Positions 1 to 64,000 of a stretch of DNA of 64,000 bases are shown here, in pieces. The translations under genes and the position numbers were made by a program. Numbering within the stretch: position 1 is the stretch's first letter; each line of letters begins with the position of its first letter. Below the pieces are notes generated by a model, which saw only the letters and a list, made by a program, of their open reading frames with translations, did not search any database and had not been told where the DNA came from. The stretch comes from Candidatus Hydrogenedentota bacterium (GTDB lineage: Bacteria; Hydrogenedentota; Hydrogenedentia; Hydrogenedentales; CAITNO01): positions 62,001-126,000 of the forward strand of contig JAAYBR010000031.1 in NCBI GenBank assembly GCA_012730045.1. Reading direction: 5' to 3'.

Positions 1-143
1 CCCGGTTCCCAGGACATGTTCCGACATGGCAACCTCTCTTTCCTCCGGCGGCGGGCGCCGGGGGCACGAACCTCATATTGGCAGACATGATACACAGAAA
101 GTGCGCATTCTGCAAAGTGCCCGCAGGGGCGGAAACGGCGCGG

Positions 144-2204
144 TCAGCCGCCCCGCGCGGCGTCCGGGTAAAACCCCCGGTAGGCCGCGTAGTTTGCCAG
201 CACCCTCCTCACATAGTCCCGCGTCTCGGCGAAGTCCATGCTCTCGATGAATCCGTCCATGTCGCCCCCCGGAAACCGCGCGCGCCACTTGTCGCAGTTG
301 CCGGGGCCGCCGTTGTATGAGGCCAGCGCGTAGACCAGGTTGCCGCCCGACCGGTCCAGCATCCTCCGCAGATAGTGCGCCCCCAGGCGCAGCGAATTCT
401 CCGGCGCGCTGAGGTGCTCTCCTGTCTCTTTGGCCAGCCGGGGCTCCTTGCCCGCGAGCCATTTCGCCGTGGACGGCATCAGCTGCATCACGCCGACCGC
501 GCCCGACCGGGACACGATGGCGGAGCGGAAGGTGCTCTCCTGGCGGCTGATGGCGAGCAACAGCAGCGGATCCACCCCCGCCTCGCGCGCGGCGCGCTCC
601 GCGATGTCCCAGTAGGCCAGCGGATACTCCACCCGCCGCCGCAGGGGCGAGGGGGCCTCGTCGCCCGTCTCCCACTTTCCCCCGCCCGCCGTCTGCTGCA
701 CCGTGTACATGAACCCCGCCCGCGCCACGGCATCGTACCAGGCCGCCTCCTGGCCCGCCTCCGAAGGGGGCGACAGGATCAGCGCGAGGGCCTCCCACTC
801 CCCCTCCTCCAGTCCGTGGCTGCCGAAGAAACGCAGGCGATCCAGCTCCCGACCCCGGGCCGGGGGCAGCGCCGCGGGTGCCGCCAGCGCGGTGCCGGGC
901 AGCACCGCCACAAGCAGCGAGCCCGGGTCTCCGCCGGGGAGGGACAGCCCCCCGCCCTCCTTCCCCAGGCGCGCCAGGGACCGGTGGGCATAATAGCTGC
1001 CGGGGCCTGCGGCCACCGCACGGGTGAGATACCGTTTCCGGCCTGCGACATCCCCGCAGTGTCCCGCGATTTCCGCGCAGAGATGCCACGCCTCCGCCCG
1101 CAGCGCGGCCGACTTGAAAAGGCCGGCCGCCTCCGTGAGAAGAAGGAGCGCGTCCTGCCAGGACTTTTCGCCCATGCGGATCCGGCCCGCGGCAAACAGG
1201 GCGTCGGAGGCGCGCGCGTGGCCGGGGTGCCGCTCCGCGAGTTTCCTGTACAGCGCCACCGCCTCCGCAGAGCGCTTGGCCGACTGGGCATGCCCGGCGT
1301 ACCAGTAGAGCGCGTCGCCCCCGTCGCGCCGGTCCCCGTACTCCGAGGAGAGGGTGTCGGCGAACAGGTCGGCCGCCGCCCAGGCCTTCCGCGCCGCGGA
1401 AAGCCGCAGGGCGTACAGCAGCCACACCCGCATCCAGGGATTCCCTGTGTTCTGCCGCGCCAGCACCCGCACTTGCGCGGGGACCTGGTCCGGGGCGGTG
1501 GCGGCCGGCACAGCGAGCGCGGTCAACACTTGCAGGGTGATCTCGCCGCCCGACTCATCGCCAAACATGACGGGCTCCGCCTCGAGCACCGGCCGGGCCT
1601 CGTCCATGGCGCCCGAGCGCAGCAGCCCCCACACGCCCAGCGCGCGGTCTGCGGGGTCGGAGAATTGGAGCAGCAGACGGGCCGCCTTCTTCCTGGGCTC
1701 GAGCAGAATGATCGTCTCCACGGTCTCCCGCAGGAAGGGAAGCGCGCCGGCGCGGGTCGCAGTGTCCGCCAGCAGATTCTCCGCCGCCGCCCACGCCCAT
1801 TCGTCCAGAAACCACGGCCGGGGGGACACCTTCAGCGCCCGGTCAAACAGCGCCGCCGCCTCGGCGCGGCGGCCGCGCCCCGCCAGAAACTCCGCATACC
1901 GGCACTGGGCCAGACGGGTCCACGGCCCTTCGGGGAACCCCTCCAGAACGGCGCGCCACTGGGTGGCGGCCCCCTCCACGTCCCCCGAACGCGCGCGCAC
2001 CCGGGCGGCCCGGTTGGCGGCGAAGGGCATCAGCCGCTCGTCCGCAGCGGCGCAGGCCGTGTAGGCCTTGAGCGCGTCCCCCAGCCGCCCCGCCCGCTCC
2101 GCCTCATCCCCCTGGAGGAAGAGGGCCGCGCCCGGAGGGGATGTTTCGGCCAAAGCCGGAAGAGCCGCAAGACATGACACCGCCAGAAAGACGAAAAAGC
2201 GCAT
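144..2204 (-). CDS. Exported soluble lytic murein transglycosylase with TPR-rich N-terminus
   Basis: Periplasmic enzyme of the Slt70 type, expected to cleave the MurNAc-GlcNAc bond of peptidoglycan with formation of 1,6-anhydro ends. The 686-residue protein begins with a signal peptide (MRFFVFLAVSCLAALPALA), followed by about 480 residues of alanine-rich helical TPR-like repeats. The C-terminal SLT domain contains the catalytic motif ISRQES, with Glu at residue 556, then GVMQLMPSTA and ALASYNGGPGN, all hallmarks of family 1 lytic transglycosylases. The ATG at 2204 is preferred over upstream in-frame starts because the signal peptide begins there and GGAG lies 7 bases upstream. It follows the YfhO-like gene by 67 bp on the same strand and may be co-transcribed. 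Family assignment is firm; a specific slt/mlt name is not justified. Confidence 0.9.
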   Translation of the reverse strand: MRFFVFLAVSCLAALPALAETSPPGAALFLQGDEAERAGRLGDALKAYTACAAADERLMPFAANRAARVRARSGDVEGAATQWRAVLEGFPEGPWTRLAQCRYAEFLAGRGRRAEAAALFDRALKVSPRPWFLDEWAWAAAENLLADTATRAGALPFLRETVETIILLEPRKKAARLLLQFSDPADRALGVWGLLRSGAMDEARPVLEAEPVMFGDESGGEITLQVLTALAVPAATAPDQVPAQVRVLARQNTGNPWMRVWLLYALRLSAARKAWAAADLFADTLSSEYGDRRDGGDALYWYAGHAQSAKRSAEAVALYRKLAERHPGHARASDALFAAGRIRMGEKSWQDALLLLTEAAGLFKSAALRAEAWHLCAEIAGHCGDVAGRKRYLTRAVAAGPGSYYAHRSLARLGKEGGGLSLPGGDPGSLLVAVLPGTALAAPAALPPARGRELDRLRFFGSHGLEEGEWEALALILSPPSEAGQEAAWYDAVARAGFMYTVQQTAGGGKWETGDEAPSPLRRRVEYPLAYWDIAERAAREAGVDPLLLLAISRQESTFRSAIVSRSGAVGVMQLMPSTAKWLAGKEPRLAKETGEHLSAPENSLRLGAHYLRRMLDRSGGNLVYALASYNGGPGNCDKWRARFPGGDMDGFIESMDFAETRDYVRRVLANYAAYRGFYPDAARGG

Positions 2205-2271
2205 ACACCTGCTCCACTTTCGGGGACAATGGGGAGAGCATACCCGATGCGCACGGCCGGGCGCACGGCTG

Positions 2272-4536
2272 TCACCCCTGCGCGGCCCGGCCCACCCCCG
2301 CGGCGCGGGCCATCCCGGCCAGCGCGGCAAGAAGCAGCGCGCCCAGCGTCAGAAAAGACACCGCCAAACCGGCGAGCACCGGCAGGGGCCGGTAGGTCAT
2401 GGTCACCGTGGAGGCGCCGGCCGGAACCAGCACACCCCGGAAACGCGCGTTCACCTGATAGACGTGCGCCGGGTCCCCGTTCACCGTGGCCGACCAGCCG
2501 GGGGCGTGGGTGTCGGCGAGCACCAGCATGGCGGGCACGGAGGCGTCGCAGGCAAGCACCACGCGCTCCGGCGTCTCCTCCTCGACCCGCGCGGAGCCCG
2601 GGTCCTCTTCGGTCTCCCGGGTGTCGCGCAGACCGCCCGCATGCAGAAACGATGAGACCACGCACTCGCGCCCGCTGTCGAACCCGTCGGACGTCAGCAG
2701 CGCGAGGGCTGCGGCCGCATCGGGGGCCATGCGCCACTTCCCCACAAGGCGCGCGCGCGGCAGCGCCGCCTCGTTGGCCAGCACGGTGACGCCGGACTCC
2801 GTGTCCACCCGCCGCAGGGCGGCCCCGTCCCCGCTCCCGAAGGCGCGGGGGTCGTCCGTCACCACCACCCGGACCGCCGCCAGATCCAGCAGCCGCGCCG
2901 CGGGGGCCTCCCCGCCCGCGCGCAAAAAGGGACGGGCCGCCGCGGGGTTTACGGCGCCCTCTTCCACCGGGGCGAGCACCGCCCACCAGGCGGCCTGTTC
3001 GGGCGTGAGGGCGAAGAAGGCGCCCCCCTCCAGGCGAAACGGTCCGGAAAGGCCCGCGTTCGGCGAGAGCGCGGCGCCCAGCGGGTCCACACGGACCACG
3101 GCGCGCCCGTCAAGCGCCTGCCCCTGCACCACGCGGGCCAGCCGCTTGCCCGGGGCAAGCACGGACTCGCCGCCGTGCAGGGGGTGCTGGTAGACGTTGG
3201 CGCTGGCCGCGAAAAGGTCGGCGAACAGGATGAACGCGATGGCCGCCCCGCTCAGCAGGCTGGCCCAGGACGCGCGAAACAGGGCGAAGAACCCCAGCGC
3301 CGCCAGCACCGGCACGATGCGCCCCTTGCTCTCGGCGGGCGTCGCCAGGAACAGCACGGCGCCTGCGGCAAACACGAGGAGGAGCGGCGCCCACAGCCGG
3401 GGCGACCGGGGGTCCCGCCGCGGCGCCAGCAGCCGGTCCACGCCGAGGGCGGTCAGGCCCGCCAGGCAGAAGGCCACGCCCGCCATCCAGCACGCCGGGG
3501 GGAGCATCTCCCCGAGCAGGCCGCCGCCCATGACCACCGGTAGGAGGCAGGCCGCTCCGACGGCCAGAAAGAACACCAGCGTGCGGCGCATGCCCCGCTG
3601 AAAGAAGGCGGAGAAGAGAAACGCGGGAACCGCCGCCCCGGAATAGGCCATGCGGGGAAGCAGCCCCGGACTGGGCGCGAGCAACTGGCCGAGGAACTCC
3701 CCCCCCGAGGATGGAACCAGCCCGGCCGCATCCATCCGCAGAAGCGCCTCCAGCGGCCGGTCGAGCCCGGCCAGCCAGAAGGCGGCGGGCACGAGCTGCG
3801 CGGAGGCAAGCAGGATTCCCAGCGCCGCCATCTTCAGGGCGTCCCCCCGGGATGGGCGCCCCCCCCTCCCCTGCGGCCCCACCCCGACCGCAGCGTAGAG
3901 CGCAAGCAGCCCCGTGAAAAGAAGAACCAGCGGCGCGGACCCGGACAGGAGCAGCAACGCATACGCGACTCCCCCGGCGGCCAGCGTGGCCGGGCGCGGC
4001 CGGCGCGCATGCTCCGTCAGCGCCCAGAAAACCAGGGGCGCCCAGGCTGCGGCGGCGGCCGTCTCGGGCCGCGACATAAAGGCGGCCGAGGCGCCGCCAA
4101 AGGCGTAGACGATGCCCCCCGCCACGGCGGGCACATGGCGCGCCCCCAGGGAACGGCAGAAGAGGGTGAACAGCCACCCCGCGAGGAAGAGGCTGAGAAA
4201 CGCGTGCACCGCAAGCCCCGGGCCGGGAGGCAGCAGCAAAAACACCGCGTTGAGCGGCTGGAAGGTGCCGTTGAGCGGGTCGGCAAGCCAGGGGGTCCCG
4301 CACAGCTGCGTGTCGCACCACAGGGGCAGGGCGCCCTCCCGCAGACGGCCAAACCCGTAGGCCATGGCCGGGGCGGCGCGGTGGAAGAGTTCGGCGTTTT
4401 CCGCGGCCCGCTCCACCGTCTTGCCCACAGGCGCCTCGACCTGTATCCAGAAAAGGGGCGCGGACACCATGAAGAACACCCCGGCAAGAAACAGGGGCAC
4501 CACGGCATAGCGCCGGACGGCGGGCAGCGCGTTCAC
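2272..4536 (-). CDS. YfhO-family polytopic membrane protein
   Basis: A 754-residue integral membrane protein. An N-terminal hydrophobic segment is followed by a loop with WCDTQLCGTPWLADP and then many hydrophobic helices. The C-terminal third is a soluble domain whose ending (LADTHAPGWSATVNG, then VPAGASTVTMTYRP and a last helix) is typical of the YfhO/GT-C-like family, implicated in glycosylation of cell-envelope polymers in Firmicutes. The substrate here is unknown. The start appears to be GTG at 4536 with a GGGGA stretch about 7 bases upstream; an internal ATG at residue 23 would remove the first helix and is less likely. Downstream on the same strand lies the lytic transglycosylase, which fits an envelope role. 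Confidence 0.8.
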   Translation of the reverse strand: MNALPAVRRYAVVPLFLAGVFFMVSAPLFWIQVEAPVGKTVERAAENAELFHRAAPAMAYGFGRLREGALPLWCDTQLCGTPWLADPLNGTFQPLNAVFLLLPPGPGLAVHAFLSLFLAGWLFTLFCRSLGARHVPAVAGGIVYAFGGASAAFMSRPETAAAAAWAPLVFWALTEHARRPRPATLAAGGVAYALLLLSGSAPLVLLFTGLLALYAAVGVGPQGRGGRPSRGDALKMAALGILLASAQLVPAAFWLAGLDRPLEALLRMDAAGLVPSSGGEFLGQLLAPSPGLLPRMAYSGAAVPAFLFSAFFQRGMRRTLVFFLAVGAACLLPVVMGGGLLGEMLPPACWMAGVAFCLAGLTALGVDRLLAPRRDPRSPRLWAPLLLVFAAGAVLFLATPAESKGRIVPVLAALGFFALFRASWASLLSGAAIAFILFADLFAASANVYQHPLHGGESVLAPGKRLARVVQGQALDGRAVVRVDPLGAALSPNAGLSGPFRLEGGAFFALTPEQAAWWAVLAPVEEGAVNPAAARPFLRAGGEAPAARLLDLAAVRVVVTDDPRAFGSGDGAALRRVDTESGVTVLANEAALPRARLVGKWRMAPDAAAALALLTSDGFDSGRECVVSSFLHAGGLRDTRETEEDPGSARVEEETPERVVLACDASVPAMLVLADTHAPGWSATVNGDPAHVYQVNARFRGVLVPAGASTVTMTYRPLPVLAGLAVSFLTLGALLLAALAGMARAAGVGRAAQG

Positions 4537-4641
4537 GGGCGGTCCCCGCGCCGCGCCGCGCTGATGGGGTTCATCACGTTTGGTTTCCGTCTCACCGGAG
4601 GGGCGGTGGCCGCCGGGATGCGGGGCGAGCGCGCGGCCATC

Positions 4642-5961
4642 TCAGCGGTTCCCCGCCGCGCGCCGCAGGGCGGCGTCCGCCTGCGGTTTCATTTGCTTTA
4701 TGGCGTCGGCGGCCGTTTTGGTTCCCGTCAGCACGTCCAGCAGCGCCCGGCCGACGATGTCCCTCACCTCCTGCCACCCGGCCACGTTGGGCTCGGACTT
4801 GGCGAAGGCCAGACAGTCATAGGGCACCTTTCCGGGGGGCCACTCCTCCCACAGCCGCTTCAGCGTCGGCTCCTCCAGCGCGCTCCGCCGCACCGGGAGG
4901 TAGCCCGTTCCGGCGGACCACCGCGCCGAGATGTCGGGACGCGTGAACCATTTGACAAAGGCCCACGCGGCCGCCGTCTGGCCCTCCCCCACCGGAAACA
5001 GGGTCACGTTCGGCCCGTACACCACCGTGGCGGGACGGGCCGGATCCTTCTGCGGAATGGGGGCGATGCCCAGGAGGTTCCGGCGGTCGCCCAGAATGGT
5101 GACCAGGTCGTTGCGCGCGGAGCTCTGCCGGAGGGTGAACGCCACCTCCCCCTTGACCAGCGCCGCGTTGTCGTCGAAGGATCCCGCGGTGATCACATAG
5201 GCCAGCTCTTCGCGCACCAGCGTCTCGTAGAGTTCAAAGACCGCCAGCGCCTCCGGGGAATCGTAGAGCGTCTCGCCGTTCCGGCATACCTCCCCGCCCA
5301 TGCTGAAGATGAGGCCGTCCACTGTGGAGCAGTCCACATTGACGGCGTGGGCCGGTTTCCCGGTCAGTCTGCGCACGGCGCGGCACTGTTCCAGAAAGGC
5401 GTCCCAGGTGGCCGGGGGACCGGCAAATCCGGCGCGGGCGACCAGGTCCGTGTTGTAAAACAGGACAAGCAGGCTCTTGCAGAGGGGGAAGGAGTAGTAG
5501 CCGCCGCCGTGCTCCGCGTACCGGTTGGACTCCAGCATGGCCGGGTAGTAGTCCGCCAGCTCCTCCGGGGAAATCCCCGTTTCCGGAGCGTTGAGGAGCG
5601 GGTCCAGGGGCACTGCGGCCCCCGCTGCGGCGTAGTCGGTGGTCATGCTTTCGTAGGACACGGCCATGGCGGGAAGCACCCCGGCCTGGATGCTCGCGGA
5701 GACCTTCCGGAAGATGTCCGCGTAGCTGCCGGCGTGCTGCACCTCCACAGGCACCCCGGCGCGCCCCGCGTTGAACTCCGCCGCCAGCTCGCGGAACAGG
5801 GCCGCGCTCTCGTTGATCTGGCGGTCCCAGAGCACGGCGCGTTCGGGGTCCACGGGGCGGAACCCGTCGCCCGCGCCACCGCCCCCGGGGGAGCAGGCGC
5901 ACAGCGCGGCGCACACCGCCAGAAGGCCCCCTGCCGCCACACCCGGATGCCAGCCTGTCAT
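4642..5961 (-). CDS. ABC transporter extracellular sugar-binding lipoprotein (family 1)
   Basis: A 439-residue solute-binding protein that would capture a sugar in the periplasm and deliver it to the two permeases encoded immediately upstream. It starts with a lipoprotein signal (AVCAALCACSPGG, lipobox Cys near residue 23). The mature part has the UgpB/MalE-like layout: FRELAAEFNAG near the N-terminus, FRKVSASIQAGVLPAMAVSY, then WDAFLEQCRA and AAWAFVKWFTRPDISARW towards the C-terminus. The ATG overlaps the stop of the preceding permease as ATGA (5958-5961), showing translational coupling. No ATPase subunit lies next to it, so a shared MsmK-like ATPase elsewhere is presumed. The ligand cannot be told from sequence. 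Confidence 0.88.
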   Translation of the reverse strand: MTGWHPGVAAGGLLAVCAALCACSPGGGGAGDGFRPVDPERAVLWDRQINESAALFRELAAEFNAGRAGVPVEVQHAGSYADIFRKVSASIQAGVLPAMAVSYESMTTDYAAAGAAVPLDPLLNAPETGISPEELADYYPAMLESNRYAEHGGGYYSFPLCKSLLVLFYNTDLVARAGFAGPPATWDAFLEQCRAVRRLTGKPAHAVNVDCSTVDGLIFSMGGEVCRNGETLYDSPEALAVFELYETLVREELAYVITAGSFDDNAALVKGEVAFTLRQSSARNDLVTILGDRRNLLGIAPIPQKDPARPATVVYGPNVTLFPVGEGQTAAAWAFVKWFTRPDISARWSAGTGYLPVRRSALEEPTLKRLWEEWPPGKVPYDCLAFAKSEPNVAGWQEVRDIVGRALLDVLTGTKTAADAIKQMKPQADAALRRAAGNR

Positions 5962-6767
5962 GCCTTGATTCCCGCGCCCAGCGCGCTTTCCACAAATTGA
6001 CGCTGCGCGACGAAGTATAGGACAACAGTCGGCAGGATGACAATGGCCGACGCGCACATGAGCAGGTTGACGCGGATGCCGGCGTCGGTGACGAAGAAGG
6101 TGAGCCCCACCTGGGCCACCCGCATGGAGTCGTCGGCCGTCACCAGCAGCGGCCAGAGCAGGGCGTTGTAACTCCCCAGAAACGCGAAAAGCGCCACGGT
6201 CACCACCGAGGGGCGCACCAGGGGCAGGCCCACAAGAAAAAGAAAGCGGAAATGGCCGCACCCGTCCACGCGGGCCGCGTCGTAGTACTCCCCGGGCAGG
6301 GAGAGGAAGGCCTGGCGCATCAGGAACAGGGAGAAGGCGTTGGCGCACCAGGGGACAATCAGGGCGGCGTGGGTGTCATACCAGCCGAATTTCGACACCA
6401 GGACGAAATTCGGGATGAAGACCGCCTCAAAGGGGACCATCATGCAGCACAGGGTCGCCGCGAAAAGCCAGTTCCGGCCGGGAAACCGCAGCCGGGCAAA
6501 GGCGTAGCCGGCGCAGAGGGAGGTGAAGGTCACGAGAAGGCAGACGGCGCCCGAAACCACGAAGGAGTTGAACAGGTAGCGCCCGAAGGGGGCCGCGCGG
6601 AAGGTCTCGGCCACGTTTCCCCAGTGCCAGGCGCCGGGCCAGAGCCCCAGACTGGGGGAGGCGGCCTCGAGCGGCCCCTTGAACGCCGTGGACACCATCC
6701 ACAGGAAGGGCCACGCGGTGACGAGGGCCGCGGCGGTTAATCCGATATGGAGCGCGGCCCGCCTCAC
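5958..6767 (-). CDS. ABC sugar transporter permease, MalG/UgpE type
   Basis: Inner-membrane subunit of a carbohydrate uptake transporter (CUT1 type), 269 residues with about six membrane helices. The first helix is LTAAALVTAWPFLWMV. The ATPase-contact EAA loop is visible as EYYDAARVDGCGHFRFLFLVGLPLVRPS. The start is taken as GTG at 6767: it overlaps the stop of the partner permease as GTGA and gives the usual family length; the open frame runs further upstream only as an overlap with that gene. The stop overlaps the start of the binding-protein gene. Substrate unknown. Confidence 0.87.
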   Translation of the reverse strand: MRRAALHIGLTAAALVTAWPFLWMVSTAFKGPLEAASPSLGLWPGAWHWGNVAETFRAAPFGRYLFNSFVVSGAVCLLVTFTSLCAGYAFARLRFPGRNWLFAATLCCMMVPFEAVFIPNFVLVSKFGWYDTHAALIVPWCANAFSLFLMRQAFLSLPGEYYDAARVDGCGHFRFLFLVGLPLVRPSVVTVALFAFLGSYNALLWPLLVTADDSMRVAQVGLTFFVTDAGIRVNLLMCASAIVILPTVVLYFVAQRQFVESALGAGIKA

Positions 6768-7717
6768 TGGTAGAACACCTTTCTGCCCAGGTAGCGCCAC
6801 TGCAGGAGGGTGAACCCCATGATGACCAGCGTCAGGAGCGTCGCGGCGGCGGCCGCCCGGCCCCAGTACCCGTAGCTGTAGAACTGGGTGTAGATGAACA
6901 GGACCATGTTCCGCGTGTCCAGCCCGCCGTTGCCGTCGCTTTGCGTGAGGGCATAGAAGCTGTTGAAGGCCTGGAACGCCCTCACGCAGCCCACGGTAAA
7001 CAGGAAGAACACCGTCGGCGAGAGCATCGGCAGGGTGACCGCGAAGAACCCCCGCACGGGGCCCGCACCGTCCAGACGGGCGGCGTCTTCCAGTTCCGGG
7101 GGAATGGCGCACAGCCCGGCAAGGAACACCACCACCATGAAGCCGCAGCCGTGCCAGATGTCGAAAAGCATGACGCAGCACAGGGCGAGGCTGGGCCCGG
7201 CGTCCGGCGGCGCCCACCCCCCGGTGACCAGGTGCAGCACGCCCCGGGGCTCCAGCAGCCAGTTGGGCGAGGCCCCGGCGAGGGACCGCACCAGCAGGGA
7301 AACGGGGCCGGACTGCGGGTTGAACAGGGCGCGCCACACCATGGCCGCCGCGACCACGGAGGTGACGTAGGGGAGGAAGAACACCGTGCGGAAGAAGCCC
7401 CGCGCCCGGCCCGCCCGCCGCAACGCCAGGGCAATGAGCAGGCTCAGCCCCAGCATCAGGGGAACCGTGCCCGCAACGTAGTAGCCCGTGACGGCGAGGG
7501 CGCGCCAAAATTCGGGGTCGCGCGCCAGGCCGGCGTAGTTTCCCAGCCCCACGAAGGCCCCCGCCGCCCGCCGCCCGCCGTAAAGGCTCATGTGGACGGA
7601 GGAGAACATGGGGTAGACGACAAAGACAGACAGGAGGATCAGCGCGGGCGCGAGCAGCACGACAGCCACGGGTCCGTCGGAGGGCATCCGCCTTCCGCGG
7701 CGTCCCGGCGCGGTCAT
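6764..7717 (-). CDS. ABC sugar transporter permease, MalF/UgpA type
   Basis: Inner-membrane subunit, 317 residues, partner of the MalG-type permease that follows with a GTGA overlap. The N-terminal helix VAVVLLAPALILLSVFVVYP and the EAA loop IPPELEDAARLDGAGPVRGFFAVTLPMLSP are characteristic of the CUT1 family; further helices run to the C-terminus at LLQWRYLGRKVFYQ. The start ATG at 7717 overlaps the waaA stop as ATGA (7714-7717); a second Met at 7687 is a possible alternative. The physical coupling of a sugar transporter to waaA is unusual. Substrate is not evident. Confidence 0.87.
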   Translation of the reverse strand: MTAPGRRGRRMPSDGPVAVVLLAPALILLSVFVVYPMFSSVHMSLYGGRRAAGAFVGLGNYAGLARDPEFWRALAVTGYYVAGTVPLMLGLSLLIALALRRAGRARGFFRTVFFLPYVTSVVAAAMVWRALFNPQSGPVSLLVRSLAGASPNWLLEPRGVLHLVTGGWAPPDAGPSLALCCVMLFDIWHGCGFMVVVFLAGLCAIPPELEDAARLDGAGPVRGFFAVTLPMLSPTVFFLFTVGCVRAFQAFNSFYALTQSDGNGGLDTRNMVLFIYTQFYSYGYWGRAAAAATLLTLVIMGFTLLQWRYLGRKVFYQ

Positions 7718-8985
7718 GTCCCGCCCCCGCCGCCGAGGAGGGCGCAGACCAGCGCGACGCTGGCCTCGGAGGCCCCCTGCCGGCTGACGACGGCGCGCCG
7801 CCCGCGGGTGCCGAGGGCGCGCCGCTCGTGGGCGTCGGTCATGAGCCGCCTCACTGTCCCCTCCAGGCCGCCGGGACCGGCCACCTGCACCGCGCCGCCG
7901 CTTTCCAGCAGGGCCTCGGAGGCCTCTGGAAAATTCCCCATGTACGGCCCGTAGACCGTGGCCACACCCAAGGCTGCGGACTCCAGGGGGTTGTGCCCGT
8001 CCACGCCGGGATAGAAGCTGCCGCCGATGACGGCCACTTCGGCCAGTCCGTAGAAAACGCCCAGCTCCCCCAGGGTGTCCAGCACCAGCACCCGCGTTTC
8101 GGCGCGCCGCCCCGGCTTGAGGGTCTCCGTCCTCAACACGCAGGCTTCCCGGCCGAAGGCCTCCACGGCCTCGTCCACGCGCTGGAGATGGCGCGGCGCG
8201 ACCACCAGCCGCCACTGGGGGAACTCCTGCGCCAGGGCGCGCCAGCAGTCCGCCGCCAGCGTCTCGTCGCCGGGCCGCGTGCTGCCGAAAAGCAGGATGG
8301 GCGTGTCGGGCCCGAAGCCGCACGCGAGGCGCAGCTCCAGAAGGGTCCTCGGGTCCACCTCGGCGCGCACGGCGTCGAATTTCAGGTTTCCCGTGACGTG
8401 GACCGCCTCCGGCGCCACGCCCAGCTCCGTGAAGAGGGCGGCGTAGGCCGCGTTCTGGGCGCCCACGGCGCTCACCTGGCGGAAGACCGGGGCCAGCACC
8501 CGGCGCCAGCGCCGGTATCGGGGAAGCCGCTTCGGGCTGATGCGCCCGTTGGCGATGATGACGGGAACCCCGGCGCGCCGGGCCTCGCGCAACAGGTTGG
8601 GCCAAAGTTCCGTCTCCAGGATCACCAGCGCCCGGGGACGGGCCTCCCCGATGAACCGGCGCACCGCCCGGACGCGGTCGAAAGGCAGCCAGGCCGCCAC
8701 CGCGCCCTCCACGCCCTTGTCCGCAAGCGCCCGGCCCGCCGCCGTGCTGGTGGTGAGGAGAACCGGCACCCCGGGGAAACGGGCCTGCAGGGCGCGGATC
8801 AGAGGCCGGGCCGTGTTGATCTCGCCGACGCTGCACGCGTGCACCCACACAGGGCGCCCCGCGAGAGGGGGCACGGGGGGATCAAACCGCTCCCGCAGGG
8901 CGGCGTGCCCGGGGTGCCGCGCCAGCCAGATGCGGGCAAGGGGTTCCGCTGCCGCGAGGGCCACGTTGTAGATGAAGTAACTCAT
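7714..8985 (-). CDS. waaA: 3-deoxy-D-manno-octulosonic acid (Kdo) transferase
   Basis: Transfers Kdo from CMP-Kdo to lipid A precursor at the cytoplasmic face of the inner membrane (GT30 family). The 423-residue length is normal. An N-terminal membrane-associated segment MSYFIYNVALAAAEPLAR is followed by WVHACSVGEINTARPLI and LVILETELWPNLL, both GT30 signatures. The C-terminal nucleotide-sugar binding domain has LLFGSTRPGDE and the GGSFYPGVDGHNPLE motif. Its presence indicates an LPS-bearing outer membrane. The stop overlaps the start of a sugar ABC permease, so it appears to be the first gene of a four-gene unit. Whether it adds one, two or more Kdo residues cannot be told. Confidence 0.92.
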   Translation of the reverse strand: MSYFIYNVALAAAEPLARIWLARHPGHAALRERFDPPVPPLAGRPVWVHACSVGEINTARPLIRALQARFPGVPVLLTTSTAAGRALADKGVEGAVAAWLPFDRVRAVRRFIGEARPRALVILETELWPNLLREARRAGVPVIIANGRISPKRLPRYRRWRRVLAPVFRQVSAVGAQNAAYAALFTELGVAPEAVHVTGNLKFDAVRAEVDPRTLLELRLACGFGPDTPILLFGSTRPGDETLAADCWRALAQEFPQWRLVVAPRHLQRVDEAVEAFGREACVLRTETLKPGRRAETRVLVLDTLGELGVFYGLAEVAVIGGSFYPGVDGHNPLESAALGVATVYGPYMGNFPEASEALLESGGAVQVAGPGGLEGTVRRLMTDAHERRALGTRGRRAVVSRQGASEASVALVCALLGGGGGT

Positions 8986-9048
8986 GCAAAGGAAACGGCG
9001 GGAAAACCGCTGGGTTCACCCGCCGTGTGCTCCGTTTCCGTTGTTCTC

Positions 9049-11970
9049 TCAGTAGGCCGGCTTGTCCCCGGCGATGTCGAAGAAGCGCGCGCCCGTCGAG
9101 TCAATGATGTCCGGGGTCACGAAGATCAGGAGGCTGGACTGCTTGCTCTCCCGCTTGTCACCCTTGAAGAAGAACCCGATGACCGGGATGTCCGCCAGGT
9201 AGGGCATCTTCTGGGTGCCCTTGCTGGTCTGGTCCTGCACCAGGCCGCCCAGCACCAGAGTGTCGCCGTCATGCACGATCACGTTGGTCCACACGGCCTG
9301 CCAGCTGGTGGTCGGCAGCACGATCTCGTTGGAGATCTCCTGCCCGCTGATCACCTGCTTCTGCTCGAAGGACTTCTGCCCGGTCTTCGTGCGCACTTCG
9401 GGGTTGAGCCACAGGCGGACCTGGTCGTTGTCGCGGATCTGCGGCGTGACCGAGAGCGCGATGCCGAAGTTGTAGGACGTGGGCACCACGTTCTGCACGA
9501 AGTTGCTGCTGGTGTTGCCGGAAAACCCGCTGCCCAGGGTGAGGATCTGCGTGTTCACCGCGGAGATGAAGTACTCCGTGGAGAAGTCCGCCACAACGGC
9601 CGGCTTGCGGTTCATCGTGGTGACGCGCGGGGCGCTCAGCAGCTCCGACTCCTCCAGGCTGTCCAGATAGTCGAAGGTCAGGGCGAGCTTGTCGCCGTCC
9701 GAGTTGTCAATGATGTTCCCCAGGATGGAGAAGGACGGCGTCACGGAGGATGCGGGGTTGGTCAGCGAGCTGATCGCCGCGTCGGTCACCGTGTTCCGGA
9801 TCACCCGGCTGCCGTCGGGCCGCATGTAGAAGGGCACCGTCTCGTCCACGCCGTCGCCGTTGACGTCGTAGTAGTACGGCTGCTGGCCGAGCTCCGTCGC
9901 CTCCCGGGTCCGGTCGTTCTGATCGGACAGCGTCGCGTCCCACTGGAACCCGATCTTCTTAAGGTCCTCAAGACGGATCGTGAGGAACTTCGCCTCAATG
10001 CTCACCTGCTTCGGCGTGACGTCAATCTCCGCCAGCTGCTTCTCGAAGACGTCGAGGTTGGCGGGGGTGTTCTTCACGATGAGCAGGTTGTTGGCCGGGT
10101 TGTAGATCATGTCCGACAGCAGCTCTTCGGTGTACGGCTCGAACACCTGGGGCACCAGCCGCTCCAGAATGCTCAGGATGTCGGTGCCGATGCCAAAGGA
10201 GCCCGTGCCCGAAGTGCCGCCGAGGCCCGCGCCGCCCTGGGCCGCGCCGTAGCCGCCGCCGCCCATGGCCTGGTTGCGGTTGGCCGTCGCGCCCGTGCCG
10301 GTGCTCTGGAGGCCCATGGTCATGATTTGCGAGGGCGTCTCACCGACCATCAGGTCGCTGATGGAGGAGAACAGGTCGGAGATGTTGCTGATGGCGGTGA
10401 CATCCATGCCCATGCCGCCGCCGCCGTAGCCGCCGCCCATGCCGCCCATCATCCCGCCGCCCATGCCGCCGCCGTAGCCGCCCATGCCGCCGCCCATCAT
10501 CCCGCCGCCCATGCCGCCGCCGTAGCCGCCGCCCATGCCGCCCATCATCCCGCCGCCCATGCCGCCCATGCGGCCGCCGACCCCGCCGAAGGTGTTGCGG
10601 AGGACGAGCTTGTACAGCGTCTCGGAACCGGCGTTGCGCAGCTCGTAGTAGCGCGTTTCGATCTTCTCGAAGGACTCGCGGCGGATGATCTCCGGCTTGC
10701 TGATCCAGATGAAGCCGGGCTGCACCGCGTAGTCGAGCCCGAGCGGGCGAAGCAGCGCCTGCAGGCCCTCGGCCAGGCTCACGTTCTTAAGGTTCACATA
10801 GGGGACCACACCGCTGGACTTGACACCGTAGACGGCGTCCGTGCTGCCGGGCATGCCGCCCTGCATGCCGCCGGGGCCGGCGGGCTGGCCCGGACGGTTG
10901 GCCGCGTTCTGCAATCCGCCAAACTGGGGGGCCGCCTGGGGGGCGCCCCCGCCGGGGAACGGCGCGCCGCCGCCGGGGGGCGGCGGGAACGCGCCGGGCA
11001 TTCCGGGAGGCCCTCCGGGCGCGGCGGCCGCCTGCTGCGGCTGGGCCTGCTTGGGCGGCTCCACGGCCCGGCTGTCAATGACGATGTTGACCTCCCAGCT
11101 GTCGGAGATGAAGGAGGCAATCTCACTGACGTGGATGTCCTCGAACTCCAGGCTCACAGGGGATTCCAGAATCTTTTCAATGACGCCCAGCTCCTTCTCC
11201 TGGGAGCTTTCCTCGGCGATTTCAGGCACGGAGAAGCGGTAGGGCTTGATGCCGCGCGCGTCCGCGCCCTCGGGCAGGCGCTTCGACCGCTCGATGAAGT
11301 TGTGGATCATCGCGCGGTCCTCGTCCACCTGCTTCTTGGAAAGGTCGCCCTCGGCCCCGTGGGCCGCGATCGTCGCCTTGTGCAGCCCCTCCTTCGCCGC
11401 CGGATTGTTCGGGTCGATCAAAAGGGCGTTGCTGTAGATCTCCACGGCCGTCGCGTAGCGGCCCGCCTCCATGTACAGGATGGCGTCGGACAGAAGCTTG
11501 TCCACGCGCTGGCGGCGAACCTCGTCGGAGGAAAGCTGGACCGTCTCGCCCTGTTGGCGGATCGTCTCGGGGTCAATGGACTCGAACGCGGGGGCGGCCG
11601 CGGCCCCGGTCTCGGTCTCGCCGACCAGGGTCTGCTGAAGCCGCGCGTTGGCCTTTTCCTGGAACTTCTTGGCCTCCGCATGCCCCGGATCCAGGGCCAG
11701 CGCCCGGTTGAACTCGGTCAGGGCCTCGCGGTAAAGGTCCTGCTTGTAGAGCTCAACGCCCCGGCGGTAGTACTGCTCCGCCTCGGACACCCCCGCTTCG
11801 GCGGGGGGCGCCGCAGGGTCGGCCGGAACCGCCTGGGCCTCCTCCACGGGAGGGCTGGACGCCTGAAGCCCCGCGTCGGACGCCTCCTGGGCCGTCACCG
11901 GCGCGGCGGCGAGCAGCAACAGCGCCGCGACCCAACCCAGCATGATTTTCCGTGAGCTTCTTGTAACCAT
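9049..11970 (-). CDS. pilQ: Secretin (PilQ/GspD family) with N-terminal TPRs and Gly/Met-rich linker
   Basis: Outer-membrane secretin, 973 residues. The signal peptide is at residues 10-27 (LGWVAALLLLAAAPVTAQ). Two TPR-like units follow: QYYRRGVELYKQDLYREALT (about 57-120) and SDAILYMEAGRYATAVEIYS (about 150-200). Next come an STN/N0-like segment, a Pro/Gly/Gln-rich insert, an N-domain (YVNLKNVSLAEGLQALL), and a 48-bp repeat-encoded Gly/Met/Tyr linker at about 465-522. A second N-domain (NPANNLLIVKNTPANLD) precedes the C-terminal secretin pore ending in LGGLVQD and MPYLADIPVIGFFFKG. ATG at 11970 is chosen because the signal peptide follows it and GGGAGG lies upstream. It is the last gene of a pil-like operon. 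The symbol rests on operon context; a type II secretion role cannot be excluded. Confidence 0.85.
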   Translation of the reverse strand: MVTRSSRKIMLGWVAALLLLAAAPVTAQEASDAGLQASSPPVEEAQAVPADPAAPPAEAGVSEAEQYYRRGVELYKQDLYREALTEFNRALALDPGHAEAKKFQEKANARLQQTLVGETETGAAAAPAFESIDPETIRQQGETVQLSSDEVRRQRVDKLLSDAILYMEAGRYATAVEIYSNALLIDPNNPAAKEGLHKATIAAHGAEGDLSKKQVDEDRAMIHNFIERSKRLPEGADARGIKPYRFSVPEIAEESSQEKELGVIEKILESPVSLEFEDIHVSEIASFISDSWEVNIVIDSRAVEPPKQAQPQQAAAAPGGPPGMPGAFPPPPGGGAPFPGGGAPQAAPQFGGLQNAANRPGQPAGPGGMQGGMPGSTDAVYGVKSSGVVPYVNLKNVSLAEGLQALLRPLGLDYAVQPGFIWISKPEIIRRESFEKIETRYYELRNAGSETLYKLVLRNTFGGVGGRMGGMGGGMMGGMGGGYGGGMGGGMMGGGMGGYGGGMGGGMMGGMGGGYGGGGMGMDVTAISNISDLFSSISDLMVGETPSQIMTMGLQSTGTGATANRNQAMGGGGYGAAQGGAGLGGTSGTGSFGIGTDILSILERLVPQVFEPYTEELLSDMIYNPANNLLIVKNTPANLDVFEKQLAEIDVTPKQVSIEAKFLTIRLEDLKKIGFQWDATLSDQNDRTREATELGQQPYYYDVNGDGVDETVPFYMRPDGSRVIRNTVTDAAISSLTNPASSVTPSFSILGNIIDNSDGDKLALTFDYLDSLEESELLSAPRVTTMNRKPAVVADFSTEYFISAVNTQILTLGSGFSGNTSSNFVQNVVPTSYNFGIALSVTPQIRDNDQVRLWLNPEVRTKTGQKSFEQKQVISGQEISNEIVLPTTSWQAVWTNVIVHDGDTLVLGGLVQDQTSKGTQKMPYLADIPVIGFFFKGDKRESKQSSLLIFVTPDIIDSTGARFFDIAGDKPAY
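10405..10575 (-). repeat. 48-bp in-frame tandem repeat encoding a Gly/Met/Tyr linker
   Basis: About three imperfect 48-bp units inside the secretin gene. The marker gtag recurs at 10426, 10474 and 10522, exactly 48 bp apart. Each unit encodes a 16-residue Gly-rich block with paired Met and one Tyr (GGGMMGGMGGGYGGGM-like). The period is a multiple of three, so copy-number changes keep the reading frame. It sits between two N-domains of the secretin. Confidence 0.85.
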
Positions 11971-12043
11971 TAGCGTCTCATCCTCCCGCGTTTCCGGACA
12001 CCATGCCCGGTGGGCGTGCCTCGCGTTGTAGAACGATTGTTCA

Positions 12044-12580
12044 CTACTTTTTTTCGATGACAAATGTGCGGCCATAACGCTCCGAGTAGACCTCGACTGT
12101 CTGGTCTTCCTTGTTTATGCGTTGCAGTTCGAACTCCTCGAACTGCGCGTTCTCCGAGTACCACGACGTGAGGCTCGTGGTGCGCAGGCGGGCCCGCAAC
12201 TTGCCGCCCGCGGCCTCCTGGATGTCCAAGAGCTGGATGTTCAGGCTTTCCACCGAAACCTCCTGCTCACCTGACTTCTCCGACTGCTGGCCGGAATGAT
12301 ACCAGAACGGGTTGCGCCCGTACAGCGACGCATAGGTTCCGGGGACGTCCATCGGGGGACGGGGGGCCGGATTGCCCGGAAGGCCCAGCTGCTGCTGCTC
12401 CTCGGGGTCCGTGGGCAGCTCGCTTTGGGGCGGCTGCAGCACCGGCCAGTCCGGGGTCGGCGGCGGGCTGATCACCTTGAAGTAGACCCGGTACCCAAGA
12501 ATGGCAACCATGATGACCAGCACCATGCGCTCCTTGTTGTACCAGAGCCAGGCTCCCGCTTTTTGCAGTTTGTCAACCAA
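12044..12580 (-). CDS. Bitopic membrane protein in the PilP position of the pilus operon
   Basis: A 178-residue protein with one N-terminal membrane helix (MVLVIMVAILGYRVYFKV, about residues 19-36), a Pro/Gln-rich linker, and a small C-terminal beta-rich domain ending FVIEKK. This topology (short cytosolic tail, one helix, proline linker, periplasmic beta domain) is what PilP or GspC adaptor proteins have, and it sits just before the secretin gene. No PilP sequence motif or lipobox is recognised, so the role is inferred from position. It follows the preceding gene by 41 bp, and the secretin start lies 73 bp after its stop. Confidence 0.72.
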   Translation of the reverse strand: MVDKLQKAGAWLWYNKERMVLVIMVAILGYRVYFKVISPPPTPDWPVLQPPQSELPTDPEEQQQLGLPGNPAPRPPMDVPGTYASLYGRNPFWYHSGQQSEKSGEQEVSVESLNIQLLDIQEAAGGKLRARLRTTSLTSWYSENAQFEEFELQRINKEDQTVEVYSERYGRTFVIEKK

Positions 12581-12621
12581 GTTTCACACTCCCGCCGGCC
12601 TCGCGGCCGCGGCGTTGTCCG

Positions 12622-13605
12622 TCAGTGCATCACCAGCACAGTTCGTTTGAACCACTTCCACGCCTTGCCAATAGCCCCGGGCTCCGCCACGGGCTCCCGC
12701 TGCACATCCGTGGGCCGCTGAAGGGCCGCAAACCCCGCAGGAGCCGCGCCCGGGGCACCCGGGGCGCCCGGAGCGGCGGCGTCGGCCTTGTCCGACCCCT
12801 CGACGAACTGCTTGCGGTAGTTCGCCTGCGTCAGCAGCATCTGCACCTGAAGCTGGGGCTCGACATTATACGCGATGTACGGATAGGTGATCTTCATGCC
12901 GTCCACCGAGAAATACCGGTCCGCCATCCGCAGCTCTTCAAACATCTTGACCAGGTCGCGCGCCGGGATGGTGAGCTGGGCGCCGAGGGTCTGCATGGCG
13001 AGCATGTCCCCGTACTCCTTGGCGGTGCGCCGGGGCCAGATGCTCATGTTGCTCATCTGTGTCACGTTGTTCTTCAGGAAGAAGCGGCACGCCGACAGTC
13101 CGAAGGAAAGCTGGAACATGTTCCGCTCGATCTCCGCGTCTGTCACATCGCGCCCCTGCCAGTCCTGCTCCGCGGCCACCCCGAACAGCTTGCGCACATC
13201 CTGGGGAAAGGTCTCGTAACTCCTGGTCTTGGCGTACACCTCGGTCCAGAAGTCCTGTATCGCCTTGTTGGTGACCTCAACATACCAAAACTTGCGCAGC
13301 CGCGCCTCGACGGGCGGCTTCTCGGTGTCAAACCAGTCCCCGAAGCTGAAGTAGGCGGACCGCTCGGTGCGGGCGTCGCGCCACGGCTGCATCTTCTCCT
13401 GCCACCCGTTGATGAGCAGGTCGGGGACATAGCCCTGGAAGTTGTCGCGCAGGCTGGTCAGCGTCTGCTCCAGCGACTGCCGCAGGCGCTCGTCCTCCTT
13501 GTACTGGTCAAACATGGGCTTGGCAAAGAAGTACGCGCCCGCGCCCAGCGCCCCGAAGACCGCCGTCAGCACAAGCACCCCGATGATGGCGTTCTTGTTG
13601 TTCAT
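12622..13605 (-). CDS. Single-pass membrane protein in the PilO position of the pilus operon
   Basis: A 327-residue protein. An N-terminal helix (AIIGVLVLTAVFGALGAGAYFF, about residues 5-26) is followed by a coiled-coil-prone stretch (MFDQYKEDERLRQSLEQT), a long periplasmic region, and an Ala/Pro-rich tail near residues 285-310. The topology resembles PilO or GspM, and the gene follows pilM-pilN with a 4-bp ATGA overlap, but the protein is longer than PilO (about 200 residues) and shows no clear motif. Probably a periplasmic inner-membrane part of the alignment complex; function inferred from context. Confidence 0.72.
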   Translation of the reverse strand: MNNKNAIIGVLVLTAVFGALGAGAYFFAKPMFDQYKEDERLRQSLEQTLTSLRDNFQGYVPDLLINGWQEKMQPWRDARTERSAYFSFGDWFDTEKPPVEARLRKFWYVEVTNKAIQDFWTEVYAKTRSYETFPQDVRKLFGVAAEQDWQGRDVTDAEIERNMFQLSFGLSACRFFLKNNVTQMSNMSIWPRRTAKEYGDMLAMQTLGAQLTIPARDLVKMFEELRMADRYFSVDGMKITYPYIAYNVEPQLQVQMLLTQANYRKQFVEGSDKADAAAPGAPGAPGAAPAGFAALQRPTDVQREPVAEPGAIGKAWKWFKRTVLVMH

Positions 13606-15659
13606 GATGCGGGCGCCTCCGCGGGCGCTTCACCCGGTGTCGGCGCCTCAGGCCGGTCCTTGGTCCACTTGAACACCACCCGCACCCGGAAAGAATACAG
13701 CCCTTCGGCGGCCTGGGCGGCCCCGCCCTGGCGGTTGCCGCCGCCCCCGCCGGAGGTCACATCGGCCGGCGCGTTGTAGAGCACGTCCCATCCAACGCGC
13801 TGCACGGTCGCCTCGCGGAACATCACTTTGTCCGCGCTCAGAAACCAGCCGTTGGGAAGCTGGCGCGCCGCGCGCTTCAACTCGTCAAGGTACTGGGTGA
13901 TGATTTCCGCCGACTCCGCGTATCCCTGGACGATCATGCCGTTCGGGCGGGCCATCTCAACGGAAGGCGGGGGACCCGCCGCCTGGCCCGGGCCGCCGGC
14001 GCCGCCGCGGTCACCACCTCCGCCCACCAGCCCGCCGCCGGAAGGACCGGAAGCGGTGGCGCCGAGCTTGGACTCTATGCCGGGGAATCCCCCGTCCTGG
14101 GAGGGACCGCCGCCGCCCGCGCCGGCCAGGGGCCGCCCCCCCGGAGGGGGCGGGGCGCCGTCGGCGGCCTTCTGGTCCTCGCTCACCATGGTCTCCACGG
14201 AGCTGAACCATATTCCGCCGGTCGCCGGCCGCGTGTCATTCAGAAAACTGAGCTCCTCGAGCCAGAACCGGCGCTGCCGGCGCGCGCGGTCCAGGGTGTT
14301 CACCTGGTTCTCCAGACTCTGCAGCTGCCCCTTGCGCCGGTTGAGCTGGTCCACCAGCGAGGACTGCGGCGGCGGACTCCCCACCCGGATGCGCTGCACC
14401 AGTTCGGGGTCGTAGGCCCGGATGATCTGCTTCAGGGAGTCAATGCGCTGCTTGACGAGCTTGTTCTCGTTGGCCGCGGCGGGAATCACCGAGAGGAAGG
14501 AGAGGACCAGCGCGAGGATGGAGAAGGCCCAGTAGACCACCTGCTCCTTCTGGCGCGCCGCGGCCAGGATCCGGGGGGGGATGAGGTTGATCTCCAGGGG
14601 GGCGCGCTCCACACACCGGAGCGCCATGCCCAGCACGGCGCAGGCCTGCTCGGGGGCCTTCTTGATGTCTTCGGCGCCCGGGCCGACAGTCAGCCCCTTG
14701 AGCAAATCGGGAACCCGCACATCCATGCCCAGCTGGTTCTTCAGGAAGGGCACGATGTTTTTCAGGCGGGCGCCGCCGCCGGTGACCACAATGCGGTTCA
14801 CCTGGCCGCCCCCCGGAAGGGACCGGAAATACGCGAAGGAGCGCATGATCTCGCCGCACAGCCGCTGGAGCACCCGGCCGATCACCTCGCCGCCCTTGCC
14901 GTCGCGGGCCGCGTCTCCCGTCGGGGCGAAGGCGCGCTCGCGCTTCAGCTTCTCGGCCGCGGAGAAGTCCAGGCTAAACTCTTCCGCCAGCGCGCGGGTG
15001 ATGTCGTTGCCGCCCACATTGAGGGGCCGCGTGAACCGGAACTGGCCCGCGCGCTCGATGACGATGTCCGTGGTGGCCGCGCCGATGTTGATCAGGGCGA
15101 CACACTCGTTTTCAACGGCAAGCCCGCCCGCGTGCCTCACCCAGTTGTACGCCGCCAGGGGGCACACGTCCACCAGGGCCGGCGTCCGCTTCACCGCCGT
15201 GAGCACGTCCAGGTGCTTCTCCACCACCTCCACCTTGATCGCCGCCATCAGCACCTCGTAGCCCCCCTGGGCGCTGCGGTCGAGAATCTGGTAATCCATG
15301 GCGATCTGGTCAAGGCCAAACGGGATCTGCTGCTGGATCTCGTACTTGACGATCTGGTTGACCTTGAACTCGGGCACGGGGGGGATGGTCCGCGTGCGCG
15401 TGAAGACCGACTGGCCCGGCACGCTGAACACCGTTTTGGCGGCGCGCGACTTGCTCTGCTTGAGCACCTCCGCCGTGGCCTTGATGCGGAGATCCCTGCG
15501 CTGCTCTTCGGTCAGCGAAGGGTCGGAGTCGTACTCGCGCTGCACGTAGCGCACGAGCTGGTATCCGGTTTTGGTCTTGGTCATCTCGCACAAGCGCACC
15601 GCGCTCGCACCGATGTCAAGCACCAACCGTTTCTTTCGGCCTGTCACGGCTATGGCCAT
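13602..15659 (-). CDS. pilM: Fused PilM-PilN pilus assembly protein
   Basis: A 685-residue fusion. Residues 1 to about 350 form an actin-like PilM ATPase: LVLDIGASAVRLCEM (phosphate 1), EIQQQIPFGLDQIAMDYQIL, LINIGAATTDIVIERAGQ (phosphate 2), the PilM marker NVGGNDITRALAEEF, and VVTGGGARLKNIVPFL. A membrane helix (about 370-393) and a coiled coil (KLVKQRIDSLKQIIRAY, then LVDQLNRRKGQLQSLENQV) follow, as in PilN. A Gly/Pro-rich linker (about 500-560) leads to a PilN-like small domain with ITQYLDELKRAARQLPNGWF. PilM and PilN are normally separate proteins that bind through the PilN cytosolic tail; the fusion fixes their stoichiometry. It is the first gene of the operon, with a strong promoter upstream. 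Confidence 0.88.
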   Translation of the reverse strand: MAIAVTGRKKRLVLDIGASAVRLCEMTKTKTGYQLVRYVQREYDSDPSLTEEQRRDLRIKATAEVLKQSKSRAAKTVFSVPGQSVFTRTRTIPPVPEFKVNQIVKYEIQQQIPFGLDQIAMDYQILDRSAQGGYEVLMAAIKVEVVEKHLDVLTAVKRTPALVDVCPLAAYNWVRHAGGLAVENECVALINIGAATTDIVIERAGQFRFTRPLNVGGNDITRALAEEFSLDFSAAEKLKRERAFAPTGDAARDGKGGEVIGRVLQRLCGEIMRSFAYFRSLPGGGQVNRIVVTGGGARLKNIVPFLKNQLGMDVRVPDLLKGLTVGPGAEDIKKAPEQACAVLGMALRCVERAPLEINLIPPRILAAARQKEQVVYWAFSILALVLSFLSVIPAAANENKLVKQRIDSLKQIIRAYDPELVQRIRVGSPPPQSSLVDQLNRRKGQLQSLENQVNTLDRARRQRRFWLEELSFLNDTRPATGGIWFSSVETMVSEDQKAADGAPPPPGGRPLAGAGGGGPSQDGGFPGIESKLGATASGPSGGGLVGGGGDRGGAGGPGQAAGPPPSVEMARPNGMIVQGYAESAEIITQYLDELKRAARQLPNGWFLSADKVMFREATVQRVGWDVLYNAPADVTSGGGGGNRQGGAAQAAEGLYSFRVRVVFKWTKDRPEAPTPGEAPAEAPAS

Positions 15660-15787
15660 ACCTGTCTCTGGTGTCCCTCGGCGGTGTCAACGGGACGCCC
15701 GCATCCCGCGCTTCCGCTCCGGTTTCTCTCAAACTCCGTTTCTCTGGACACGCGCCGCCTTACCCCGGCGGTAAACTCTTGACACGT

Positions 15788-15816
15788 ATTGTAGTAAACC
15801 TCAGTTCGGTTGTCAA
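15788..15816 (-). promoter_or_regulatory. Sigma-70 promoter of the pilMN-secretin operon
   Basis: On the minus strand a perfect -35 TTGACA (15811-15816) is separated by exactly 17 bases from the -10 hexamer TACAAT (15788-15793). Transcription would start near 15781, giving a leader of about 120 bases before the ATG at 15659. The leader carries no obvious open frame. Confidence 0.75.
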
Positions 15817-16181
15817 GACTATTCTTGCCTCTTTTTTCGAGAATTTTCCGGATGGGTCCGGCGCCCCCAGCGGGCTTCCCGGCAGTCTTTCTCCCTGCCC
15901 GGGGCGGGAATGGCCTCCAAAAGGCCCGCCACACACGCCCTGTCTTCTGCAAACAACAGCGCCCTTTCCGTGTAAATCCCGCGTCGCCGCCTGGCCGGCG
16001 CGCACGCCCCGCCGACGGCAGACGCGCATTGTAGCAGATTGTCCCGCAGATGGTGAACCCTTGACATCCCGGCCGCACATCGCGCCGCAGCGCCTCCCAT
16101 GGCGCCTTTCTCTCCGCCGCCCGCTCCGGGGCAGGTTGCGCAAAAATGTCAAGAAAACATGCCGCAGCCGCCGGCCCGGGA

Positions 16182-16210
16182 TTGTACCACCCCGGAGGCT
16201 ATGTTATGAT
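16182..16210 (+). promoter_or_regulatory. Sigma-70 promoter of ftsH
   Basis: TTGTAC (16182-16187), a 17-base spacer, then TATGAT (16205-16210), about 55 bases upstream of the ftsH ATG. The 612-bp gap between the divergent pil and ftsH transcription units thus holds a promoter at each end; nothing else was recognised in its middle apart from a weak second TACAAT-like box near 16030 on the minus strand. Confidence 0.65.
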
Positions 16211-16271
16211 GGCAGGAGCGGGCCGCGCCGGGTGACGGCAACCGCGCAACCACAACCACAATGAAGCGGAC

Positions 16272-18242
16272 ATGAACAACCTTATCAAACAGTACACCCT
16301 TTGGATCGTGGTGATCCTCATTGTGATCCTCGCCATGACCCAGTTCACCCAGATGCAGAACGGGGCGCGCCCCCTCGGCGAGCGCGACTTCGTCCGCGAG
16401 ATGGACAACGGCAACGTCAAGGCCGTGGTGATCAAGGAGGCGGGCAAGAACCTGGTCCAGATCAGCGCCACCCTCAAGAAGAAGGTGGAGAACCAGGAAA
16501 CCATCTCATTTAAGAGCAATGAGTTTAAGGACGAGTGGAAGACCGCGCTGGACACCTTCAATGTGGACTACCGCTTCGACGTGGACAACACCATCCTGAC
16601 GGACCTGCTCTTCAGCGTGCTGCCCATCGTTCTGATTTTAGGGCTTTTCTGGTTTTTCATGTTCCGGCAGATGCAGGGCGGAAGCAACAAGGCCCTCTCC
16701 TTTGGCAAGAGCCGCGCCCGCATTGTGAACCGGGGGGACAAGACGGTCACCTTTAATGACGTGGCCGGCGTGGATGAGGCGAAGGAGGAGTTGCAGGAAA
16801 TCATCGAGTTCCTGCGGGACCCCAAGAAGTTCACCCACCTCGGCGGAAAGATTCCCCGGGGCGTGCTGCTGGTGGGCGCGCCGGGTTCGGGCAAGACCCT
16901 GCTTGCCCGCGCCGTGGCCGGCGAGGCCAACGTGCCCTTCTTCAGCATCAGCGGCTCGGACTTCGTGGAGATGTTCGTGGGCGTGGGCGCGAGCCGGGTG
17001 CGCGACCTGTTCCAGCAGGGGCACAAGCACGCCCCGTGCATCATCTTTATTGACGAGATAGACGCGGTGGGCCGCCAGCGCGGCGCGGGCATGGGCGGCG
17101 GCCACGACGAGCGGGAGCAGACCCTGAACCAGCTGCTGGTGGAGATGGACGGGTTCAACACGAACGACGGCGTTATCCTCATGGCGGCGACCAACCGCCC
17201 CGACGTGCTCGACCGGGCGCTGCTGCGGCCGGGGCGTTTTGACCGCCAGGTGGTCGTGCCCAACCCGGACATCCGGGGCCGCACGGCGATCCTGGGCATC
17301 CACACGCGCAACCAGAAGGTTCCCATGGACCCCGATGTGGACCTGGCGGTGCTGGCGCGGGGAACGCCGGGCTTCTCGGGGGCGGACCTGGCCAACATGG
17401 TCAACGAGGCGGCCCTGCTCGCCGCGCGGCGCGGCCAGGACAAGGTGAACATGATTGACTTCGAGGACGCGAAGGACCGGGTGCTCATGGGTCCGGCGCG
17501 CCGCAGTCTGGTGATGAACGCCAAAGAGAAGCTGTCCACGGCCTACCACGAGGCGGGGCACACGCTCGTGGCGCGGCTCTCCACCAACGCCGACCCGGTC
17601 CACAAGGTCACCATCATCCCCCGGGGCATGGCCCTGGGTGTCACCTCCTCCCTCCCCTCGGAGGACCGCTACAGCATCTCCAAGGACTACTGTCTCGCCA
17701 CCCTGCGGGTGCTGATGGCCGGACGCGCCGCCGAGGAGGTGGTGTTCAACCAGTACAACAGCGGCGCGGCGAACGACCTCCAGCGGGCCACGCAGCTGGC
17801 GCACAAGATGGTCTGCGACTGGGGCATGAGCGCCCTCGGCCCCCTGAGTTTCGGCGACGACACGGAGGTCTTCCTCGGACGGGATTTCGCCCGGCGCCGT
17901 GATTTCAGCGAGCAGACGGCCACCGAGGTGGACCGGGAAGTTCACTCCATCTGCAAGCGGGCCTATGACGAGGCGCGCGAGATTCTGGAGAAGCATCAGG
18001 ACATTCTGAAGTCCATGGCGGAGGCGCTCGTGGAGCGCGAGACGCTGGACGCCCACGAAATTGACGCCCTCATCCGGGAGAACGGCGGCGGGGACCTGCT
18101 GCCGCCCCCGGCCCCCGACCAGACGCCCCCGCCGCCCGCGCCGATGGACCCGGCGCCCGTCGAAGACGGGGCGCCCGCCGGATCCTCCACCCAGGCAAAA
18201 CCCGATCCGGTCCCCGACGGCGCGGTGCCCGAGACCGCCTGA
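16272..18242 (+). CDS. ftsH: ATP-dependent zinc metalloprotease FtsH
   Basis: Membrane-bound AAA+ protease that degrades misfolded membrane proteins and regulatory substrates. 656 residues: an N-terminal helix (about 10-25), a short periplasmic domain, a second helix (about 115-135), and the AAA domain with Walker A GAPGSGKT at 202-209 and [17 protein letters not shown]. The second region of homology follows ([20 protein letters not shown]), then the M41 peptidase domain with HEAGH (His426, Glu427, His430). The C-terminal roughly 50 residues are rich in Pro, Asp and Ala ([19 protein letters not shown]), a low-complexity tail absent from E. coli FtsH. A promoter is visible at 16182; the ribosome-binding site is weak. 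folP follows after 99 bp. Confidence 0.97.
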
Positions 18243-18341
18243 GTCCGGACCCCGGCACACGCCCCGTTCGCGGCAAAGTCGCCCCCGGCGTGTTCCCGGC
18301 GGTAAAATCGCCCCGCAGGAAGCCCCCTCTGGAGCCGCATC

Positions 18342-19163
18342 GTGAACCCCTCCGGCAAAACGCGCATCATGGGCATCGTGAACGTGACCCCCGACTCCTT
18401 CTTTGACGGGGGCCGCTGGGACGCGCCGGAGGCCGCCGTCGCCCATGCGCGGCAATTGGTGCTGGACGGCGCGGACATTCTGGACGTCGGCGGTGAGTCG
18501 TCGCGCCCCGGCGCGGACCCGGTCCCGCCGGAGGTGGAACGGGCCCGCGTGCTTCCCGTGGTGGAGCGCCTGGCGGGCGACGGCGTGCCCCTGTCCGTGG
18601 ACACCTTCCGCGCGGAGACCGCCCGGCGCTGCCTGGAGGCGGGGGCGGACATGGTGAACGACATCACGGCCCTGCGCGGCGATCCGGCCATGGCCGAAAC
18701 CGCGGCGGCGGCGGGCTGCCGCGTGGTGCTGATGCACATGCAGGGCACCCCGAAGACGATGCAGGCCGCCCCGCGCTATGCGGACGTGGTGGACGACCTG
18801 TGCGCCTTCTTCGAGGAGCGGCTGGCCTTCGCCGTGGGGGCGGGCATCCGCGAGGAGAATGTCTGGCTGGACCCCGGGTTCGGCTTCGGCAAGACGGTGG
18901 GCCAGAATCTGGAGATTCTCCGGCGGCTGGACGCGTTTCACCGCTTCGGCCGCCCCCTGCTGGTGGGCACGTCCAACAAGTCCGCCATCGGCGCGGTGCT
19001 GGGCCTGCCCCCGGAGGAGCGGACCGAGGGCACGGCGGCCACGGTGGCATTCGCCGTGGCACAGGGGGTACACTGTGTGCGGGTGCATGATGTGAGGACA
19101 ATGGCGCGGGTGGCGCGCATGAGCGACGCCATCCGGCGAGGGAGTGCGGAAACCAATGACTGA
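18342..19163 (+). CDS. folP: Dihydropteroate synthase
   Basis: Condenses 6-hydroxymethyl-7,8-dihydropterin diphosphate with p-aminobenzoate in folate synthesis; cytosolic TIM barrel. 273 residues, normal for the family. Signatures are IMGIVNVTPDSFFDGG (pterin and phosphate loop 1), DILDVGGESSRPGA (loop 2), and LDPGFGFGKTVGQNL, with the final strand ending VRVHDVRTMARVARM. Start GTG at 18342 has GGAG seven bases upstream. Its end overlaps glmM by 8 bp. The folP-glmM linkage directly after ftsH matches E. coli gene order (ftsH-folP-glmM) and is widely conserved. Confidence 0.95.
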   Translation: MNPSGKTRIMGIVNVTPDSFFDGGRWDAPEAAVAHARQLVLDGADILDVGGESSRPGADPVPPEVERARVLPVVERLAGDGVPLSVDTFRAETARRCLEAGADMVNDITALRGDPAMAETAAAAGCRVVLMHMQGTPKTMQAAPRYADVVDDLCAFFEERLAFAVGAGIREENVWLDPGFGFGKTVGQNLEILRRLDAFHRFGRPLLVGTSNKSAIGAVLGLPPEERTEGTAATVAFAVAQGVHCVRVHDVRTMARVARMSDAIRRGSAETND

Positions 19164-20511
19164 GCGCCTATTCGGCACGGACGGCGTGCGGGGTCTGGCA
19201 AATGTCCACCCCATGACGGCGGAAATGGCCCTGCAGGTGGGCCGGGCCGCCGGATATCTCTTTAAGAACGGCGAGCGGCAGCACACCTTCCTCATCGGCA
19301 AGGACACGCGCCGCTCGTGCTACATGCTGGAAAACGCCCTGACGGCGGGCCTGTGCTCCATGGGAGCGCGGGTGCTCCTGACGGGCCCCCTGCCCACACC
19401 GGGGGTCTCCTACATCATGCGCAGCCTGCGCTGCGACGGCGCCGTCATGATCTCCGCGTCCCACAACGGCTTCGCGGACAACGGCATCAAGATTTTCGGC
19501 GCCGACGGCTACAAGATCCCCGACGCGATGGAGGACCGGATCGCCGGGTGCATCGCCTCGGGCGAGATGGACGCCGTCCGCCCGACGGGCGAGAAGATCG
19601 GCACGGCAAGGCGCATTGACGACGCCGTGGGCCGCTACATCGAGTTCGCCAAGGCGTCCTTCCCCAAGGGCATGCGCCTCGACGGCCTGCGCATCGTGGT
19701 GGACTGCGCCCACGGCGCGGCCTACAAGGTGGGGCCGAACACCCTGGCCGAGCTGGGGGCCGAGGTCATCGCCATCGGCAACCAGCCCAACGGCCTGAAC
19801 ATCAACGACAACATCGGGTCGGTCCACCCCGAGGAGATGCGCGCCACGGTCATCCGCGAGAAGGCGGACGTGGGCATCGCCTTCGACGGCGACGGCGACC
19901 GGATCACCATGGCGGACGAAAAGGGGCGCCCCCTCGACGGCAACGCAATCCTCGCGATGCTGGGGCTGGACCTGCTGGAGCGCGGGGCCCTGCCCGGAAA
20001 CACGCTCGTGGCGACCATCATGGCCAACGGCGGCCTGGAGCGCACCCTCGCCGCGGCGGGCGGCACGGTGCTCCGGGCGAACGTCGGCGACCGCCATGTG
20101 GTCGAGGCCATGCGCGGCAGCGGCTACACCCTCGGCGGCGAGCCGTCCGGCCACATCGTCCTGCTCGAGTACAACACCACGGGCGACGCCATGATCGCCG
20201 CCCTTCAGGCGCTGGCCACCATGATCCGAAAGGACCAGCCCCTCTCGGCGCTGGCGGCGGCCTACCAGGAAATGCCCGAGTGCCACCGGCGGGTACCCCT
20301 GGACAACGGCGCGCGCGTGGCGGAGGAACTCCTCGCCGCGCTGGCCGCGGAGGCCGAGGCGGAGATCGCCGGAAAGGGGCGGGCCATCCTGCGCCGGTCG
20401 GGCACCGAAAAGATCATCCGGGTCATGGTGCAGCACGAGGAGCTTCGCAGGGCCGAGCAGATCGCCCAGGAACTCGCCGGGCGCGTCGCCGCCGCGGCGC
20501 ACGGGGCCTGA
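19156..20511 (+). CDS. glmM: Phosphoglucosamine mutase
   Basis: Interconverts glucosamine-6-phosphate and glucosamine-1-phosphate on the way to UDP-GlcNAc. 451 residues with FGTDGVRG at the N-terminus, the phosphoserine loop MISASHNGFADNGIK (Ser102, the same number as in E. coli), the metal-binding loop DGDGDR, GGEPSGHIV for sugar binding, and the C-terminal phosphate site RRSGTEKIIRVMV. ATG at 19156 is chosen over the in-frame GTG at 19144 because the protein start then matches the family and GGAG lies upstream. The gene overlaps folP and leads into pdxJ after 20 bp. Confidence 0.96.
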   Translation: MTERLFGTDGVRGLANVHPMTAEMALQVGRAAGYLFKNGERQHTFLIGKDTRRSCYMLENALTAGLCSMGARVLLTGPLPTPGVSYIMRSLRCDGAVMISASHNGFADNGIKIFGADGYKIPDAMEDRIAGCIASGEMDAVRPTGEKIGTARRIDDAVGRYIEFAKASFPKGMRLDGLRIVVDCAHGAAYKVGPNTLAELGAEVIAIGNQPNGLNINDNIGSVHPEEMRATVIREKADVGIAFDGDGDRITMADEKGRPLDGNAILAMLGLDLLERGALPGNTLVATIMANGGLERTLAAAGGTVLRANVGDRHVVEAMRGSGYTLGGEPSGHIVLLEYNTTGDAMIAALQALATMIRKDQPLSALAAAYQEMPECHRRVPLDNGARVAEELLAALAAEAEAEIAGKGRAILRRSGTEKIIRVMVQHEELRRAEQIAQELAGRVAAAAHGA

Positions 20512-20531
20512 GCCCCGGGGAGAAAACAGCC

Positions 20532-21263
20532 ATGATTGAGTTGGGCGTCAACATTGACCACGTCGCCACGCTGCGCGAGGCGCGCAAGGGCCGCAACCCC
20601 GACGTCATCGCCGCCGCCAAGGTCTGCGAGCTCGCCGGGGCCCACCAGATCACCGTGCACCTGCGCGAGGACCGCCGCCACATCCAGGACCGCGACGTGG
20701 AGCTGCTGTCCCAGGTGCTCCAGGTGCGCATGAACCTGGAAATGGGCGTGAGCGAGGAAATCCTCGCCATCGCGCGCCGGCTACGCCCCCACACCGTCTG
20801 CCTCGTGCCCGAGAACCGGCGGGAGGTCACCACCGAGGGCGGCCTCAACGTCGCCGGGCAGGTGGAGCGGCTCACGGCCGTCACCGCCGACATGCACGAC
20901 CACGGCGTCCTCGTCAGCATGTTCATTGACCCCGACGCGGCGCAGGTCGAGGCGAGCGCCGCCTGCGGCGCCGACTTCGTGGAACTGCACACGGGCACCT
21001 ACGCGAACGCCGGCGGCGCCGACGTCGAGCGCGAGCTCGACCGCCTGCACGAGGCGGCGGAGCTGATCCTCGACACGCACATGCGCTGCAACGCCGGCCA
21101 CGGCCTCACCATCCGCAACCTGCGGCCCGTCGCCCTCCTCCCCGAACTCTGCGAGGTCAACATCGGCCACGACATCATGGCCCGCGCCCTCTTCATCGGC
21201 CTCGAAGCCGCCGTCGGCGAAATCCTCGACATCCTCCACTGGGCCTCCGAGGACGAGGCGTAA
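20532..21263 (+). CDS. pdxJ: Pyridoxine 5'-phosphate synthase
   Basis: Last step of DXP-dependent vitamin B6 synthesis, joining 1-deoxyxylulose-5-phosphate and 3-amino-2-oxopropyl phosphate. 243 residues, normal length. Conserved segments are LGVNIDHVATLREAR at the N-terminus, ITVHLREDRRHIQDRDV, VCLVPENRREVTTEGGLNV, VSMFIDPDA, ELHTGTYAN and CNAGHGLTIRNL. ATG at 20532 has CGGGGAG about 10 bases upstream. Last gene of the ftsH-folP-glmM-pdxJ run; it converges with the phosphatase gene across a 174-bp gap. Confidence 0.96.
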   Translation: MIELGVNIDHVATLREARKGRNPDVIAAAKVCELAGAHQITVHLREDRRHIQDRDVELLSQVLQVRMNLEMGVSEEILAIARRLRPHTVCLVPENRREVTTEGGLNVAGQVERLTAVTADMHDHGVLVSMFIDPDAAQVEASAACGADFVELHTGTYANAGGADVERELDRLHEAAELILDTHMRCNAGHGLTIRNLRPVALLPELCEVNIGHDIMARALFIGLEAAVGEILDILHWASEDEA

Positions 21264-21437
21264 ACAGCAGGTCAGGAAACATGGGCGGGGCACCCTTGTT
21301 CCGCCAGAAAGCATCCCTCCTGCCGGTCAGGGGATTGGTGTTCCCAGAAAAACCGGGCCGCCGCTCTCCCTGCTTTCTCCGTGCGCTCCGTGTCCCCGTG
21401 GTGAACCCCCTCCGGGAACTCCACAAGCCCCCCTCCC

Positions 21438-23231
21438 CTACTTGCGCAGCGTGAAGGTGTCCTGCACGTCCCCGTCGGCCTCGTAGGCGTTCATGGTGAG
21501 GGTGTCCCCGTCCACGGTGAAGGCCTGGCAGGTCGCCGCGCCGCCGAGATTCAGCACCTCGGCGTAGGGCGGGACGGGCGCTGGATGGGGACTTCCATTA
21601 ACCCCCACGGAGATGAGGTACACCGGGCCGCCGCCGGCCTTCTCCCCGCCGCGCAGGGGGAAGGTGCGCTGGTAGTAGTGGACGTGGCCGCTGAGCACGA
21701 TGTCCACGCCGTGCCTGTCGAAAAGGGTGCCCCACTCCCGCCGGATTTCGGGGTAGTCCTCCTCGTGGGAGTAGGGGGGGAAGTGGAGCATGGCGACCTT
21801 CCACCGGGCGTCCGAGGCGGCGAGGGTGCGGTCCACCCAGGCGCTCTGGGGGGCGATGTCCGCCGTCACGTCGAGGGACAGGAGGAGCAGGCTGCCGTAG
21901 TTCAGGGCGTAGGTCTTGCCGGGGGCCATGCCCTCGGGGCCGTTGTCGGGAAGGCGGAAAAGGGCGCTGTACAGCTCCGACCCGAGCCCGTCTATGGCGT
22001 CGTGGTTGCCGATGGAGGGGACAAGGGGCCGGCGGCGGACGAAGTCCGCGTAGTTGCCGAGCAGCGCGTCCCAGTCGTCGCGGTACTGGCCCATGCCCAC
22101 AAGGTCGCCGGAGATGGCCAGGAACGCCGCGTCCGGGTGCAGGCGCGTTGCCGTCTCCAGCAGCGGCACGCTGTCCTTCTTGTTGTGCACGTCGCTCATC
22201 CAGAGGAAGGTGAAGGGCGCGTCCCCGTCGGGGGCGGTCTCAAAAACGGCGGGCGCGCTGCGGGGGCCGTCGGGCCCCGCGCCCACGGTGTACTCATACC
22301 GCGTGCCGGGGGCGAGCCCCGCGAGTTCCGCGGTGAACCAGTGCGCCTTCCGGTCGTTGATCAGGTTGCGGTCCTCCAGGACGGCGCGGGTGGCGGCGGC
22401 CTCGGCGAAGGGGGCCTCGGCGCGCCCGGCCTCGCGGTACAGCACCGTTCCCTGCTCCGTGGCGGGGCTCGTGCGCCACTGGACGGTCATGGTGGTGCGC
22501 GCGTCGCCGCTCCAGGTGAGGGTGACCAGGTCGGGGGCGGGGGTGGACGGCGCGGCGGCCTCGCGGAAGGCGCCGACCAGATGGGTCTCGCGGGCGCGCC
22601 CGCGGATGGTGGGCAGCAGGGTGTGCCCCTCAAAGGCCCCCTCCGGCACCTCCTCCAGCAGCAGATCGGTCCAGTCGAGATAGGTGTACGCGCCCCTGGC
22701 GAAGGGCATGGGCGCGCCATACACCGGCACGGCGCCGGTCACGGTGACACTCCCCCCCTTCTCCGCCGGGCCGACGCCCACGAAATAATGGGACCGGTGC
22801 AGGGCAAACCCGTTGATGCCCAGGCCGACCCGTCCTGCGGGGAACGCCTTTTGCCACACCTCGTAGGTGTAATTCTCGTTCTTGACGACCAGGTCCGTCT
22901 TCGCAAAGCCGCGCTCCTCAAGCCAGAAGGGAAGCTCCTGCTGGGAGGCGTCGCGGACCACGGACACGAGGGCCGGGGCGCTGACCTCAAAGGTCCAGTA
23001 GGCGGTGGAGAGGGTTTCCCGCTGCCCGGGGGTAAGCAGGCCCAGCACGGCGTCCGGCTGGAGCCCGTCCCGGAACGCCGCGTCACCCTCCAGGCAGCGC
23101 GCCACCAGGGCGTCCATGACCCCGGCCACGGCGGGCACCTCGGCCACCGACGGCAGGGCACCCATGAAAAGGGCCAGAAGAAGCGCGAGGGCGCGAAGCC
23201 GGAGAATGGAACAGGGTGCGGACTGCTTCAT
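21438..23231 (-). CDS. Exported purple-acid-phosphatase-like metallophosphoesterase
   Basis: 597 residues with a signal peptide (LALLLALFMGALPSVAE). The first 270 residues form an unrecognised domain. Next is a fibronectin/PAP N-terminal domain (LVTLTWSGDARTTMTVQWRT). The calcineurin-like catalytic domain holds the metal ligands in order: FLWMSDVHN, LAISGDLVGMGQYRDDW, VPSIGNHDAIDG, MLHFPPYSHEED and VLSGHVHYYQRTFP. It should hydrolyse phosphomonoesters or diesters in the periplasm or outside. GGGAG lies 8 bases upstream of the ATG at 23231. Monocistronic or co-transcribed with the following minus-strand gene (start at 24987). Confidence 0.9.
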   Translation of the reverse strand: MKQSAPCSILRLRALALLLALFMGALPSVAEVPAVAGVMDALVARCLEGDAAFRDGLQPDAVLGLLTPGQRETLSTAYWTFEVSAPALVSVVRDASQQELPFWLEERGFAKTDLVVKNENYTYEVWQKAFPAGRVGLGINGFALHRSHYFVGVGPAEKGGSVTVTGAVPVYGAPMPFARGAYTYLDWTDLLLEEVPEGAFEGHTLLPTIRGRARETHLVGAFREAAAPSTPAPDLVTLTWSGDARTTMTVQWRTSPATEQGTVLYREAGRAEAPFAEAAATRAVLEDRNLINDRKAHWFTAELAGLAPGTRYEYTVGAGPDGPRSAPAVFETAPDGDAPFTFLWMSDVHNKKDSVPLLETATRLHPDAAFLAISGDLVGMGQYRDDWDALLGNYADFVRRRPLVPSIGNHDAIDGLGSELYSALFRLPDNGPEGMAPGKTYALNYGSLLLLSLDVTADIAPQSAWVDRTLAASDARWKVAMLHFPPYSHEEDYPEIRREWGTLFDRHGVDIVLSGHVHYYQRTFPLRGGEKAGGGPVYLISVGVNGSPHPAPVPPYAEVLNLGGAATCQAFTVDGDTLTMNAYEADGDVQDTFTLRK

Positions 23232-23301
23232 GAGATGGTCTCCCAAGGGTGCGACAATGCCGGTTGCCAAAAGGACAGGGTACCAGATTGCGCCGGGCAT
23301 T

Positions 23302-24987
23302 TCACGGCGCGGCCGGCGCGGTGTTCCCCTCCGCCAGACGGCGGACAGCATGCCCCAAGGCCTCCGCGCGGGCGCGGGCGGCCGGGTCGGGCACCGCCGC
23401 CGCGTCCTGTGCCAGCCGGTCCGCCACCGGCCCCAGGGCGGCGCGGTCCAGCCAGGCCCCGTCGTCGTCAAGGGCGAGACGCCGCCCCCCGGCCCGCCGC
23501 TGGCCGGCCGTCAGGTCGAGGTATTCCTGGACGGCGTCCGCCGCCCCGCCGTAGTACAGCCGCAGAAACTCGGCGGTCATGTTCTCCACGATGGCGTCCG
23601 GGTCCCATAGGATGCCCGCGGCGAGATACATGCGCAGGGCCGCCAGGTCCACCCCTGCGGGGTCCGCCGCCGCCGCGCCCGCGTAGCAGACGCCGCGCAC
23701 CCCGTTTTGCAGGTAGAAGAAGACGCTGTCCGCAAGCGACTCCAGACAGGGAAACGGCAGGGCCGGATCGCGCCCGTTGCACAGGTGGTCCAGCACCCAC
23801 ACCCCGGCCCCGGTCCGCACCCACCCCCGCACATCGTCGCCGAGAGCCTTGTTGGCCCCGTCCTGCGGGCTGCCTGCGGGCAGCGAAAAGTCGGCGTCCG
23901 CGTTGCTCAGCTGCACGACCACCCCCTCCCCCGCCTTCAGCGTGGCCGGGGGCTTCCGCAGGAAGAGCGGCAGCAGCACATGCACCCGGGGCGGACGGTC
24001 GGGAAACCGCGCCCGGAGCGCGGCGGCCACCCCGTTGGCCGTCTGCAGCACGCAGGCGGCGGAGCTCCCCTCGCGTGTGTTGAGTTCCCGGGCCGCGTCA
24101 TCCAGCTCGGGACGCAGCCACGCCAGGGCATTGAGCGACCACTGGTTGGAGGCGGGCGGCCACTCGGCGGCGGCGCGGCGGGCGGCCAGGGCCGTATCCG
24201 CGCCGTCCGTCGGCGCGGCGATGAGGGCCGCCAGCTCCCCGGCGATGCGCTCCACGGCGGCACCGGACCCATAGACCACGGGCTCGGTGTCCGCTGCGGG
24301 CGGCGTTTCCTCCGGGGCGTTCCAGGCGTCAAAGTATCCCACGCCGGGCGGCGGCGCGGAGACGGGGCCGGTCAGGTGGGCACCCTGCCGGTACTCGCCC
24401 ACCCCGTCCTTCCAAAGGGCGCACAGGCCCACCTCGCGGAAAGCGAAGGCGGGGCGGCGGACAATGTTCACCTGCGGCATGCGCATGGCCGCGGGCCGGG
24501 CCACCGTGAACCCGGGCTCCACCCAGCGTGTGCCGAAGACCTGTTGAAAAAAGGTGACAACCCCCTCCAGCACCGCCCCGTCCGACGGGGCGGCGAAGAG
24601 CAGCTGGCGGGTGGCCCCCTTGCTGGCATACTTGCCGGCGGGGGTGTGGGTGCGCACGATGAAGCCGTTTTCCGGCAGCCCGGACAGGAGGCCGGGGTCG
24701 AGCAGGTCCTCCGAGGCGAGGGCCGCGCCGAACCGCACGTAGATCAGATTGCCCTCCTCTGCCTTGCCGGAGAGCGGCCGCCCCGTGACCCGGTTCCAGT
24801 AGTCTGCGAAAACGTCAGCGGCCCCGGACAGCGCGGGGGAGGCGTCCTCCGGCAGCTTTACCCGAAAGTACTCGTACTTTGTGGCGTCCACCCAGGCGAC
24901 GGACACCCCCTCCATGTCGGGGAACTGGCCGGGAACCTGGCCGGAAACCAGAAGAGCGGCGGACAGCGTCAGCAGGAAAGCAGCCAT
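23302..24987 (-). CDS. Exported DUF4838/alpha-glucuronidase-N-like protein
   Basis: 561 residues starting with a signal peptide (AAFLLTLSAALLVSGQ). The N-terminal 200 residues follow the pattern seen at the start of DUF4838 and GH67-type proteins: a beta-rich region with LPENGFIVRTH, then LLFAAPSDGAVLEGVVTFFQQVFGTRWVEPG, where a conserved loop leads into FAFREVGL. The middle could be a TIM-barrel remnant (HVLLPLFLRKPP). The C-terminus is helical (MYLAAGILWDPDAIVENMTAEFLRLYYG), as in DUF4838 proteins. A role in polysaccharide handling is inference only; no catalytic residues can be named. Divergent from the next gene across 178 bp. Confidence 0.72.
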   Translation of the reverse strand: MAAFLLTLSAALLVSGQVPGQFPDMEGVSVAWVDATKYEYFRVKLPEDASPALSGAADVFADYWNRVTGRPLSGKAEEGNLIYVRFGAALASEDLLDPGLLSGLPENGFIVRTHTPAGKYASKGATRQLLFAAPSDGAVLEGVVTFFQQVFGTRWVEPGFTVARPAAMRMPQVNIVRRPAFAFREVGLCALWKDGVGEYRQGAHLTGPVSAPPPGVGYFDAWNAPEETPPAADTEPVVYGSGAAVERIAGELAALIAAPTDGADTALAARRAAAEWPPASNQWSLNALAWLRPELDDAARELNTREGSSAACVLQTANGVAAALRARFPDRPPRVHVLLPLFLRKPPATLKAGEGVVVQLSNADADFSLPAGSPQDGANKALGDDVRGWVRTGAGVWVLDHLCNGRDPALPFPCLESLADSVFFYLQNGVRGVCYAGAAAADPAGVDLAALRMYLAAGILWDPDAIVENMTAEFLRLYYGGAADAVQEYLDLTAGQRRAGGRRLALDDDGAWLDRAALGPVADRLAQDAAAVPDPAARARAEALGHAVRRLAEGNTAPAAP

Positions 24988-25112
24988 GTCATCGTCATCC
25001 CCAAGGGTTTTTGCGGTCTCCATGATACCACGCGGCGGGCGGGGTCCAGGAACCATTCCCGGCCTCCGGGGCATCCATCCAGAGGCGGCGCGTTTCCAAA
25101 GAGCCGCCCGGT

Positions 25113-25142
25113 TTGTGTGCGCGGGCCCGGCCGCCCTACAAT
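25113..25142 (+). promoter_or_regulatory. Possible promoter for the large secreted protein at 25166
   Basis: TTGTGT (25113-25118), an 18-base spacer, then TACAAT (25137-25142). Transcription would begin near 25149, leaving a leader of only about 17 bases. The -35 match is moderate. Confidence 0.4.
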
Positions 25143-25165
25143 GGCCCGGCAAAATCCGGGGTCGC

Positions 25166-27496
25166 ATGTGCATGGTCCTCCTTCTATTAACATCCCTCAT
25201 CGCGGACGCCGCCGTGCAGGCGCAGACGCCGCTGCCGCCGCTGGCGGTGGAGATCAGCGCGGAGCACCCCCTGTTTGTCTTTCAGGACGGCAACACGACG
25301 CTGCTGCCCCCGGCGGGCTACGCGGCCGCCGTGGTGGGGCACTGGGCGCAGATTCCGGAAAGCGTGCGCCCGTACAGCATGATGCTGGTCTCCCCGGCGG
25401 GCATCGCGGACTTCCGGGAGCTGCTCGCCCCGTTCCAGCAGGCCGGGGCGCCCGTGTGCCTGCGGGTCACGGACGACGGCGGCACCCCGCTGGTCCCCCT
25501 CACGGCGGTGCGGGAAATGCTGGACGCCTTTCCCATCGTGCGCGGCGTGGAGGCCCGGGGCCTGGCCTTTGACGGGTACGACCCCGCCCTGGCGGACGAC
25601 GCGGGGGTTCAGCCGGACGCGGCGCGGCTGGCGGCGATGATCCGGCTTGCCGCGGGGTACGGCCGTTTTGTGATGGTCTCGCTGGAGGGGATGGCCGCAC
25701 CCCGGATGCTCGCCAACGCGAACACGGCGGCGCTGTACGCGACGATCATGGAACACCGGGACCATGTGCTGCCGGTGTGCCTCCAGCGCGGCCCGAACAC
25801 GGTGCCGGCGATGGGCGCGCTCATGGGCCTGTGGCTCGCAGGCGCGGCCGCGAACTGGGGGGTCGCCCCTGACGCCCGTTGGTACGCCGACGCGCGGTTC
25901 CGGGAGCCGGGCATTTTCGGGCCGGAAACCTCCCCCGACCGGATGCCCGCGTCGCTGTACCGCGCCATGATTCTGAACGGCGCCATGACGGGCGCGGCGG
26001 TCTACCTGTTTCCGTGGGAGCGCGGCCTGTGGTACGGCGGCACGCCGCAGGCGTGGACCCAGGCCATTCTGCCGACCCTTCAGCAGGTGGTGGAGGGCGG
26101 ATTCATCGCCCGGCGGGATTTCGTCGCCAAACGCGCGCCCGCGGCCATGCAGCTTTCCCCGGCGGCCACGCCGGCGGAGTTTGAGACCAACGCCCGCCAT
26201 CTGGACGCGGCTTTCCATGACGGCCTGCTGGTGCGCGGGGTCTACGGCGTGGAGCGCGCCGGGCAGATTCCGGAGCTGATCCTCAACCGGGGGGACCGGT
26301 TCTGGGTGCCCGTGCTTCCGGCGCACGCGCCGCCGGGGGCTGCGGGGAATTTCGCGTTTGTCGCCCGGCCGGAGTCCATCGCCTCGGCGGAGCAGTGGTC
26401 CGAGGCGCTGGGGCGCTACCATCCCCTGGAGTCCACCGGGCAGGCCGCCGTGACGCGCTCGGGGCGGGGCATCTTTGTCATGAACACGCGGGAGAACGCG
26501 GTGGAGCGGCAGGCGTTCTCCGTGCCCGACCTGCCCGCGCCGATCCGCGGATTCAACGCGCGCCGGGACGGGGGCGTCATCACGCTGTCGTGGGGGTTCC
26601 GCGAGGGGGACGTGGCCTACAACGTGTACCGGCGGACGCCGCCGGACACGCATTTCGCCCTCATTTCCAAAGGCACGGACCAGCGGCAGTTCACGGACCC
26701 GCAGCCCCCGGCGCCGGAGCAGGCTGTGGCCTATGCGGTGACGGCGCTCACGGGGGAGAAGGAGCCCCTGGAGGGGCAGGTGGGCTACGGCGAGTTCCTG
26801 GTGTTCAGCACCGTGGAAAGCCGCATCGCCGAGGAGGCGCTGCTCACGCCGCTGACGGTGGTGGCCGACAGCGCCGCCCTGCCGGGGTTCGGTGATGAGA
26901 CGGCCCGGATTCAGCCGCCGATCCCCCCGCTGGAGGGGTCCGCCGACGCCATTCCGTGGTGGCCCTATTACGGCGGGCTGGACGACGCCCAGCGCGCCGT
27001 GGCCGGGGAGATTGTGGCGCGGATCGAGGCGTGGGACGGCGCCGTCGCGGCGGCGTCGCTGGACGCGGTGGCCGACCTGTACGCGGAGGACTACCGGGAC
27101 GGGTCCGGCTGGGGGGCGGAGTACGCCGCCCGCGCGTGGCAGTTCTTCTTCGAGCGGTTCACCGGCCAGCGGATGCACCGGCAGATCCGCCTGTGGGATT
27201 TTTCCGCCCATGCGCTGGAGGGCCGGGTGAGCGTGCAGCTCTACGCCCTCTTTACTGCCGGGGCCGTCTCGGACGAGAGCGGCATGCGCGCGGGAAGGCC
27301 GGTCCTTTTCCCGCGCGACGCCACGGCGGAAACCTGGGTCACCTGGGCGAAGCGCGGGGATGTGTGGCGCATCGTGGAGACGCGGCCCGCCCTGCCCAAT
27401 TTCCGCGACCTCGCGGCCTTGGGCGCGCCGCCCGGAAGCCTGCCCCCGGGACCGGACCGCTACCCCGCGGAAACGCCGGCGGCGCCCCTCCCCTGA
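25166..27496 (+). CDS. Large exported protein with Fn3-like and NTF2-like C-terminal parts, function unknown
   Basis: 776 residues. A signal peptide (MVLLLLTSLIADAAVQA) precedes a domain of about 440 residues that looks like a glycosidase-type barrel (FRELLAPFQQAGAPVCLRVTDD, VRGVEARGLAFDGYDP, FVMVSLEGM), but no known family or catalytic pair is recognised. A fibronectin-III-like domain follows (IRGFNARRDGGVITLSWGF and AYNVYRRTPPD, about residues 465-530). The last 130 residues are NTF2-like: VARIEAWDGAVAAASLDAVADLYAEDY, then WVTWAKRGDVWRIVETRP. The Met at residue 3 is an alternative start. Divergent from the DUF4838-like gene, with which it may share regulation. Function not assigned. Confidence 0.7.
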   Translation: MCMVLLLLTSLIADAAVQAQTPLPPLAVEISAEHPLFVFQDGNTTLLPPAGYAAAVVGHWAQIPESVRPYSMMLVSPAGIADFRELLAPFQQAGAPVCLRVTDDGGTPLVPLTAVREMLDAFPIVRGVEARGLAFDGYDPALADDAGVQPDAARLAAMIRLAAGYGRFVMVSLEGMAAPRMLANANTAALYATIMEHRDHVLPVCLQRGPNTVPAMGALMGLWLAGAAANWGVAPDARWYADARFREPGIFGPETSPDRMPASLYRAMILNGAMTGAAVYLFPWERGLWYGGTPQAWTQAILPTLQQVVEGGFIARRDFVAKRAPAAMQLSPAATPAEFETNARHLDAAFHDGLLVRGVYGVERAGQIPELILNRGDRFWVPVLPAHAPPGAAGNFAFVARPESIASAEQWSEALGRYHPLESTGQAAVTRSGRGIFVMNTRENAVERQAFSVPDLPAPIRGFNARRDGGVITLSWGFREGDVAYNVYRRTPPDTHFALISKGTDQRQFTDPQPPAPEQAVAYAVTALTGEKEPLEGQVGYGEFLVFSTVESRIAEEALLTPLTVVADSAALPGFGDETARIQPPIPPLEGSADAIPWWPYYGGLDDAQRAVAGEIVARIEAWDGAVAAASLDAVADLYAEDYRDGSGWGAEYAARAWQFFFERFTGQRMHRQIRLWDFSAHALEGRVSVQLYALFTAGAVSDESGMRAGRPVLFPRDATAETWVTWAKRGDVWRIVETRPALPNFRDLAALGAPPGSLPPGPDRYPAETPAAPLP

Positions 27497-27499
27497 TCC

Positions 27500-28939
27500 T
27501 CAGGGCAGCAGGATGAGCATGGGCCGGAAGGCCACCCGGGTGCCGCCGCAGTAGCCGTCTTCGGACGCGCGAAACGCCTGGGAGGAAAAGAAGCGCGCCG
27601 CCCCCTCCCCCGTGCCCGCCGCCATCACCCGCAGCCCGTGGTTCGAGGCGGGGTCTGCCAACCAGTCCCGCACCTGCGCGGTGACGTCCCAGGAGGCCCA
27701 TTGCCCGGCGGCCGGAACCACCGCGCCGGCGGGCGTGGACGCCGTCTCTCCCGGCGGCCTTTGGGACCAAGTCACCTCTCCCCCTTCGGCGGGACGCCCG
27801 TTTTCGCCGTTGAAGAGGTCGCTGACGCCGCCCCCTTCGGTCCACGGCCCGGCGGCGGCGGACACGCCCACTGCGGGCGGTGTCCCCCCGATACGGTCGC
27901 AGTGCATCCACAGGACGGCCTTTGAAAGCGGCGCGGTGGGCGGGATGCGGGAGAGGTCAAACCGAACCAGGGTGTCGCGGCGGCGTCCTGCGGCGGCAGA
28001 GACGCTCAGGAACGCCTCGCCGCCCGTGTTGTGACCGGGCAGGTCCTCCGCGAGGGTGGCGTCGCTGACGCCGAGGTAGGGGCAGTACCCGCAGCCTTCC
28101 GCGCCTCCGGGGGCGCCATAGGCGGGCATCTGCTGGAGACAGTGGCCGCCCGCCGCCTCGGCGTACCAGTACCGGCACCACATGGCGCAGGCGGCGGCGT
28201 TGTGCTCCATGCCGCCGAAGTAGTAATCCTCCAAATGGGTGACCGTCCACGGAAGCCGCCTCTCATAGTCCGCGGCGAAGGGCGCGGTGACCAGAGGGGC
28301 GCCCCACATAATCATCTGCTCGCGCACGTATCCCGTGCGCAGCTGCTCGCGGGTGACGGAGACGCCCGACACGGTGAGGGCCGTGTGGACCGTGTCGAGG
28401 GGGAAGTAGTCGTTCAGCATGCCCCAGTGGCGCAGGCGGTCCTTCTGGTACCGGATGAGGTCGCCGCCGATCTCCGTGACCTGATGGGTGCCGCCCTCCA
28501 TTTGGGCGCTCTTTTCCAGGAAACTCAGATCGCCGCCGCTGCTGAAATGCCAGGGAATGTCCGCGATGTTGTGGCAGACCGCCCCCAGAAAGAAGGCCAT
28601 TTCCCGCTGCATGCCGGCGGACGGATCGAAGCCCGCGCCCCGCCCCCGGAGTTCACCGGCCCAGGCGCGCATGAAGGGGTGCCAGTGTGACGCTTCGCCC
28701 GCGTCGGGGTTGATGTTGCCGTAGCCCCAGTCGGGAAAGGCGCAGGCGGTGTAGAGGATTTTAAGGTTCGCCCGCTTTGCGACAAGGCTTCCCAGGCCGG
28801 GCAGCATGGCGTCGGCCCCGGCGAGGTACTGCTCCGCGCAGCGGCGGCCGATCTCCGCGTGGGTTCGCGTTCCGATGGCCGGGGCGCCCGGGGCCAGCAG
28901 GGAGGCAAACAGCACGAACAGCAGTGCGGCGCGGGGCAT
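27500..28939 (-). CDS. Exported zinc-dependent phospholipase C-like protein with DNRLRE domain
   Basis: 479 residues. A signal peptide (AALLFVLFASLLAPGAPA) is followed by a zinc-dependent phospholipase C-type helical domain: IGTRTHAEIGRRCAEQYL at the mature N-terminus, CAFPDWGY, and FFLGAVCHNIADIPWHF, where His and Asp residues are spaced as in the S1/P1-PLC fold. The C-terminal 180 residues form a DNRLRE-type cell-surface beta domain: VSDATLAEDLPGHN at its start, RRDTLVRFDLSRIPPTAPLSKAVL, and WASWDVTAQVRDWL. This combination suggests a surface hydrolase of unknown substrate. ATG at 28939 has GGAG 9 bases upstream. Confidence 0.8.
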   Translation of the reverse strand: MPRAALLFVLFASLLAPGAPAIGTRTHAEIGRRCAEQYLAGADAMLPGLGSLVAKRANLKILYTACAFPDWGYGNINPDAGEASHWHPFMRAWAGELRGRGAGFDPSAGMQREMAFFLGAVCHNIADIPWHFSSGGDLSFLEKSAQMEGGTHQVTEIGGDLIRYQKDRLRHWGMLNDYFPLDTVHTALTVSGVSVTREQLRTGYVREQMIMWGAPLVTAPFAADYERRLPWTVTHLEDYYFGGMEHNAAACAMWCRYWYAEAAGGHCLQQMPAYGAPGGAEGCGYCPYLGVSDATLAEDLPGHNTGGEAFLSVSAAAGRRRDTLVRFDLSRIPPTAPLSKAVLWMHCDRIGGTPPAVGVSAAAGPWTEGGGVSDLFNGENGRPAEGGEVTWSQRPPGETASTPAGAVVPAAGQWASWDVTAQVRDWLADPASNHGLRVMAAGTGEGAARFFSSQAFRASEDGYCGGTRVAFRPMLILLP

Positions 28940-29021
28940 GGGGAAGGTCTCCAGAGTAAAAACGGGATGCCTTGTTGACCCGGCACGGCGCGGCCCAGTT
29001 TCGCGGGATGGGCATGAAGAA

Positions 29022-29051
29022 GCCCGCCTGTGCGCGGCGGCGCAGGCGGGC
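29022..29051 (-). terminator. Hairpin downstream of the small-peptide operon
   Basis: A perfect 9-bp stem (gcccgcctg at 29022-29030 against caggcgggc at 29043-29051) with a 12-base loop begins about 28 bases after the stop of the second peptide gene. On the minus strand it is followed by TTCTTC, a weak U-rich tract. It probably ends the peptide transcript before the phospholipase-like gene. Confidence 0.5.
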
Positions 29052-29078
29052 GAATGCGAAAGGGGGCCGGCGGACGTC

Positions 29079-29300
29079 CTAGAGCTCGATGCCCGTGGTG
29101 TCGGTGCCGGTGTCGGTGCCGGTGTCCGTGGTGTCATCCACCGTTCCGCTGGGGCCGGTGGCCTTCCACGGGGCCTGGCGGTTGGCCAGCAGCAACCGGT
29201 CAATGATCTCGGTGGTGCTTTCCATTTTGATCTGGAAATTGCTGATCTGGGCCTTTTCCGGGGTCCGGCTGACGGTCTTCAAATGGCTCTTGCGCTTCAT
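29079..29300 (-). CDS. Small peptide 2 (73 aa) with Asp/Thr/Gly repeat tail, unknown
   Basis: A 73-residue protein with a basic N-terminus (MKRKSHLKTVSRTPEK), then QISNFQIKMESTTEIIDRLL, a WKATGPSG segment, and an acidic low-complexity tail of repeated Asp-Thr-Gly-Thr units ending TGIEL. The QISNF core and the following Leu/Ile-rich helix also occur in the 42-residue peptide encoded 17 bp upstream, so the two appear to be paralogues. GGAGG lies 10 bases before the ATG. No signal peptide and no cysteine are present. It could be a precursor peptide or a small regulator; no family is recognised. Confidence 0.7.
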   Translation of the reverse strand: MKRKSHLKTVSRTPEKAQISNFQIKMESTTEIIDRLLLANRQAPWKATGPSGTVDDTTDTGTDTGTDTTGIEL

Positions 29301-29317
29301 GGCATCGGTTCCTCCGC

Positions 29318-29446
29318 TCAGGACGTCTTGATGAACACGTATTCAATGAGCTGATCCGTCAGATTGATCAGGAACTCCTTGAACACCTCGAAATTGGAGA
29401 TCTGTGACAGGGCAGGCTTGCGCGTCACAGGCCGCATGTGCTTCAT
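29318..29446 (-). CDS. Small peptide 1 (42 aa), unknown
   Basis: A 42-residue frame: MKHMRPVTRKPAL, then QISNFEVFKEFL and LTDQLIEYVFIKTS at the end. A perfect AGGAGG Shine-Dalgarno sits 8 bases before the ATG, and a near-consensus promoter lies about 50 bases upstream of that. The core QISNF followed by an amphipathic helix is shared with the 73-residue product of the next gene. The layout (basic head, short helix, hydrophobic end) would fit a peptide pheromone, a modified-peptide precursor or a small membrane-associated regulator. No family is recognised and no modification enzyme is adjacent. Confidence 0.72.
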   Translation of the reverse strand: MKHMRPVTRKPALSQISNFEVFKEFLINLTDQLIEYVFIKTS

Positions 29447-29501
29447 CTAACAATCCTCCTGGTCCGTTTCCGGGACACAACCCGCCCCGGTGTACGGCAC
29501 T

Positions 29502-29530
29502 TTTATACCATGAACCGCAGAGTTTGTCAA
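29502..29530 (-). promoter_or_regulatory. Near-consensus sigma-70 promoter of the small-peptide operon
   Basis: TTGACA (29525-29530), a 17-base spacer, then TATAAA (29502-29507) on the minus strand. This is the closest match to the vegetative consensus found in the window. Transcription would start near 29495. It lies directly after the pckA stop, so the peptides are expressed independently of pckA. Confidence 0.78.
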
Positions 29531-29555
29531 CTGTTTTCTTGCCGGGCCGGGCGGA

Positions 29556-31169
<1,614 letters not shown>

Positions 31170-31268
31170 CGGGGGGGATCCTCCTGTGGGTTGGATTCGG
31201 TGGGCAGACAGCCCGCGCCAGAACGGCGCGACCGCCTGTAGTACTGAACGCCTCGCAGTTGGACCGGA

Positions 31269-31298
31269 ATTGTAGCACAGAGCCCGGGAACCTGTCCA
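31269..31298 (-). promoter_or_regulatory. Promoter of pckA
   Basis: TGGACA (31293-31298), an 18-base spacer, then TACAAT (31269-31274) on the minus strand, about 100 bases upstream of the pckA ATG. Five of six -35 and five of six -10 bases match the vegetative consensus. Confidence 0.6.
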
Positions 31299-31422
31299 TT
31301 TTCTGGATCACCCCAAACAGGCAAAAGCCGTCTCAGCCACGGAAAACCGCCCACACGGCGGCCAGCCCCTCCACCCACGCGCGAAGCGCGGTCCTGATCT
31401 CATCGGTGCAATAACAACCCGC

Positions 31423-31456
31423 CTTGTTGCATTGAGTTCTGCTTCGATGCAACAAG
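31423..31456. repeat. 10-bp inverted repeat in the pckA upstream gap
   Basis: cttgttgcat (31423-31432) and its exact complement atgcaacaag (31447-31456) flank a 14-base spacer. The half-site tgcaa recurs at 31408 and 31490 in the same gap (tgcaataac, tgcaatagg). It lies about 125 bases upstream of the pckA promoter and 170 bases beyond the cytochrome stop, so it could be a regulator-binding site or the hairpin ending the cytochrome transcript. The rest of the 460-bp gap (31170-31629) shows no gene. Confidence 0.5.
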
Positions 31457-31629
31457 AATGCCTGCAATGTGCCCCAACCGCCCCTTCGATGCAATAGGGC
31501 AACCGGCCTTACGGGTTGCCGGGTCTCCAATAGAAGCCCTTCGCCATGGGCCATGCCCCCCGTCGCGGGTTGTGGGCCGGCGCGCCCGCCCGCATCAAGC
31601 GCGCAGTCTCCCGTCCTTCGCGGCGGGCG

Positions 31630-32511
31630 CTACAGCTTTTTGGGGCCTTGCAGGATGGCCTGGGTGAAGGGGTTGCAGTGTTCTCCATTGTGCTCCGGGG
31701 GATGGCAGAGCAGGCAGTCCATCTTGCCGCGGGTGTGGGATTTCTCGCCGACATCATGGCATTTCAGGCATCCGGCGGCCTGCGCGGGGACGGGGTGCGC
31801 GCGCTCGAAGGTTTTTGCGTGCACCGCGTTGAGCAGCTCCGCAGCCTTCGCCGCCACGTCGCCCGTGAGGCGCGCGCAGCGCTCGGAACGCTCCGGCGAG
31901 CCGCTGCCCAGGTCGGCCGCCTTGCACCAGCGGGTCACCGACAGGTGGCACAGGTTGTCCCCGGCGACGCTCTGCGGCAGCGCGGTCCGGATGGTGTACG
32001 GGTCGTCCTCAAAGTACCCCCCGTCTGCGGCGTAGCCGTTGCTGGTGTCCGTGGGGAGCACGGTGACGGCATACCAGCTCAACAGCTCGCTCATGACCTC
32101 CTCGGTGGTCTTCTTGTCGCACACCAGGTTGACGGCCGCGCCGCAGCCGTTCAGCGCGCCGCACAGGGAGCCGAACCCGGCCACGCCGCCGCCGCCGTAC
32201 CCCATCATGCCGCAGGGCACCTTGTCAAAGGGATGGCCGGCCGCGTCGGCCAGCGCACCGACAATCGCCGAGAAGGCCCCCTCGCAGCAATGGCCTTTGG
32301 AATAGTGGCGGTGCGCCCGCTTCCGGATGTCCTCCGGATCCAGGGCAGCATAGGACCAGGGCAGGGGCGGCATCGCCGGTTCGGATGCCGGCGCAGGGGG
32401 AGCCTCCGCCGAGGCCCTGCCGACCACCAGACCGCCCAGCCCCGCCGCCCCCAAGACGCCCGTGTGAATGCCCAGATTTCCCAAAAACTGACGACGGTCG
32501 GAAGACTGCAT
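31630..32511 (-). CDS. Tat-exported split-Soret-type dihaem cytochrome c
   Basis: 293 residues. The N-terminus carries a twin-arginine motif (DRRQFLGN) and a hydrophobic stretch to about residue 36. The main domain belongs to the C_GCAxxG_C_C/split-Soret family: HYSKGHCCEGAFSAIVG, GYGGGGVAGFGSLCGALNGCGAAVNLV. The C-terminus has two CxxCH haem sites, CLKCH (about residue 247) and CLLCH (about residue 267). Split-Soret cytochromes of Desulfovibrio are periplasmic dimers with two haems per subunit, of uncertain role in electron transfer. The gene stands alone, flanked by gaps of 460 and 551 bp. Haem c attachment after Tat export is unusual. Confidence 0.85.
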   Translation of the reverse strand: MQSSDRRQFLGNLGIHTGVLGAAGLGGLVVGRASAEAPPAPASEPAMPPLPWSYAALDPEDIRKRAHRHYSKGHCCEGAFSAIVGALADAAGHPFDKVPCGMMGYGGGGVAGFGSLCGALNGCGAAVNLVCDKKTTEEVMSELLSWYAVTVLPTDTSNGYAADGGYFEDDPYTIRTALPQSVAGDNLCHLSVTRWCKAADLGSGSPERSERCARLTGDVAAKAAELLNAVHAKTFERAHPVPAQAAGCLKCHDVGEKSHTRGKMDCLLCHPPEHNGEHCNPFTQAILQGPKKL

Positions 32512-33062
32512 GAGTACTCCTTATGCGCGCATTCAGCGGCGGCGCGTCTGCCTCGATGCGCCTGAAACCCCGGCCATTCGCGGAGTTTCCCGCCGCAACC
32601 TAATGAGAACGCCTCTAATTTAGCACAAGCGCGTCCCCTCGCGTAAAGTGCCGCCTCTGTGGCGGGTCAGGCGGGGATGGGAGTTATGGGAAGTATGGGA
32701 AGTAGGGGAGGCTGGGAAGCGATGGGCTTCAGCGGGTCACCGCCCGGAGGCGGGAATTCTGCCTATGAAATGAGGGTTGCGGGAGGGCTGGAAATGTAGA
32801 CGCGGCATCTTGCCGCGTTCTTGGGGTTTTCGTTGGCCCAAAGAACGCGGCAAGATGCCGTGTCTACTTTGTGGGCGCTCTCGCTGGCTTACTTCATTGC
32901 CAAGGAGCGGAGCGGCTGTGGCAATCTCGTTCCCGCCCCGGCTTCGGTTCTCACAACGTCTTATCCGGCGATCAGGGCTCTTCCCTCATCGGTGTTCATC
33001 GCCGTTCATCGGTGGTTCCGTCCCGTTTGTCCGGGGCTTGGGCGGCGGAGTATGATTTCGGC
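32512..33062. other. Gene-free gap between divergent genes
   Basis: 551 bp between the cytochrome start (minus) and the ABC ATPase start (plus). It contains a purine-rich tract of degenerate tgggaag repeats (about 32680-32720) and the large inverted repeat listed separately. Open frames here have no recognisable protein character. No convincing promoter hexamers were found for either gene. Confidence 0.6.
32796..32867. repeat. 27-bp near-perfect inverted repeat (palindromic element)
   Basis: Left arm 32796-32822 and right arm 32841-32867 are reverse complements at 26 of 27 positions, separated by an 18-base loop (ggggttttcg then ttggccca). The centre of each arm reads cggcatcttgccgcgttctt. 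It lies between divergent promoter regions, so a terminator role is unlikely; it resembles a REP- or MITE-like dispersed element. Transposition origin is inference. Confidence 0.75.
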
Positions 33063-33818
33063 ATGGAATACTGCATCGAAACGGAGGCCCTGACGAAGCT
33101 GTACGGGGAGTTCCGCGCGGTGGACGGGTTGTGCCTGCGCGTGGAGAAGGGGTGTTTCTACGGGTTTCTGGGGCCGAACGGGGCGGGGAAGTCCACGACG
33201 ATCAAGATGCTGACGGGGATCACGCTGCCGAGTTCGGGGTCGGCGCGGCTGCTGGGGCTGGACCTGGCGCGGCGGGGGCTGGAGATCAAGCGGCGGATCG
33301 GCGTGGTTCCGGAGGATTTGGGGCTGTTCGACCACCTGACGGCGCGGGAGTATCTGGGGTTCGTCGGCCGGATGCACGGGCTGCCGAAGGAGGTGGTCCT
33401 GCGGCGTTCGGGGGAGCTGCTGGACCTGCTGGGGCTGGCGGAGGCGGAGAAGACGCTGACGCTGGAGTACTCGCACGGGATGCGGAAGAAGCTGGCCTTT
33501 GCCGCGGCGATCCTGCACGACCCGGAGCTGCTGTTCCTGGACGAGCCCTTTGAGGGGATTGACGCGATCTCCTCGCGGACGATCCGGCAGGTGCTGGACC
33601 AGATCCGCCGGCGGGGGGCCTCGATCTTCCTGACGTCGCACATTCTGGAGATTGTGGAGCGGCTCTGCACGCATGTGGGGATCATCCAGTCGGGCCGCCT
33701 CGTGAGCCAGGGCACGCTGGAGGAGCTGACGCGGGACCGGTCGCTGGAGGAGGCCTTCCTGGCGGCGGCGGAGAGTCCGGCCAACGGACAGGCCAGCCTG
33801 TCCTGGCTGGGTTCGTGA
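33063..33818 (+). CDS. ABC transporter ATP-binding protein (CcmA/NatA type)
   Basis: 251-residue ATPase subunit of an exporter; cytosolic. Walker A is GPNGAGKSTT, the signature LEYSHGMRKKLAFAAAIL replaces the usual LSGGQ with YSHGMRKK (as in many ABC-2 exporters), Walker B is PELLFLDEPFEGID, and the H-loop is LTSHILEIVERL. ATG at 33063 starts the domain directly. Its stop overlaps the start of the permease gene, so the two are coupled. Cargo unknown. Confidence 0.92.
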   Translation: MEYCIETEALTKLYGEFRAVDGLCLRVEKGCFYGFLGPNGAGKSTTIKMLTGITLPSSGSARLLGLDLARRGLEIKRRIGVVPEDLGLFDHLTAREYLGFVGRMHGLPKEVVLRRSGELLDLLGLAEAEKTLTLEYSHGMRKKLAFAAAILHDPELLFLDEPFEGIDAISSRTIRQVLDQIRRRGASIFLTSHILEIVERLCTHVGIIQSGRLVSQGTLEELTRDRSLEEAFLAAAESPANGQASLSWLGS

Positions 33819-35515
33819 TGGTCGCACGTCAGGCCGCCGCGCTGGTCGCCCTGCGGTGGCGGCTTTTCCTGCGGGCGTGGACCCTCAAGAAGACCGTCAG
33901 CTCCATCATCGTGGTCACCTTCTACGCCACCCTGGTGATCTTCCTGTCGGGGCTGGCCACGGTGGGGTTCTACGCCCTGGCGGCCCATGGGCTGGGCAAG
34001 GCGGACTCCGTCGCCGGATGGCTGGCCCTGATGGACATTCCGGCGGGCCTCTTCTCCCTGCTGTGGATGTGGGGGCTGCTGCTGGAGCTGCAGCGGTCGG
34101 ACCTGCTCGACCTGAAGAAGTTCATGCACCTGCCCGTGTCCCCCGGCATGATCCATGGAATTAACTTCACGGCCTCGCTGGCGGGGCCGCTGGTGCTGGG
34201 GTCCATCCCCCCGCTGCTGGGGCTCCTCGCGGGGCTGGGACAGCGGTACGGCTGGGGGGCCGTGCTGCCGGGGGCGGCGGTGGCCGCCGGGTTCATCGTG
34301 ATGCTGGAGGCGTGGGCGCACTACTTCCGGGGGTGGATGGCCCTGGTGATGGAGGACAAGCGGAAGCGCCAGCTCGTGTTCGCCGTGCTTCCGCTGACCT
34401 TTGTGCTGCTCGCGCAGCTGCCCAGCCTGCTCTCGCACCTGCTGCGCGAGGGCATGGACCCGCAGGACACGGCGATGCTCCTGCAAGGGGAGGCCGGGAG
34501 GTGGTTCGAGGAGGGGCACACGGTGATGCCCCTGGGTTGGGCGGCCCTGGGCCTGCGGGCCGCGGCGGACGGCAACGCGGCGGGCGTGCTGTCGGTGCTG
34601 GCGCTTGAGGGGCTTGTGACGGCGCTCGGGCTGGCGCTGGGGCTGCGGTCCACGCTGGCCTACTACGCCGGCGAGGCGTCGAACGGAAAGGCGGCCCGGA
34701 AAACGGCGGCAACGCCGGCGACCCCGGACGCACTCCCCGTCACGCTGCGTCCCCTGCCCCTCTTGAGCGGCGAAACCGCCGCGCTGGCGCGCGCCTTCTT
34801 CCACTCCAACCTTCGCCACCCCTCCATCCGCATCCAGCTCATCATGCCGCTGTGCGTGGGCGCGCTGCTGTTCGCCATGTACCACACCGGGGCCTACGGC
34901 GACCTGGGCGGCAACGAGCGGGTATGGATGCCCACGGCCCTGATCGTGTGGCCGTTCCTCAATTTCGCCGTGCCCCTGCTCAACGTCTTCGGGGCCGACG
35001 GCAGCGGGTTCCGCGGCCTGATGCTCCTGCCCGCGCCGCGGCGCGCCTTTCTGCTGGCGAAGCACCTGGCCTTCCTGCCCTTCATGGCGGGGCTGTCCGG
35101 GGTCTTCTGCCTGGCGGGGATGCTGCTGCCCGGCGGCGGCCCGGCCACGGCCGCCCTGTCCATGGTGAACGTCGCCTACCTCTACTGCGGCTTCTGCGCC
35201 GTGAGCTGCTGGACCTCGGTGCTCCTCCCCTTCCGCATGGGGCGCAACCTCATGCGCGCCAAAGGCAACCGCACGGCCTTCTCCCTGACGGGGCTTGTGT
35301 CGCTGGCGGTGATCTCGGCGCTGTTCACGCCGACAGGGCTCGTGCTGAACGGGTACGCCCGGGGGCTGGGGTTCGCGCCGGTGCTGGCGGTTTCGGCGGC
35401 TCTGGCGGCGGCGGCGGGCCTCGCCTACCGCTGGTGCCTCGTGCGGGCGGGCGACCTCCTGCACACGCGCGAAACCGCCGTCCTGGAGGCCCTGCTCCGC
35501 CGCGACGACGAGTAG
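33818..35515 (+). CDS. ABC exporter membrane permease
   Basis: 565-residue membrane partner of the preceding ATPase, with about 12 hydrophobic segments (for example SIIVVTFYATLVIFLSGLA, FVLLAQLPSLL, LVSLAVISALFTPTGLVL). It resembles large ABC-2-like permeases in which two six-helix halves are joined by a cytosolic linker, here about residues 285-325 (GKAARKTAATPATPDALP). The start is ATG at 33818, overlapping the preceding TGA as TGATG; a GTG at 33815 is the alternative. Substrate unknown. Confidence 0.8.
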   Translation: MVARQAAALVALRWRLFLRAWTLKKTVSSIIVVTFYATLVIFLSGLATVGFYALAAHGLGKADSVAGWLALMDIPAGLFSLLWMWGLLLELQRSDLLDLKKFMHLPVSPGMIHGINFTASLAGPLVLGSIPPLLGLLAGLGQRYGWGAVLPGAAVAAGFIVMLEAWAHYFRGWMALVMEDKRKRQLVFAVLPLTFVLLAQLPSLLSHLLREGMDPQDTAMLLQGEAGRWFEEGHTVMPLGWAALGLRAAADGNAAGVLSVLALEGLVTALGLALGLRSTLAYYAGEASNGKAARKTAATPATPDALPVTLRPLPLLSGETAALARAFFHSNLRHPSIRIQLIMPLCVGALLFAMYHTGAYGDLGGNERVWMPTALIVWPFLNFAVPLLNVFGADGSGFRGLMLLPAPRRAFLLAKHLAFLPFMAGLSGVFCLAGMLLPGGGPATAALSMVNVAYLYCGFCAVSCWTSVLLPFRMGRNLMRAKGNRTAFSLTGLVSLAVISALFTPTGLVLNGYARGLGFAPVLAVSAALAAAAGLAYRWCLVRAGDLLHTRETAVLEALLRRDDE

Positions 35516-35543
35516 CGGCTCCGGCGGAGACTCCCGCGGCCCA

Positions 35544-36425
35544 AGGCCGCCGGGACAGCGGCGCTACGGAACAGCCCCCGTCAGCCCGCCCCCGTACCGC
35601 CAGCGTCTCGCTGGCCTTGTCTTCAGCCCGCCACCAGTTTGGCTCGCACCCATCTTTATCCGGCCATCAGGGTTGACAGGACTCCGTGCCATGGCGGCAG
35701 CGTGCCGGCGAGGAAGTTCACATGGATGGACAGGATGGGCAGGATAAGAAAGATAATCCTGTCCATCCTGTCCATCCATGTCAATTCTTTCCGGACGTCG
35801 GTGTGGACAAGCCCGAAGACAAGGCCGCCGGGACGGCGGCGCTACGGAACAGCCCCGTCAGCCCGCCCCCGTACCGCCAGCGTCTCGCTGGCCCTGTCTT
35901 CAGCCTCGCCACCGGTTTGGCTCGCACCCATCTTTATCCCGCCATCAGGGTTGACAGGACTCCGTGCCATGGCGGCAGGGTGATGGGGAGGGAGTTCACA
36001 TGGATGGACAGGATGGGCAGGATAAGAAAGATAATCCTGTCCATCCTGTTTATCCATGTCAATTCTTTCCGGACGTCGGTGTGGACAAGTGCGAAGACAA
36101 GGCCGCCGGGACGGCGGCGGTACGGAACAGCCCCGTCTGCCCCCCCCCGTACCGCCAGCGTCTCGCTGGCCTTGTCTTCAGCCTCGCCACCGGTTTGGCT
36201 CGCACCCATCTTTATCCGGCCATCAGGGTTGACAGGACTCCGTGCCATGGCGGCAGCGTGCCGGCGAGGAAGTTCACATGGATGAACAGGATGGACAGGA
36301 TAAGAAGACGAATCCTGTGCATCCTGTTTATCCATGTCGATTCTTTCCGGACGTCGGTGTGGACAAGCCCGAAGACAAGGCCGCCGGGACGGCGGCGCTA
36401 CGGAACAGCCCCGTCTGCCCGCCGC
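35544..36425. repeat. Array of about 3.2 direct repeats with 278-bp period and internal palindromes
   Basis: The segment ccggacgtcggtgtggacaa recurs starting at 35791, 36069 and 36347, exactly 278 bp apart. Each unit contains a 25-bp inverted repeat (first copy 35721-35745 and 35756-35780, 24 of 25 paired, 10-base loop) built from tggacaggat-like words, a GC-rich palindrome (gccgccgggacggcggc), a ccagcg/cgctgg hairpin, and the outer pair gaagacaaggcc / ggccttgtcttc. Units differ by a few percent, mainly in the loop of the first palindrome. No convincing protein is encoded. The palindromic words are of a type scattered in planctomycete-like genomes, from memory. Confidence 0.85.
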
Positions 36426-36498
36426 CGTGGCGCGGGCGTCACGCCTGCCCTGTCTACTTTCTGGCCACCGTGCGAGACGGCCATGCCGTAACCGAAGA

Positions 36499-36607
36499 GG
36501 GCGCGGCAAGCAGCGCCCCTACCCGCCCAGGCTTTGGGCGCCTGCGGGAACTGGGGGCCGTGCCGCACACCAAAAGGGCGCGGCAAGCAGCGCCCCTACC
36601 CGCCCAG
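36499..36607. repeat. Two direct copies of a 32-bp sequence
   Basis: Copies at 36499-36530 and 36576-36607 are identical (gggcgcggcaagcagcgccc and following ctacccgcccag), 77 bp apart. Each contains the palindromic gggcgc/gcgccc pair. They lie just after the 278-bp array in the same 1.3-kb gene-free region (35516-36858) ahead of the aminotransferase. Confidence 0.8.
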
Positions 36608-36858
36608 ACCTTGGGCCTTCGGGAAGATGCGGGGCCATTCTCCTGTGAATGCGCGGATTCGGGCTTTTCCGGTGCGCCGCGCGAATTGCATTCCGCGCGG
36701 CGGAGGGCCTATCATAACGGCCCAAAGCCCCCCTCTCCGCCGGGGTGTTGGAGCCGCGCGAACCGCGCAGTTTCCCGGCGGACTCCCGCACCACCATTCC
36801 GGCAGGGGGGCGGTATTACCCGCGGGCGGCGCCCCGCGGCGGGCAGGAAACGCGTGAC

Positions 36859-38160
36859 ATGAGAAGAGACATCGTCCACGAGGGCGCGACAAACCTGAAG
36901 TACGAGATCCGGGAGATCGTCGGCGTGGCCCGGGAGGTCCGGGGCCTCGGCCAGCCGGTCACCTGGGAGAACATCGGCGACCCGATCGAGAAGGGCGAGG
37001 TGCTCGCCCCGTGGATCCGGGACATCCTGCACGAGCTGCTGGACCAGCCGAAGTCTTTCGGCTACTGCGACACGGCGGGGGTGCCCGACACGCGGGCCTT
37101 CCTGGCGGACCTGGTGAACCAGCGGGAGGGCGGCGCGCAGATCACGCCGGAGGACCTGCTGTTCTTCAACGGCGTGGGCGACGCCGTGGCGCGGGTGTAC
37201 GGGTTCCTCAAGCGCGAGGCGCGCATCCTGGGGCCGTCGCCGGCCTACAGCACGCACTCGTCCGCCGAGGGCGCGCACTCGGGCTACAGCCACGTCACCT
37301 ACGACCTGGACCCGCACAACGGCTGGATGCCGAACGTGGACGACATCCGGAACAAGGTGAAGTACAACGACGCCATCGCGGGCATCCTGCTGCTGTCGCC
37401 GGACAACCCGACGGGGGCGGTCTATCCGCGCGGGGTGCTGGACGAGATCGTGAAGATCGCGCGGGAGCACGACCTGTTCATCATCGCGGACGAGATTTAC
37501 GCGCACATCACCTACCCCGGCCAGCCGCACCTGCACCTGAGCCAGTGGGTGCAGGACGTGCCCGGCATCGCCATGCGCGGCATCAGCAAGGAGTACCCCT
37601 GGCCCGGCGCGCGCTGCGGCTGGATCGAGATCGTCAACCGCCGGCGCGACGCCAACTTCGCCACCTACGCGGAGAGCCTGCTGGCGGCCAAGCGCCTGGA
37701 GGTCTGCTCAACCACCCTGCCGCAGATGTCCATCCCCCGCGTGTTCGGCGACCCGCGCTACAAGGACCACCTCGCCCGCCGCGCGGGCATCTTCGCCGCG
37801 CGCGCCGAGGAGGCCGTCCGCGCCTTCGACGGCTGCGACGCCGTCATCGTCAACAAGCCGGGCGGCGCGTTCTACCTGACCGTCATGTTCAAGGACGGCG
37901 TCCTCAACGGGCGGCAGACGCTGCCCATTGAGAACCCCGCCGTGCGGGAGCGCATCGGCGAGCTGGTGAAGAACGTCTCGGTGGACAAGCGCTTCGTCTA
38001 TTACCTCATGGGCGCCACGGGCATCGTGGTCGTCCCCCTCAGCGGGTTCCAGTGCGTCCACAACGGCTTCCGCGTCACCCTCCTGGAGAGCGACGACGAG
38101 AAGCGCGCGTGGATTTTCCGGACCCTGCGCGGGGCGGTGGACCAGTACACGGGCGGATGA
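36859..38160 (+). CDS. PLP-dependent class I/II aminotransferase
   Basis: 433-residue cytosolic fold-type I aminotransferase. VTWENIGDPIEKGEVLAPW opens the protein, GVGDAVARVYGFL precedes the cofactor cleft, LLLSPDNPTGAVYPRGVLDEI holds the conserved NPTG, LFIIADEIYAHI contains the Asp and Tyr that bind PLP, and GISKEYPWPGARCGW carries the Schiff-base Lys (residue 244). The pattern is closest to AlaA/AspC-like enzymes of group I-gamma; the substrate (alanine, aspartate or other) is not resolved. CAGGAA precedes the ATG. thiS follows after 24 bp. Confidence 0.87.
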   Translation: MRRDIVHEGATNLKYEIREIVGVAREVRGLGQPVTWENIGDPIEKGEVLAPWIRDILHELLDQPKSFGYCDTAGVPDTRAFLADLVNQREGGAQITPEDLLFFNGVGDAVARVYGFLKREARILGPSPAYSTHSSAEGAHSGYSHVTYDLDPHNGWMPNVDDIRNKVKYNDAIAGILLLSPDNPTGAVYPRGVLDEIVKIAREHDLFIIADEIYAHITYPGQPHLHLSQWVQDVPGIAMRGISKEYPWPGARCGWIEIVNRRRDANFATYAESLLAAKRLEVCSTTLPQMSIPRVFGDPRYKDHLARRAGIFAARAEEAVRAFDGCDAVIVNKPGGAFYLTVMFKDGVLNGRQTLPIENPAVRERIGELVKNVSVDKRFVYYLMGATGIVVVPLSGFQCVHNGFRVTLLESDDEKRAWIFRTLRGAVDQYTGG

Positions 38161-38184
38161 CCCGCCCCCAACCGGAGGCCGGAC

Positions 38185-38394
38185 ATGCAGACCCTCGCCG
38201 TCACGGTGAACGGGGAGCGCCGGGAGGCGCCTGCGGGCGCGACCGTGCTCTCGCTTCTGGAGTCCCTGGCGCTGGACCCGGCCCATGTGGTCGTCGAGCG
38301 CAACGGGGAAATCCTGCGGCGGGAGGATTTCTCCGCCACCCCCCTCGCGGAGGACGACGCCCTCGAGGTGATCCGCTTTGTGGGGGGCGGGTGA
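38185..38394 (+). CDS. thiS: Sulfur carrier protein ThiS
   Basis: 69-residue beta-grasp protein that carries sulfur as a C-terminal thiocarboxylate for the thiazole ring of thiamin. VTVNGERREAP and VLSLLESLAL match the ubiquitin-like fold, VVVERNGEILRREDF is a family signature, and the protein ends FVGGG with the required terminal Gly-Gly. GGAGG lies 7 bases before the ATG. Its stop overlaps the thiE start as TGATG. Confidence 0.92.
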   Translation: MQTLAVTVNGERREAPAGATVLSLLESLALDPAHVVVERNGEILRREDFSATPLAEDDALEVIRFVGGG

Positions 38395-39056
38395 TGACCC
38401 ACGCGGAACGCATGCGGCGCTTCGATGCCGCCGACCTCTATGTCGTCATCACGGAGGCGCACTGCGCCGGACGCACGGCCCTGGAGGTGCTGGACGCCTG
38501 CCTCGAAGCCGGGGTCACGCTGGTGCAGATGCGCGAGAAGGACCGCTCCGGAAAGGAGCTGACGGCGCTCGGCCGGGAGTTCCGCGCGCGCACCCGCGCC
38601 GCGGGCGCCCTGCTCATCGTGGACGACCGGGTGGATGTCGCGCTGGCCGTGGACGCCGACGGCGTCCACCTCGGCCAGGACGACCTGCCCCTCGCCGACG
38701 CGCGGCGCGTCGCCCCGGAGCTCATCTTGGGCGCTTCGAGCCACAACGTGGAGGAGGCGCTGGCCGCCCAGGAGGCGGGGGCCAGCTACGTCAACATCGG
38801 CCCCGTTTTCGCCACGCAGACCAAGTCCGTGCCCACGGGCGTGGTGGGGCCGGAGATGATTGACGCCATCCGCCCGCACCTGCGCGTCCCCTTCACCTGC
38901 ATGGGCGGCATCAAGGCCGGCAACATCGGCCGGATCCTCGCGCGCGGCGCGCGCCATTGCGCCGTCGTCACCGCAGTCACCGCCGCCCCCGACCCCCGCG
39001 CCGCCGCCGAGGAACTCCGCGCGCTCATCCGACGTCACCGCGCCGGAGAGGCGTAG
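38394..39056 (+). CDS. thiE: Thiamin-phosphate synthase
   Basis: Couples HMP diphosphate with thiazole phosphate to give thiamin phosphate; cytosolic TIM barrel, 220 residues. Conserved parts are GVTLVQMREKDRSGKEL (diphosphate site), LLIVDDRVDVALAVDADGVHLGQDDLP, ILGASSHNVEEALAAQ, YVNIGPVFATQTKSVP, and FTCMGGIKAGNIGRIL. The start ATG overlaps the thiS stop. No thiG, thiF or thiC is in the window, and no TPP riboswitch was seen before the aminotransferase or thiS. Confidence 0.94.
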   Translation: MTHAERMRRFDAADLYVVITEAHCAGRTALEVLDACLEAGVTLVQMREKDRSGKELTALGREFRARTRAAGALLIVDDRVDVALAVDADGVHLGQDDLPLADARRVAPELILGASSHNVEEALAAQEAGASYVNIGPVFATQTKSVPTGVVGPEMIDAIRPHLRVPFTCMGGIKAGNIGRILARGARHCAVVTAVTAAPDPRAAAEELRALIRRHRAGEA

Positions 39057-39086
39057 CCTTCGCGCACCGCCGCCGTCCGGCGGGGC

Positions 39087-40673
39087 TCAGCGCGCGCCCC
39101 CGCCGCGAATCGCCCCCTTGATCCACAGCAACTGGTCCAATACCCCGAGATTCCTGCAGGCTTTGAGCAGTTCGACGCGGCGGATTTCGGCCCGGGCGCG
39201 GCGGCGTTTTCCGGAGGCGTCGCGGCGCTCTCCGTCGGTGAGGGGGCTGTCTTCCCCCAGGGCGGCGGCGTAGGCCTTCAGGAAGCGCCGGCCCGTCTCG
39301 GGGCTCTTCTGCTCAAGCTCCATGTCGGTGCGGCCGGGGACCAGTCCCAGCTCCGTCATCTCATCGGTGAACCGGCGGAGCCGGTCCACGCGCATCTCGA
39401 AGGTGTTGCGCCCGTCCCGGGTGCGCCAGTCGAAGGTGGGGGCGCCGTCGGCCATCTCGATGTCGAACTCGTTCCTGCGCCACCACATGTCGGAGTTCCC
39501 CACCTGGAAGGTGGTGGCGCTGACAACGCAGTCAATCCAGTCCCGGTTGTCGCGCATGAAGCGCAGGGTCTCCTGGAAATGCTCCTCCGTCTCCGGGGGG
39601 AAGCCGAGGATGATGTTGAGCTCGGTGCGGATGCCGGCGTCGTGGCACGCGCGGATGAAGGCGGCGCCGCTCTCCGCCGTGTGGTACTTGTTCATGCGGC
39701 GCAGGGTGTGGGTGCAGCCGCTTTCGAGGCCCACAATGGCCACGGTGAGCCCGGACCGGCGCAGTTTCCGGAAGAGCTCGGGCCTCATGCCGCGGTGCGC
39801 CATGAGGTTGCCGCCGTACTTGACGTCAATCCCGCGGCGCAGAATCTCGTCGGCCTTCGCCTCCAGCGCCTGGACGCTCCCGTTCATCAGGGGGTCGTTG
39901 TAGATGAAGAAGTCGGTGTCATAGCGCTCCTTGAGCCAGGCAAGCTCGTCCACCTGGTGGGCGGCGGACCGGGTGCGGAACCCGGGCGTGCGGTGGCGGT
40001 CATTGCAGAAGACGCAGCGGCCGATGCACCCGCGGCTGCCCATGAGGGGCAGGTCGGGCACCTCGTAGAGCGGCAGGTCCGTCTCCTCAAAGGTCGGCCA
40101 GGGAATCTCGTCCAGATTGTCGGCGAGGGGCCGGGGGGACGTGAGCCGCCAGCCGTCGCCGTGGGGCAGGTAGAGCCCGGGCACCTCCTCCAGGTTCTGG
40201 CATCCCCGGGCCAGGACGTCCCGCAGCGTGTGCTCCCCCTCCCCCTTGCAGATGGCGTCGGCGAGGGACGGGTCAATGCCGTGCAGGTCGCTCTCGTAGT
40301 ACACGGCATAGCCGCCGAAGAGAATCTTCTTGCGGGGGAAGCGCTCGCGTACGCGCCGCGCCATCATCAGGGTGAGTTCCCGGTTTGTGGCGGTCAGCGA
40401 GAAGCCGACCACGTCCCCCTCGATCTCCTCCACGTCCAGGAAGGCCGACAGGAAGCGCATGTCCCCCTGGAGCCAGGCCTGGTGGTAGCGCGACTCGGTC
40501 CAGAACTCGCCCAGGCCAAGGCGGCGGCACAGGTCGAAGAGGCGGATGTTGTAGTCCAGATACTGGACGCGGCAGCCGAGGGAGCGCGCGGTCTGGCAGA
40601 CATAGGCCGTGGCGCAGGACGGCTCCCGCGAGTCCCATTTCGGCATCAGGATGATGGTCACATCGGCGGGCAT
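39087..40673 (-). CDS. B12-binding-domain radical SAM protein
   Basis: 528 residues. The N-terminal part has a cobalamin-binding-like Rossmann fold (ILMPKWDSREPSCATAYV, GDVVGFSLTATNREL, KILFGGYAVYYESD). The radical SAM core begins with MGSRGCIGRCVFCND, where the CxxxCxxC cluster ligands are visible (about residues 215-222), and continues with YGGNLMAHRGM, VAIVGLESGCTHTLRRMNKYHT and LNIILGFPPETEEHFQETL. This layout is typical of BchE/P-methylase-like enzymes; the substrate is unknown. ATG at 40673 is preferred to an in-frame TTG at 40691 because GGAGG lies 5 bases upstream. Convergent with thiE and divergent from dnaG. Confidence 0.88.
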   Translation of the reverse strand: MPADVTIILMPKWDSREPSCATAYVCQTARSLGCRVQYLDYNIRLFDLCRRLGLGEFWTESRYHQAWLQGDMRFLSAFLDVEEIEGDVVGFSLTATNRELTLMMARRVRERFPRKKILFGGYAVYYESDLHGIDPSLADAICKGEGEHTLRDVLARGCQNLEEVPGLYLPHGDGWRLTSPRPLADNLDEIPWPTFEETDLPLYEVPDLPLMGSRGCIGRCVFCNDRHRTPGFRTRSAAHQVDELAWLKERYDTDFFIYNDPLMNGSVQALEAKADEILRRGIDVKYGGNLMAHRGMRPELFRKLRRSGLTVAIVGLESGCTHTLRRMNKYHTAESGAAFIRACHDAGIRTELNIILGFPPETEEHFQETLRFMRDNRDWIDCVVSATTFQVGNSDMWWRRNEFDIEMADGAPTFDWRTRDGRNTFEMRVDRLRRFTDEMTELGLVPGRTDMELEQKSPETGRRFLKAYAAALGEDSPLTDGERRDASGKRRRARAEIRRVELLKACRNLGVLDQLLWIKGAIRGGGAR

Positions 40674-40794
40674 GAAATCCTCCGTTCCCAACGGAGTCTA
40701 GGGGGGTTTCCGCTGGAATGTCAACCCCCTCCGCCGCCGTTATGCCAATTGGCGGGCCTGTCGTCCGGTGGTTCGCGCCGTATCGGCCGCCCTC

Positions 40795-40824
40795 TTGACA
40801 CCCCGGGGGGAAAGGTGGTACCAT
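40795..40824 (+). promoter_or_regulatory. Promoter ahead of the dnaG leader
   Basis: TTGACA (40795-40800), an 18-base spacer, then TACCAT (40819-40824). Transcription would start near 40831, about 145 bases before the dnaG start, and would run through the structured leader that follows. Confidence 0.55.
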
Positions 40825-40830
40825 TGGGTG

Positions 40831-40943
40831 ACTTGACAAAGTGCAAGCGGTAGAGGAATGCTTTTTTTTGCGTTTCTTGCACTACCCCGGCCGCACGGTC
40901 GGCGCGTAAGCTCCTGATATGACTGGGACTTGCGCCTTTTTTT
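40831..40943 (+). ncRNA. Candidate structured leader or small RNA upstream of dnaG
   Basis: From the predicted start to the end of a T tract is about 113 bases. A first hairpin pairs gtgcaag (40841-40847) with cttgcac (40876-40882), with an eight-T loop in between. A second stem pairs ggcgc-aag (within 40901-40910) with cttgcgcc (40929-40936) and runs into seven T. It matches none of the SRP, 6S or RNase P patterns that could be checked by eye. Either a separate small RNA or an attenuator for dnaG-rpoD. Confidence 0.45.
40901..40943 (+). terminator. Intrinsic terminator-like hairpin 33 bp before dnaG
   Basis: Stem ggcgcgtaag / cttgcgcc (8 pairs with a two-base bulge), an 18-base loop, then seven T at 40937-40943. 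Placed between the promoter and the dnaG start, it would end transcription early unless bypassed or regulated. Confidence 0.55.
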
Positions 40944-40976
40944 GTCTGTGAAGTCCAGGAAGGATGCGTCCTGCCA

Positions 40977-42758
40977 GTGAAGGTTTCGCGGGAAACAATC
41001 AACCAAGTGCGCGCAGCGGTGGACATTGTGGAGGTTATCGGCGCGCGCATTTCGCTGAACCCGTCGGGCGGGGAGCGCTACAAGGCCCTTTCCCCGTTCA
41101 CCAACGAGAAGACGCCGTCCTTCATCGTGAGCCGCGACCGCCAGATGTTTCACTGTTTCAGCAGCGGGCGGGGCGGGGACGTGATCAGCTTCCTGATGGA
41201 GTTTGAGGGGCTGAGCTTTGCGGAGGCCCTGCGCAAACTGGCGGACCAGGCGGGCATCCCGCTGGCCCCGGCATCGGAGCAGGACGACCGGGAGGAATAC
41301 CTGCGGACGCAGCTGCTGGAGCTGGGCCGCTTTGCGGCGGATTTCTACAAGCGGCTGCTCGCGGAGCCGCTGGCGGGCGCGCCGGGCAGGGACTATCTGG
41401 CGAAGCGCGCGTTGAAGCCCGAAACCGTGGCCAAGTTCGGCCTGGGCTACGCGCCGGACCAGTGGGACACGCTGGTCTCGGCGGCGCTGAAACGCCAGTT
41501 TAAGAATTATGTGCTGGAGGCGTCGGGGCTGTTCCGCCGGGGGGAGTCGGGCGGGCGCGGCCTGTATGACTTCTTCCGAAACCGGGTGATTTTCCCGATC
41601 CGGGACATTTCGGGGAACGTGGTCGCCTTCGGCGGGCGGGACCTGGGCCAGAGCCCGGCGAAGTACATCAACTCACCGGAGACGGCGGTCTATAAGAAGA
41701 GCAAGGTGCTCTACGGGTTGCATGAGGCGCGGGAGGGCATCCGGGCGGAGAAGTGCGCGGTGCTGGTGGAGGGCTATTTCGACCTGCTGCGCTGCTTTGA
41801 CGCGGGGATCACGAACGTGGTGGCCACCTGCGGCACGGCGCTGACGGAGCAGCAGGCCGCCCTGATCCGGCGCTACGCGCCAAAGGTGGTGCTGGTGTAT
41901 GACGGGGACGCGGCGGGGGTGAAGGCGGCGCTGCGGGGCAGCGGGGTGCTGACGGCGGCGGGGCTGGAGGTGACGGCGCTGGCGCTCCCGGACAACAAGG
42001 ACCCGGACGACTTCATCCGGGCCGACGGGGCGGACCGGTTCCGGGAGATGGTGAAGAATGCGCCGGATTTCGTGGCGTTCTACGCGCGCATGAACCGGGA
42101 CCGCGCGGTGACGGTGGAGGGGCGCACGGAGGTGGCCCGGGAACTTTTCGAGATGATCCGGCATGTGACGGACCGGATGAAGGTGGACGGCTACCTCAAC
42201 GAGATCGAGCGGGCGCTGGGCCTCCAGCCCTGGTCGTCGCGGCGCGAGTTTGAGCGGGTGGCGGCGGAGCGGGAGCGCGGCCCGGCGGCCGCGGCTTCGG
42301 GCGGGCGCACGGCGGCGGCCCCGGCGGAACGCCCCGCACTACACCGGGACGATGTGGAGTTTCTGGCGGCGGTGCTGGCCCACCCGGCGCTGCTGCGCCG
42401 GGCGGCGGAGGCCTGCGCGGGCCTGACCCTGCCGGAATCGCCCTTCACGGAGGCGCTGCGGGCGCTGTTTGCGGCGGGCGGGGCGACCCCGGCGGCCGCC
42501 GACGGGCTGGAATCGGACACGGCGAAGGCGCTGTGGTCCGGGGCGATGGTGGACGAGCCGCCGGCCGCGGACCGGGCGGAGGAGGTGGTGACGCAGCGGG
42601 TCACATCACTGGTCCGCGACGCGATCCGGCGGGAGTCCGAGGGGCTTCTGGCGGAAATCGCCCGGGCGGACCGGGACAAGGACTGGTCGGCGCTGCGGCG
42701 GCTGCAGCAGCGGAAAATAGAGCTTGACCGGCGGCGGGACGGACTTCCCGCGGCCTAA
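40977..42758 (+). CDS. dnaG: DNA primase with degenerate zinc-binding domain
   Basis: Makes RNA primers at the replication fork. 593 residues: N-terminal zinc-binding domain (1-100), Toprim catalytic core ([41 protein letters not shown]) and a C-terminal helicase-binding region. In the zinc domain the usual CCPFHNEKTPSF reads [12 protein letters not shown], and HCFGCG reads HCFSSG. The four ligand positions are therefore Ser39, Thr42, Cys60 and Ser63; only one ligand remains, while surrounding residues are conserved. Translation appears to start at GTG 40977 ([11 protein letters not shown]); the nearest SD-like AGGAAGG lies rather far upstream. rpoD follows after 74 bp. Confidence 0.94.
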
Positions 42759-42832
42759 GAGGGACATGGCGCGGTTTGGCGCGAAACGCCCGGCCCGCCC
42801 CAGCGGACATCAACCACGCTTCTGAGGTGAAC

Positions 42833-44602
42833 ATGACGGCAAAGAGCAAGACCCCCGGCAAGAAATTCGACCCGAAGCAGGCGCAGCAAACCCTGGCGGC
42901 CGCCAAGTCCCGGGGAAAGCTGTCCCTGGACGAGATGGACAAGATTCTGCCGGAAGACGCGGGGGCGGAGGAGATTGACCGGGTCATGATCTCGCTGTGC
43001 AACGCGGACCTGGACCTGGAAGAGGCGGCGGCGCCCGCGCCGGCGCCCGCGCCCGCCGGCGGCAACGGCAAGGCGGCGGCAAAAGAGGCGCCGAAGAAGG
43101 ACCTGGCCCTGCAGAAAACGCTGGAGCGGGCGGACGACCCGGTGCGCATGTACCTGCGCGAAATGGGCCGGGTGCCCCTGCTGACAAAGGACCAGGAGGT
43201 CGCGATCGCGAAGCGGATCGAGGCGGCGGAGACGGAGCTGATCGAGGTGATCCTGGGCACGCCGTACACGGTGAAGGAGGTGCAGATGCTCGCGGCGCGC
43301 ATCCTGGCGGGCCGCCTGAACTTTGTGAACATCACGGACGAGGAGGAGCCCCGGTTCCACCACCGCTTCGTGAAGGACCTGCCGGTGTTCATGGAGCAGA
43401 TCGGCGACCTGGAGGCGGACATCGAGTCGCAGGAGAAGCGGCTGCGCCGGTCCAACCTGTCAGCGAAAAGCATGGAGAACATCGAGGAGCGCATCCGGGA
43501 GTTCCGCGACAAGCAGGGCGGCATCATCCGCGAGTTCCGGCTGAAGCCGCGCGAGATCATGAAGATCGGGCGGCGGATCAAGGGGCTCAAGCGCCGCATC
43601 CTGAACGCTACGCTGGAGATTGACACGATCACGCGCAAGATCGGCCTGAGCGCCGAGGATATCCACAAAATCAGCGCGCAGGCGCGCAGGCGCCCCCGCA
43701 TCCTGCCGGAGATGGGCATTGACAAGGGCGACCTGGCCGAGGCGGAGCGCCGCCTGAACGTGGCCCAGCGCAAGATAGACCAGATCGGGAAGGACTCGCA
43801 CCTGGACCCGGCGCAGATCAACGAGCTGATTGACGTCATCGCGAAGAAGGAGGACAAGATCTACCAGGCGAAGATGGAGCTGGTGGAGGCCAACCTCCGG
43901 CTGGTCGTGAGCATCGGCAAGAAGTACACGAACCGCGGCATGTCCTTCCTCGACCTGATCCAGGAGGGGAACATCGGCCTGATGAAGGCGGTGGACAAGT
44001 TCGAGTACCAGCGGGGCTACAAGTTCAGCACCTACGCGACGTGGTGGATCCGGCAGGCGATCACGCGGTCCATCGCGGACCAGGCGCGCACGATCCGCAT
44101 CCCGGTCCACATGATCGAGTCCATCAACAAGCTGATGCGGACCCAGCGCAAGCTGGTGCAGACCTACGGCCGCGAGCCCACGGCGGACGAGATCGCGCAC
44201 GCCATGGAGATGACGACGGACAAGGTGCGCGGCATCCTCAAGATCGCGCAGGAGGCCATCAGCATCGAGACGCCCATCGGCGACGAGGGCGACTCCAGCT
44301 TCGGCGACTTCATCCCCGACGTGACGGCGGAGAACCCGGCGAACAACACGGCCTTCGAGGTGTTCAAGGAGCGCCTGACCGAGGTGCTGCACACGCTCAC
44401 GGAGCGCGAGCGCATGGTGATCATCCTGCGCTTCGGCATCGGCGACGGGTACCCCCGCACGCTGGAGGAGGTCGGCAGCGTGTTCAACGTGACCCGCGAG
44501 CGCGTCCGCCAGATCGAGGCGAAGGCCATCCGCAAACTGCGCCACCACACGCGGGCGCAGAAGCTCATGCCCTTCCTCGACTGGAGCCTGCGCCACTCCT
44601 GA
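42833..44602 (+). CDS. rpoD: Primary RNA polymerase sigma factor RpoD
   Basis: 589 residues. A short region 1.1-like segment ([12 protein letters not shown]) and an Ala/Pro linker precede region 1.2 ([17 protein letters not shown], about residue 103). The long non-conserved region (about 150-340) is charged and helical. Region 2 is [12 protein letters not shown] to [20 protein letters not shown] (from about 352), region 3 includes [13 protein letters not shown], and region 4 is [14 protein letters not shown] plus the helix-turn-helix [20 protein letters not shown] (about 543-570). ATG at 42833 has GAGGTGA upstream; an in-frame ATG at 42776 lacks one. The dnaG-rpoD pair is the classical macromolecular synthesis operon without rpsU. 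Confidence 0.95.
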
Positions 44603-44615
44603 GCGGGGCGGGGCG

Positions 44616-45494
44616 TCAGGCGGACGGCGCCATGCGCCCCATCACCTCGTCCATCTGCGCCGTGCCGATGAAGCCGATGGTCATGGCGTCCACGCCGATC
44701 TCCGCCGCGAAGCGGAAGGACTCCTCCATCTTCGCGACGACCTCGGGCTTGCCCTCGCCGAGGATCTTCATGCCGAGGAGGCCCTTGCCCGCCGCGCGCA
44801 CGCGCCTCAGGATGCCCGCCACGGCCTCCGGGGGGCCGTCCATGTTGACACCGAAGGGGTTGATCCGGGCGAGAACCACGTCCACCCACGGCTCGTCGGG
44901 CACGCGCTCGAGGGCCTGGAGGCTGTGGCAGGACAGGCCGTGGGCGCGGATGTGGCCCTTCGCCTTGGCCTCCGCCAGCACGTCCATCGCGCCGCGCAGG
45001 GTCTCCGGCCAGTTCTCCTCGCCGTTGCGGACACAGTGCATGAGCACGACGTCAATGCGGTCGGTGGACAGCTCGCCGCGCATGCGCTCGAGGTCGCGGC
45101 GGACGGCCTCCGGCTCGCGGGACCACACCTTGCTCAGGAGCATGACCTCGTCGCGCGGGATGGACCGCCGCATGGCCTCGCTCATGTAGTGGTGCGACCC
45201 GTAGCGGTCGGCCATGTCAAAGTAGCGGATGCCCTGCCGGTAGGCGTGCTCCAGCATGCCCACATACTCCGAGCCGCTCATGGCCATGCTCTGCGACGTG
45301 ATGCCGGGCGCGCTGCCGCGCACGCCGGTGCCCACGCCGAGATAGGTGCAGGAGATGCCGGTCTTTCCCAGGGTCCGCATGTCGGTCGGCCTGGGGAGGG
45401 CCGCCGCCTCGCCGCGCGCGCCGGGCATCATCGCCGCCGCCGCCAGCGCCCCCGCCGTCCCCTTCAGAAAGCCGCGCCGGTCCATGTCGTTCAT
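44616..45494 (-). CDS. Tat-exported aldo/keto reductase
   Basis: 292 residues with a twin-arginine signal (DRRGFLKGTAGALAAAAMM). The mature part is an AKR barrel: YFDMADRYGSHH (catalytic Asp and Tyr), EVMLLSKVWS (catalytic Lys), IDVVLMHCVRNG (catalytic His), HIRAHGLSCHSLQAL and AMTIGFIGTAQMDEVM. AKR proteins with Tat signals are common in planctomycete-like genomes and would carry NADP(H) across the membrane when folded. AGGAGA lies 6 bases before the ATG. The stop is 13 bp from that of rpoD (convergent), and the gene follows the HzsA-like gene by 32 bp. Confidence 0.87.
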   Translation of the reverse strand: MNDMDRRGFLKGTAGALAAAAMMPGARGEAAALPRPTDMRTLGKTGISCTYLGVGTGVRGSAPGITSQSMAMSGSEYVGMLEHAYRQGIRYFDMADRYGSHHYMSEAMRRSIPRDEVMLLSKVWSREPEAVRRDLERMRGELSTDRIDVVLMHCVRNGEENWPETLRGAMDVLAEAKAKGHIRAHGLSCHSLQALERVPDEPWVDVVLARINPFGVNMDGPPEAVAGILRRVRAAGKGLLGMKILGEGKPEVVAKMEESFRFAAEIGVDAMTIGFIGTAQMDEVMGRMAPSA

Positions 45495-45526
45495 GCCGTT
45501 CTCCTTTCGCGCCCGCGTGGGGGCGC

Positions 45527-48349
45527 CTAGTTTCTTGCCGCCAGCAGGCCGGCGCTCCCGGCCTTCAACTCCTCCAGCTGCCGCTCCTGCTCGTCCGAGA
45601 AGGAGCCGAGCCGCTGGCCGTAGGCGTCGAGCCAGATGACCAGACGCTCCCGCTCCTCTGCGGAGAGGGAGACATTGTAATGGCCTTTGGGGGCGTCCAG
45701 CAGCGCGAGAATCGGGCTGGTGGAGGCGGGGCCGGTGCCCTCGATGGAGTAGCCGCGCAGGTATCCCTCGCGCACGTTGTCCACGAGGCTCGGCTTGCCG
45801 TAGCCGCAGAGGGCCTCGTAGGACTTTTCCGGGGTGAGCCGGAAGCGCGCCGCGCGCTTGTCCTCCCCCTTGGGGCTGTGGCAGGACACGCAGTGTGTGT
45901 CGAGCACGGGCTGCACCAGCCGGTCGTAGCGGAAGGGCCAGGTGCCGTCGGGCCCCGGCGTGACGCGGGACGGTTCGCGGCGCGCGGCGGCGAAGGCCTG
46001 CGCGGGGGGCGCGGTCATGCGGTGCTCGTGGCAGCCGACGCAGCTCAGGGTCTGGCCGGGCTGCACGTGGACGGCGCCGCGCATGGTCTGCACGGCCACG
46101 CCCCGGTCGTCCAGCGCCTGGAAGAACATGGTCACCCCGGCGGGCACGCGGAAATGCGCGGAGCCGTCGGGCTCCACGGGCACGGTGCCGAGGACGCACT
46201 TGCCCGGGTCGTCGGCCATGATGCCCATGGGGGGAAAGTTCATGGTGGGGTGGGTCTTCGCGGGCACGGCGACGATGCGCAGGGCCTTGATGTCCCCCGG
46301 CTTAACGGTGGTCAGCCCCTCGCAGACGTTCGCCACGAGGAAGCTCCCCTCCTTCGGCGCGTCGGCGCGCACGGTGCCGGCCAGCGCGGGGGGCATGGGG
46401 CGCGCGGCCACGGGCAGGGGCCACTCGCAGGCAAACTTCGGATCGCGGTGGAGCAGCTCCAGCTGGCCGCTGTCCGCGTCGTAGAGGTAGAGGCCCATGT
46501 CGTTGTCGGGGCGCTGCTGCGGGTAGGTGGGGGTGGGCACCAGCCCCCACGCCACGAGGTACAGCCGCTCGGAGAGGGGCCACGGGCTGCCGTAGTAGGT
46601 GGCGGGCCAGCCCTCGATCTCGGGGAAGACCACCTCGGGCGTGAGGCGTTTGATGGGGTCGGTCCCCTCGGTGCCGACGGTCGGGTCGAGCAGCGCGAGG
46701 CTGCCCATGGTCTGCGCGTGGTGGGCGGACCCGGTGAAAACGATTTTGTTGGACCCCGGCACGCACTGGGGCTCGAAGGTGCAGTGGGGCGAATGGGTGT
46801 AGTTCTTGTACACGATGCGGGTGTTTGTGCCGTCGGGGTGGATGGACCACAGGCTCATGAAGGGCATGTTCCACCGGTCCACATAGTCCCAGCGGGAGTA
46901 GAGGATGGAGCCGTCGTGCGCCACGCTGGGCGTCCACTCGAACATCTCAAAGGGGGAGATGGCGTTGAGCCCCGTGCCGTCGGTTTCCATGGTGTGCAGG
47001 GTGTACACCGCCACGGGCCGCTCCGGGCCGCCGCCGCAGCGCACATAGCAGTCCGGCAGGGCCGGCTCCTCCAGCGTGCGGGCCGCCGTGTCGGCGCCGG
47101 CCTGCACAAACTGGCCGCGGCGCGTGGAGAGAAAGATGATCCGGCCGTCGGGCAGGTAGCGCGCGTCGAAGTCGTCGTATTTTCCGCGCGTAAGCTGCCG
47201 CAGCCCCGTGCCGTCGAGGTTCATCTCGTAGACATGGTAGAAGGCGTCCTCGGGAACGTTTGCCTTGTTCAGCTTGTCCGGATGGTCCGACAGGCCGGGA
47301 TAATGCTTGCACCACGCGAAGAGCACCTTGGTCCCGTCGAAGGAGAGGGAGGGGCGCATGAAGCTGCCGGGCTCGGTGAAGGCGTCCGACAGGCACACGA
47401 GCTCGGGCGCGCCGTCGCGGAACCCGCGCATGCGGTAAAGCCCGCCGCCGGGCCGGGAGAACCACCCGTAGTGCTGGTCGGACATGTGGTTGAAGGAGCC
47501 GGGCACGCGCTTGGCGAAGAGGATCTCGTCGAAGTTCAGCAGGGGGTCCATGAGCAGCAGGCCCCGCTGGATCCACCGCACCTCGTTGAACAGCGCGGCG
47601 TCGGGGGCGGCCCCGGCGAGCTTTTCGATCTTCCGCTCCGCGCGCGACAGCATTTTGGAGAGGCGCCCCGCGTCCAGCCCCTCCCCCGCACGCATCAGGA
47701 TGAGTTCATGGCAGCGCCGGACGGCGCGGTCCAGATGCTCTGTGAAGTCCGGGGCGGGGGGCTCCGTCTGCGTGTGGTCCACGGACCACTGCGACACGCC
47801 GCTCTGCGTCGCCGGGCGGCGGAGGGCGATGTTCGCCGACGGGTCCGCCTGGGCAAACACCTCGACCTCGTCGAGATGGAGGAAGGTCTCGCCGCGCAGG
47901 GCCACGCGCACAAAGCGCGCGGGAGCGCCGCCCAGGGACGCGGCCAGCGGCTTGCCGTCCGTGAACCCGTAGAACACGGTTCCGGTGTGTGTGTAGACGT
48001 CCGACCAGGTCTGGCCGTCGCTGGAGGTTTGGATGATGACGCTGTTGCAGCGGTCGGGCGCGTCGCACCGGTTCCAGAGCAGCACGCGGTCCAGGGGCGT
48101 CTCCGCGCCCAAGTCCACCTGCCACCACGGGTCGGCCTCGCCGCCCGTGTGGAAGCCCCACTTGCCGTCCTTCACGCCGTCGCAGCCGCCCAGGGCGTCC
48201 GTCTCGCGGGTGGCCGGAATCTTCGGCCCCTCAAACCGGTTGGCAAGCTGGACCTGCCAGTCGGCCTCGACCTGCGCGCGGAACCCGTCCGCCGCCGCGC
48301 CCAGGGCCGCAGCCTGCATCACGCACAGCGCCAGCATCCATCGCGTCAT
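45527..48349 (-). CDS. HzsA-like exported dihaem protein with discoidin domain
   Basis: 940 residues. A signal peptide (MTRWMLALCVMQAAALGAAA) is followed by an F5/8 type C (discoidin) domain, residues about 60-165 (WWQVDLGAETPLDRVLLWNR, ARFVRVALRG). A PD40/HzsA-like propeller follows (ILFAKRVPGSFNHMSDQHYG, YHVYEMNLDGTGLRQLT, YLPDGRIIFLST, NKIVFTGSAHHAQTMG), then a beta domain with GTVPVEPDGSAHFRVPAG. Near the C-terminus lie two haem c sites: CVGCHEH (about residue 770) and CVSCHSP (about 818). This order matches the hydrazine synthase alpha-like family of planctomycetes, whose members outside anammox have unknown function. Paralogues lie at 53401 and 56005. Confidence 0.85.
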   Translation of the reverse strand: MTRWMLALCVMQAAALGAAADGFRAQVEADWQVQLANRFEGPKIPATRETDALGGCDGVKDGKWGFHTGGEADPWWQVDLGAETPLDRVLLWNRCDAPDRCNSVIIQTSSDGQTWSDVYTHTGTVFYGFTDGKPLAASLGGAPARFVRVALRGETFLHLDEVEVFAQADPSANIALRRPATQSGVSQWSVDHTQTEPPAPDFTEHLDRAVRRCHELILMRAGEGLDAGRLSKMLSRAERKIEKLAGAAPDAALFNEVRWIQRGLLLMDPLLNFDEILFAKRVPGSFNHMSDQHYGWFSRPGGGLYRMRGFRDGAPELVCLSDAFTEPGSFMRPSLSFDGTKVLFAWCKHYPGLSDHPDKLNKANVPEDAFYHVYEMNLDGTGLRQLTRGKYDDFDARYLPDGRIIFLSTRRGQFVQAGADTAARTLEEPALPDCYVRCGGGPERPVAVYTLHTMETDGTGLNAISPFEMFEWTPSVAHDGSILYSRWDYVDRWNMPFMSLWSIHPDGTNTRIVYKNYTHSPHCTFEPQCVPGSNKIVFTGSAHHAQTMGSLALLDPTVGTEGTDPIKRLTPEVVFPEIEGWPATYYGSPWPLSERLYLVAWGLVPTPTYPQQRPDNDMGLYLYDADSGQLELLHRDPKFACEWPLPVAARPMPPALAGTVRADAPKEGSFLVANVCEGLTTVKPGDIKALRIVAVPAKTHPTMNFPPMGIMADDPGKCVLGTVPVEPDGSAHFRVPAGVTMFFQALDDRGVAVQTMRGAVHVQPGQTLSCVGCHEHRMTAPPAQAFAAARREPSRVTPGPDGTWPFRYDRLVQPVLDTHCVSCHSPKGEDKRAARFRLTPEKSYEALCGYGKPSLVDNVREGYLRGYSIEGTGPASTSPILALLDAPKGHYNVSLSAEERERLVIWLDAYGQRLGSFSDEQERQLEELKAGSAGLLAARN

Positions 48350-48487
48350 AACCGCCGGTCTCCGGTTGGCCGTCCTGCCGCCCCGTCCGGGTCTATCCTC
48401 TCATAATGGGTCGTCCCAGTCAACGCAGGGAGAATGTCCCCGCAGAGAAACGGAGGACACCGCGAAAAACAGGGGCAGGATTCGGGG

Positions 48488-50008
48488 CTACTCCCCTTCC
48501 CCGTCCGTTTCCCCCTCCTCATCGGGAGGCCCGGGGGCGTCCCCGCACGCAAGGGGCGGCGGAGGAAACTCAGGTCTCCGGGGACGGCGGGCGCTGAGAA
48601 CCGCCCAGCCGAGGGCGCCGATGACGAGGAGGGCCACGGCGACCTGGCCGAGGGGGCCGCCCCAGGAGCGGCGGGCACGCAGGAGGGCCGTTTTTTCGGC
48701 GGCAAGATTGTCCTCTGTTTGGGCGAAGGTCCAGGGGCCGAGGGTGACGGTTCCGCCGGGCTCCAGGACATGCTCCGTGCCCCCGCGCGCAAGGGTGTAG
48801 CGCATGCGGGGGGGCTGCGGCAGGCGGCGGTAGCGCCAGGAGACGCCCTCGTCGCGCAGAAGAAGCCCCTCGCGCAGGCGCAGGAGCGCGCCGGTATGTG
48901 TCCGCACGAGGGCCGCCTGCACGGGGCTGCCTGAGGTGCCGACGGGCACGGCGGCGGGGGCGGCGCCGTCGAGCCGCAGGGCCGCGCCGCCGCCCAAGTC
49001 GAGCACGTCGCCCTCCTTCATGCGCGCGGAGGGCAGGCGGTCAGCACCGCGCCAGGCGGCCACCCGGGCCGCCCCCTCGCGCCAGGGCCGGACCAGCACG
49101 CGCACGGGAAGCGCGCCGGGATACTCGAAGAGCACGGGGTCATCGGCCCCGGCGGTGTTGGCGGGAATCTCCAACACCCGCTTCTCCTCCCCCTTTCGGA
49201 CCCCGACACGCAGCACGGAAGTCTGGGCACCGTCTTCGGGCCGTTGAAGCAGCACATACTCCGCGCCGTCGGAGACGGTGCAGGCAGTTCCGGGCTCGAA
49301 GGACTGGAACCAGTGGACGCGGCGGACGTCGCGCACGCCCCAGCGCGCGGCGTCGAGCCCCGGCGGCGCTTCGGGAAGCACGGCTTCGGCGGCGGCCTCG
49401 TCCCTTGCCCACTGAAGATGAAACGCCGCCTCCGGCGTCAGAAAGGTCCACCGGCCCTCCTCCAGGAAAACGCCCTGGGTCCAGGGGGCGTCCGGCGCGG
49501 GGCGCCAGGAGAGCGCGGCCAGCGGCCTGCCGCCGGGTTCGGGGATGATCCCCGCCCAGGGGCCCACTTCGACCACGGTGCCCTCCCCTCCGGGCACGGG
49601 CACGGACTGTCCCGACTTCGCGGGAACTTCGACGGGCTCCGTCCCGGCCGCGCGCGCCTCGATCACCTCCAGGTCCGGGAGGCGCTCCATCACCTCGGCG
49701 CGCCGAAGCTCCAGCGCGAAACCCAGCCCCTCGGCGTCGAAGCGGCCGGAGGAGGGAAAGAGACGGCGGGCGGCGGCGGGGTTGTCGAAGGGAAGGAGGT
49801 CGGGCGACAGGCCGCGGTGGGGGGACGGGGTGAACCCCGCGCCCTCCCCGGCGGGGCGCACGGCGAGGCTTTCGCGGCCGCCGACGGCGACAGCCACCAG
49901 CCCGTCAAACGCGAGATGCCGGTTGGCAAGCCACGCCGCCCCGGAGAAGAGCGCTCCGAGGTAGAACAGGGCGGCGAACATTCTGGCCCATCGAAACATG
50001 CGCGGCAT
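48488..50008 (-). CDS. Membrane-anchored protein of unknown function
   Basis: About 506 residues. An N-terminal hydrophobic helix (MFAALFYLGALFSGAAWLA) and a C-terminal helix (LGQVAVALLVIGALGWAVL, about residue 460) flank a large beta-rich region that includes VLDLGGGAALRLDGAAP and the FHA-like EHVLEPGGTVTLGPWTF. The last 30 residues are charged (PDEEGETDGEGE). The start is uncertain: ATG at 50008 or 49999, neither with a clear ribosome-binding site; translation may be coupled to the small frame ending at 50044. No family recognised. Confidence 0.65.
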   Translation of the reverse strand: MPRMFRWARMFAALFYLGALFSGAAWLANRHLAFDGLVAVAVGGRESLAVRPAGEGAGFTPSPHRGLSPDLLPFDNPAAARRLFPSSGRFDAEGLGFALELRRAEVMERLPDLEVIEARAAGTEPVEVPAKSGQSVPVPGGEGTVVEVGPWAGIIPEPGGRPLAALSWRPAPDAPWTQGVFLEEGRWTFLTPEAAFHLQWARDEAAAEAVLPEAPPGLDAARWGVRDVRRVHWFQSFEPGTACTVSDGAEYVLLQRPEDGAQTSVLRVGVRKGEEKRVLEIPANTAGADDPVLFEYPGALPVRVLVRPWREGAARVAAWRGADRLPSARMKEGDVLDLGGGAALRLDGAAPAAVPVGTSGSPVQAALVRTHTGALLRLREGLLLRDEGVSWRYRRLPQPPRMRYTLARGGTEHVLEPGGTVTLGPWTFAQTEDNLAAEKTALLRARRSWGGPLGQVAVALLVIGALGWAVLSARRPRRPEFPPPPLACGDAPGPPDEEGETDGEGE

Positions 50009-50043
50009 CCACGGAACCGGCGGACGGACGGGACACGGGCCTT

Positions 50044-50253
50044 TCAGCCCGCGGCGGGGGGAACGGGCGTCATCCCGGCGAACAGCCGCCGGAAGAGTCC
50101 CGTCACGCGGGCCTCCTGGTTCGGCCCGAACCAGCCCATCTGTCCCAGTTCGTAATTCTGGCTGTAAGGATACTGTCCGCCGGTGTTCCAATGGAAGCGG
50201 TCCGGCGGCGGGCCGGGAGGAAAGGGGCGCATGGACCCGACGGTCCCGCCCAT
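50044..50253 (-). CDS. Small hypothetical protein (69 aa)
   Basis: A frame of 69 residues rich in Pro, Gly and aromatics (PFPPGPPPDRFHWNTGG, YELGQMGWFGPNQEAR) ending VTGLFRRLFAGMTPVPPAAG. It sits 21 bp after the RidA-like gene and 35 bp before the membrane-anchored protein, in the same direction. The aromatic content is unlike chance frames in this GC-rich DNA, which tend to be Arg/Ala-rich. No ribosome-binding site is obvious; a shorter form could begin at residue 8. Weakly supported. Confidence 0.42.
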   Translation of the reverse strand: MGGTVGSMRPFPPGPPPDRFHWNTGGQYPYSQNYELGQMGWFGPNQEARVTGLFRRLFAGMTPVPPAAG

Positions 50254-50274
50254 GCAGAGCAGGGGCGCGCCGGG

Positions 50275-51384
50275 TCAGACGGCCGGGACCGCGTCCACCT
50301 CCATCTCAAAGAGCAGCTCGTCGCGGCAAATGTCGGTGTTGGCGGAAATGAGGGGCAGCGGGGCGATGCCGCGCGCCGCGAGGACGCGGTCCAGGGCGGG
50401 GGCGTCCTCCAGGCGCTTGAAATAGCCGATGCCGCGGCAGACGTCCTTCCAGTCCATCCCGCGGGAGGCGAGGATGGCGTGGACCACGTCGAGGGTGAGC
50501 CCCACCTGCCGGTCCATGTCCCCGATGAAGACGCTGTTGCCCGCGGGGTCTATGCTTGCCGTGCCGGAGACGGTAAGGAGGCGCCCGCCCCCCGCGGCAA
50601 TCTCGACAGCCCGGCTGAAGGAGCTGCCGTAGTTCGGCGCGGGGCACTGGAGGGGCGACGGCACCAGGGCCACCTTCGCCCCGCGGACGGCAAGCACCCC
50701 GGCGGTGAGCGCGGCGCCGGCGGCGTTGGCCCCGCCGATGCCCGTGCTCGCGGGAACCAGCCGGTCAAAGACGCCATGGTCCCAGAAGAAGGCGGTGCGG
50801 ACCTCGTTGAACTCGCGGTACCACTCCAGCATGGCATGGTTGTAGAACCAGGTGCGGGCGACATCCTCGAAGCCCAGCCCGGCGGCCTCCAGCCCGCGCT
50901 CCATGAGGGTGAACACGGCGCGGGTCTGGTCGCGGCGGGACAGGGAAAGGTCGCGGGGGACCAGCCCTCCCAGACGGCACCAGCGTACGCCGCCCCGGGT
51001 GAACACAGTGCCGACCACGGCGCCGTCCACCGTCACGGGGGCGGGGCGGACGCCGCTCACGGCCCAAACCTGCATTCCGCGCAGGGGCACTGCGGCGGAG
51101 CAGCCCTCGGTCACCCAGGTGACGGGCCAGGCGATGGTCCCGAAAGCCTTCTTGATGTCCGCCAGCGCCACGCCGGGCACGCCGAAAATCTCCATGGAGA
51201 CCACATGGGCACCGAGTTTCCCGAGGCAGGCAGCCACCTCGCGGCCCAGCGCGGCGGGTGTCGTGCCCGGGGCCGGGTTTGCGGTCACGAACCACTCGCC
51301 TTCCACCGCGCCGCGGCGCACGGTCAGCGATTTTCCATCCTGCTCCGACGCGGTTTCGGACGCCGGTTTACTGCTATCCTTCAT
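50275..51384 (-). CDS. RidA/YjgF-superfamily protein, possibly chorismatase-like
   Basis: 369 residues in which two YjgF-like units can be traced. The N-terminal part has FTRGGVRWCRLGGLVPRD and TRAVFTLMERGLEAAGLGFEDVARTWFYN. The C-terminal part has LLTVSGTASIDPAGNSVFIGDMDRQV and GMDWKDVCRGIGYFKR. Length and the segment RTWFYNHAMLEWYREFNEVRTAFF resemble FkbO/Hyg5-type chorismatases, which hydrolyse chorismate to dihydroxy- or hydroxybenzoate, but active-site residues could not be verified by eye. ATG at 51384 has GGGAG 5 bases upstream. Cytosolic. First gene after a hairpin that separates it from the MauG gene. Confidence 0.72.
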   Translation of the reverse strand: MKDSSKPASETASEQDGKSLTVRRGAVEGEWFVTANPAPGTTPAALGREVAACLGKLGAHVVSMEIFGVPGVALADIKKAFGTIAWPVTWVTEGCSAAVPLRGMQVWAVSGVRPAPVTVDGAVVGTVFTRGGVRWCRLGGLVPRDLSLSRRDQTRAVFTLMERGLEAAGLGFEDVARTWFYNHAMLEWYREFNEVRTAFFWDHGVFDRLVPASTGIGGANAAGAALTAGVLAVRGAKVALVPSPLQCPAPNYGSSFSRAVEIAAGGGRLLTVSGTASIDPAGNSVFIGDMDRQVGLTLDVVHAILASRGMDWKDVCRGIGYFKRLEDAPALDRVLAARGIAPLPLISANTDICRDELLFEMEVDAVPAV

Positions 51385-51480
51385 CACTGCTCCCGCCGGT
51401 CTTTCCGGCTTCCTGTTTCGGGCGCCGCCGCCGTCCGCAGCGCGCCCCCGGGGGCCGCGCTCCGGCGGCCCGGCAAGCCC

Positions 51481-51506
51481 GCCCTCCGGTGAAACACCGG
51501 ACGGGC
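51481..51506 (-). terminator. Hairpin after the propeller-MauG gene
   Basis: tccggtg (51485-51491), a three-base loop, and caccgga (51495-51501) form a perfect 7-bp stem extended by gccc/gggc past one bulged base. It starts just beyond the stop at 51515 on the minus strand. No T tract follows, so termination may be partial. Confidence 0.4.
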
Positions 51507-51514
51507 CGTCAAGT

Positions 51515-53377
51515 TCACAGGGATCCCACGTAGGCCGCCAGGTCCTTCAGCTCCTCCTCCGACAGGCCCGCCGTGTCCCCGTGCCGGTTGTCCTTGTTGT
51601 GGACCGTGAACACCTCCATGAGGGTGGCGGCGCGGCCGTCGTGCATGTAGGGGGCCGTGCGCCAGACCTCCACCAGGGTGGGCGTGTCCACGGGCTTGCC
51701 CGCGTCCAGCCCCAGCGTGGTGCCCAGGTCATGGATTTTGAGGTCCGAATAGAGCGGGGCCGGGTGGCAGGCGGCGCAGTGGGCGCGCTCGAACACGGCC
51801 TTGCCGCGCTCGGCGGCGGCGCCGAGTTTGCCGTTCTCCAGCAGGGGGCTGGGCACGGGCTTCAACGCCTTCAGGTAGGTGTCAATGGCCACGGAGTCCT
51901 CCTCGGGGCGCACGGCGAACTGGATGTGGCGGATGCCCGCGCGCACGGCGGTCTCGGCGGTGTCGCGCACGCCCAGGCCCATGGCCGGGGGCGTCTGGTG
52001 GGAAAGCAGCATGCTCTTCGTGTTCTTGGGGTTGCCGATGCCGTCGTTGAGCAGATCCCAGTTCAGCCCGTCCGCGCGCGCGCCCGGGTGGCAGCTGACG
52101 CAGCTCTGCCAGTGCTGGAAGCACAGGGCGGCGTCGTGGAAGTTGCGCTCGCCGGTGCGCTCGGGGGTGAGGGGGGCGCTGCCCAGCTCGATGCGGCCGG
52201 CGGTCCGGGCCGGGTTGGCGGAGGCCAGCTCCACCACGGCCAGGTCGTCGGTGAAATACTGGGCGGCCCACACCTTCGCGCCGTCGGTCCACAGGCCGCG
52301 CGGGCCGTTGCCCGCCAGCTTGATCCGTCGGCGCAGGGTGACGAGGAAGGACAGGTCGTTGGGCACGTCCTCCGGCTTCGCGGAGACCTCGGTGACCCGC
52401 TCGCCCGCGGCCACCTTGGCGAGGCGCTCGTGGAGTTTGGCGCGGTCAATCACGCTGATCTCGTGGGTGCCCGCATGGGCCACGAGAATCGAGGCGCCGT
52501 CGGGCGTGCAGACGACGCCCCGCGGGTTCGCCGCGCCCATGTCCACGTCGTCCAGCAGGACCGTGTTCACCAGCGCGCCCGCCGCGGTGTCAATGACCGT
52601 GAGGGCGTTGGTGTTCATCCAGCCGCGCTCAAGCTGGGTGGTCGGCATCTGGTAGCGCGCGAGGATGTGGGTGACATAGGCAAAGGCGCCGTCGGGGGAG
52701 ATGCAGACGCCCCGGAGGCCGTTGCTGCCGTTGGGCAGGGCCAGCGTCGCGGTGACGGCGCGGGTGGCGGTGTCAATCACGGACACCGCGGACCCGGCGT
52801 AGTCGCCGTTGGACGGCCCGGCGGGCATGAGATTGGCCACGATCAGGCGCGCGCCGTCGGGCGTGACGGCGGCGGCAACGGGATCGCGCGTCACGGGAAT
52901 CCTCGCGGCGACGGACTTGGCCGCCAGGTCCACAACGGCCACATCGTTGTTGAACCGGCAGCAGACGTAGAGCAGGGCGCCGTCGGGGCTGACCACCGGC
53001 GCGACGGGGGTGTGGCCCACGGCGATCTCGGCCTGCACCTTGCCGGAGGCGGCGTCCACGGCGCGCACGACGCCCGCGGGGACCGCGCCGGTCACGTACA
53101 GGGTCTTGCCGTCGGGCGACAGGGCGACGCCGCCGGGCGCGTCGGGCAGGTCAATCCGGCGGACGACCGTTCCCTTCTCCGCGTCCACCACGGCCACGGC
53201 GTTGGCCGTCGCCTCGGTGACGTAGAGGGTCTTGGCGGCCGCGGCCGCCGCGATGAACTCGGGCGAGCGGAAGCCGCCGTCGGCGGCCGCCGCGGCACCG
53301 CACAGCGAGAGGACCCCGATGCCCAAACACGCCGCCGAAACGGCCCAAGTTCCCCGAAAACGCCGCGTCTTGATCAT
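51515..53377 (-). CDS. Exported YVTN beta-propeller / MauG-like dihaem peroxidase
   Basis: 620 residues. A signal peptide (AACLGIGVLSLCGAAAAAD) leads into a YVTN-type propeller (LYVTEATANAVAVVDAEKG, GVALSPDGKTLYVTG, VVSPDGALLYVCCRFNNDVAVVDL) running to about residue 400. The C-terminal half is a cytochrome c peroxidase/MauG domain with two haem sites, CVSCH (about 426) and CAACH (about 532), plus FHDAALCF and PYMHDGRAATLMEVF, typical of MauG-like proteins. Probably a periplasmic oxidase or peroxidase acting on a protein or small-molecule partner. ATG at 53377 has GGAAGGA upstream. It follows the HzsA-like gene by 23 bp. Confidence 0.87.
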   Translation of the reverse strand: MIKTRRFRGTWAVSAACLGIGVLSLCGAAAAADGGFRSPEFIAAAAAAKTLYVTEATANAVAVVDAEKGTVVRRIDLPDAPGGVALSPDGKTLYVTGAVPAGVVRAVDAASGKVQAEIAVGHTPVAPVVSPDGALLYVCCRFNNDVAVVDLAAKSVAARIPVTRDPVAAAVTPDGARLIVANLMPAGPSNGDYAGSAVSVIDTATRAVTATLALPNGSNGLRGVCISPDGAFAYVTHILARYQMPTTQLERGWMNTNALTVIDTAAGALVNTVLLDDVDMGAANPRGVVCTPDGASILVAHAGTHEISVIDRAKLHERLAKVAAGERVTEVSAKPEDVPNDLSFLVTLRRRIKLAGNGPRGLWTDGAKVWAAQYFTDDLAVVELASANPARTAGRIELGSAPLTPERTGERNFHDAALCFQHWQSCVSCHPGARADGLNWDLLNDGIGNPKNTKSMLLSHQTPPAMGLGVRDTAETAVRAGIRHIQFAVRPEEDSVAIDTYLKALKPVPSPLLENGKLGAAAERGKAVFERAHCAACHPAPLYSDLKIHDLGTTLGLDAGKPVDTPTLVEVWRTAPYMHDGRAATLMEVFTVHNKDNRHGDTAGLSEEELKDLAAYVGSL

Positions 53378-53400
53378 GACCAATCCTTCCCTTGCCGGAT

Positions 53401-55989
53401 TCAGTTCCGGTCGTAGACCTTTGTCTCCCTGTATACAGACTCGCGGTTGCGGATTTCCACCGCGCGCCGCCGTTCATACCGTTGTTCCCGCTCCTGGTCG
53501 AGCGGGCAGGCGACGAACCCGTCCATGTCCGCCCGGGGCCGCGCGCGGAGCTGGTCGCGGCCCGCCTTGATGATCTCCACCGCCTCCTTGTACGCCGCGC
53601 GGTCCTTCTTTTTCAAGCCCTGCACGCAGGGGCTGAGCCGGGGCCGCTCGAAGGCGATCTGGGGGCCGCGGTCCCGGGAAAAGTTCATCAGTTCCCGGAA
53701 GCGCACCCCGGTGAGTTTCGAGAGCCGGTCCACCTGCGCATCGTCCAGAGGACTGCGCCCCGCCAGGTTCTGCGGATAGGCTGAGGCGTATTCGGGATAG
53801 TAGGGCGCGTTGATGTCCACCCAGGTCACGATGCGGTCGAACTCCTCCGGGCTGAGCTCCACGCCCTCGTGCCCGTCGAGCAGCACGCGGACGAGTTTGC
53901 TGTCGTGGGAGCCCCAGGAGAGGGCGGGCTGCGTCTGCACCGGGCCGGCGCCCACGGCGGCGACGTATTTCTTCCGCCACAGCTCGTTGTAGGAGGCGTT
54001 GAACACCAGGTCGCGGTCCCCCGCCAGGGTGAGGACACTCCCGGCGTCCTTCCCGAAGTCGTGGCAGCGCACACAGTGGCGGTCGAAGACCGGCTGCACC
54101 TCGCGGGTGTAGCTGAAGGTGCGCGCGGGGCCGTGCCACCCGGTCAGGGTGTCCGGCGGGCGGTGCAGGGCGCGCGGCTGGGCGGACAGCAGGGACGGCG
54201 CCGAACCGAGCCGGTGCTCGTGGCAGCCCACGCAGCCCTGGGTCTCCCCGGGCTGGATGACCGTGCCGCTGCGCATGGACTGCACCATCATCCCCCGCCC
54301 GTCAAGCAGCTGAAAGTAAATGAAGGTGTCGGACGGCGCGGAGAAGTAGGCGGAGCCGTCCTCCTCCACGGGCACGGTGCCGAGGATGGTCTTGTTGTTG
54401 AAGTCGTGCCAGGCCATGGCGGGCGCGGCCTGCCCCTGCCCCTCCCACGGGGGGGCGGTCCAGTGGCGCTTTTCCGGGGAGGCCACCACGCGCAGCCACT
54501 TGACCGTCCCGCGCGCCACGCCCTCCATGTGGGTCCCCTCGTACACGTCGGCGACGTAGAACTGGCCGCAGCCCGCGCCGTAGGGGGCCGGCTGCGCGTC
54601 CGGCGGATCGCAGCAGCCGGCGGCCTCGTAATCCCTGCGGACCGGCGTTGCGGGCGGACGGAAGCGCGGCGCGAGCGGCATGGGGTCGAAACAGCCCCGG
54701 GCCGACTCGTCGGTCCCCTCGGCGTGCAGGAGGATCTCGTTGCCGAAGACGTCCACAAGGTAGATGCCCATGACCTCGCCGACGCCGGTCATGCGGGAGC
54801 AGAGGAAATACTTGTCGCTGAGCGGGTACGGATCCTCGTATTTCGGCGAGACGGGGATGAAGCTGTCAAAGTTGAATCGCGCCTCGTCGCCGTCGCCGAC
54901 CCTTTCGATGGCGTCGGCGGGCCAGGTCCGCAGGACGGAGGGGCTGCGCACGCCGCCGGGCGCGCCGTCAAGGCCGAGCCGCCGGTCAATGAGCGCCAGC
55001 GCGCCCCAGGGCCGGTCGTGGCAGGAGCCGAACACGCAGAGCGTCTGGGCGGTGCCGGGCACGGGGCGGGCGTCAAGGACCGCGCCGGGGGACGGCGTGT
55101 TGTTCCCCCAGTAGACGGCGTGGTTGGTGCCGTCGGGAAAAACGGTCCAAAGGCCCTGGGCGTCGCCGAAGTTGCGGTCCACATACTCCCAGCGGTAGTA
55201 GAGGATGCGGCCGTCGGGCAGGAGCGCGCCGTGGCCCTCGAAGAGGGTGCTCTTGCCGATCTGGACGATGTTCGCGCCGTCGGCGTCCATGCGGTGGAGG
55301 TTGCACATGATGTGCCGGTTGCACATGCAGTATTTCGGCTCGCGGGTGGAGGAGAAGGCGATGCCGCCGTCGGGCAGGTAGAGGGGGTCTATGTCGGAGA
55401 CCGCCGGGGCGAAGGTGAGCTGGGTGAGCCCCGACCCGTCGGCGTTCATTTCATGGATGTGGTAGTCATCGCCGATGTCCCGGCGCAGGGAGAACACGAT
55501 CCGCGCCCCGTCGAAACTGACTTCGGGGTCGCGGACGATGCCCCCGGGCAGGTCCAGCAGGGTGCGCACTTCGCCGGTGGCGGGGTCGAGCAGGCGCAGC
55601 GCGCCGCCGCCCTCGAAATTCGCCGTGTTGATCTCCCCGGTCTGAAACATCGTCGCGGTGTTGTGGTGGTCGGGCTTGTACTGGCGCCGGGACACATAGA
55701 GGACCGGCTGTCCCGACACGAGGGGGTTGGCGGTGAGCGCCTCGCGGCGGAGGGCCTCCAGCCCCGCCGCGTCGTCCGACGCCAGCGCGTCCAGCGCCGC
55801 CAAAAAGGCGCCGCCGCGCGGATAGGCATCCCCGAAGGTCTCCGCGAGGTCCCCGACCGCGGCGCGCAGGGCCGCGCGCTCCGAAACCTGGTCCGCCGCG
55901 CCGGAGGCGCACGCGCACAGGAGGCCGAGGCAGCAGAGGGCCGTCGCGCCCCCCGCCCTCCCCCTTCCTGCTGCGTGTCTTCGGATCAT
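53401..55989 (-). CDS. HzsA-like dihaem lipoprotein
   Basis: 862 residues with a lipoprotein-type signal (LCCLGLLCACASG). The protein has a helical N-terminal segment (LRAAVGDLAETFGD), then ILFS-type PD40 repeats (VSFDGARIVFSLRRD, YHIHEMNADGSGLTQLT, YLPDGGIAFSSTREPKYC). A Cys-rich patch CMCNRHIMCNLHRMD follows, with a further Cys cluster CCDPP near residue 450. GTVPVEEDGSAYFSAP precedes the haem sites CVGCHEH (about 586) and CVRCHDF (about 639). The C-terminus ends with RPRADMDGFVACPL, a tail seen in related planctomycete proteins. Electron-transfer or redox enzyme of unknown substrate. It follows its larger paralogue by 15 bp. Confidence 0.86.
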   Translation of the reverse strand: MIRRHAAGRGRAGGATALCCLGLLCACASGAADQVSERAALRAAVGDLAETFGDAYPRGGAFLAALDALASDDAAGLEALRREALTANPLVSGQPVLYVSRRQYKPDHHNTATMFQTGEINTANFEGGGALRLLDPATGEVRTLLDLPGGIVRDPEVSFDGARIVFSLRRDIGDDYHIHEMNADGSGLTQLTFAPAVSDIDPLYLPDGGIAFSSTREPKYCMCNRHIMCNLHRMDADGANIVQIGKSTLFEGHGALLPDGRILYYRWEYVDRNFGDAQGLWTVFPDGTNHAVYWGNNTPSPGAVLDARPVPGTAQTLCVFGSCHDRPWGALALIDRRLGLDGAPGGVRSPSVLRTWPADAIERVGDGDEARFNFDSFIPVSPKYEDPYPLSDKYFLCSRMTGVGEVMGIYLVDVFGNEILLHAEGTDESARGCFDPMPLAPRFRPPATPVRRDYEAAGCCDPPDAQPAPYGAGCGQFYVADVYEGTHMEGVARGTVKWLRVVASPEKRHWTAPPWEGQGQAAPAMAWHDFNNKTILGTVPVEEDGSAYFSAPSDTFIYFQLLDGRGMMVQSMRSGTVIQPGETQGCVGCHEHRLGSAPSLLSAQPRALHRPPDTLTGWHGPARTFSYTREVQPVFDRHCVRCHDFGKDAGSVLTLAGDRDLVFNASYNELWRKKYVAAVGAGPVQTQPALSWGSHDSKLVRVLLDGHEGVELSPEEFDRIVTWVDINAPYYPEYASAYPQNLAGRSPLDDAQVDRLSKLTGVRFRELMNFSRDRGPQIAFERPRLSPCVQGLKKKDRAAYKEAVEIIKAGRDQLRARPRADMDGFVACPLDQEREQRYERRRAVEIRNRESVYRETKVYDRN

Positions 55990-56004
55990 TTCCCCGCGGG
56001 TGTC

Positions 56005-59000
56005 CTAGTGGTTGGCGGCCAATTTCGCGTCCTTCGGGGCGCGCACGAGCACACGGAAGCCCACATCGTACACGGGCTGCCAGGACTCGTAGCCCAGGCG
56101 GCTGCCCGCCTGGGCGCGCTTGGGCCTGTCAAACCACGACCCGCCGCGCGCCACGCGCCGCCCTTCGGCGGCGGGGTCGTTGCGGCCGTCGTCCGCGGCG
56201 TAGGGATAGGGCTGGTAGAGGGACAGGGTCCACTCGGCCACGTTGCCGTGCATGTCGTGGAGTCCCCAGGGGTTCGGCTGGTAGAGCCGGACGGGGGACA
56301 CGATCCGCTGGCCGTCGTTGAAGCGCGGGTCCTTCGGCAGGAAGTCCTCGAAGGGGCTGGGCTTGGGGATGGGCTGGGGGTTGACACCCGAGACGGCCAG
56401 CAGGCGGATGGACTCGTCCGCGAGGTTGGCGAAGGGCGCGAAATCCGTGTCGAGATTCCCGTACCAGAAGGGCTGGCTTGACCCGGCGCGGCAGGCCCAT
56501 TCCCATTCGGCCTCGGTCGGCAGGGTGCATTCGAGGCCCGTCTGCTCGGACAGCCACGCGCAGAACGCCATGGCGCGCGTCCAGGAAACGCGGATGACGG
56601 GGTTTTCCGGCGCCTGCGCCGGATAGCCGGGCGTCGTGTGGTCCTTGCTCTGCTGGTCAATGAACCCGCTGTTGTGGGCGGGGTCAAACCGGGCGTACTG
56701 GGCGTTGGTGACTTCCGTCACGCCCATGTAGAAGGAAGCGTCCACGGCGGCTTCGGCCTGCGGGGTTTCATCGGGGAACCCCTCGGGCGCGCCCATGACG
56801 AAACGGCCGGCGGGCACCAGGGCGAGTTCCAGGGAAACCCCGTCCCCGAGGTCCACGGTGCGGCGGGCTTCCGCGCCGGCTTCGGCCTGGCGGGCGGCGG
56901 CGGCCTTTGCGTTGAAGGGCCAGCCCTCGGCCTTGACGGGCTTCTGTTCGGCCTGATTCTCCTGCGGCGGGGCCTGGTACACCCGGGAGCCCGGGTCCAG
57001 TTCGGGGATCACCTCGGGGTCCTCGGGGCGGCCCGCATATTTCGTCCGCATCTCCAGCCGGCGCTGGTGGAAGTTCTCGGGGATGGCGGTGTGCTCGGAC
57101 CAGGTGCCGTGGTCGGGCACGTTGAGGTCTATCCAGGTGCACAGGCGGTCCATGTCCTCCGGGGGAACCTTCACCCCGTAATGGCCCTTTTCGAGCATCT
57201 GGATGAGCTGGCTGGTGTTGGCGCCGAAGTCCATCGGCGGCAGCAAATGATAGTCGCTCTCGGGGCCGGGGCGGCGCACATAGGGATGCAGGGCGATGTA
57301 GGACTTCGTGAAGTTGTTCCAGCCGTTCTTGTCCTGCGGGGACAGGTTCGGCACGTCGGGGTTCTTCTCAGCGGCCGCGTCGTCGTGGCAGCCGACGCAG
57401 TGGCGGTCGAGCACGGGCTGCACATCGCGCTTGAAGCTGAACCCGCGGGCGGGGCCGTTCCACGGGGTGATGTCCACAGGCGCCTGCTGCACCGCCAGGG
57501 TGGGCGCGGCGGGCGGGGTCTCGTTCTGCTTCTCGTGGCAGCCGATGCAGGAGACGGCCTCGCCGGGCATGCCGACGAACCAGCTGCGCATGAGCTGCAC
57601 GGCGCGCCCCTGCGCGTCCAGGGGCTGGAGCGCGACGGGAATGTTGGCGGGGATCTTGAAGTAGGCGGAGCCGTCCTCGAGCACGGGCACGGTGCCCAGG
57701 ATGCGGTGGACGTCCCACGGCCCCTCGATGCCGATGTTGATGTGGCCGCCCATCTTCGGGTAGCCGTAGTAGATTTCAAACACGCGCAGGCTCTTGACCA
57801 CGCCGCGCGGCACGCCGCGCAGGCCCTCGCCCCGGTAGATGTCGGCGATGTAGACGGTGGCCTTGTCGGTGTCAGGCTTCACGCGGTCGGGCACGACGGG
57901 GGGGCGCTGCGTCTTGCGGAGGGGGACCGGCTCCAGCAGGGCCTGGCCGGGCAGCTCCTTGATGAGCACGAGGTTGTCAAAGACGTCGGTGAGATAGAGG
58001 CCCCAGGGGGACTCGGGGGAGGGCTTGCAGGAGACCAGGAAGTATTTGCCGCTGAGGGGGTAGGGATGCAGGAACTTGGGCCACGAGTTGTCCACCAGCT
58101 GGTCCACGATGGCGGGCTCCACGGGCTTCCCGAAACCGGGGATGCGCTGGATGACGCCGCCGCCCTCCTTGCGCCCCTGGGCCGGGTCGAACAGCACCAG
58201 CTCGCCCATGCGGGCGACGCCGTGGTGCCCGGTCACAATGGCCACGACCTCTGTCGGGTGCCCGGGGATCGGACGGGCGTAGAAGAGGGAGTTGGGCCAG
58301 TAGGAGTTGCTGCCGTAGTACTCCGCCTGGTTGGTGCCGTCGGGGTTCATGCTGAAGAGGATGCGGCTGAAGTAGTGCGGGGTGTCGGAGTACTCCCAGC
58401 GGGAGTAGAGCACGCGCCCGTTGGCAAGCGGGGTGGGGCACCAGTTGTGGTCCTGGTCAAAGCTGAGCTGGCGCATGTTGCCGCCGTCGGCGTCCATGCG
58501 GAAGAGGTTGGCCACCGTGTCGCTGCCGCCGACGCAGGGCACCCCGTGGAACACGCCGGTGGACCCGAAGATGATCCGGTCGTCGGGCAGGTAGCAGGGG
58601 TCGTAGTTGTCCACATCGGGGTATTCGCCGGAGGTGACCTGGCGCAGCCCGGAACCGTCGGCGTTCATCTCCCATATCTGCCAGCGGTTGTGGCTGCCGA
58701 TCATGGAGAAGAGCATCTTTTCGCCGTCGAAGTGGAGGTCCACATCGCCCACCATGATGTCCTTTTCGGGCTTGTGGAGGGTCGTCAGGGCGCCGTCCGG
58801 GCGCACGGGCGACAGCACGGCGATCTCGTTGTCATAGCCGGCGCGCGGCAGGGAGCAGTTGCCCTGCCAGTTCTGGGGCAGGCCCATGCTGCCCTCGGCG
58901 CGGCGCACGAGGAGGAGGCGGTCGAAGTCCAGCAGCGGGTTGGCCAGCAGGGCCTCGCGCTGCAGGGCCGTCAGCTCGTCCGCGGCGGCCTTCAGGTCGT

Positions 59001-59244
59001 CGCCCTGCGCGGCGGTGATGCGCTTGTCCAGCGCGTCCAGCCGCTGGAGGAACTCCGGGGCCCCGGCGTACTGCCCGGGGAAGGCGGCGGCGAGATCCTC
59101 CACGGCGCGGCGCAGGGCGGCGGCGCGGTTCTGGGGCGCCGCCCACCAGGCGTCCTCCGCGGACGCGGGTGCGGGGGACACGGCCGCGCATCCGGCAACC
59201 AGGGCCAAACACACCAGGACAGGCAAAGAATACCGCGCGCTCAT
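56005..59244 (-). CDS. HzsA-like dihaem protein fused to an FGE-sulfatase domain
   Basis: 1079 residues. The N-terminal signal is lipoprotein-like (LVCLALVAGCAAV). The HzsA-like part has LLLVRRAEGSMGLPQNWQGN, IWEMNADGSGLRQVTSG, YLPDDRIIFGSTG, GTVPVLEDGSAYFKIPAN, then haem sites CIGCHEK (about 565) and CVGCHDD (about 615). A linker (about 745-790) leads to a formylglycine-generating-enzyme (SUMF1) domain: LVPAGRFVMGAPEGFPDE, YMGVTEVTNAQY, VSWTRAMAFCAWLSEQTG, LPTEAEWEWACRAGS, GLHDMHGNVAEW and RVARGGSWFDRP. The FGE active-site cysteines cannot be confirmed, so this part may bind rather than oxidise. Follows the cupin gene by 96 bp. Confidence 0.88.
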   Translation of the reverse strand: MSARYSLPVLVCLALVAGCAAVSPAPASAEDAWWAAPQNRAAALRRAVEDLAAAFPGQYAGAPEFLQRLDALDKRITAAQGDDLKAAADELTALQREALLANPLLDFDRLLLVRRAEGSMGLPQNWQGNCSLPRAGYDNEIAVLSPVRPDGALTTLHKPEKDIMVGDVDLHFDGEKMLFSMIGSHNRWQIWEMNADGSGLRQVTSGEYPDVDNYDPCYLPDDRIIFGSTGVFHGVPCVGGSDTVANLFRMDADGGNMRQLSFDQDHNWCPTPLANGRVLYSRWEYSDTPHYFSRILFSMNPDGTNQAEYYGSNSYWPNSLFYARPIPGHPTEVVAIVTGHHGVARMGELVLFDPAQGRKEGGGVIQRIPGFGKPVEPAIVDQLVDNSWPKFLHPYPLSGKYFLVSCKPSPESPWGLYLTDVFDNLVLIKELPGQALLEPVPLRKTQRPPVVPDRVKPDTDKATVYIADIYRGEGLRGVPRGVVKSLRVFEIYYGYPKMGGHINIGIEGPWDVHRILGTVPVLEDGSAYFKIPANIPVALQPLDAQGRAVQLMRSWFVGMPGEAVSCIGCHEKQNETPPAAPTLAVQQAPVDITPWNGPARGFSFKRDVQPVLDRHCVGCHDDAAAEKNPDVPNLSPQDKNGWNNFTKSYIALHPYVRRPGPESDYHLLPPMDFGANTSQLIQMLEKGHYGVKVPPEDMDRLCTWIDLNVPDHGTWSEHTAIPENFHQRRLEMRTKYAGRPEDPEVIPELDPGSRVYQAPPQENQAEQKPVKAEGWPFNAKAAAARQAEAGAEARRTVDLGDGVSLELALVPAGRFVMGAPEGFPDETPQAEAAVDASFYMGVTEVTNAQYARFDPAHNSGFIDQQSKDHTTPGYPAQAPENPVIRVSWTRAMAFCAWLSEQTGLECTLPTEAEWEWACRAGSSQPFWYGNLDTDFAPFANLADESIRLLAVSGVNPQPIPKPSPFEDFLPKDPRFNDGQRIVSPVRLYQPNPWGLHDMHGNVAEWTLSLYQPYPYAADDGRNDPAAEGRRVARGGSWFDRPKRAQAGSRLGYESWQPVYDVGFRVLVRAPKDAKLAANH

Positions 59245-59340
59245 CTCATTGCTCCGGTTATGCCCCGGACACCCGCCCCCGGCCGGCGCCGGGAACGGGT
59301 GCCCGAAAAAAACTTGCCATGCCCCGAAAGGGGCGGGAAG

Positions 59341-60021
59341 TCACAGTTTCACGTTGGGCAGGGTGAAACGCAGGCCGTCGCCGTCGTGGAAGGTGGCGTA
59401 CTCGGTCACGATGGCGCCCTCGGGGGCCTGCATCCAGTGCCACTGCTCGGCGCCGGCGAGTTCAGCGGTCTCGCCGGGCATCAGCTTCTGCTCGGTGCGG
59501 GCGACGGCGGCCTTGCGGTGGGACGGCGGGATCCGCTCGTCCACCCCCGGCGTGGGCGTGCCCTCGCCGTAGGTGTAAATCCAGCCGTGCCGGGGCTGCC
59601 AGCCCTCCATCTTCGCGCCGCCCTTCGCCGTCTTCACATGCTTGTGTTCGGGGATCATCTGCCCGGGCAGGAGATAGATGTCATGCCCGAAGTAGCTGTC
59701 CTTCTCGTTGTTCAGCCAGAAGATGCCGCCCATGCCTGTCTCGGCGAAGTTGCCGAGGCCGAAATCGGTCACCCAGAATTCGGCCGTGCGCAGCCGGTCG
59801 TAGACGGGGTAGCCGTAGGCCTCGAACATCTCGTAGTAGGCCTGCTTGGCCTTTTCCTGGTCGAAGGTGCCGTCGGCCTTGTAGAAATGCTCGTTGGGAT
59901 ACTTCTTGATCTTCACAGCCTTTTTCTCCTCCGCGCCCGCGGAACCGAGGACGGTGACGACGGCCAGCGTGACCGCCGCGGCCAGCAGGCCCGCCAGCGC
60001 GATGTTCTTGGTGCCCTTCAT
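59341..60021 (-). CDS. Exported cupin protein, D-lyxose isomerase-like
   Basis: 226 residues. A signal peptide (IALAGLLAAAVTLAVVTVLG) is followed by a mature domain with a cupin metal pattern: IYLLPGQMIPEHKHV (two His), MEGWQPRHGWIYTYGEG (Glu and His) and LMPGETAELAGAEQWHWM (His near the C-terminus). The arrangement recalls D-lyxose ketol-isomerase, but the signal sequence implies work outside the cytosol, so sugar isomerisation is only a guess. It lies 39 bp after the LsrF-type gene in the same run. Confidence 0.7.
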   Translation of the reverse strand: MKGTKNIALAGLLAAAVTLAVVTVLGSAGAEEKKAVKIKKYPNEHFYKADGTFDQEKAKQAYYEMFEAYGYPVYDRLRTAEFWVTDFGLGNFAETGMGGIFWLNNEKDSYFGHDIYLLPGQMIPEHKHVKTAKGGAKMEGWQPRHGWIYTYGEGTPTPGVDERIPPSHRKAAVARTEQKLMPGETAELAGAEQWHWMQAPEGAIVTEYATFHDGDGLRFTLPNVKL

Positions 60022-60060
60022 GACGCGTCTCCTTGGTTGTTGCTGCCGCCTTTCGGCGGG

Positions 60061-60945
60061 TTACTTGCCTTTCAGGTCGTTGTAGAGTTCAAAGGCCCGC
60101 TCCGGGGCCGCCAGCTCGTGGACCACGGCGCCCACGGCCTGCGCCATGGCAACCGGGTCGTCGGCCGCGAAGATGTTGCGGCCCATGTCCACGCCCATGG
60201 CGCCCTGGTCTATGGCCTTGTGGGCCATCTTGAGGGCGTCCAGCTCGGGCAGCTTTTTGCCGCCCGCGATGACCACCGGCACGGGGCACCCGGCGACCAC
60301 CTCCTCGAAGCCCGGCTCGCAGTAGTAGGTCTTCACGAAGTGGACGCCCAGCTCGGCGATGACGCGGCAGGCCAGGCCGAGGTAGCGCGCGTCGCGGACC
60401 ATCTCCTTGCCCACGGCGGTGACGCCGAGGGTGGGCAGCCCGTAGCGGCTGCCCTCGTTGATGAGGTAGGACAGGTTGGCCAGGGTCTCGCGCTCAAACT
60501 CCGCGCCGATGCAGGCCTGGGCGGTGATGGCCGACGCGTTCAGCGCCAGCGCCTCCTGCACCGTCACGCCGATGACCTCGTTGCTCAGCTCGCGCAGGAC
60601 CGTGGCGCCGGTGCTGCACCGCATGACGACGGGCTTGCGCACCTCCGGGGGAATGCACGTGCGCAGCCCGCCCCGCGTGCACATGAGGCAGTCCACATGG
60701 GGGATGAGGGGCGGCACGACCAGGTCGAGGCGCTCCAGCCCCGTCGTCGGCCCCATGATGTACCCGTGGTCGAAGGCCAGCATCACCGTGCGGCCGGACT
60801 TCGGGTTGAAGATCTGGGAGAGGCGGTTCTTCGCGCCCCAGAGAAGGTGGGCGGACCCCTTCAGGAAGAAGCCCGGCGTCTCCATGGGGACACCGATCCC
60901 GTAGTCCTTGCGCTCCGCGCCGGCCGATTTTTCCGCATCAGGCAT
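60061..60945 (-). CDS. lsrF: LsrF/DeoC-FbaB-type aldolase or thiolase
   Basis: 294 residues and clearly of the LsrF group: LSQIFNPKSGRTVMLAFDHGY, GPTTGLERLDLVVPPL, CLMCTRGGLRTCIPP, VGKEMVRDARYLGLACRVI, VKTYYCEPGFEEVVAGCPVPVVIAGGKK and GVDMGRNIFAADDPVAM follow E. coli LsrF closely. The Schiff-base Lys is residue 205 (HFVKTYY). In E. coli LsrF uses 3-hydroxy-5-phosphonooxypentane-2,4-dione and CoA in AI-2 breakdown, giving DHAP and acetyl-CoA. Here no other lsr gene is present and the partners are DhaK and DhaL, so a different ketose-phosphate substrate is possible. Starts 8 bp inside dhaL. Confidence 0.88.
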   Translation of the reverse strand: MPDAEKSAGAERKDYGIGVPMETPGFFLKGSAHLLWGAKNRLSQIFNPKSGRTVMLAFDHGYIMGPTTGLERLDLVVPPLIPHVDCLMCTRGGLRTCIPPEVRKPVVMRCSTGATVLRELSNEVIGVTVQEALALNASAITAQACIGAEFERETLANLSYLINEGSRYGLPTLGVTAVGKEMVRDARYLGLACRVIAELGVHFVKTYYCEPGFEEVVAGCPVPVVIAGGKKLPELDALKMAHKAIDQGAMGVDMGRNIFAADDPVAMAQAVGAVVHELAAPERAFELYNDLKGK

Positions 60946-61579
60946 GTTGTTCCGCTCCTTTTAGAAATCCCTTAAAAATGAGGGACACCGAGGTGGCCCC
61001 CGGGTCCTGGGTTCCTATGCTCTGCTCTTTGATGTTGCGGGCGCGCCCGAAGCGCGCCTGCAGGGCCGAGGTCGCCTCCGCGCCCGCGCGGGCGGCCTCC
61101 GCGGCGAGGCGCAGCATCTCGGCCGCCTCCGCGCCGCCCTCCGCCGCCGCGCACAGCGCCTCGACGGCGGGCACCAGCGCGTCAATCATCGTCTTGTCGC
61201 CGGGCTGCGCCTTGGTCTGGGCGCGCACGGAGGCGAGGCCGGACCGGAACGCCGCGGCCAGCAGCGCCGGGTCGAGCCCCTCCTCCTCGCCGAGGGCGTC
61301 GGACATGCCCATGAACAGCATGCCGAACAGCGGCCCCGTGGACCCGCCGTCCGCGCCGAGGACCGCCCAGCCGACGTCGTACAGCAGGGCCTTCAGCCCG
61401 CCGCCCGCCGCGCCGACGGCCTTTTCCACCGCGCCCATGGCGCGCACCATGGTGGTGCCGTGGTCGCCGTCGCCGCCGACGGAGTCCAGACGGCCCAGCA
61501 GCTCGTGGTTCTCCCGGATTTCGGACACCGCCCCGCGGAGCATGTCCGCCATGATTTCAACCGTGATGTGCCCCGCCAC
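60938..61579 (-). CDS. dhaL: Dihydroxyacetone kinase L-type (nucleotide-binding) subunit
   Basis: 213 residues, the helical ATP/ADP-binding subunit. Signatures are SVGGDGDHGTTMVRAM (metal-binding Asp residues), GADGGSTGPLFGMLFMGM, QPGDKTMIDALVPAVEAL and GAEATSALQARFGRA. Together with DhaK it phosphorylates dihydroxyacetone or a related ketose. dhaL overlaps lsrF by 8 bp and follows dhaK by 9 bp. No DhaM or other PTS protein is in the window, so either ATP or PTS phosphate could be used. Confidence 0.93.
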   Translation of the reverse strand: MAGHITVEIMADMLRGAVSEIRENHELLGRLDSVGGDGDHGTTMVRAMGAVEKAVGAAGGGLKALLYDVGWAVLGADGGSTGPLFGMLFMGMSDALGEEEGLDPALLAAAFRSGLASVRAQTKAQPGDKTMIDALVPAVEALCAAAEGGAEAAEMLRLAAEAARAGAEATSALQARFGRARNIKEQSIGTQDPGATSVSLIFKGFLKGAEQHA

Positions 61580-61588
61580 GGCCGCCTC

Positions 61589-62590
61589 CTACCGCGCCGT
61601 CCACACGGGGGAGTCGCAGGGGGCGTCCCAGAGGGCCTTCAGCTCGTCGTCGAGACGGCCGACGCACATCTGGAACCCGCCCATCTCCTGCACCGTGAGG
61701 AACTCGCCGACCAGCGACCGGGCCAGGGTCATGCCCTTGGCCTCCAGCACCTGGTTGACACGCCGGAGCACGAGGTACAGCTCCATGAGCGTGGTCGCCC
61801 CGGTGCCGTTGAGCATCACAAACAGCTCGTCGCCGGACTGGGCCTGGATGTCGGCCAGCAGCGCCTCCAGCATGATCTCCGCCGTGGCGTCGGCCGTCTT
61901 GAGGGGCTGGGTGCCGCCGCCGGCCTCGCCGTGCTGGCCCATGCCCACGACCATCATGCCGTCGGGGATCTCCGCGATGACCTCGCCCGTGCTGGGGTGG
62001 GTCGCGCCGGAAAGGGCGACGGCCAGGGTGGCCATGTTGGCCTCCATGCGCTCGGCGAGGGCGGCGCACTCCTCCAGGGGGCGGCCCTGCTCGGCGGCCG
62101 CGCCGGCGATCTTGATCACAAGCAGGCAGCCCGCCAACCCGCGGCGGTCGTCCGGGTTCTCGCGGGAACCGCCGGAAATGTCCTCGTGCGTGAGGACCTG
62201 ACGGACCGTGATGCCCTCGCGTTTGGCCATGTCCAGGGCGAGTTTGGCGGACATGACGTCGCCCGCGTGGTTGAGCACGACCAGCAGAATGCCCGCGTCG
62301 CGCTTCGCGGCGCGCAGGGCCTCCACCACCCGGGGCGGCCCGGGGGCGGCGAAAACCTCGCCGGGCACGCTGATGTCGAGCATGCCCTCGCCCACATAGC
62401 CGCTGAGGGCGGGCTCGTGGCCGCTGCCGCCCAGGGTCACCACCGCCACCTTGTCCAGGGGCTTCGGCGTCCGGCGGACCACCAGATTGTTTCCGGAAAG
62501 GGCGACTTTGCCGGCATTTGCGAGGGCAAAGCCCTCCAGCAGCTCCTGCACCAGGTTTTCCGGGTTATTGACAAGTTTTTTCATGGCCAT
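61589..62590 (-). CDS. dhaK: Dihydroxyacetone kinase K-type (substrate-binding) subunit
   Basis: 333 residues. The substrate is held by a hemiaminal bond to His in GMGQHGEAGGG (residue 220). Other marks are LGGSGHEPALSGYVGEGMLDISVPGEVFAAP, LLVVLNHAGDVMSAKLALDMA, SRENPDDRRGLAGCLLVIKIAGA and ELFVMLNGTGATTLMELYLV. AGAGG lies 8 bases before the ATG at 62590; a second ATG at 62584 is possible. Related kinases act on erythrulose or other tetroses, so dihydroxyacetone is not certain as substrate. The VOC gene ends 52 bp upstream. Confidence 0.93.
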   Translation of the reverse strand: MAMKKLVNNPENLVQELLEGFALANAGKVALSGNNLVVRRTPKPLDKVAVVTLGGSGHEPALSGYVGEGMLDISVPGEVFAAPGPPRVVEALRAAKRDAGILLVVLNHAGDVMSAKLALDMAKREGITVRQVLTHEDISGGSRENPDDRRGLAGCLLVIKIAGAAAEQGRPLEECAALAERMEANMATLAVALSGATHPSTGEVIAEIPDGMMVVGMGQHGEAGGGTQPLKTADATAEIMLEALLADIQAQSGDELFVMLNGTGATTLMELYLVLRRVNQVLEAKGMTLARSLVGEFLTVQEMGGFQMCVGRLDDELKALWDAPCDSPVWTAR

Positions 62591-62642
62591 TGGTTCTACC
62601 TCTTTCCCTGTTAGACCGGTCCAACGCCGGGTTGGTGTCCCC

Positions 62643-62966
62643 TTACTTCCGCTTTTCCATCACCTCGATCACCGCCTCACCGTCCTTGATGAACGCGCAG
62701 CGCAGCTCGTCGGTCGCGTCGAAGGGCGGCAGGATGACCTCGCAGCCCTTGAGCGCCTCGTCCAGCGAGTCCACCAGGAACGCCGCGTGGCAGCCGTTCA
62801 CGATCTCCGGGGGCATGGGCGTGTCCGCCTCAAACCGGAGATACTCCACATGGAAGGGGTGCGTGTCGGGGTCGCTCACATGGACCTTTGCCCCCTCGAG
62901 GTAGTTCTCGTGGTCATGCTTCGAGGAAGTGGGCACGCCGAAGTGGTGGAATTGCGCTGCTGCCAT
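62643..62966 (-). CDS. VOC (glyoxalase/bleomycin resistance) family protein
   Basis: 107 residues, a single vicinal-oxygen-chelate domain: FHHFGVPTSSKHDHE at the start, HPFHVEYLRFEADTPMP, GCHAAFLVDSLDEALKG and IKDGEAVIEVMEKRK at the end, where His and Glu could bind metal. ATG at 62966 has AAGGAG 8 bases upstream. First gene of the dhaK-dhaL-lsrF group; a lyase or isomerase for a sugar-phosphate product such as methylglyoxal adducts would fit but is inference. Confidence 0.82.
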   Translation of the reverse strand: MAAAQFHHFGVPTSSKHDHENYLEGAKVHVSDPDTHPFHVEYLRFEADTPMPPEIVNGCHAAFLVDSLDEALKGCEVILPPFDATDELRCAFIKDGEAVIEVMEKRK

Positions 62967-63039
62967 GTCACAGTCTCCTTGTGTCTTGTGGAAAAAAACG
63001 CCAAAAAGGAATCTTCCGCCCCGCCGGGGGGCAGACTGC

Positions 63040-63068
63040 ATTATAGAGACCGGCCCCGCCGAAATCTA
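63040..63068 (-). promoter_or_regulatory. Promoter of the VOC-dhaK-dhaL-lsrF run
   Basis: Perfect -10 TATAAT (63040-63045) on the minus strand, with a poor -35 (TAGATT, 63063-63068) 17 bases away. Transcription would begin near 63033, about 67 bases before the ATG at 62966. The weak -35 suggests activator help. Confidence 0.5.
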
Positions 63069-63125
63069 GCCGCCGCCCCGTGGTGATGACGGGATATGCG
63101 GCTCCCAGGCCGGATGAGGGGGGCG

Positions 63126-64000
63126 TCACTCCCCCTGTTTGGCGCGCCTGGGGGACGGCTTGGAAAGGGGCGCGGTGTGGGCCTCGTAGAGGGCAAACAG
63201 GTAGGCCATGCGGTCCACGTCGTTGGAGAACGGCTGGGACCGGTAGCACCGGTCCACCGCGCGGTCCAGTTTGGTGTGGGCCTTGAGGAGGGCGCCCGGC
63301 ATGGCGTGGGGGTCGTACAGGTCGGCAAGCGAGGCGTTCGGATACTGCTTCCGGACTTGCAGCACGTCCGCCGCCGCCGCCTCCACGGCAGCCTTCTGCT
63401 TCGGGGAAATGTCCTTCGGCCAGGGGAAATTATTGTAGACCAGTTTCGCGGAGTAGCGGTAACGAGACTCAAGCCTCCCCGCCACATGACGCATCCAGGA
63501 CATGTGCATAAAGGACGTGAGCACGCCGAAGTCGAAGAGTGTCGCCTTGGGAACGACGTTCAGCAGGTTGCTGGCCAGGTAGCGGGGCGTGAGAAACCCC
63601 ATGGGGATGTAGCGGCGCCGTTCGGAAGAAACGCCCGGAATGACCAGAAACTTGCCCTTTGGCATGTTCTCCACATGGAACCTTGTCGGCGTCTGAGCCA
63701 GCAGATTGGTCGGCTTGCTCTTGCTTGCAAGCCGGAAGGCGCGGACAGCCTGCACGCGCTCCATGGCCAGGGGCATGCGCCGGAGCTGTTCTGGCGGGCA
63801 GTCCCCCAGCCACAGGCACCAGCGCGTGTATCCGTTAATGAATTCATCGGCGCCCGTCCACGGACGGAAGAACGGCTTTGCGGCGGGCTCCAGCCGCAGG
63901 AACTCGGCCTTCTCCTCCGGGGTGAACAGGTAGTTTCCGTCGTCTATGGGTTTGTTGCCGATGCCGATCTCCGGCACATCGCACAGGGGTTTGGACCGGT
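63126..64000 (-). CDS. MmeI-type restriction-modification enzyme, C-terminal part (cut by window edge)
   Basis: 291 residues are visible; the frame stays open to the right edge, reading RSKPLCD before VPEIGIGNKPIDDGNYLF. That, with AMERVQAVRAFRLASKSKP, RFHVENMPKGKFLVIPGVSSERRRYIPMGFL and LFDFGVLTSFMHMSWMRHVAGRLESRYRYS, matches the target-recognition and C-terminal helical regions of MmeI/YeeA-like single-chain methyltransferases (often also nucleases). The N-terminal nuclease and N6-adenine methyltransferase motifs lie beyond the window. The stop is 160 bp from the VOC gene start. Confidence 0.85.
   Translation of the reverse strand, partial: RSKPLCDVPEIGIGNKPIDDGNYLFTPEEKAEFLRLEPAAKPFFRPWTGADEFINGYTRWCLWLGDCPPEQLRRMPLAMERVQAVRAFRLASKSKPTNLLAQTPTRFHVENMPKGKFLVIPGVSSERRRYIPMGFLTPRYLASNLLNVVPKATLFDFGVLTSFMHMSWMRHVAGRLESRYRYSAKLVYNNFPWPKDISPKQKAAVEAAAADVLQVRKQYPNASLADLYDPHAMPGALLKAHTKLDRAVDRCYRSQPFSNDVDRMAYLFALYEAHTAPLSKPSPRRAKQGE

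Follow-up and report, generated by a model that had tools for sequence, protein, structure and literature searches.

Two tandem small peptides of Candidatus Hydrogenedentota as probable trans-encoded precursors of a phylum-wide RiPP-like system

The window analysed here is a stretch of 64,000 nucleotides from a Candidatus Hydrogenedentota bacterium in which two small frames lie in tandem on the minus strand. The first, p42, encodes a peptide of 42 aa (MKHMRPVTRKPALSQISNFEVFKEFLINLTDQLIEYVFIKTS; 29318..29446, stop included) and the second, p73, a peptide of 73 aa (29079..29300, stop included), with 17 bp between the stop of p42 and the start of p73. Both begin with a head that is a putative leader, residues 1-15 in p42 (MKHMRPVTRKPALSQ; 29402..29446, minus strand) and residues 1-18 in p73 (MKRKSHLKTVSRTPEKAQ; 29247..29300, minus strand), the leader/core boundary being a prediction in each case. 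Shine-Dalgarno sequences are present on the same strand, AGGAGG for p42 (29455..29460) and GGAGG for p73 (29311..29315). The two frames, their ribosome-binding sites and the short gap had been described in an earlier note on this DNA and were all found in the sequence.

The promoter TTGACA-N17-TATAAA that the same note had placed before the pair was located at 29530-29502 on the minus strand. In the 64 kb, just two sites, this one included, deviate from TTGACA-17-TATAAT by one mismatch or none; the other, at 15816 on the minus strand, reads TTGACA-17-TACAAT. A promoter scan missed the site of the pair because its rule for the -10 element needs a final T. Of 29 relatives, 20 have TTGACA-N17-TATnnn ahead of p42, and the promoter is therefore very probably real. 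The strong expression that had been proposed for the pair is a prediction from this promoter. A hairpin does follow p73, at 29040-29024 on the minus strand, but it is weak: one terminator-like site was found when 0.8 was expected by chance, and a strong terminator at this place was rejected since the count is not above chance. Neither Rfam elements nor tRNAs were found at the pair locus.

In profile-profile comparison, p42 and p73 were recognized as the paralogues they had been taken for (probability 97.3, E 2e-11). When each was compared with two relatives, substitutions were mostly synonymous per site, with dN/dS values of about 0.04 and 0.28 for p42 and of about 0.10 and 0.16 for p73, which are rough values from short sequences. 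This range, about 0.04 to 0.28, is not the pattern of non-coding DNA, and p42 and p73 are real coding genes under purifying selection. The invariant residues are M1, H3, P11, F25 and Q32 in 19 sequences of p42, and M1, H6, S20, I33, L37, W45 and K46 in 18 sequences of p73. Thus K46 of p73 is kept in 18/18 sequences, while the conserved Lys is missing from p42 in several relatives and is not invariant there. As had been claimed, the peptides belong to no known family: neither matched Pfam, and the best NCBIfam E-values (0.07-0.15) were far short of the cut-offs. No cysteine was found in p42 and p73, no double-glycine leader in their sequences, and no PDB chain similar to the head.

The AlphaFold model of p73 consists of a helix at residues 21-42 and a disordered tail, with low confidence overall (pLDDT 62.5) and about 41-48 in the tail. 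The Asp/Thr/Gly tail that had been described as a repeat is present; its place is taken in relatives by runs of T alone, of S/T or of G/E, and a T/G run resembling it sits in the p42 linker of one genome. The most fitting description is a disordered, variable tail. A graspetide in which this T/D-rich tail would be the ester core was rejected, the tail being of low complexity and varying to T-only or G/E, with no ATP-grasp gene recognized in the operon described below.

Homologous tandem pairs, which had been named as a check, occur through the phylum, the order of the window being the whole phylum in the genome set used. A p73-type match was found in 52 of 68 phylum genomes (E <= 0.01) and a p42-type match in 40 of 60 (E <= 1). 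Several families have the pair flanked by a co-directional ABC-F gene on one side and by convergent genes for a PknB-like kinase, RsfS, GatB, GatA and GatC on the other. The flanks differ in the family of the window and in some others, and an ATP- or GTP-type PEP carboxykinase (PEPCK) gene lies upstream in some. With the exception of the PEPCK of the window, these identities were read from the sequence with no family search behind them. Since the flanks vary between families, the pair is an independent unit. No immunity gene was found beside it, the neighbours being PEPCK, ABC-F, kinase, RsfS and Gat genes.

In the window, the gene upstream of the pair on the same strand encodes an ATP-type PEPCK (29556..31169). 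At homologous sites it is replaced by a GTP-type PEPCK, the ABC-F gene or others, and is therefore not part of the peptide system. A functional link between the pair and PEPCK was rejected as a general feature, as PEPCK of either type flanks the pair in some genomes only. ATP-type (L105, L106, L123) and GTP-type (L108, L122) enzymes occupy apparently the same slot, possibly a non-orthologous replacement. The convergent kinase/RsfS/GatB/GatA/GatC block is strongly conserved at loci L111, L113-L119 and L121-L124, outside the family of the window. In family f5, the pair locus carries three or four head peptides instead of two, the extra ones being at L121:326-478, at L122:10163 and 10368 (minus strand) and at L123:9452 and 9666. 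Also on the minus strand of the window are genes for a zinc-dependent phospholipase C-like protein with CBM96 (27500-28958; PF00882, PF24517) and for a C_GCAxxG_C_C redox protein (31630-32511; PF09719).

When the p42 profile was run against the window's own genome, it returned the pair and weak matches within 1.2 kb of another contig. In that region, L130, six small ORFs carry the family head, M-K-H-x-x-x-[IV]-[ST]-x-x-P-x-x-A. The head leads into a short linker and then a hydrophobic helix, directly after which a Lys usually stands. The genome holds at least 12 candidate members: besides the pair and the array of six, there are four weaker ones that stand alone and have ribosome-binding sites. 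In L130, the six array ORFs are followed by two GNAT genes, a CPBP-type protease, an ABC ATPase, an ABC permease and a 670-aa protein (L130:6289-8298, minus strand) that is a fusion, described below. The order GNAT-GNAT-CPBP-ABC-ABC-fusion and its spacing are kept in most of the 41 loci read, and the operon either adjoins arrays or sits elsewhere in the same genome. In the window's genome, it is followed by a gene for a PKD-domain and PhoPQ-related protein (L130:2158-6048, minus strand; PF10142, E 3e-106).

Upstream of the fusion gene, 63 head peptides were collected in the phylum. Initially, a permissive pattern and a positional filter, modelled on p42-like matches, served to pick them out, and head similarity alone is therefore partly circular. 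This circularity is mitigated by the C-terminal helices, which form classes that recur between genomes, and by the negative result outside the phylum. In 62 of the 63 peptides, a Lys follows the helix. A model of the 63 peptides, from which p42 and p73 had been left out, was searched against 13,645 small ORFs; p42 of the window ranked first (E 1.1e-6), p73 was found at 1.1e-4 and nearly all significant matches were pair-locus peptides. Without the peptides of the window's own genome, the model still gave 1.3e-6 for p42 and 8.7e-5 for p73. The real heads scored 27.7 (p42) and 21.9 (p73) bits, against at most 10.3 and 12.8 bits for 10,000 shuffles. When the operon-linked peptides were compared by hhalign, the alignment to p42 covered all of p42 (probability 97.5) and that to p73 spanned 32 columns (probability 96.3). 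The head is shared, in the same register, by p42, p73 and the array peptides, and p42, p73 and the 63 operon-linked peptides all consist of a conserved head, a linker of variable length and a variable helix and tail. Judged from these sequences, p42 and p73 belong to a previously undescribed family of predicted small peptides, about a dozen per genome. Their organization is that of encoded RiPP precursors, with an N-terminal leader-like head, the leader status of which is predicted, and a variable core.

At E <= 1e-6, the peptide model matched 50 of 68 phylum genomes and none of 174 genomes outside the phylum. The fusion protein was found in 62 of the 68 genomes, and outside the phylum its model matched proteins only in part, with the SPASM region at the centre of the matches, which is what ordinary radical SAM maturases would be expected to give. 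Peptides and operon are associated over the 68 genomes (Fisher p 0.009-0.024, with no tree correction). Their co-absence comes mainly from one family, f4, in which two genomes (G037, G044) are without the pair, the peptides and the operon, and as the absences cluster there the co-occurrence statistics are weak support. In another f4 genome, G019, the head peptides lie at a contig end and the operon may therefore simply be unassembled. In none of the genomes read was the pair seen next to the operon, and arrays, too, lie apart from it in some genomes. For genomes in which the operon has no array, the idea that the pair serves as sole substrate was rejected, as a genome-wide search found arrays elsewhere in them.

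The profile of the fusion protein matched CteB, the leader-bound SCIFF maturase (5WGG), with an E-value of 6.5e-44 over the RRE, the barrel and the SPASM region, and its C-terminus matched RimL-type GNATs. Its AlphaFold model (pLDDT 86.6) had 5wgg and 5why as best solved Foldseek matches. The N-terminal part aligned with the RRE part of CteB, and the match to the NCBIfam RumMC N-terminal model was weak. An RRE, one of the marks of RiPP systems, is thus recognizable in the fusion, and leader binding is predicted from it. None of the 41 fusion homologues read, of which 39 extend over the N-terminal part, has the radical-SAM motif CxxxCxxC, and CNLRCKYC of CteB aligns to a Cys-free stretch. Four SPASM cysteines (C420, C423, C429 and C452) are invariant, as is a CxxC (C24, C27) in the RRE part. 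The latter belongs to an invariant F-C-x-E-C-D motif that is not present in CteB and is possibly an extra metal or redox site. With the architecture of CteB and without CxxxCxxC, the fusion looks like a radical SAM pseudoenzyme joined to a GNAT domain.

Of the remaining operon proteins, the CPBP/Rce1-like protease (PF02517) keeps its EExxxR and H..N motifs, and the ABC ATPase and permease are conserved, so that a leader protease and an exporter, also marks of RiPP systems, appear to be present, with roles that are predicted. The GNAT2 protein is very strongly conserved. The GNAT fold was found in the operon proteins despite a missing acetyl-CoA loop, the canonical R/QxxGxG/A being conserved in none of the three GNATs (one fused, two free-standing). 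Neither an ATP-grasp gene nor a lanthipeptide synthetase was recognized in the operon.

We regard it as reasonably probable that p42 and p73 carry leaders and are precursors, unlinked or trans-encoded, in a RiPP-like system for maturation and export that spans the phylum. Among the roles that had been offered for them (pheromone, modified-peptide precursor or small regulator), that of precursor is favoured, the peptides being homologous to arrays beside an operon with an RRE/CteB-like/GNAT protein, a CPBP protease and an ABC transporter. Candidate modification genes, which were to be sought next to homologues, were found beside the array peptides and not next to the pair of the window; as the operon lies on another contig of the same genome, these genes are invisible in the window. 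In the proposed scheme, the CteB-like protein would bind the head, as a leader, through its RRE domain, by analogy with CteB, in which the leader sits on the RRE as a beta-strand (PMC8326336). The core would consist of the helix with its usual Lys, and the fused and free-standing GNAT-fold proteins would modify it, the most plausible reaction being acylation of the conserved Lys. Cleavage of the leader at its P-x-x-A-[QA] end would fall to the CPBP protease, and export of the product to the ABC transporter. Since the peptides are constantly present in the phylum and their classes are stable, housekeeping, in the envelope or in signalling, is suggested rather than warfare. A more specific version is put forward tentatively and is rather doubtful: in a core peptide system of the whole phylum, a CteB-type radical SAM maturase would have turned into a non-radical scaffold that keeps leader binding and one SPASM metal site, is fused to a GNAT-fold transferase and serves, in each genome, about a dozen leader peptides, some clustered and some dispersed. 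It would modify the conserved lysine without the usual acetyl-CoA loop, and the exported helical peptides would be housekeeping and not antimicrobial.

The word modification may be wrong in this scheme, since CxxxCxxC and the GNAT acetyl-CoA loop, both catalytic signatures, are missing, and a reading limited to chaperoning or export is therefore conceivable. The head would then be a docking or export tag, and the pseudo-radical-SAM/SPASM-GNAT protein and the two GNAT-fold proteins would be chaperones that pass helical peptides to the CPBP protease and the ABC transporter without any residue being modified. The good conservation of both the head and the transporter genes fits with such a tag. 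We nevertheless hold it to be unlikely, as the very strong conservation of GNAT2 and of the SPASM cysteines suggests more than binding and the near-invariant Lys after the helix is left unexplained. The ABC exporter and the membrane protease would also suit the production of a set of peptide pheromones, of which the unlinked pair at the ABC-F/kinase locus would be one channel. Many paralogues per genome, the pair's own promoter and the PknB-like kinase that is its convergent neighbour at many loci can be cited for this; yet pheromones are usually strain-variable while these classes are conserved across the phylum, no dedicated receptor gene is linked, and the kinase, which is convergent, has gone from this locus in the family of the window. 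Signalling of this kind is improbable.

The recurrence of distinct hydrophobic-helix classes as orthologues in the same genomes, together with the helix predicted for p73, might also point to structural or envelope-active peptides, pore-forming or membrane-shaping, each class being a fixed part of a multi-peptide assembly matured by the operon. As no assembly partner is known and the p73 model is of low confidence, little weight is given to this explanation. Finally, the ABC-F, RsfS and GatB/A/C neighbours at many pair loci could suggest that p42 and p73 are unrelated small basic proteins, for instance ribosome-associated factors, whose head is like that of the array peptides by coincidence. 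The kinase/RsfS/Gat block runs convergent to the pair and is therefore not co-transcribed with it, the neighbours differ in the family of the window, and the head and full-length profile similarities are far above shuffles and background, which makes chance likeness highly improbable. The trans-encoded precursors thus remain the preferred reading.

If this reading is true, the peptide system marks an entire, largely uncultivated phylum. It also raises the question of whether an RRE/SPASM scaffold can outlive its radical chemistry and be reused for other modification or for export, as the CteB architecture without the radical cluster and with a GNAT domain might indicate. Head motif and operon together can serve as a signature in searches, and binding could be tested simply with the RRE, the pair and array peptides. 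The papers found that are devoted to Ca. Hydrogenedentota do not mention RiPPs or peptides, no paper linking the phylum with either was found, and the RRE surveys that were searched do not mention a GNAT or Hydrogenedentota case. The system thus appears to be undescribed so far.

Among known systems, the SCIFF/ranthipeptide system of Clostridia (CteA precursor, CteB maturase, 5WGG/5WHY) likewise has a clade-wide small precursor with an N-terminal leader, and its RRE, barrel and SPASM architecture is matched by the fusion over the length of CteB. SCIFFs are widespread among Clostridia, which has been taken as an argument against an antimicrobial role (PMC8326336). They carry six Cys within 45 precursor residues, whereas the Hydrogenedentota precursors have few or none and gave no match to the SCIFF model TIGR03973; p42 and p73, which have no Cys, were on these grounds rejected as SCIFF precursors. 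Relative to CteB, CxxxCxxC and part of SPASM are gone from the fusion, and a GNAT domain has been added. In addition, two more GNATs, the CPBP protease and the ABC transporter are found here, with 1-7 precursors in the array as well as dispersed ones.

In GNAT-acylated lipopeptide RiPPs, the selidamides and nostolysamides, GNAT genes also lie beside ribosomal precursors. Acylation of the Lys side chain is described for nostolysamides (PMC13060382). A possible acceptor Lys is present here in 62/63 operon-linked peptides and 18/18 p73 sequences and is not invariant in p42. Unlike in those systems, the Hydrogenedentota GNATs are without the canonical acetyl-CoA loop, the leader type differs and no lanthipeptide synthetase was recognized. 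The Bacillus epipeptide locus epeXEPAB has a comparable layout, with a precursor, a radical-SAM-fold enzyme, a membrane protease and an ABC transporter. Its EpeE is an active radical SAM enzyme, unlike the fusion without CxxxCxxC, its leader is a 32-aa export leader and it is not known to have GNAT genes. Class IIb two-peptide bacteriocins likewise consist of two adjacent small paralogous peptides, whereas the present pair has no double-glycine leader and no adjoining immunity gene and is conserved phylum-wide. The Hydrogenedentota system thus lacks a defining feature of the SCIFF and of the GNAT-acylated systems where tested, and partly resembles these two as well as the epipeptide system.
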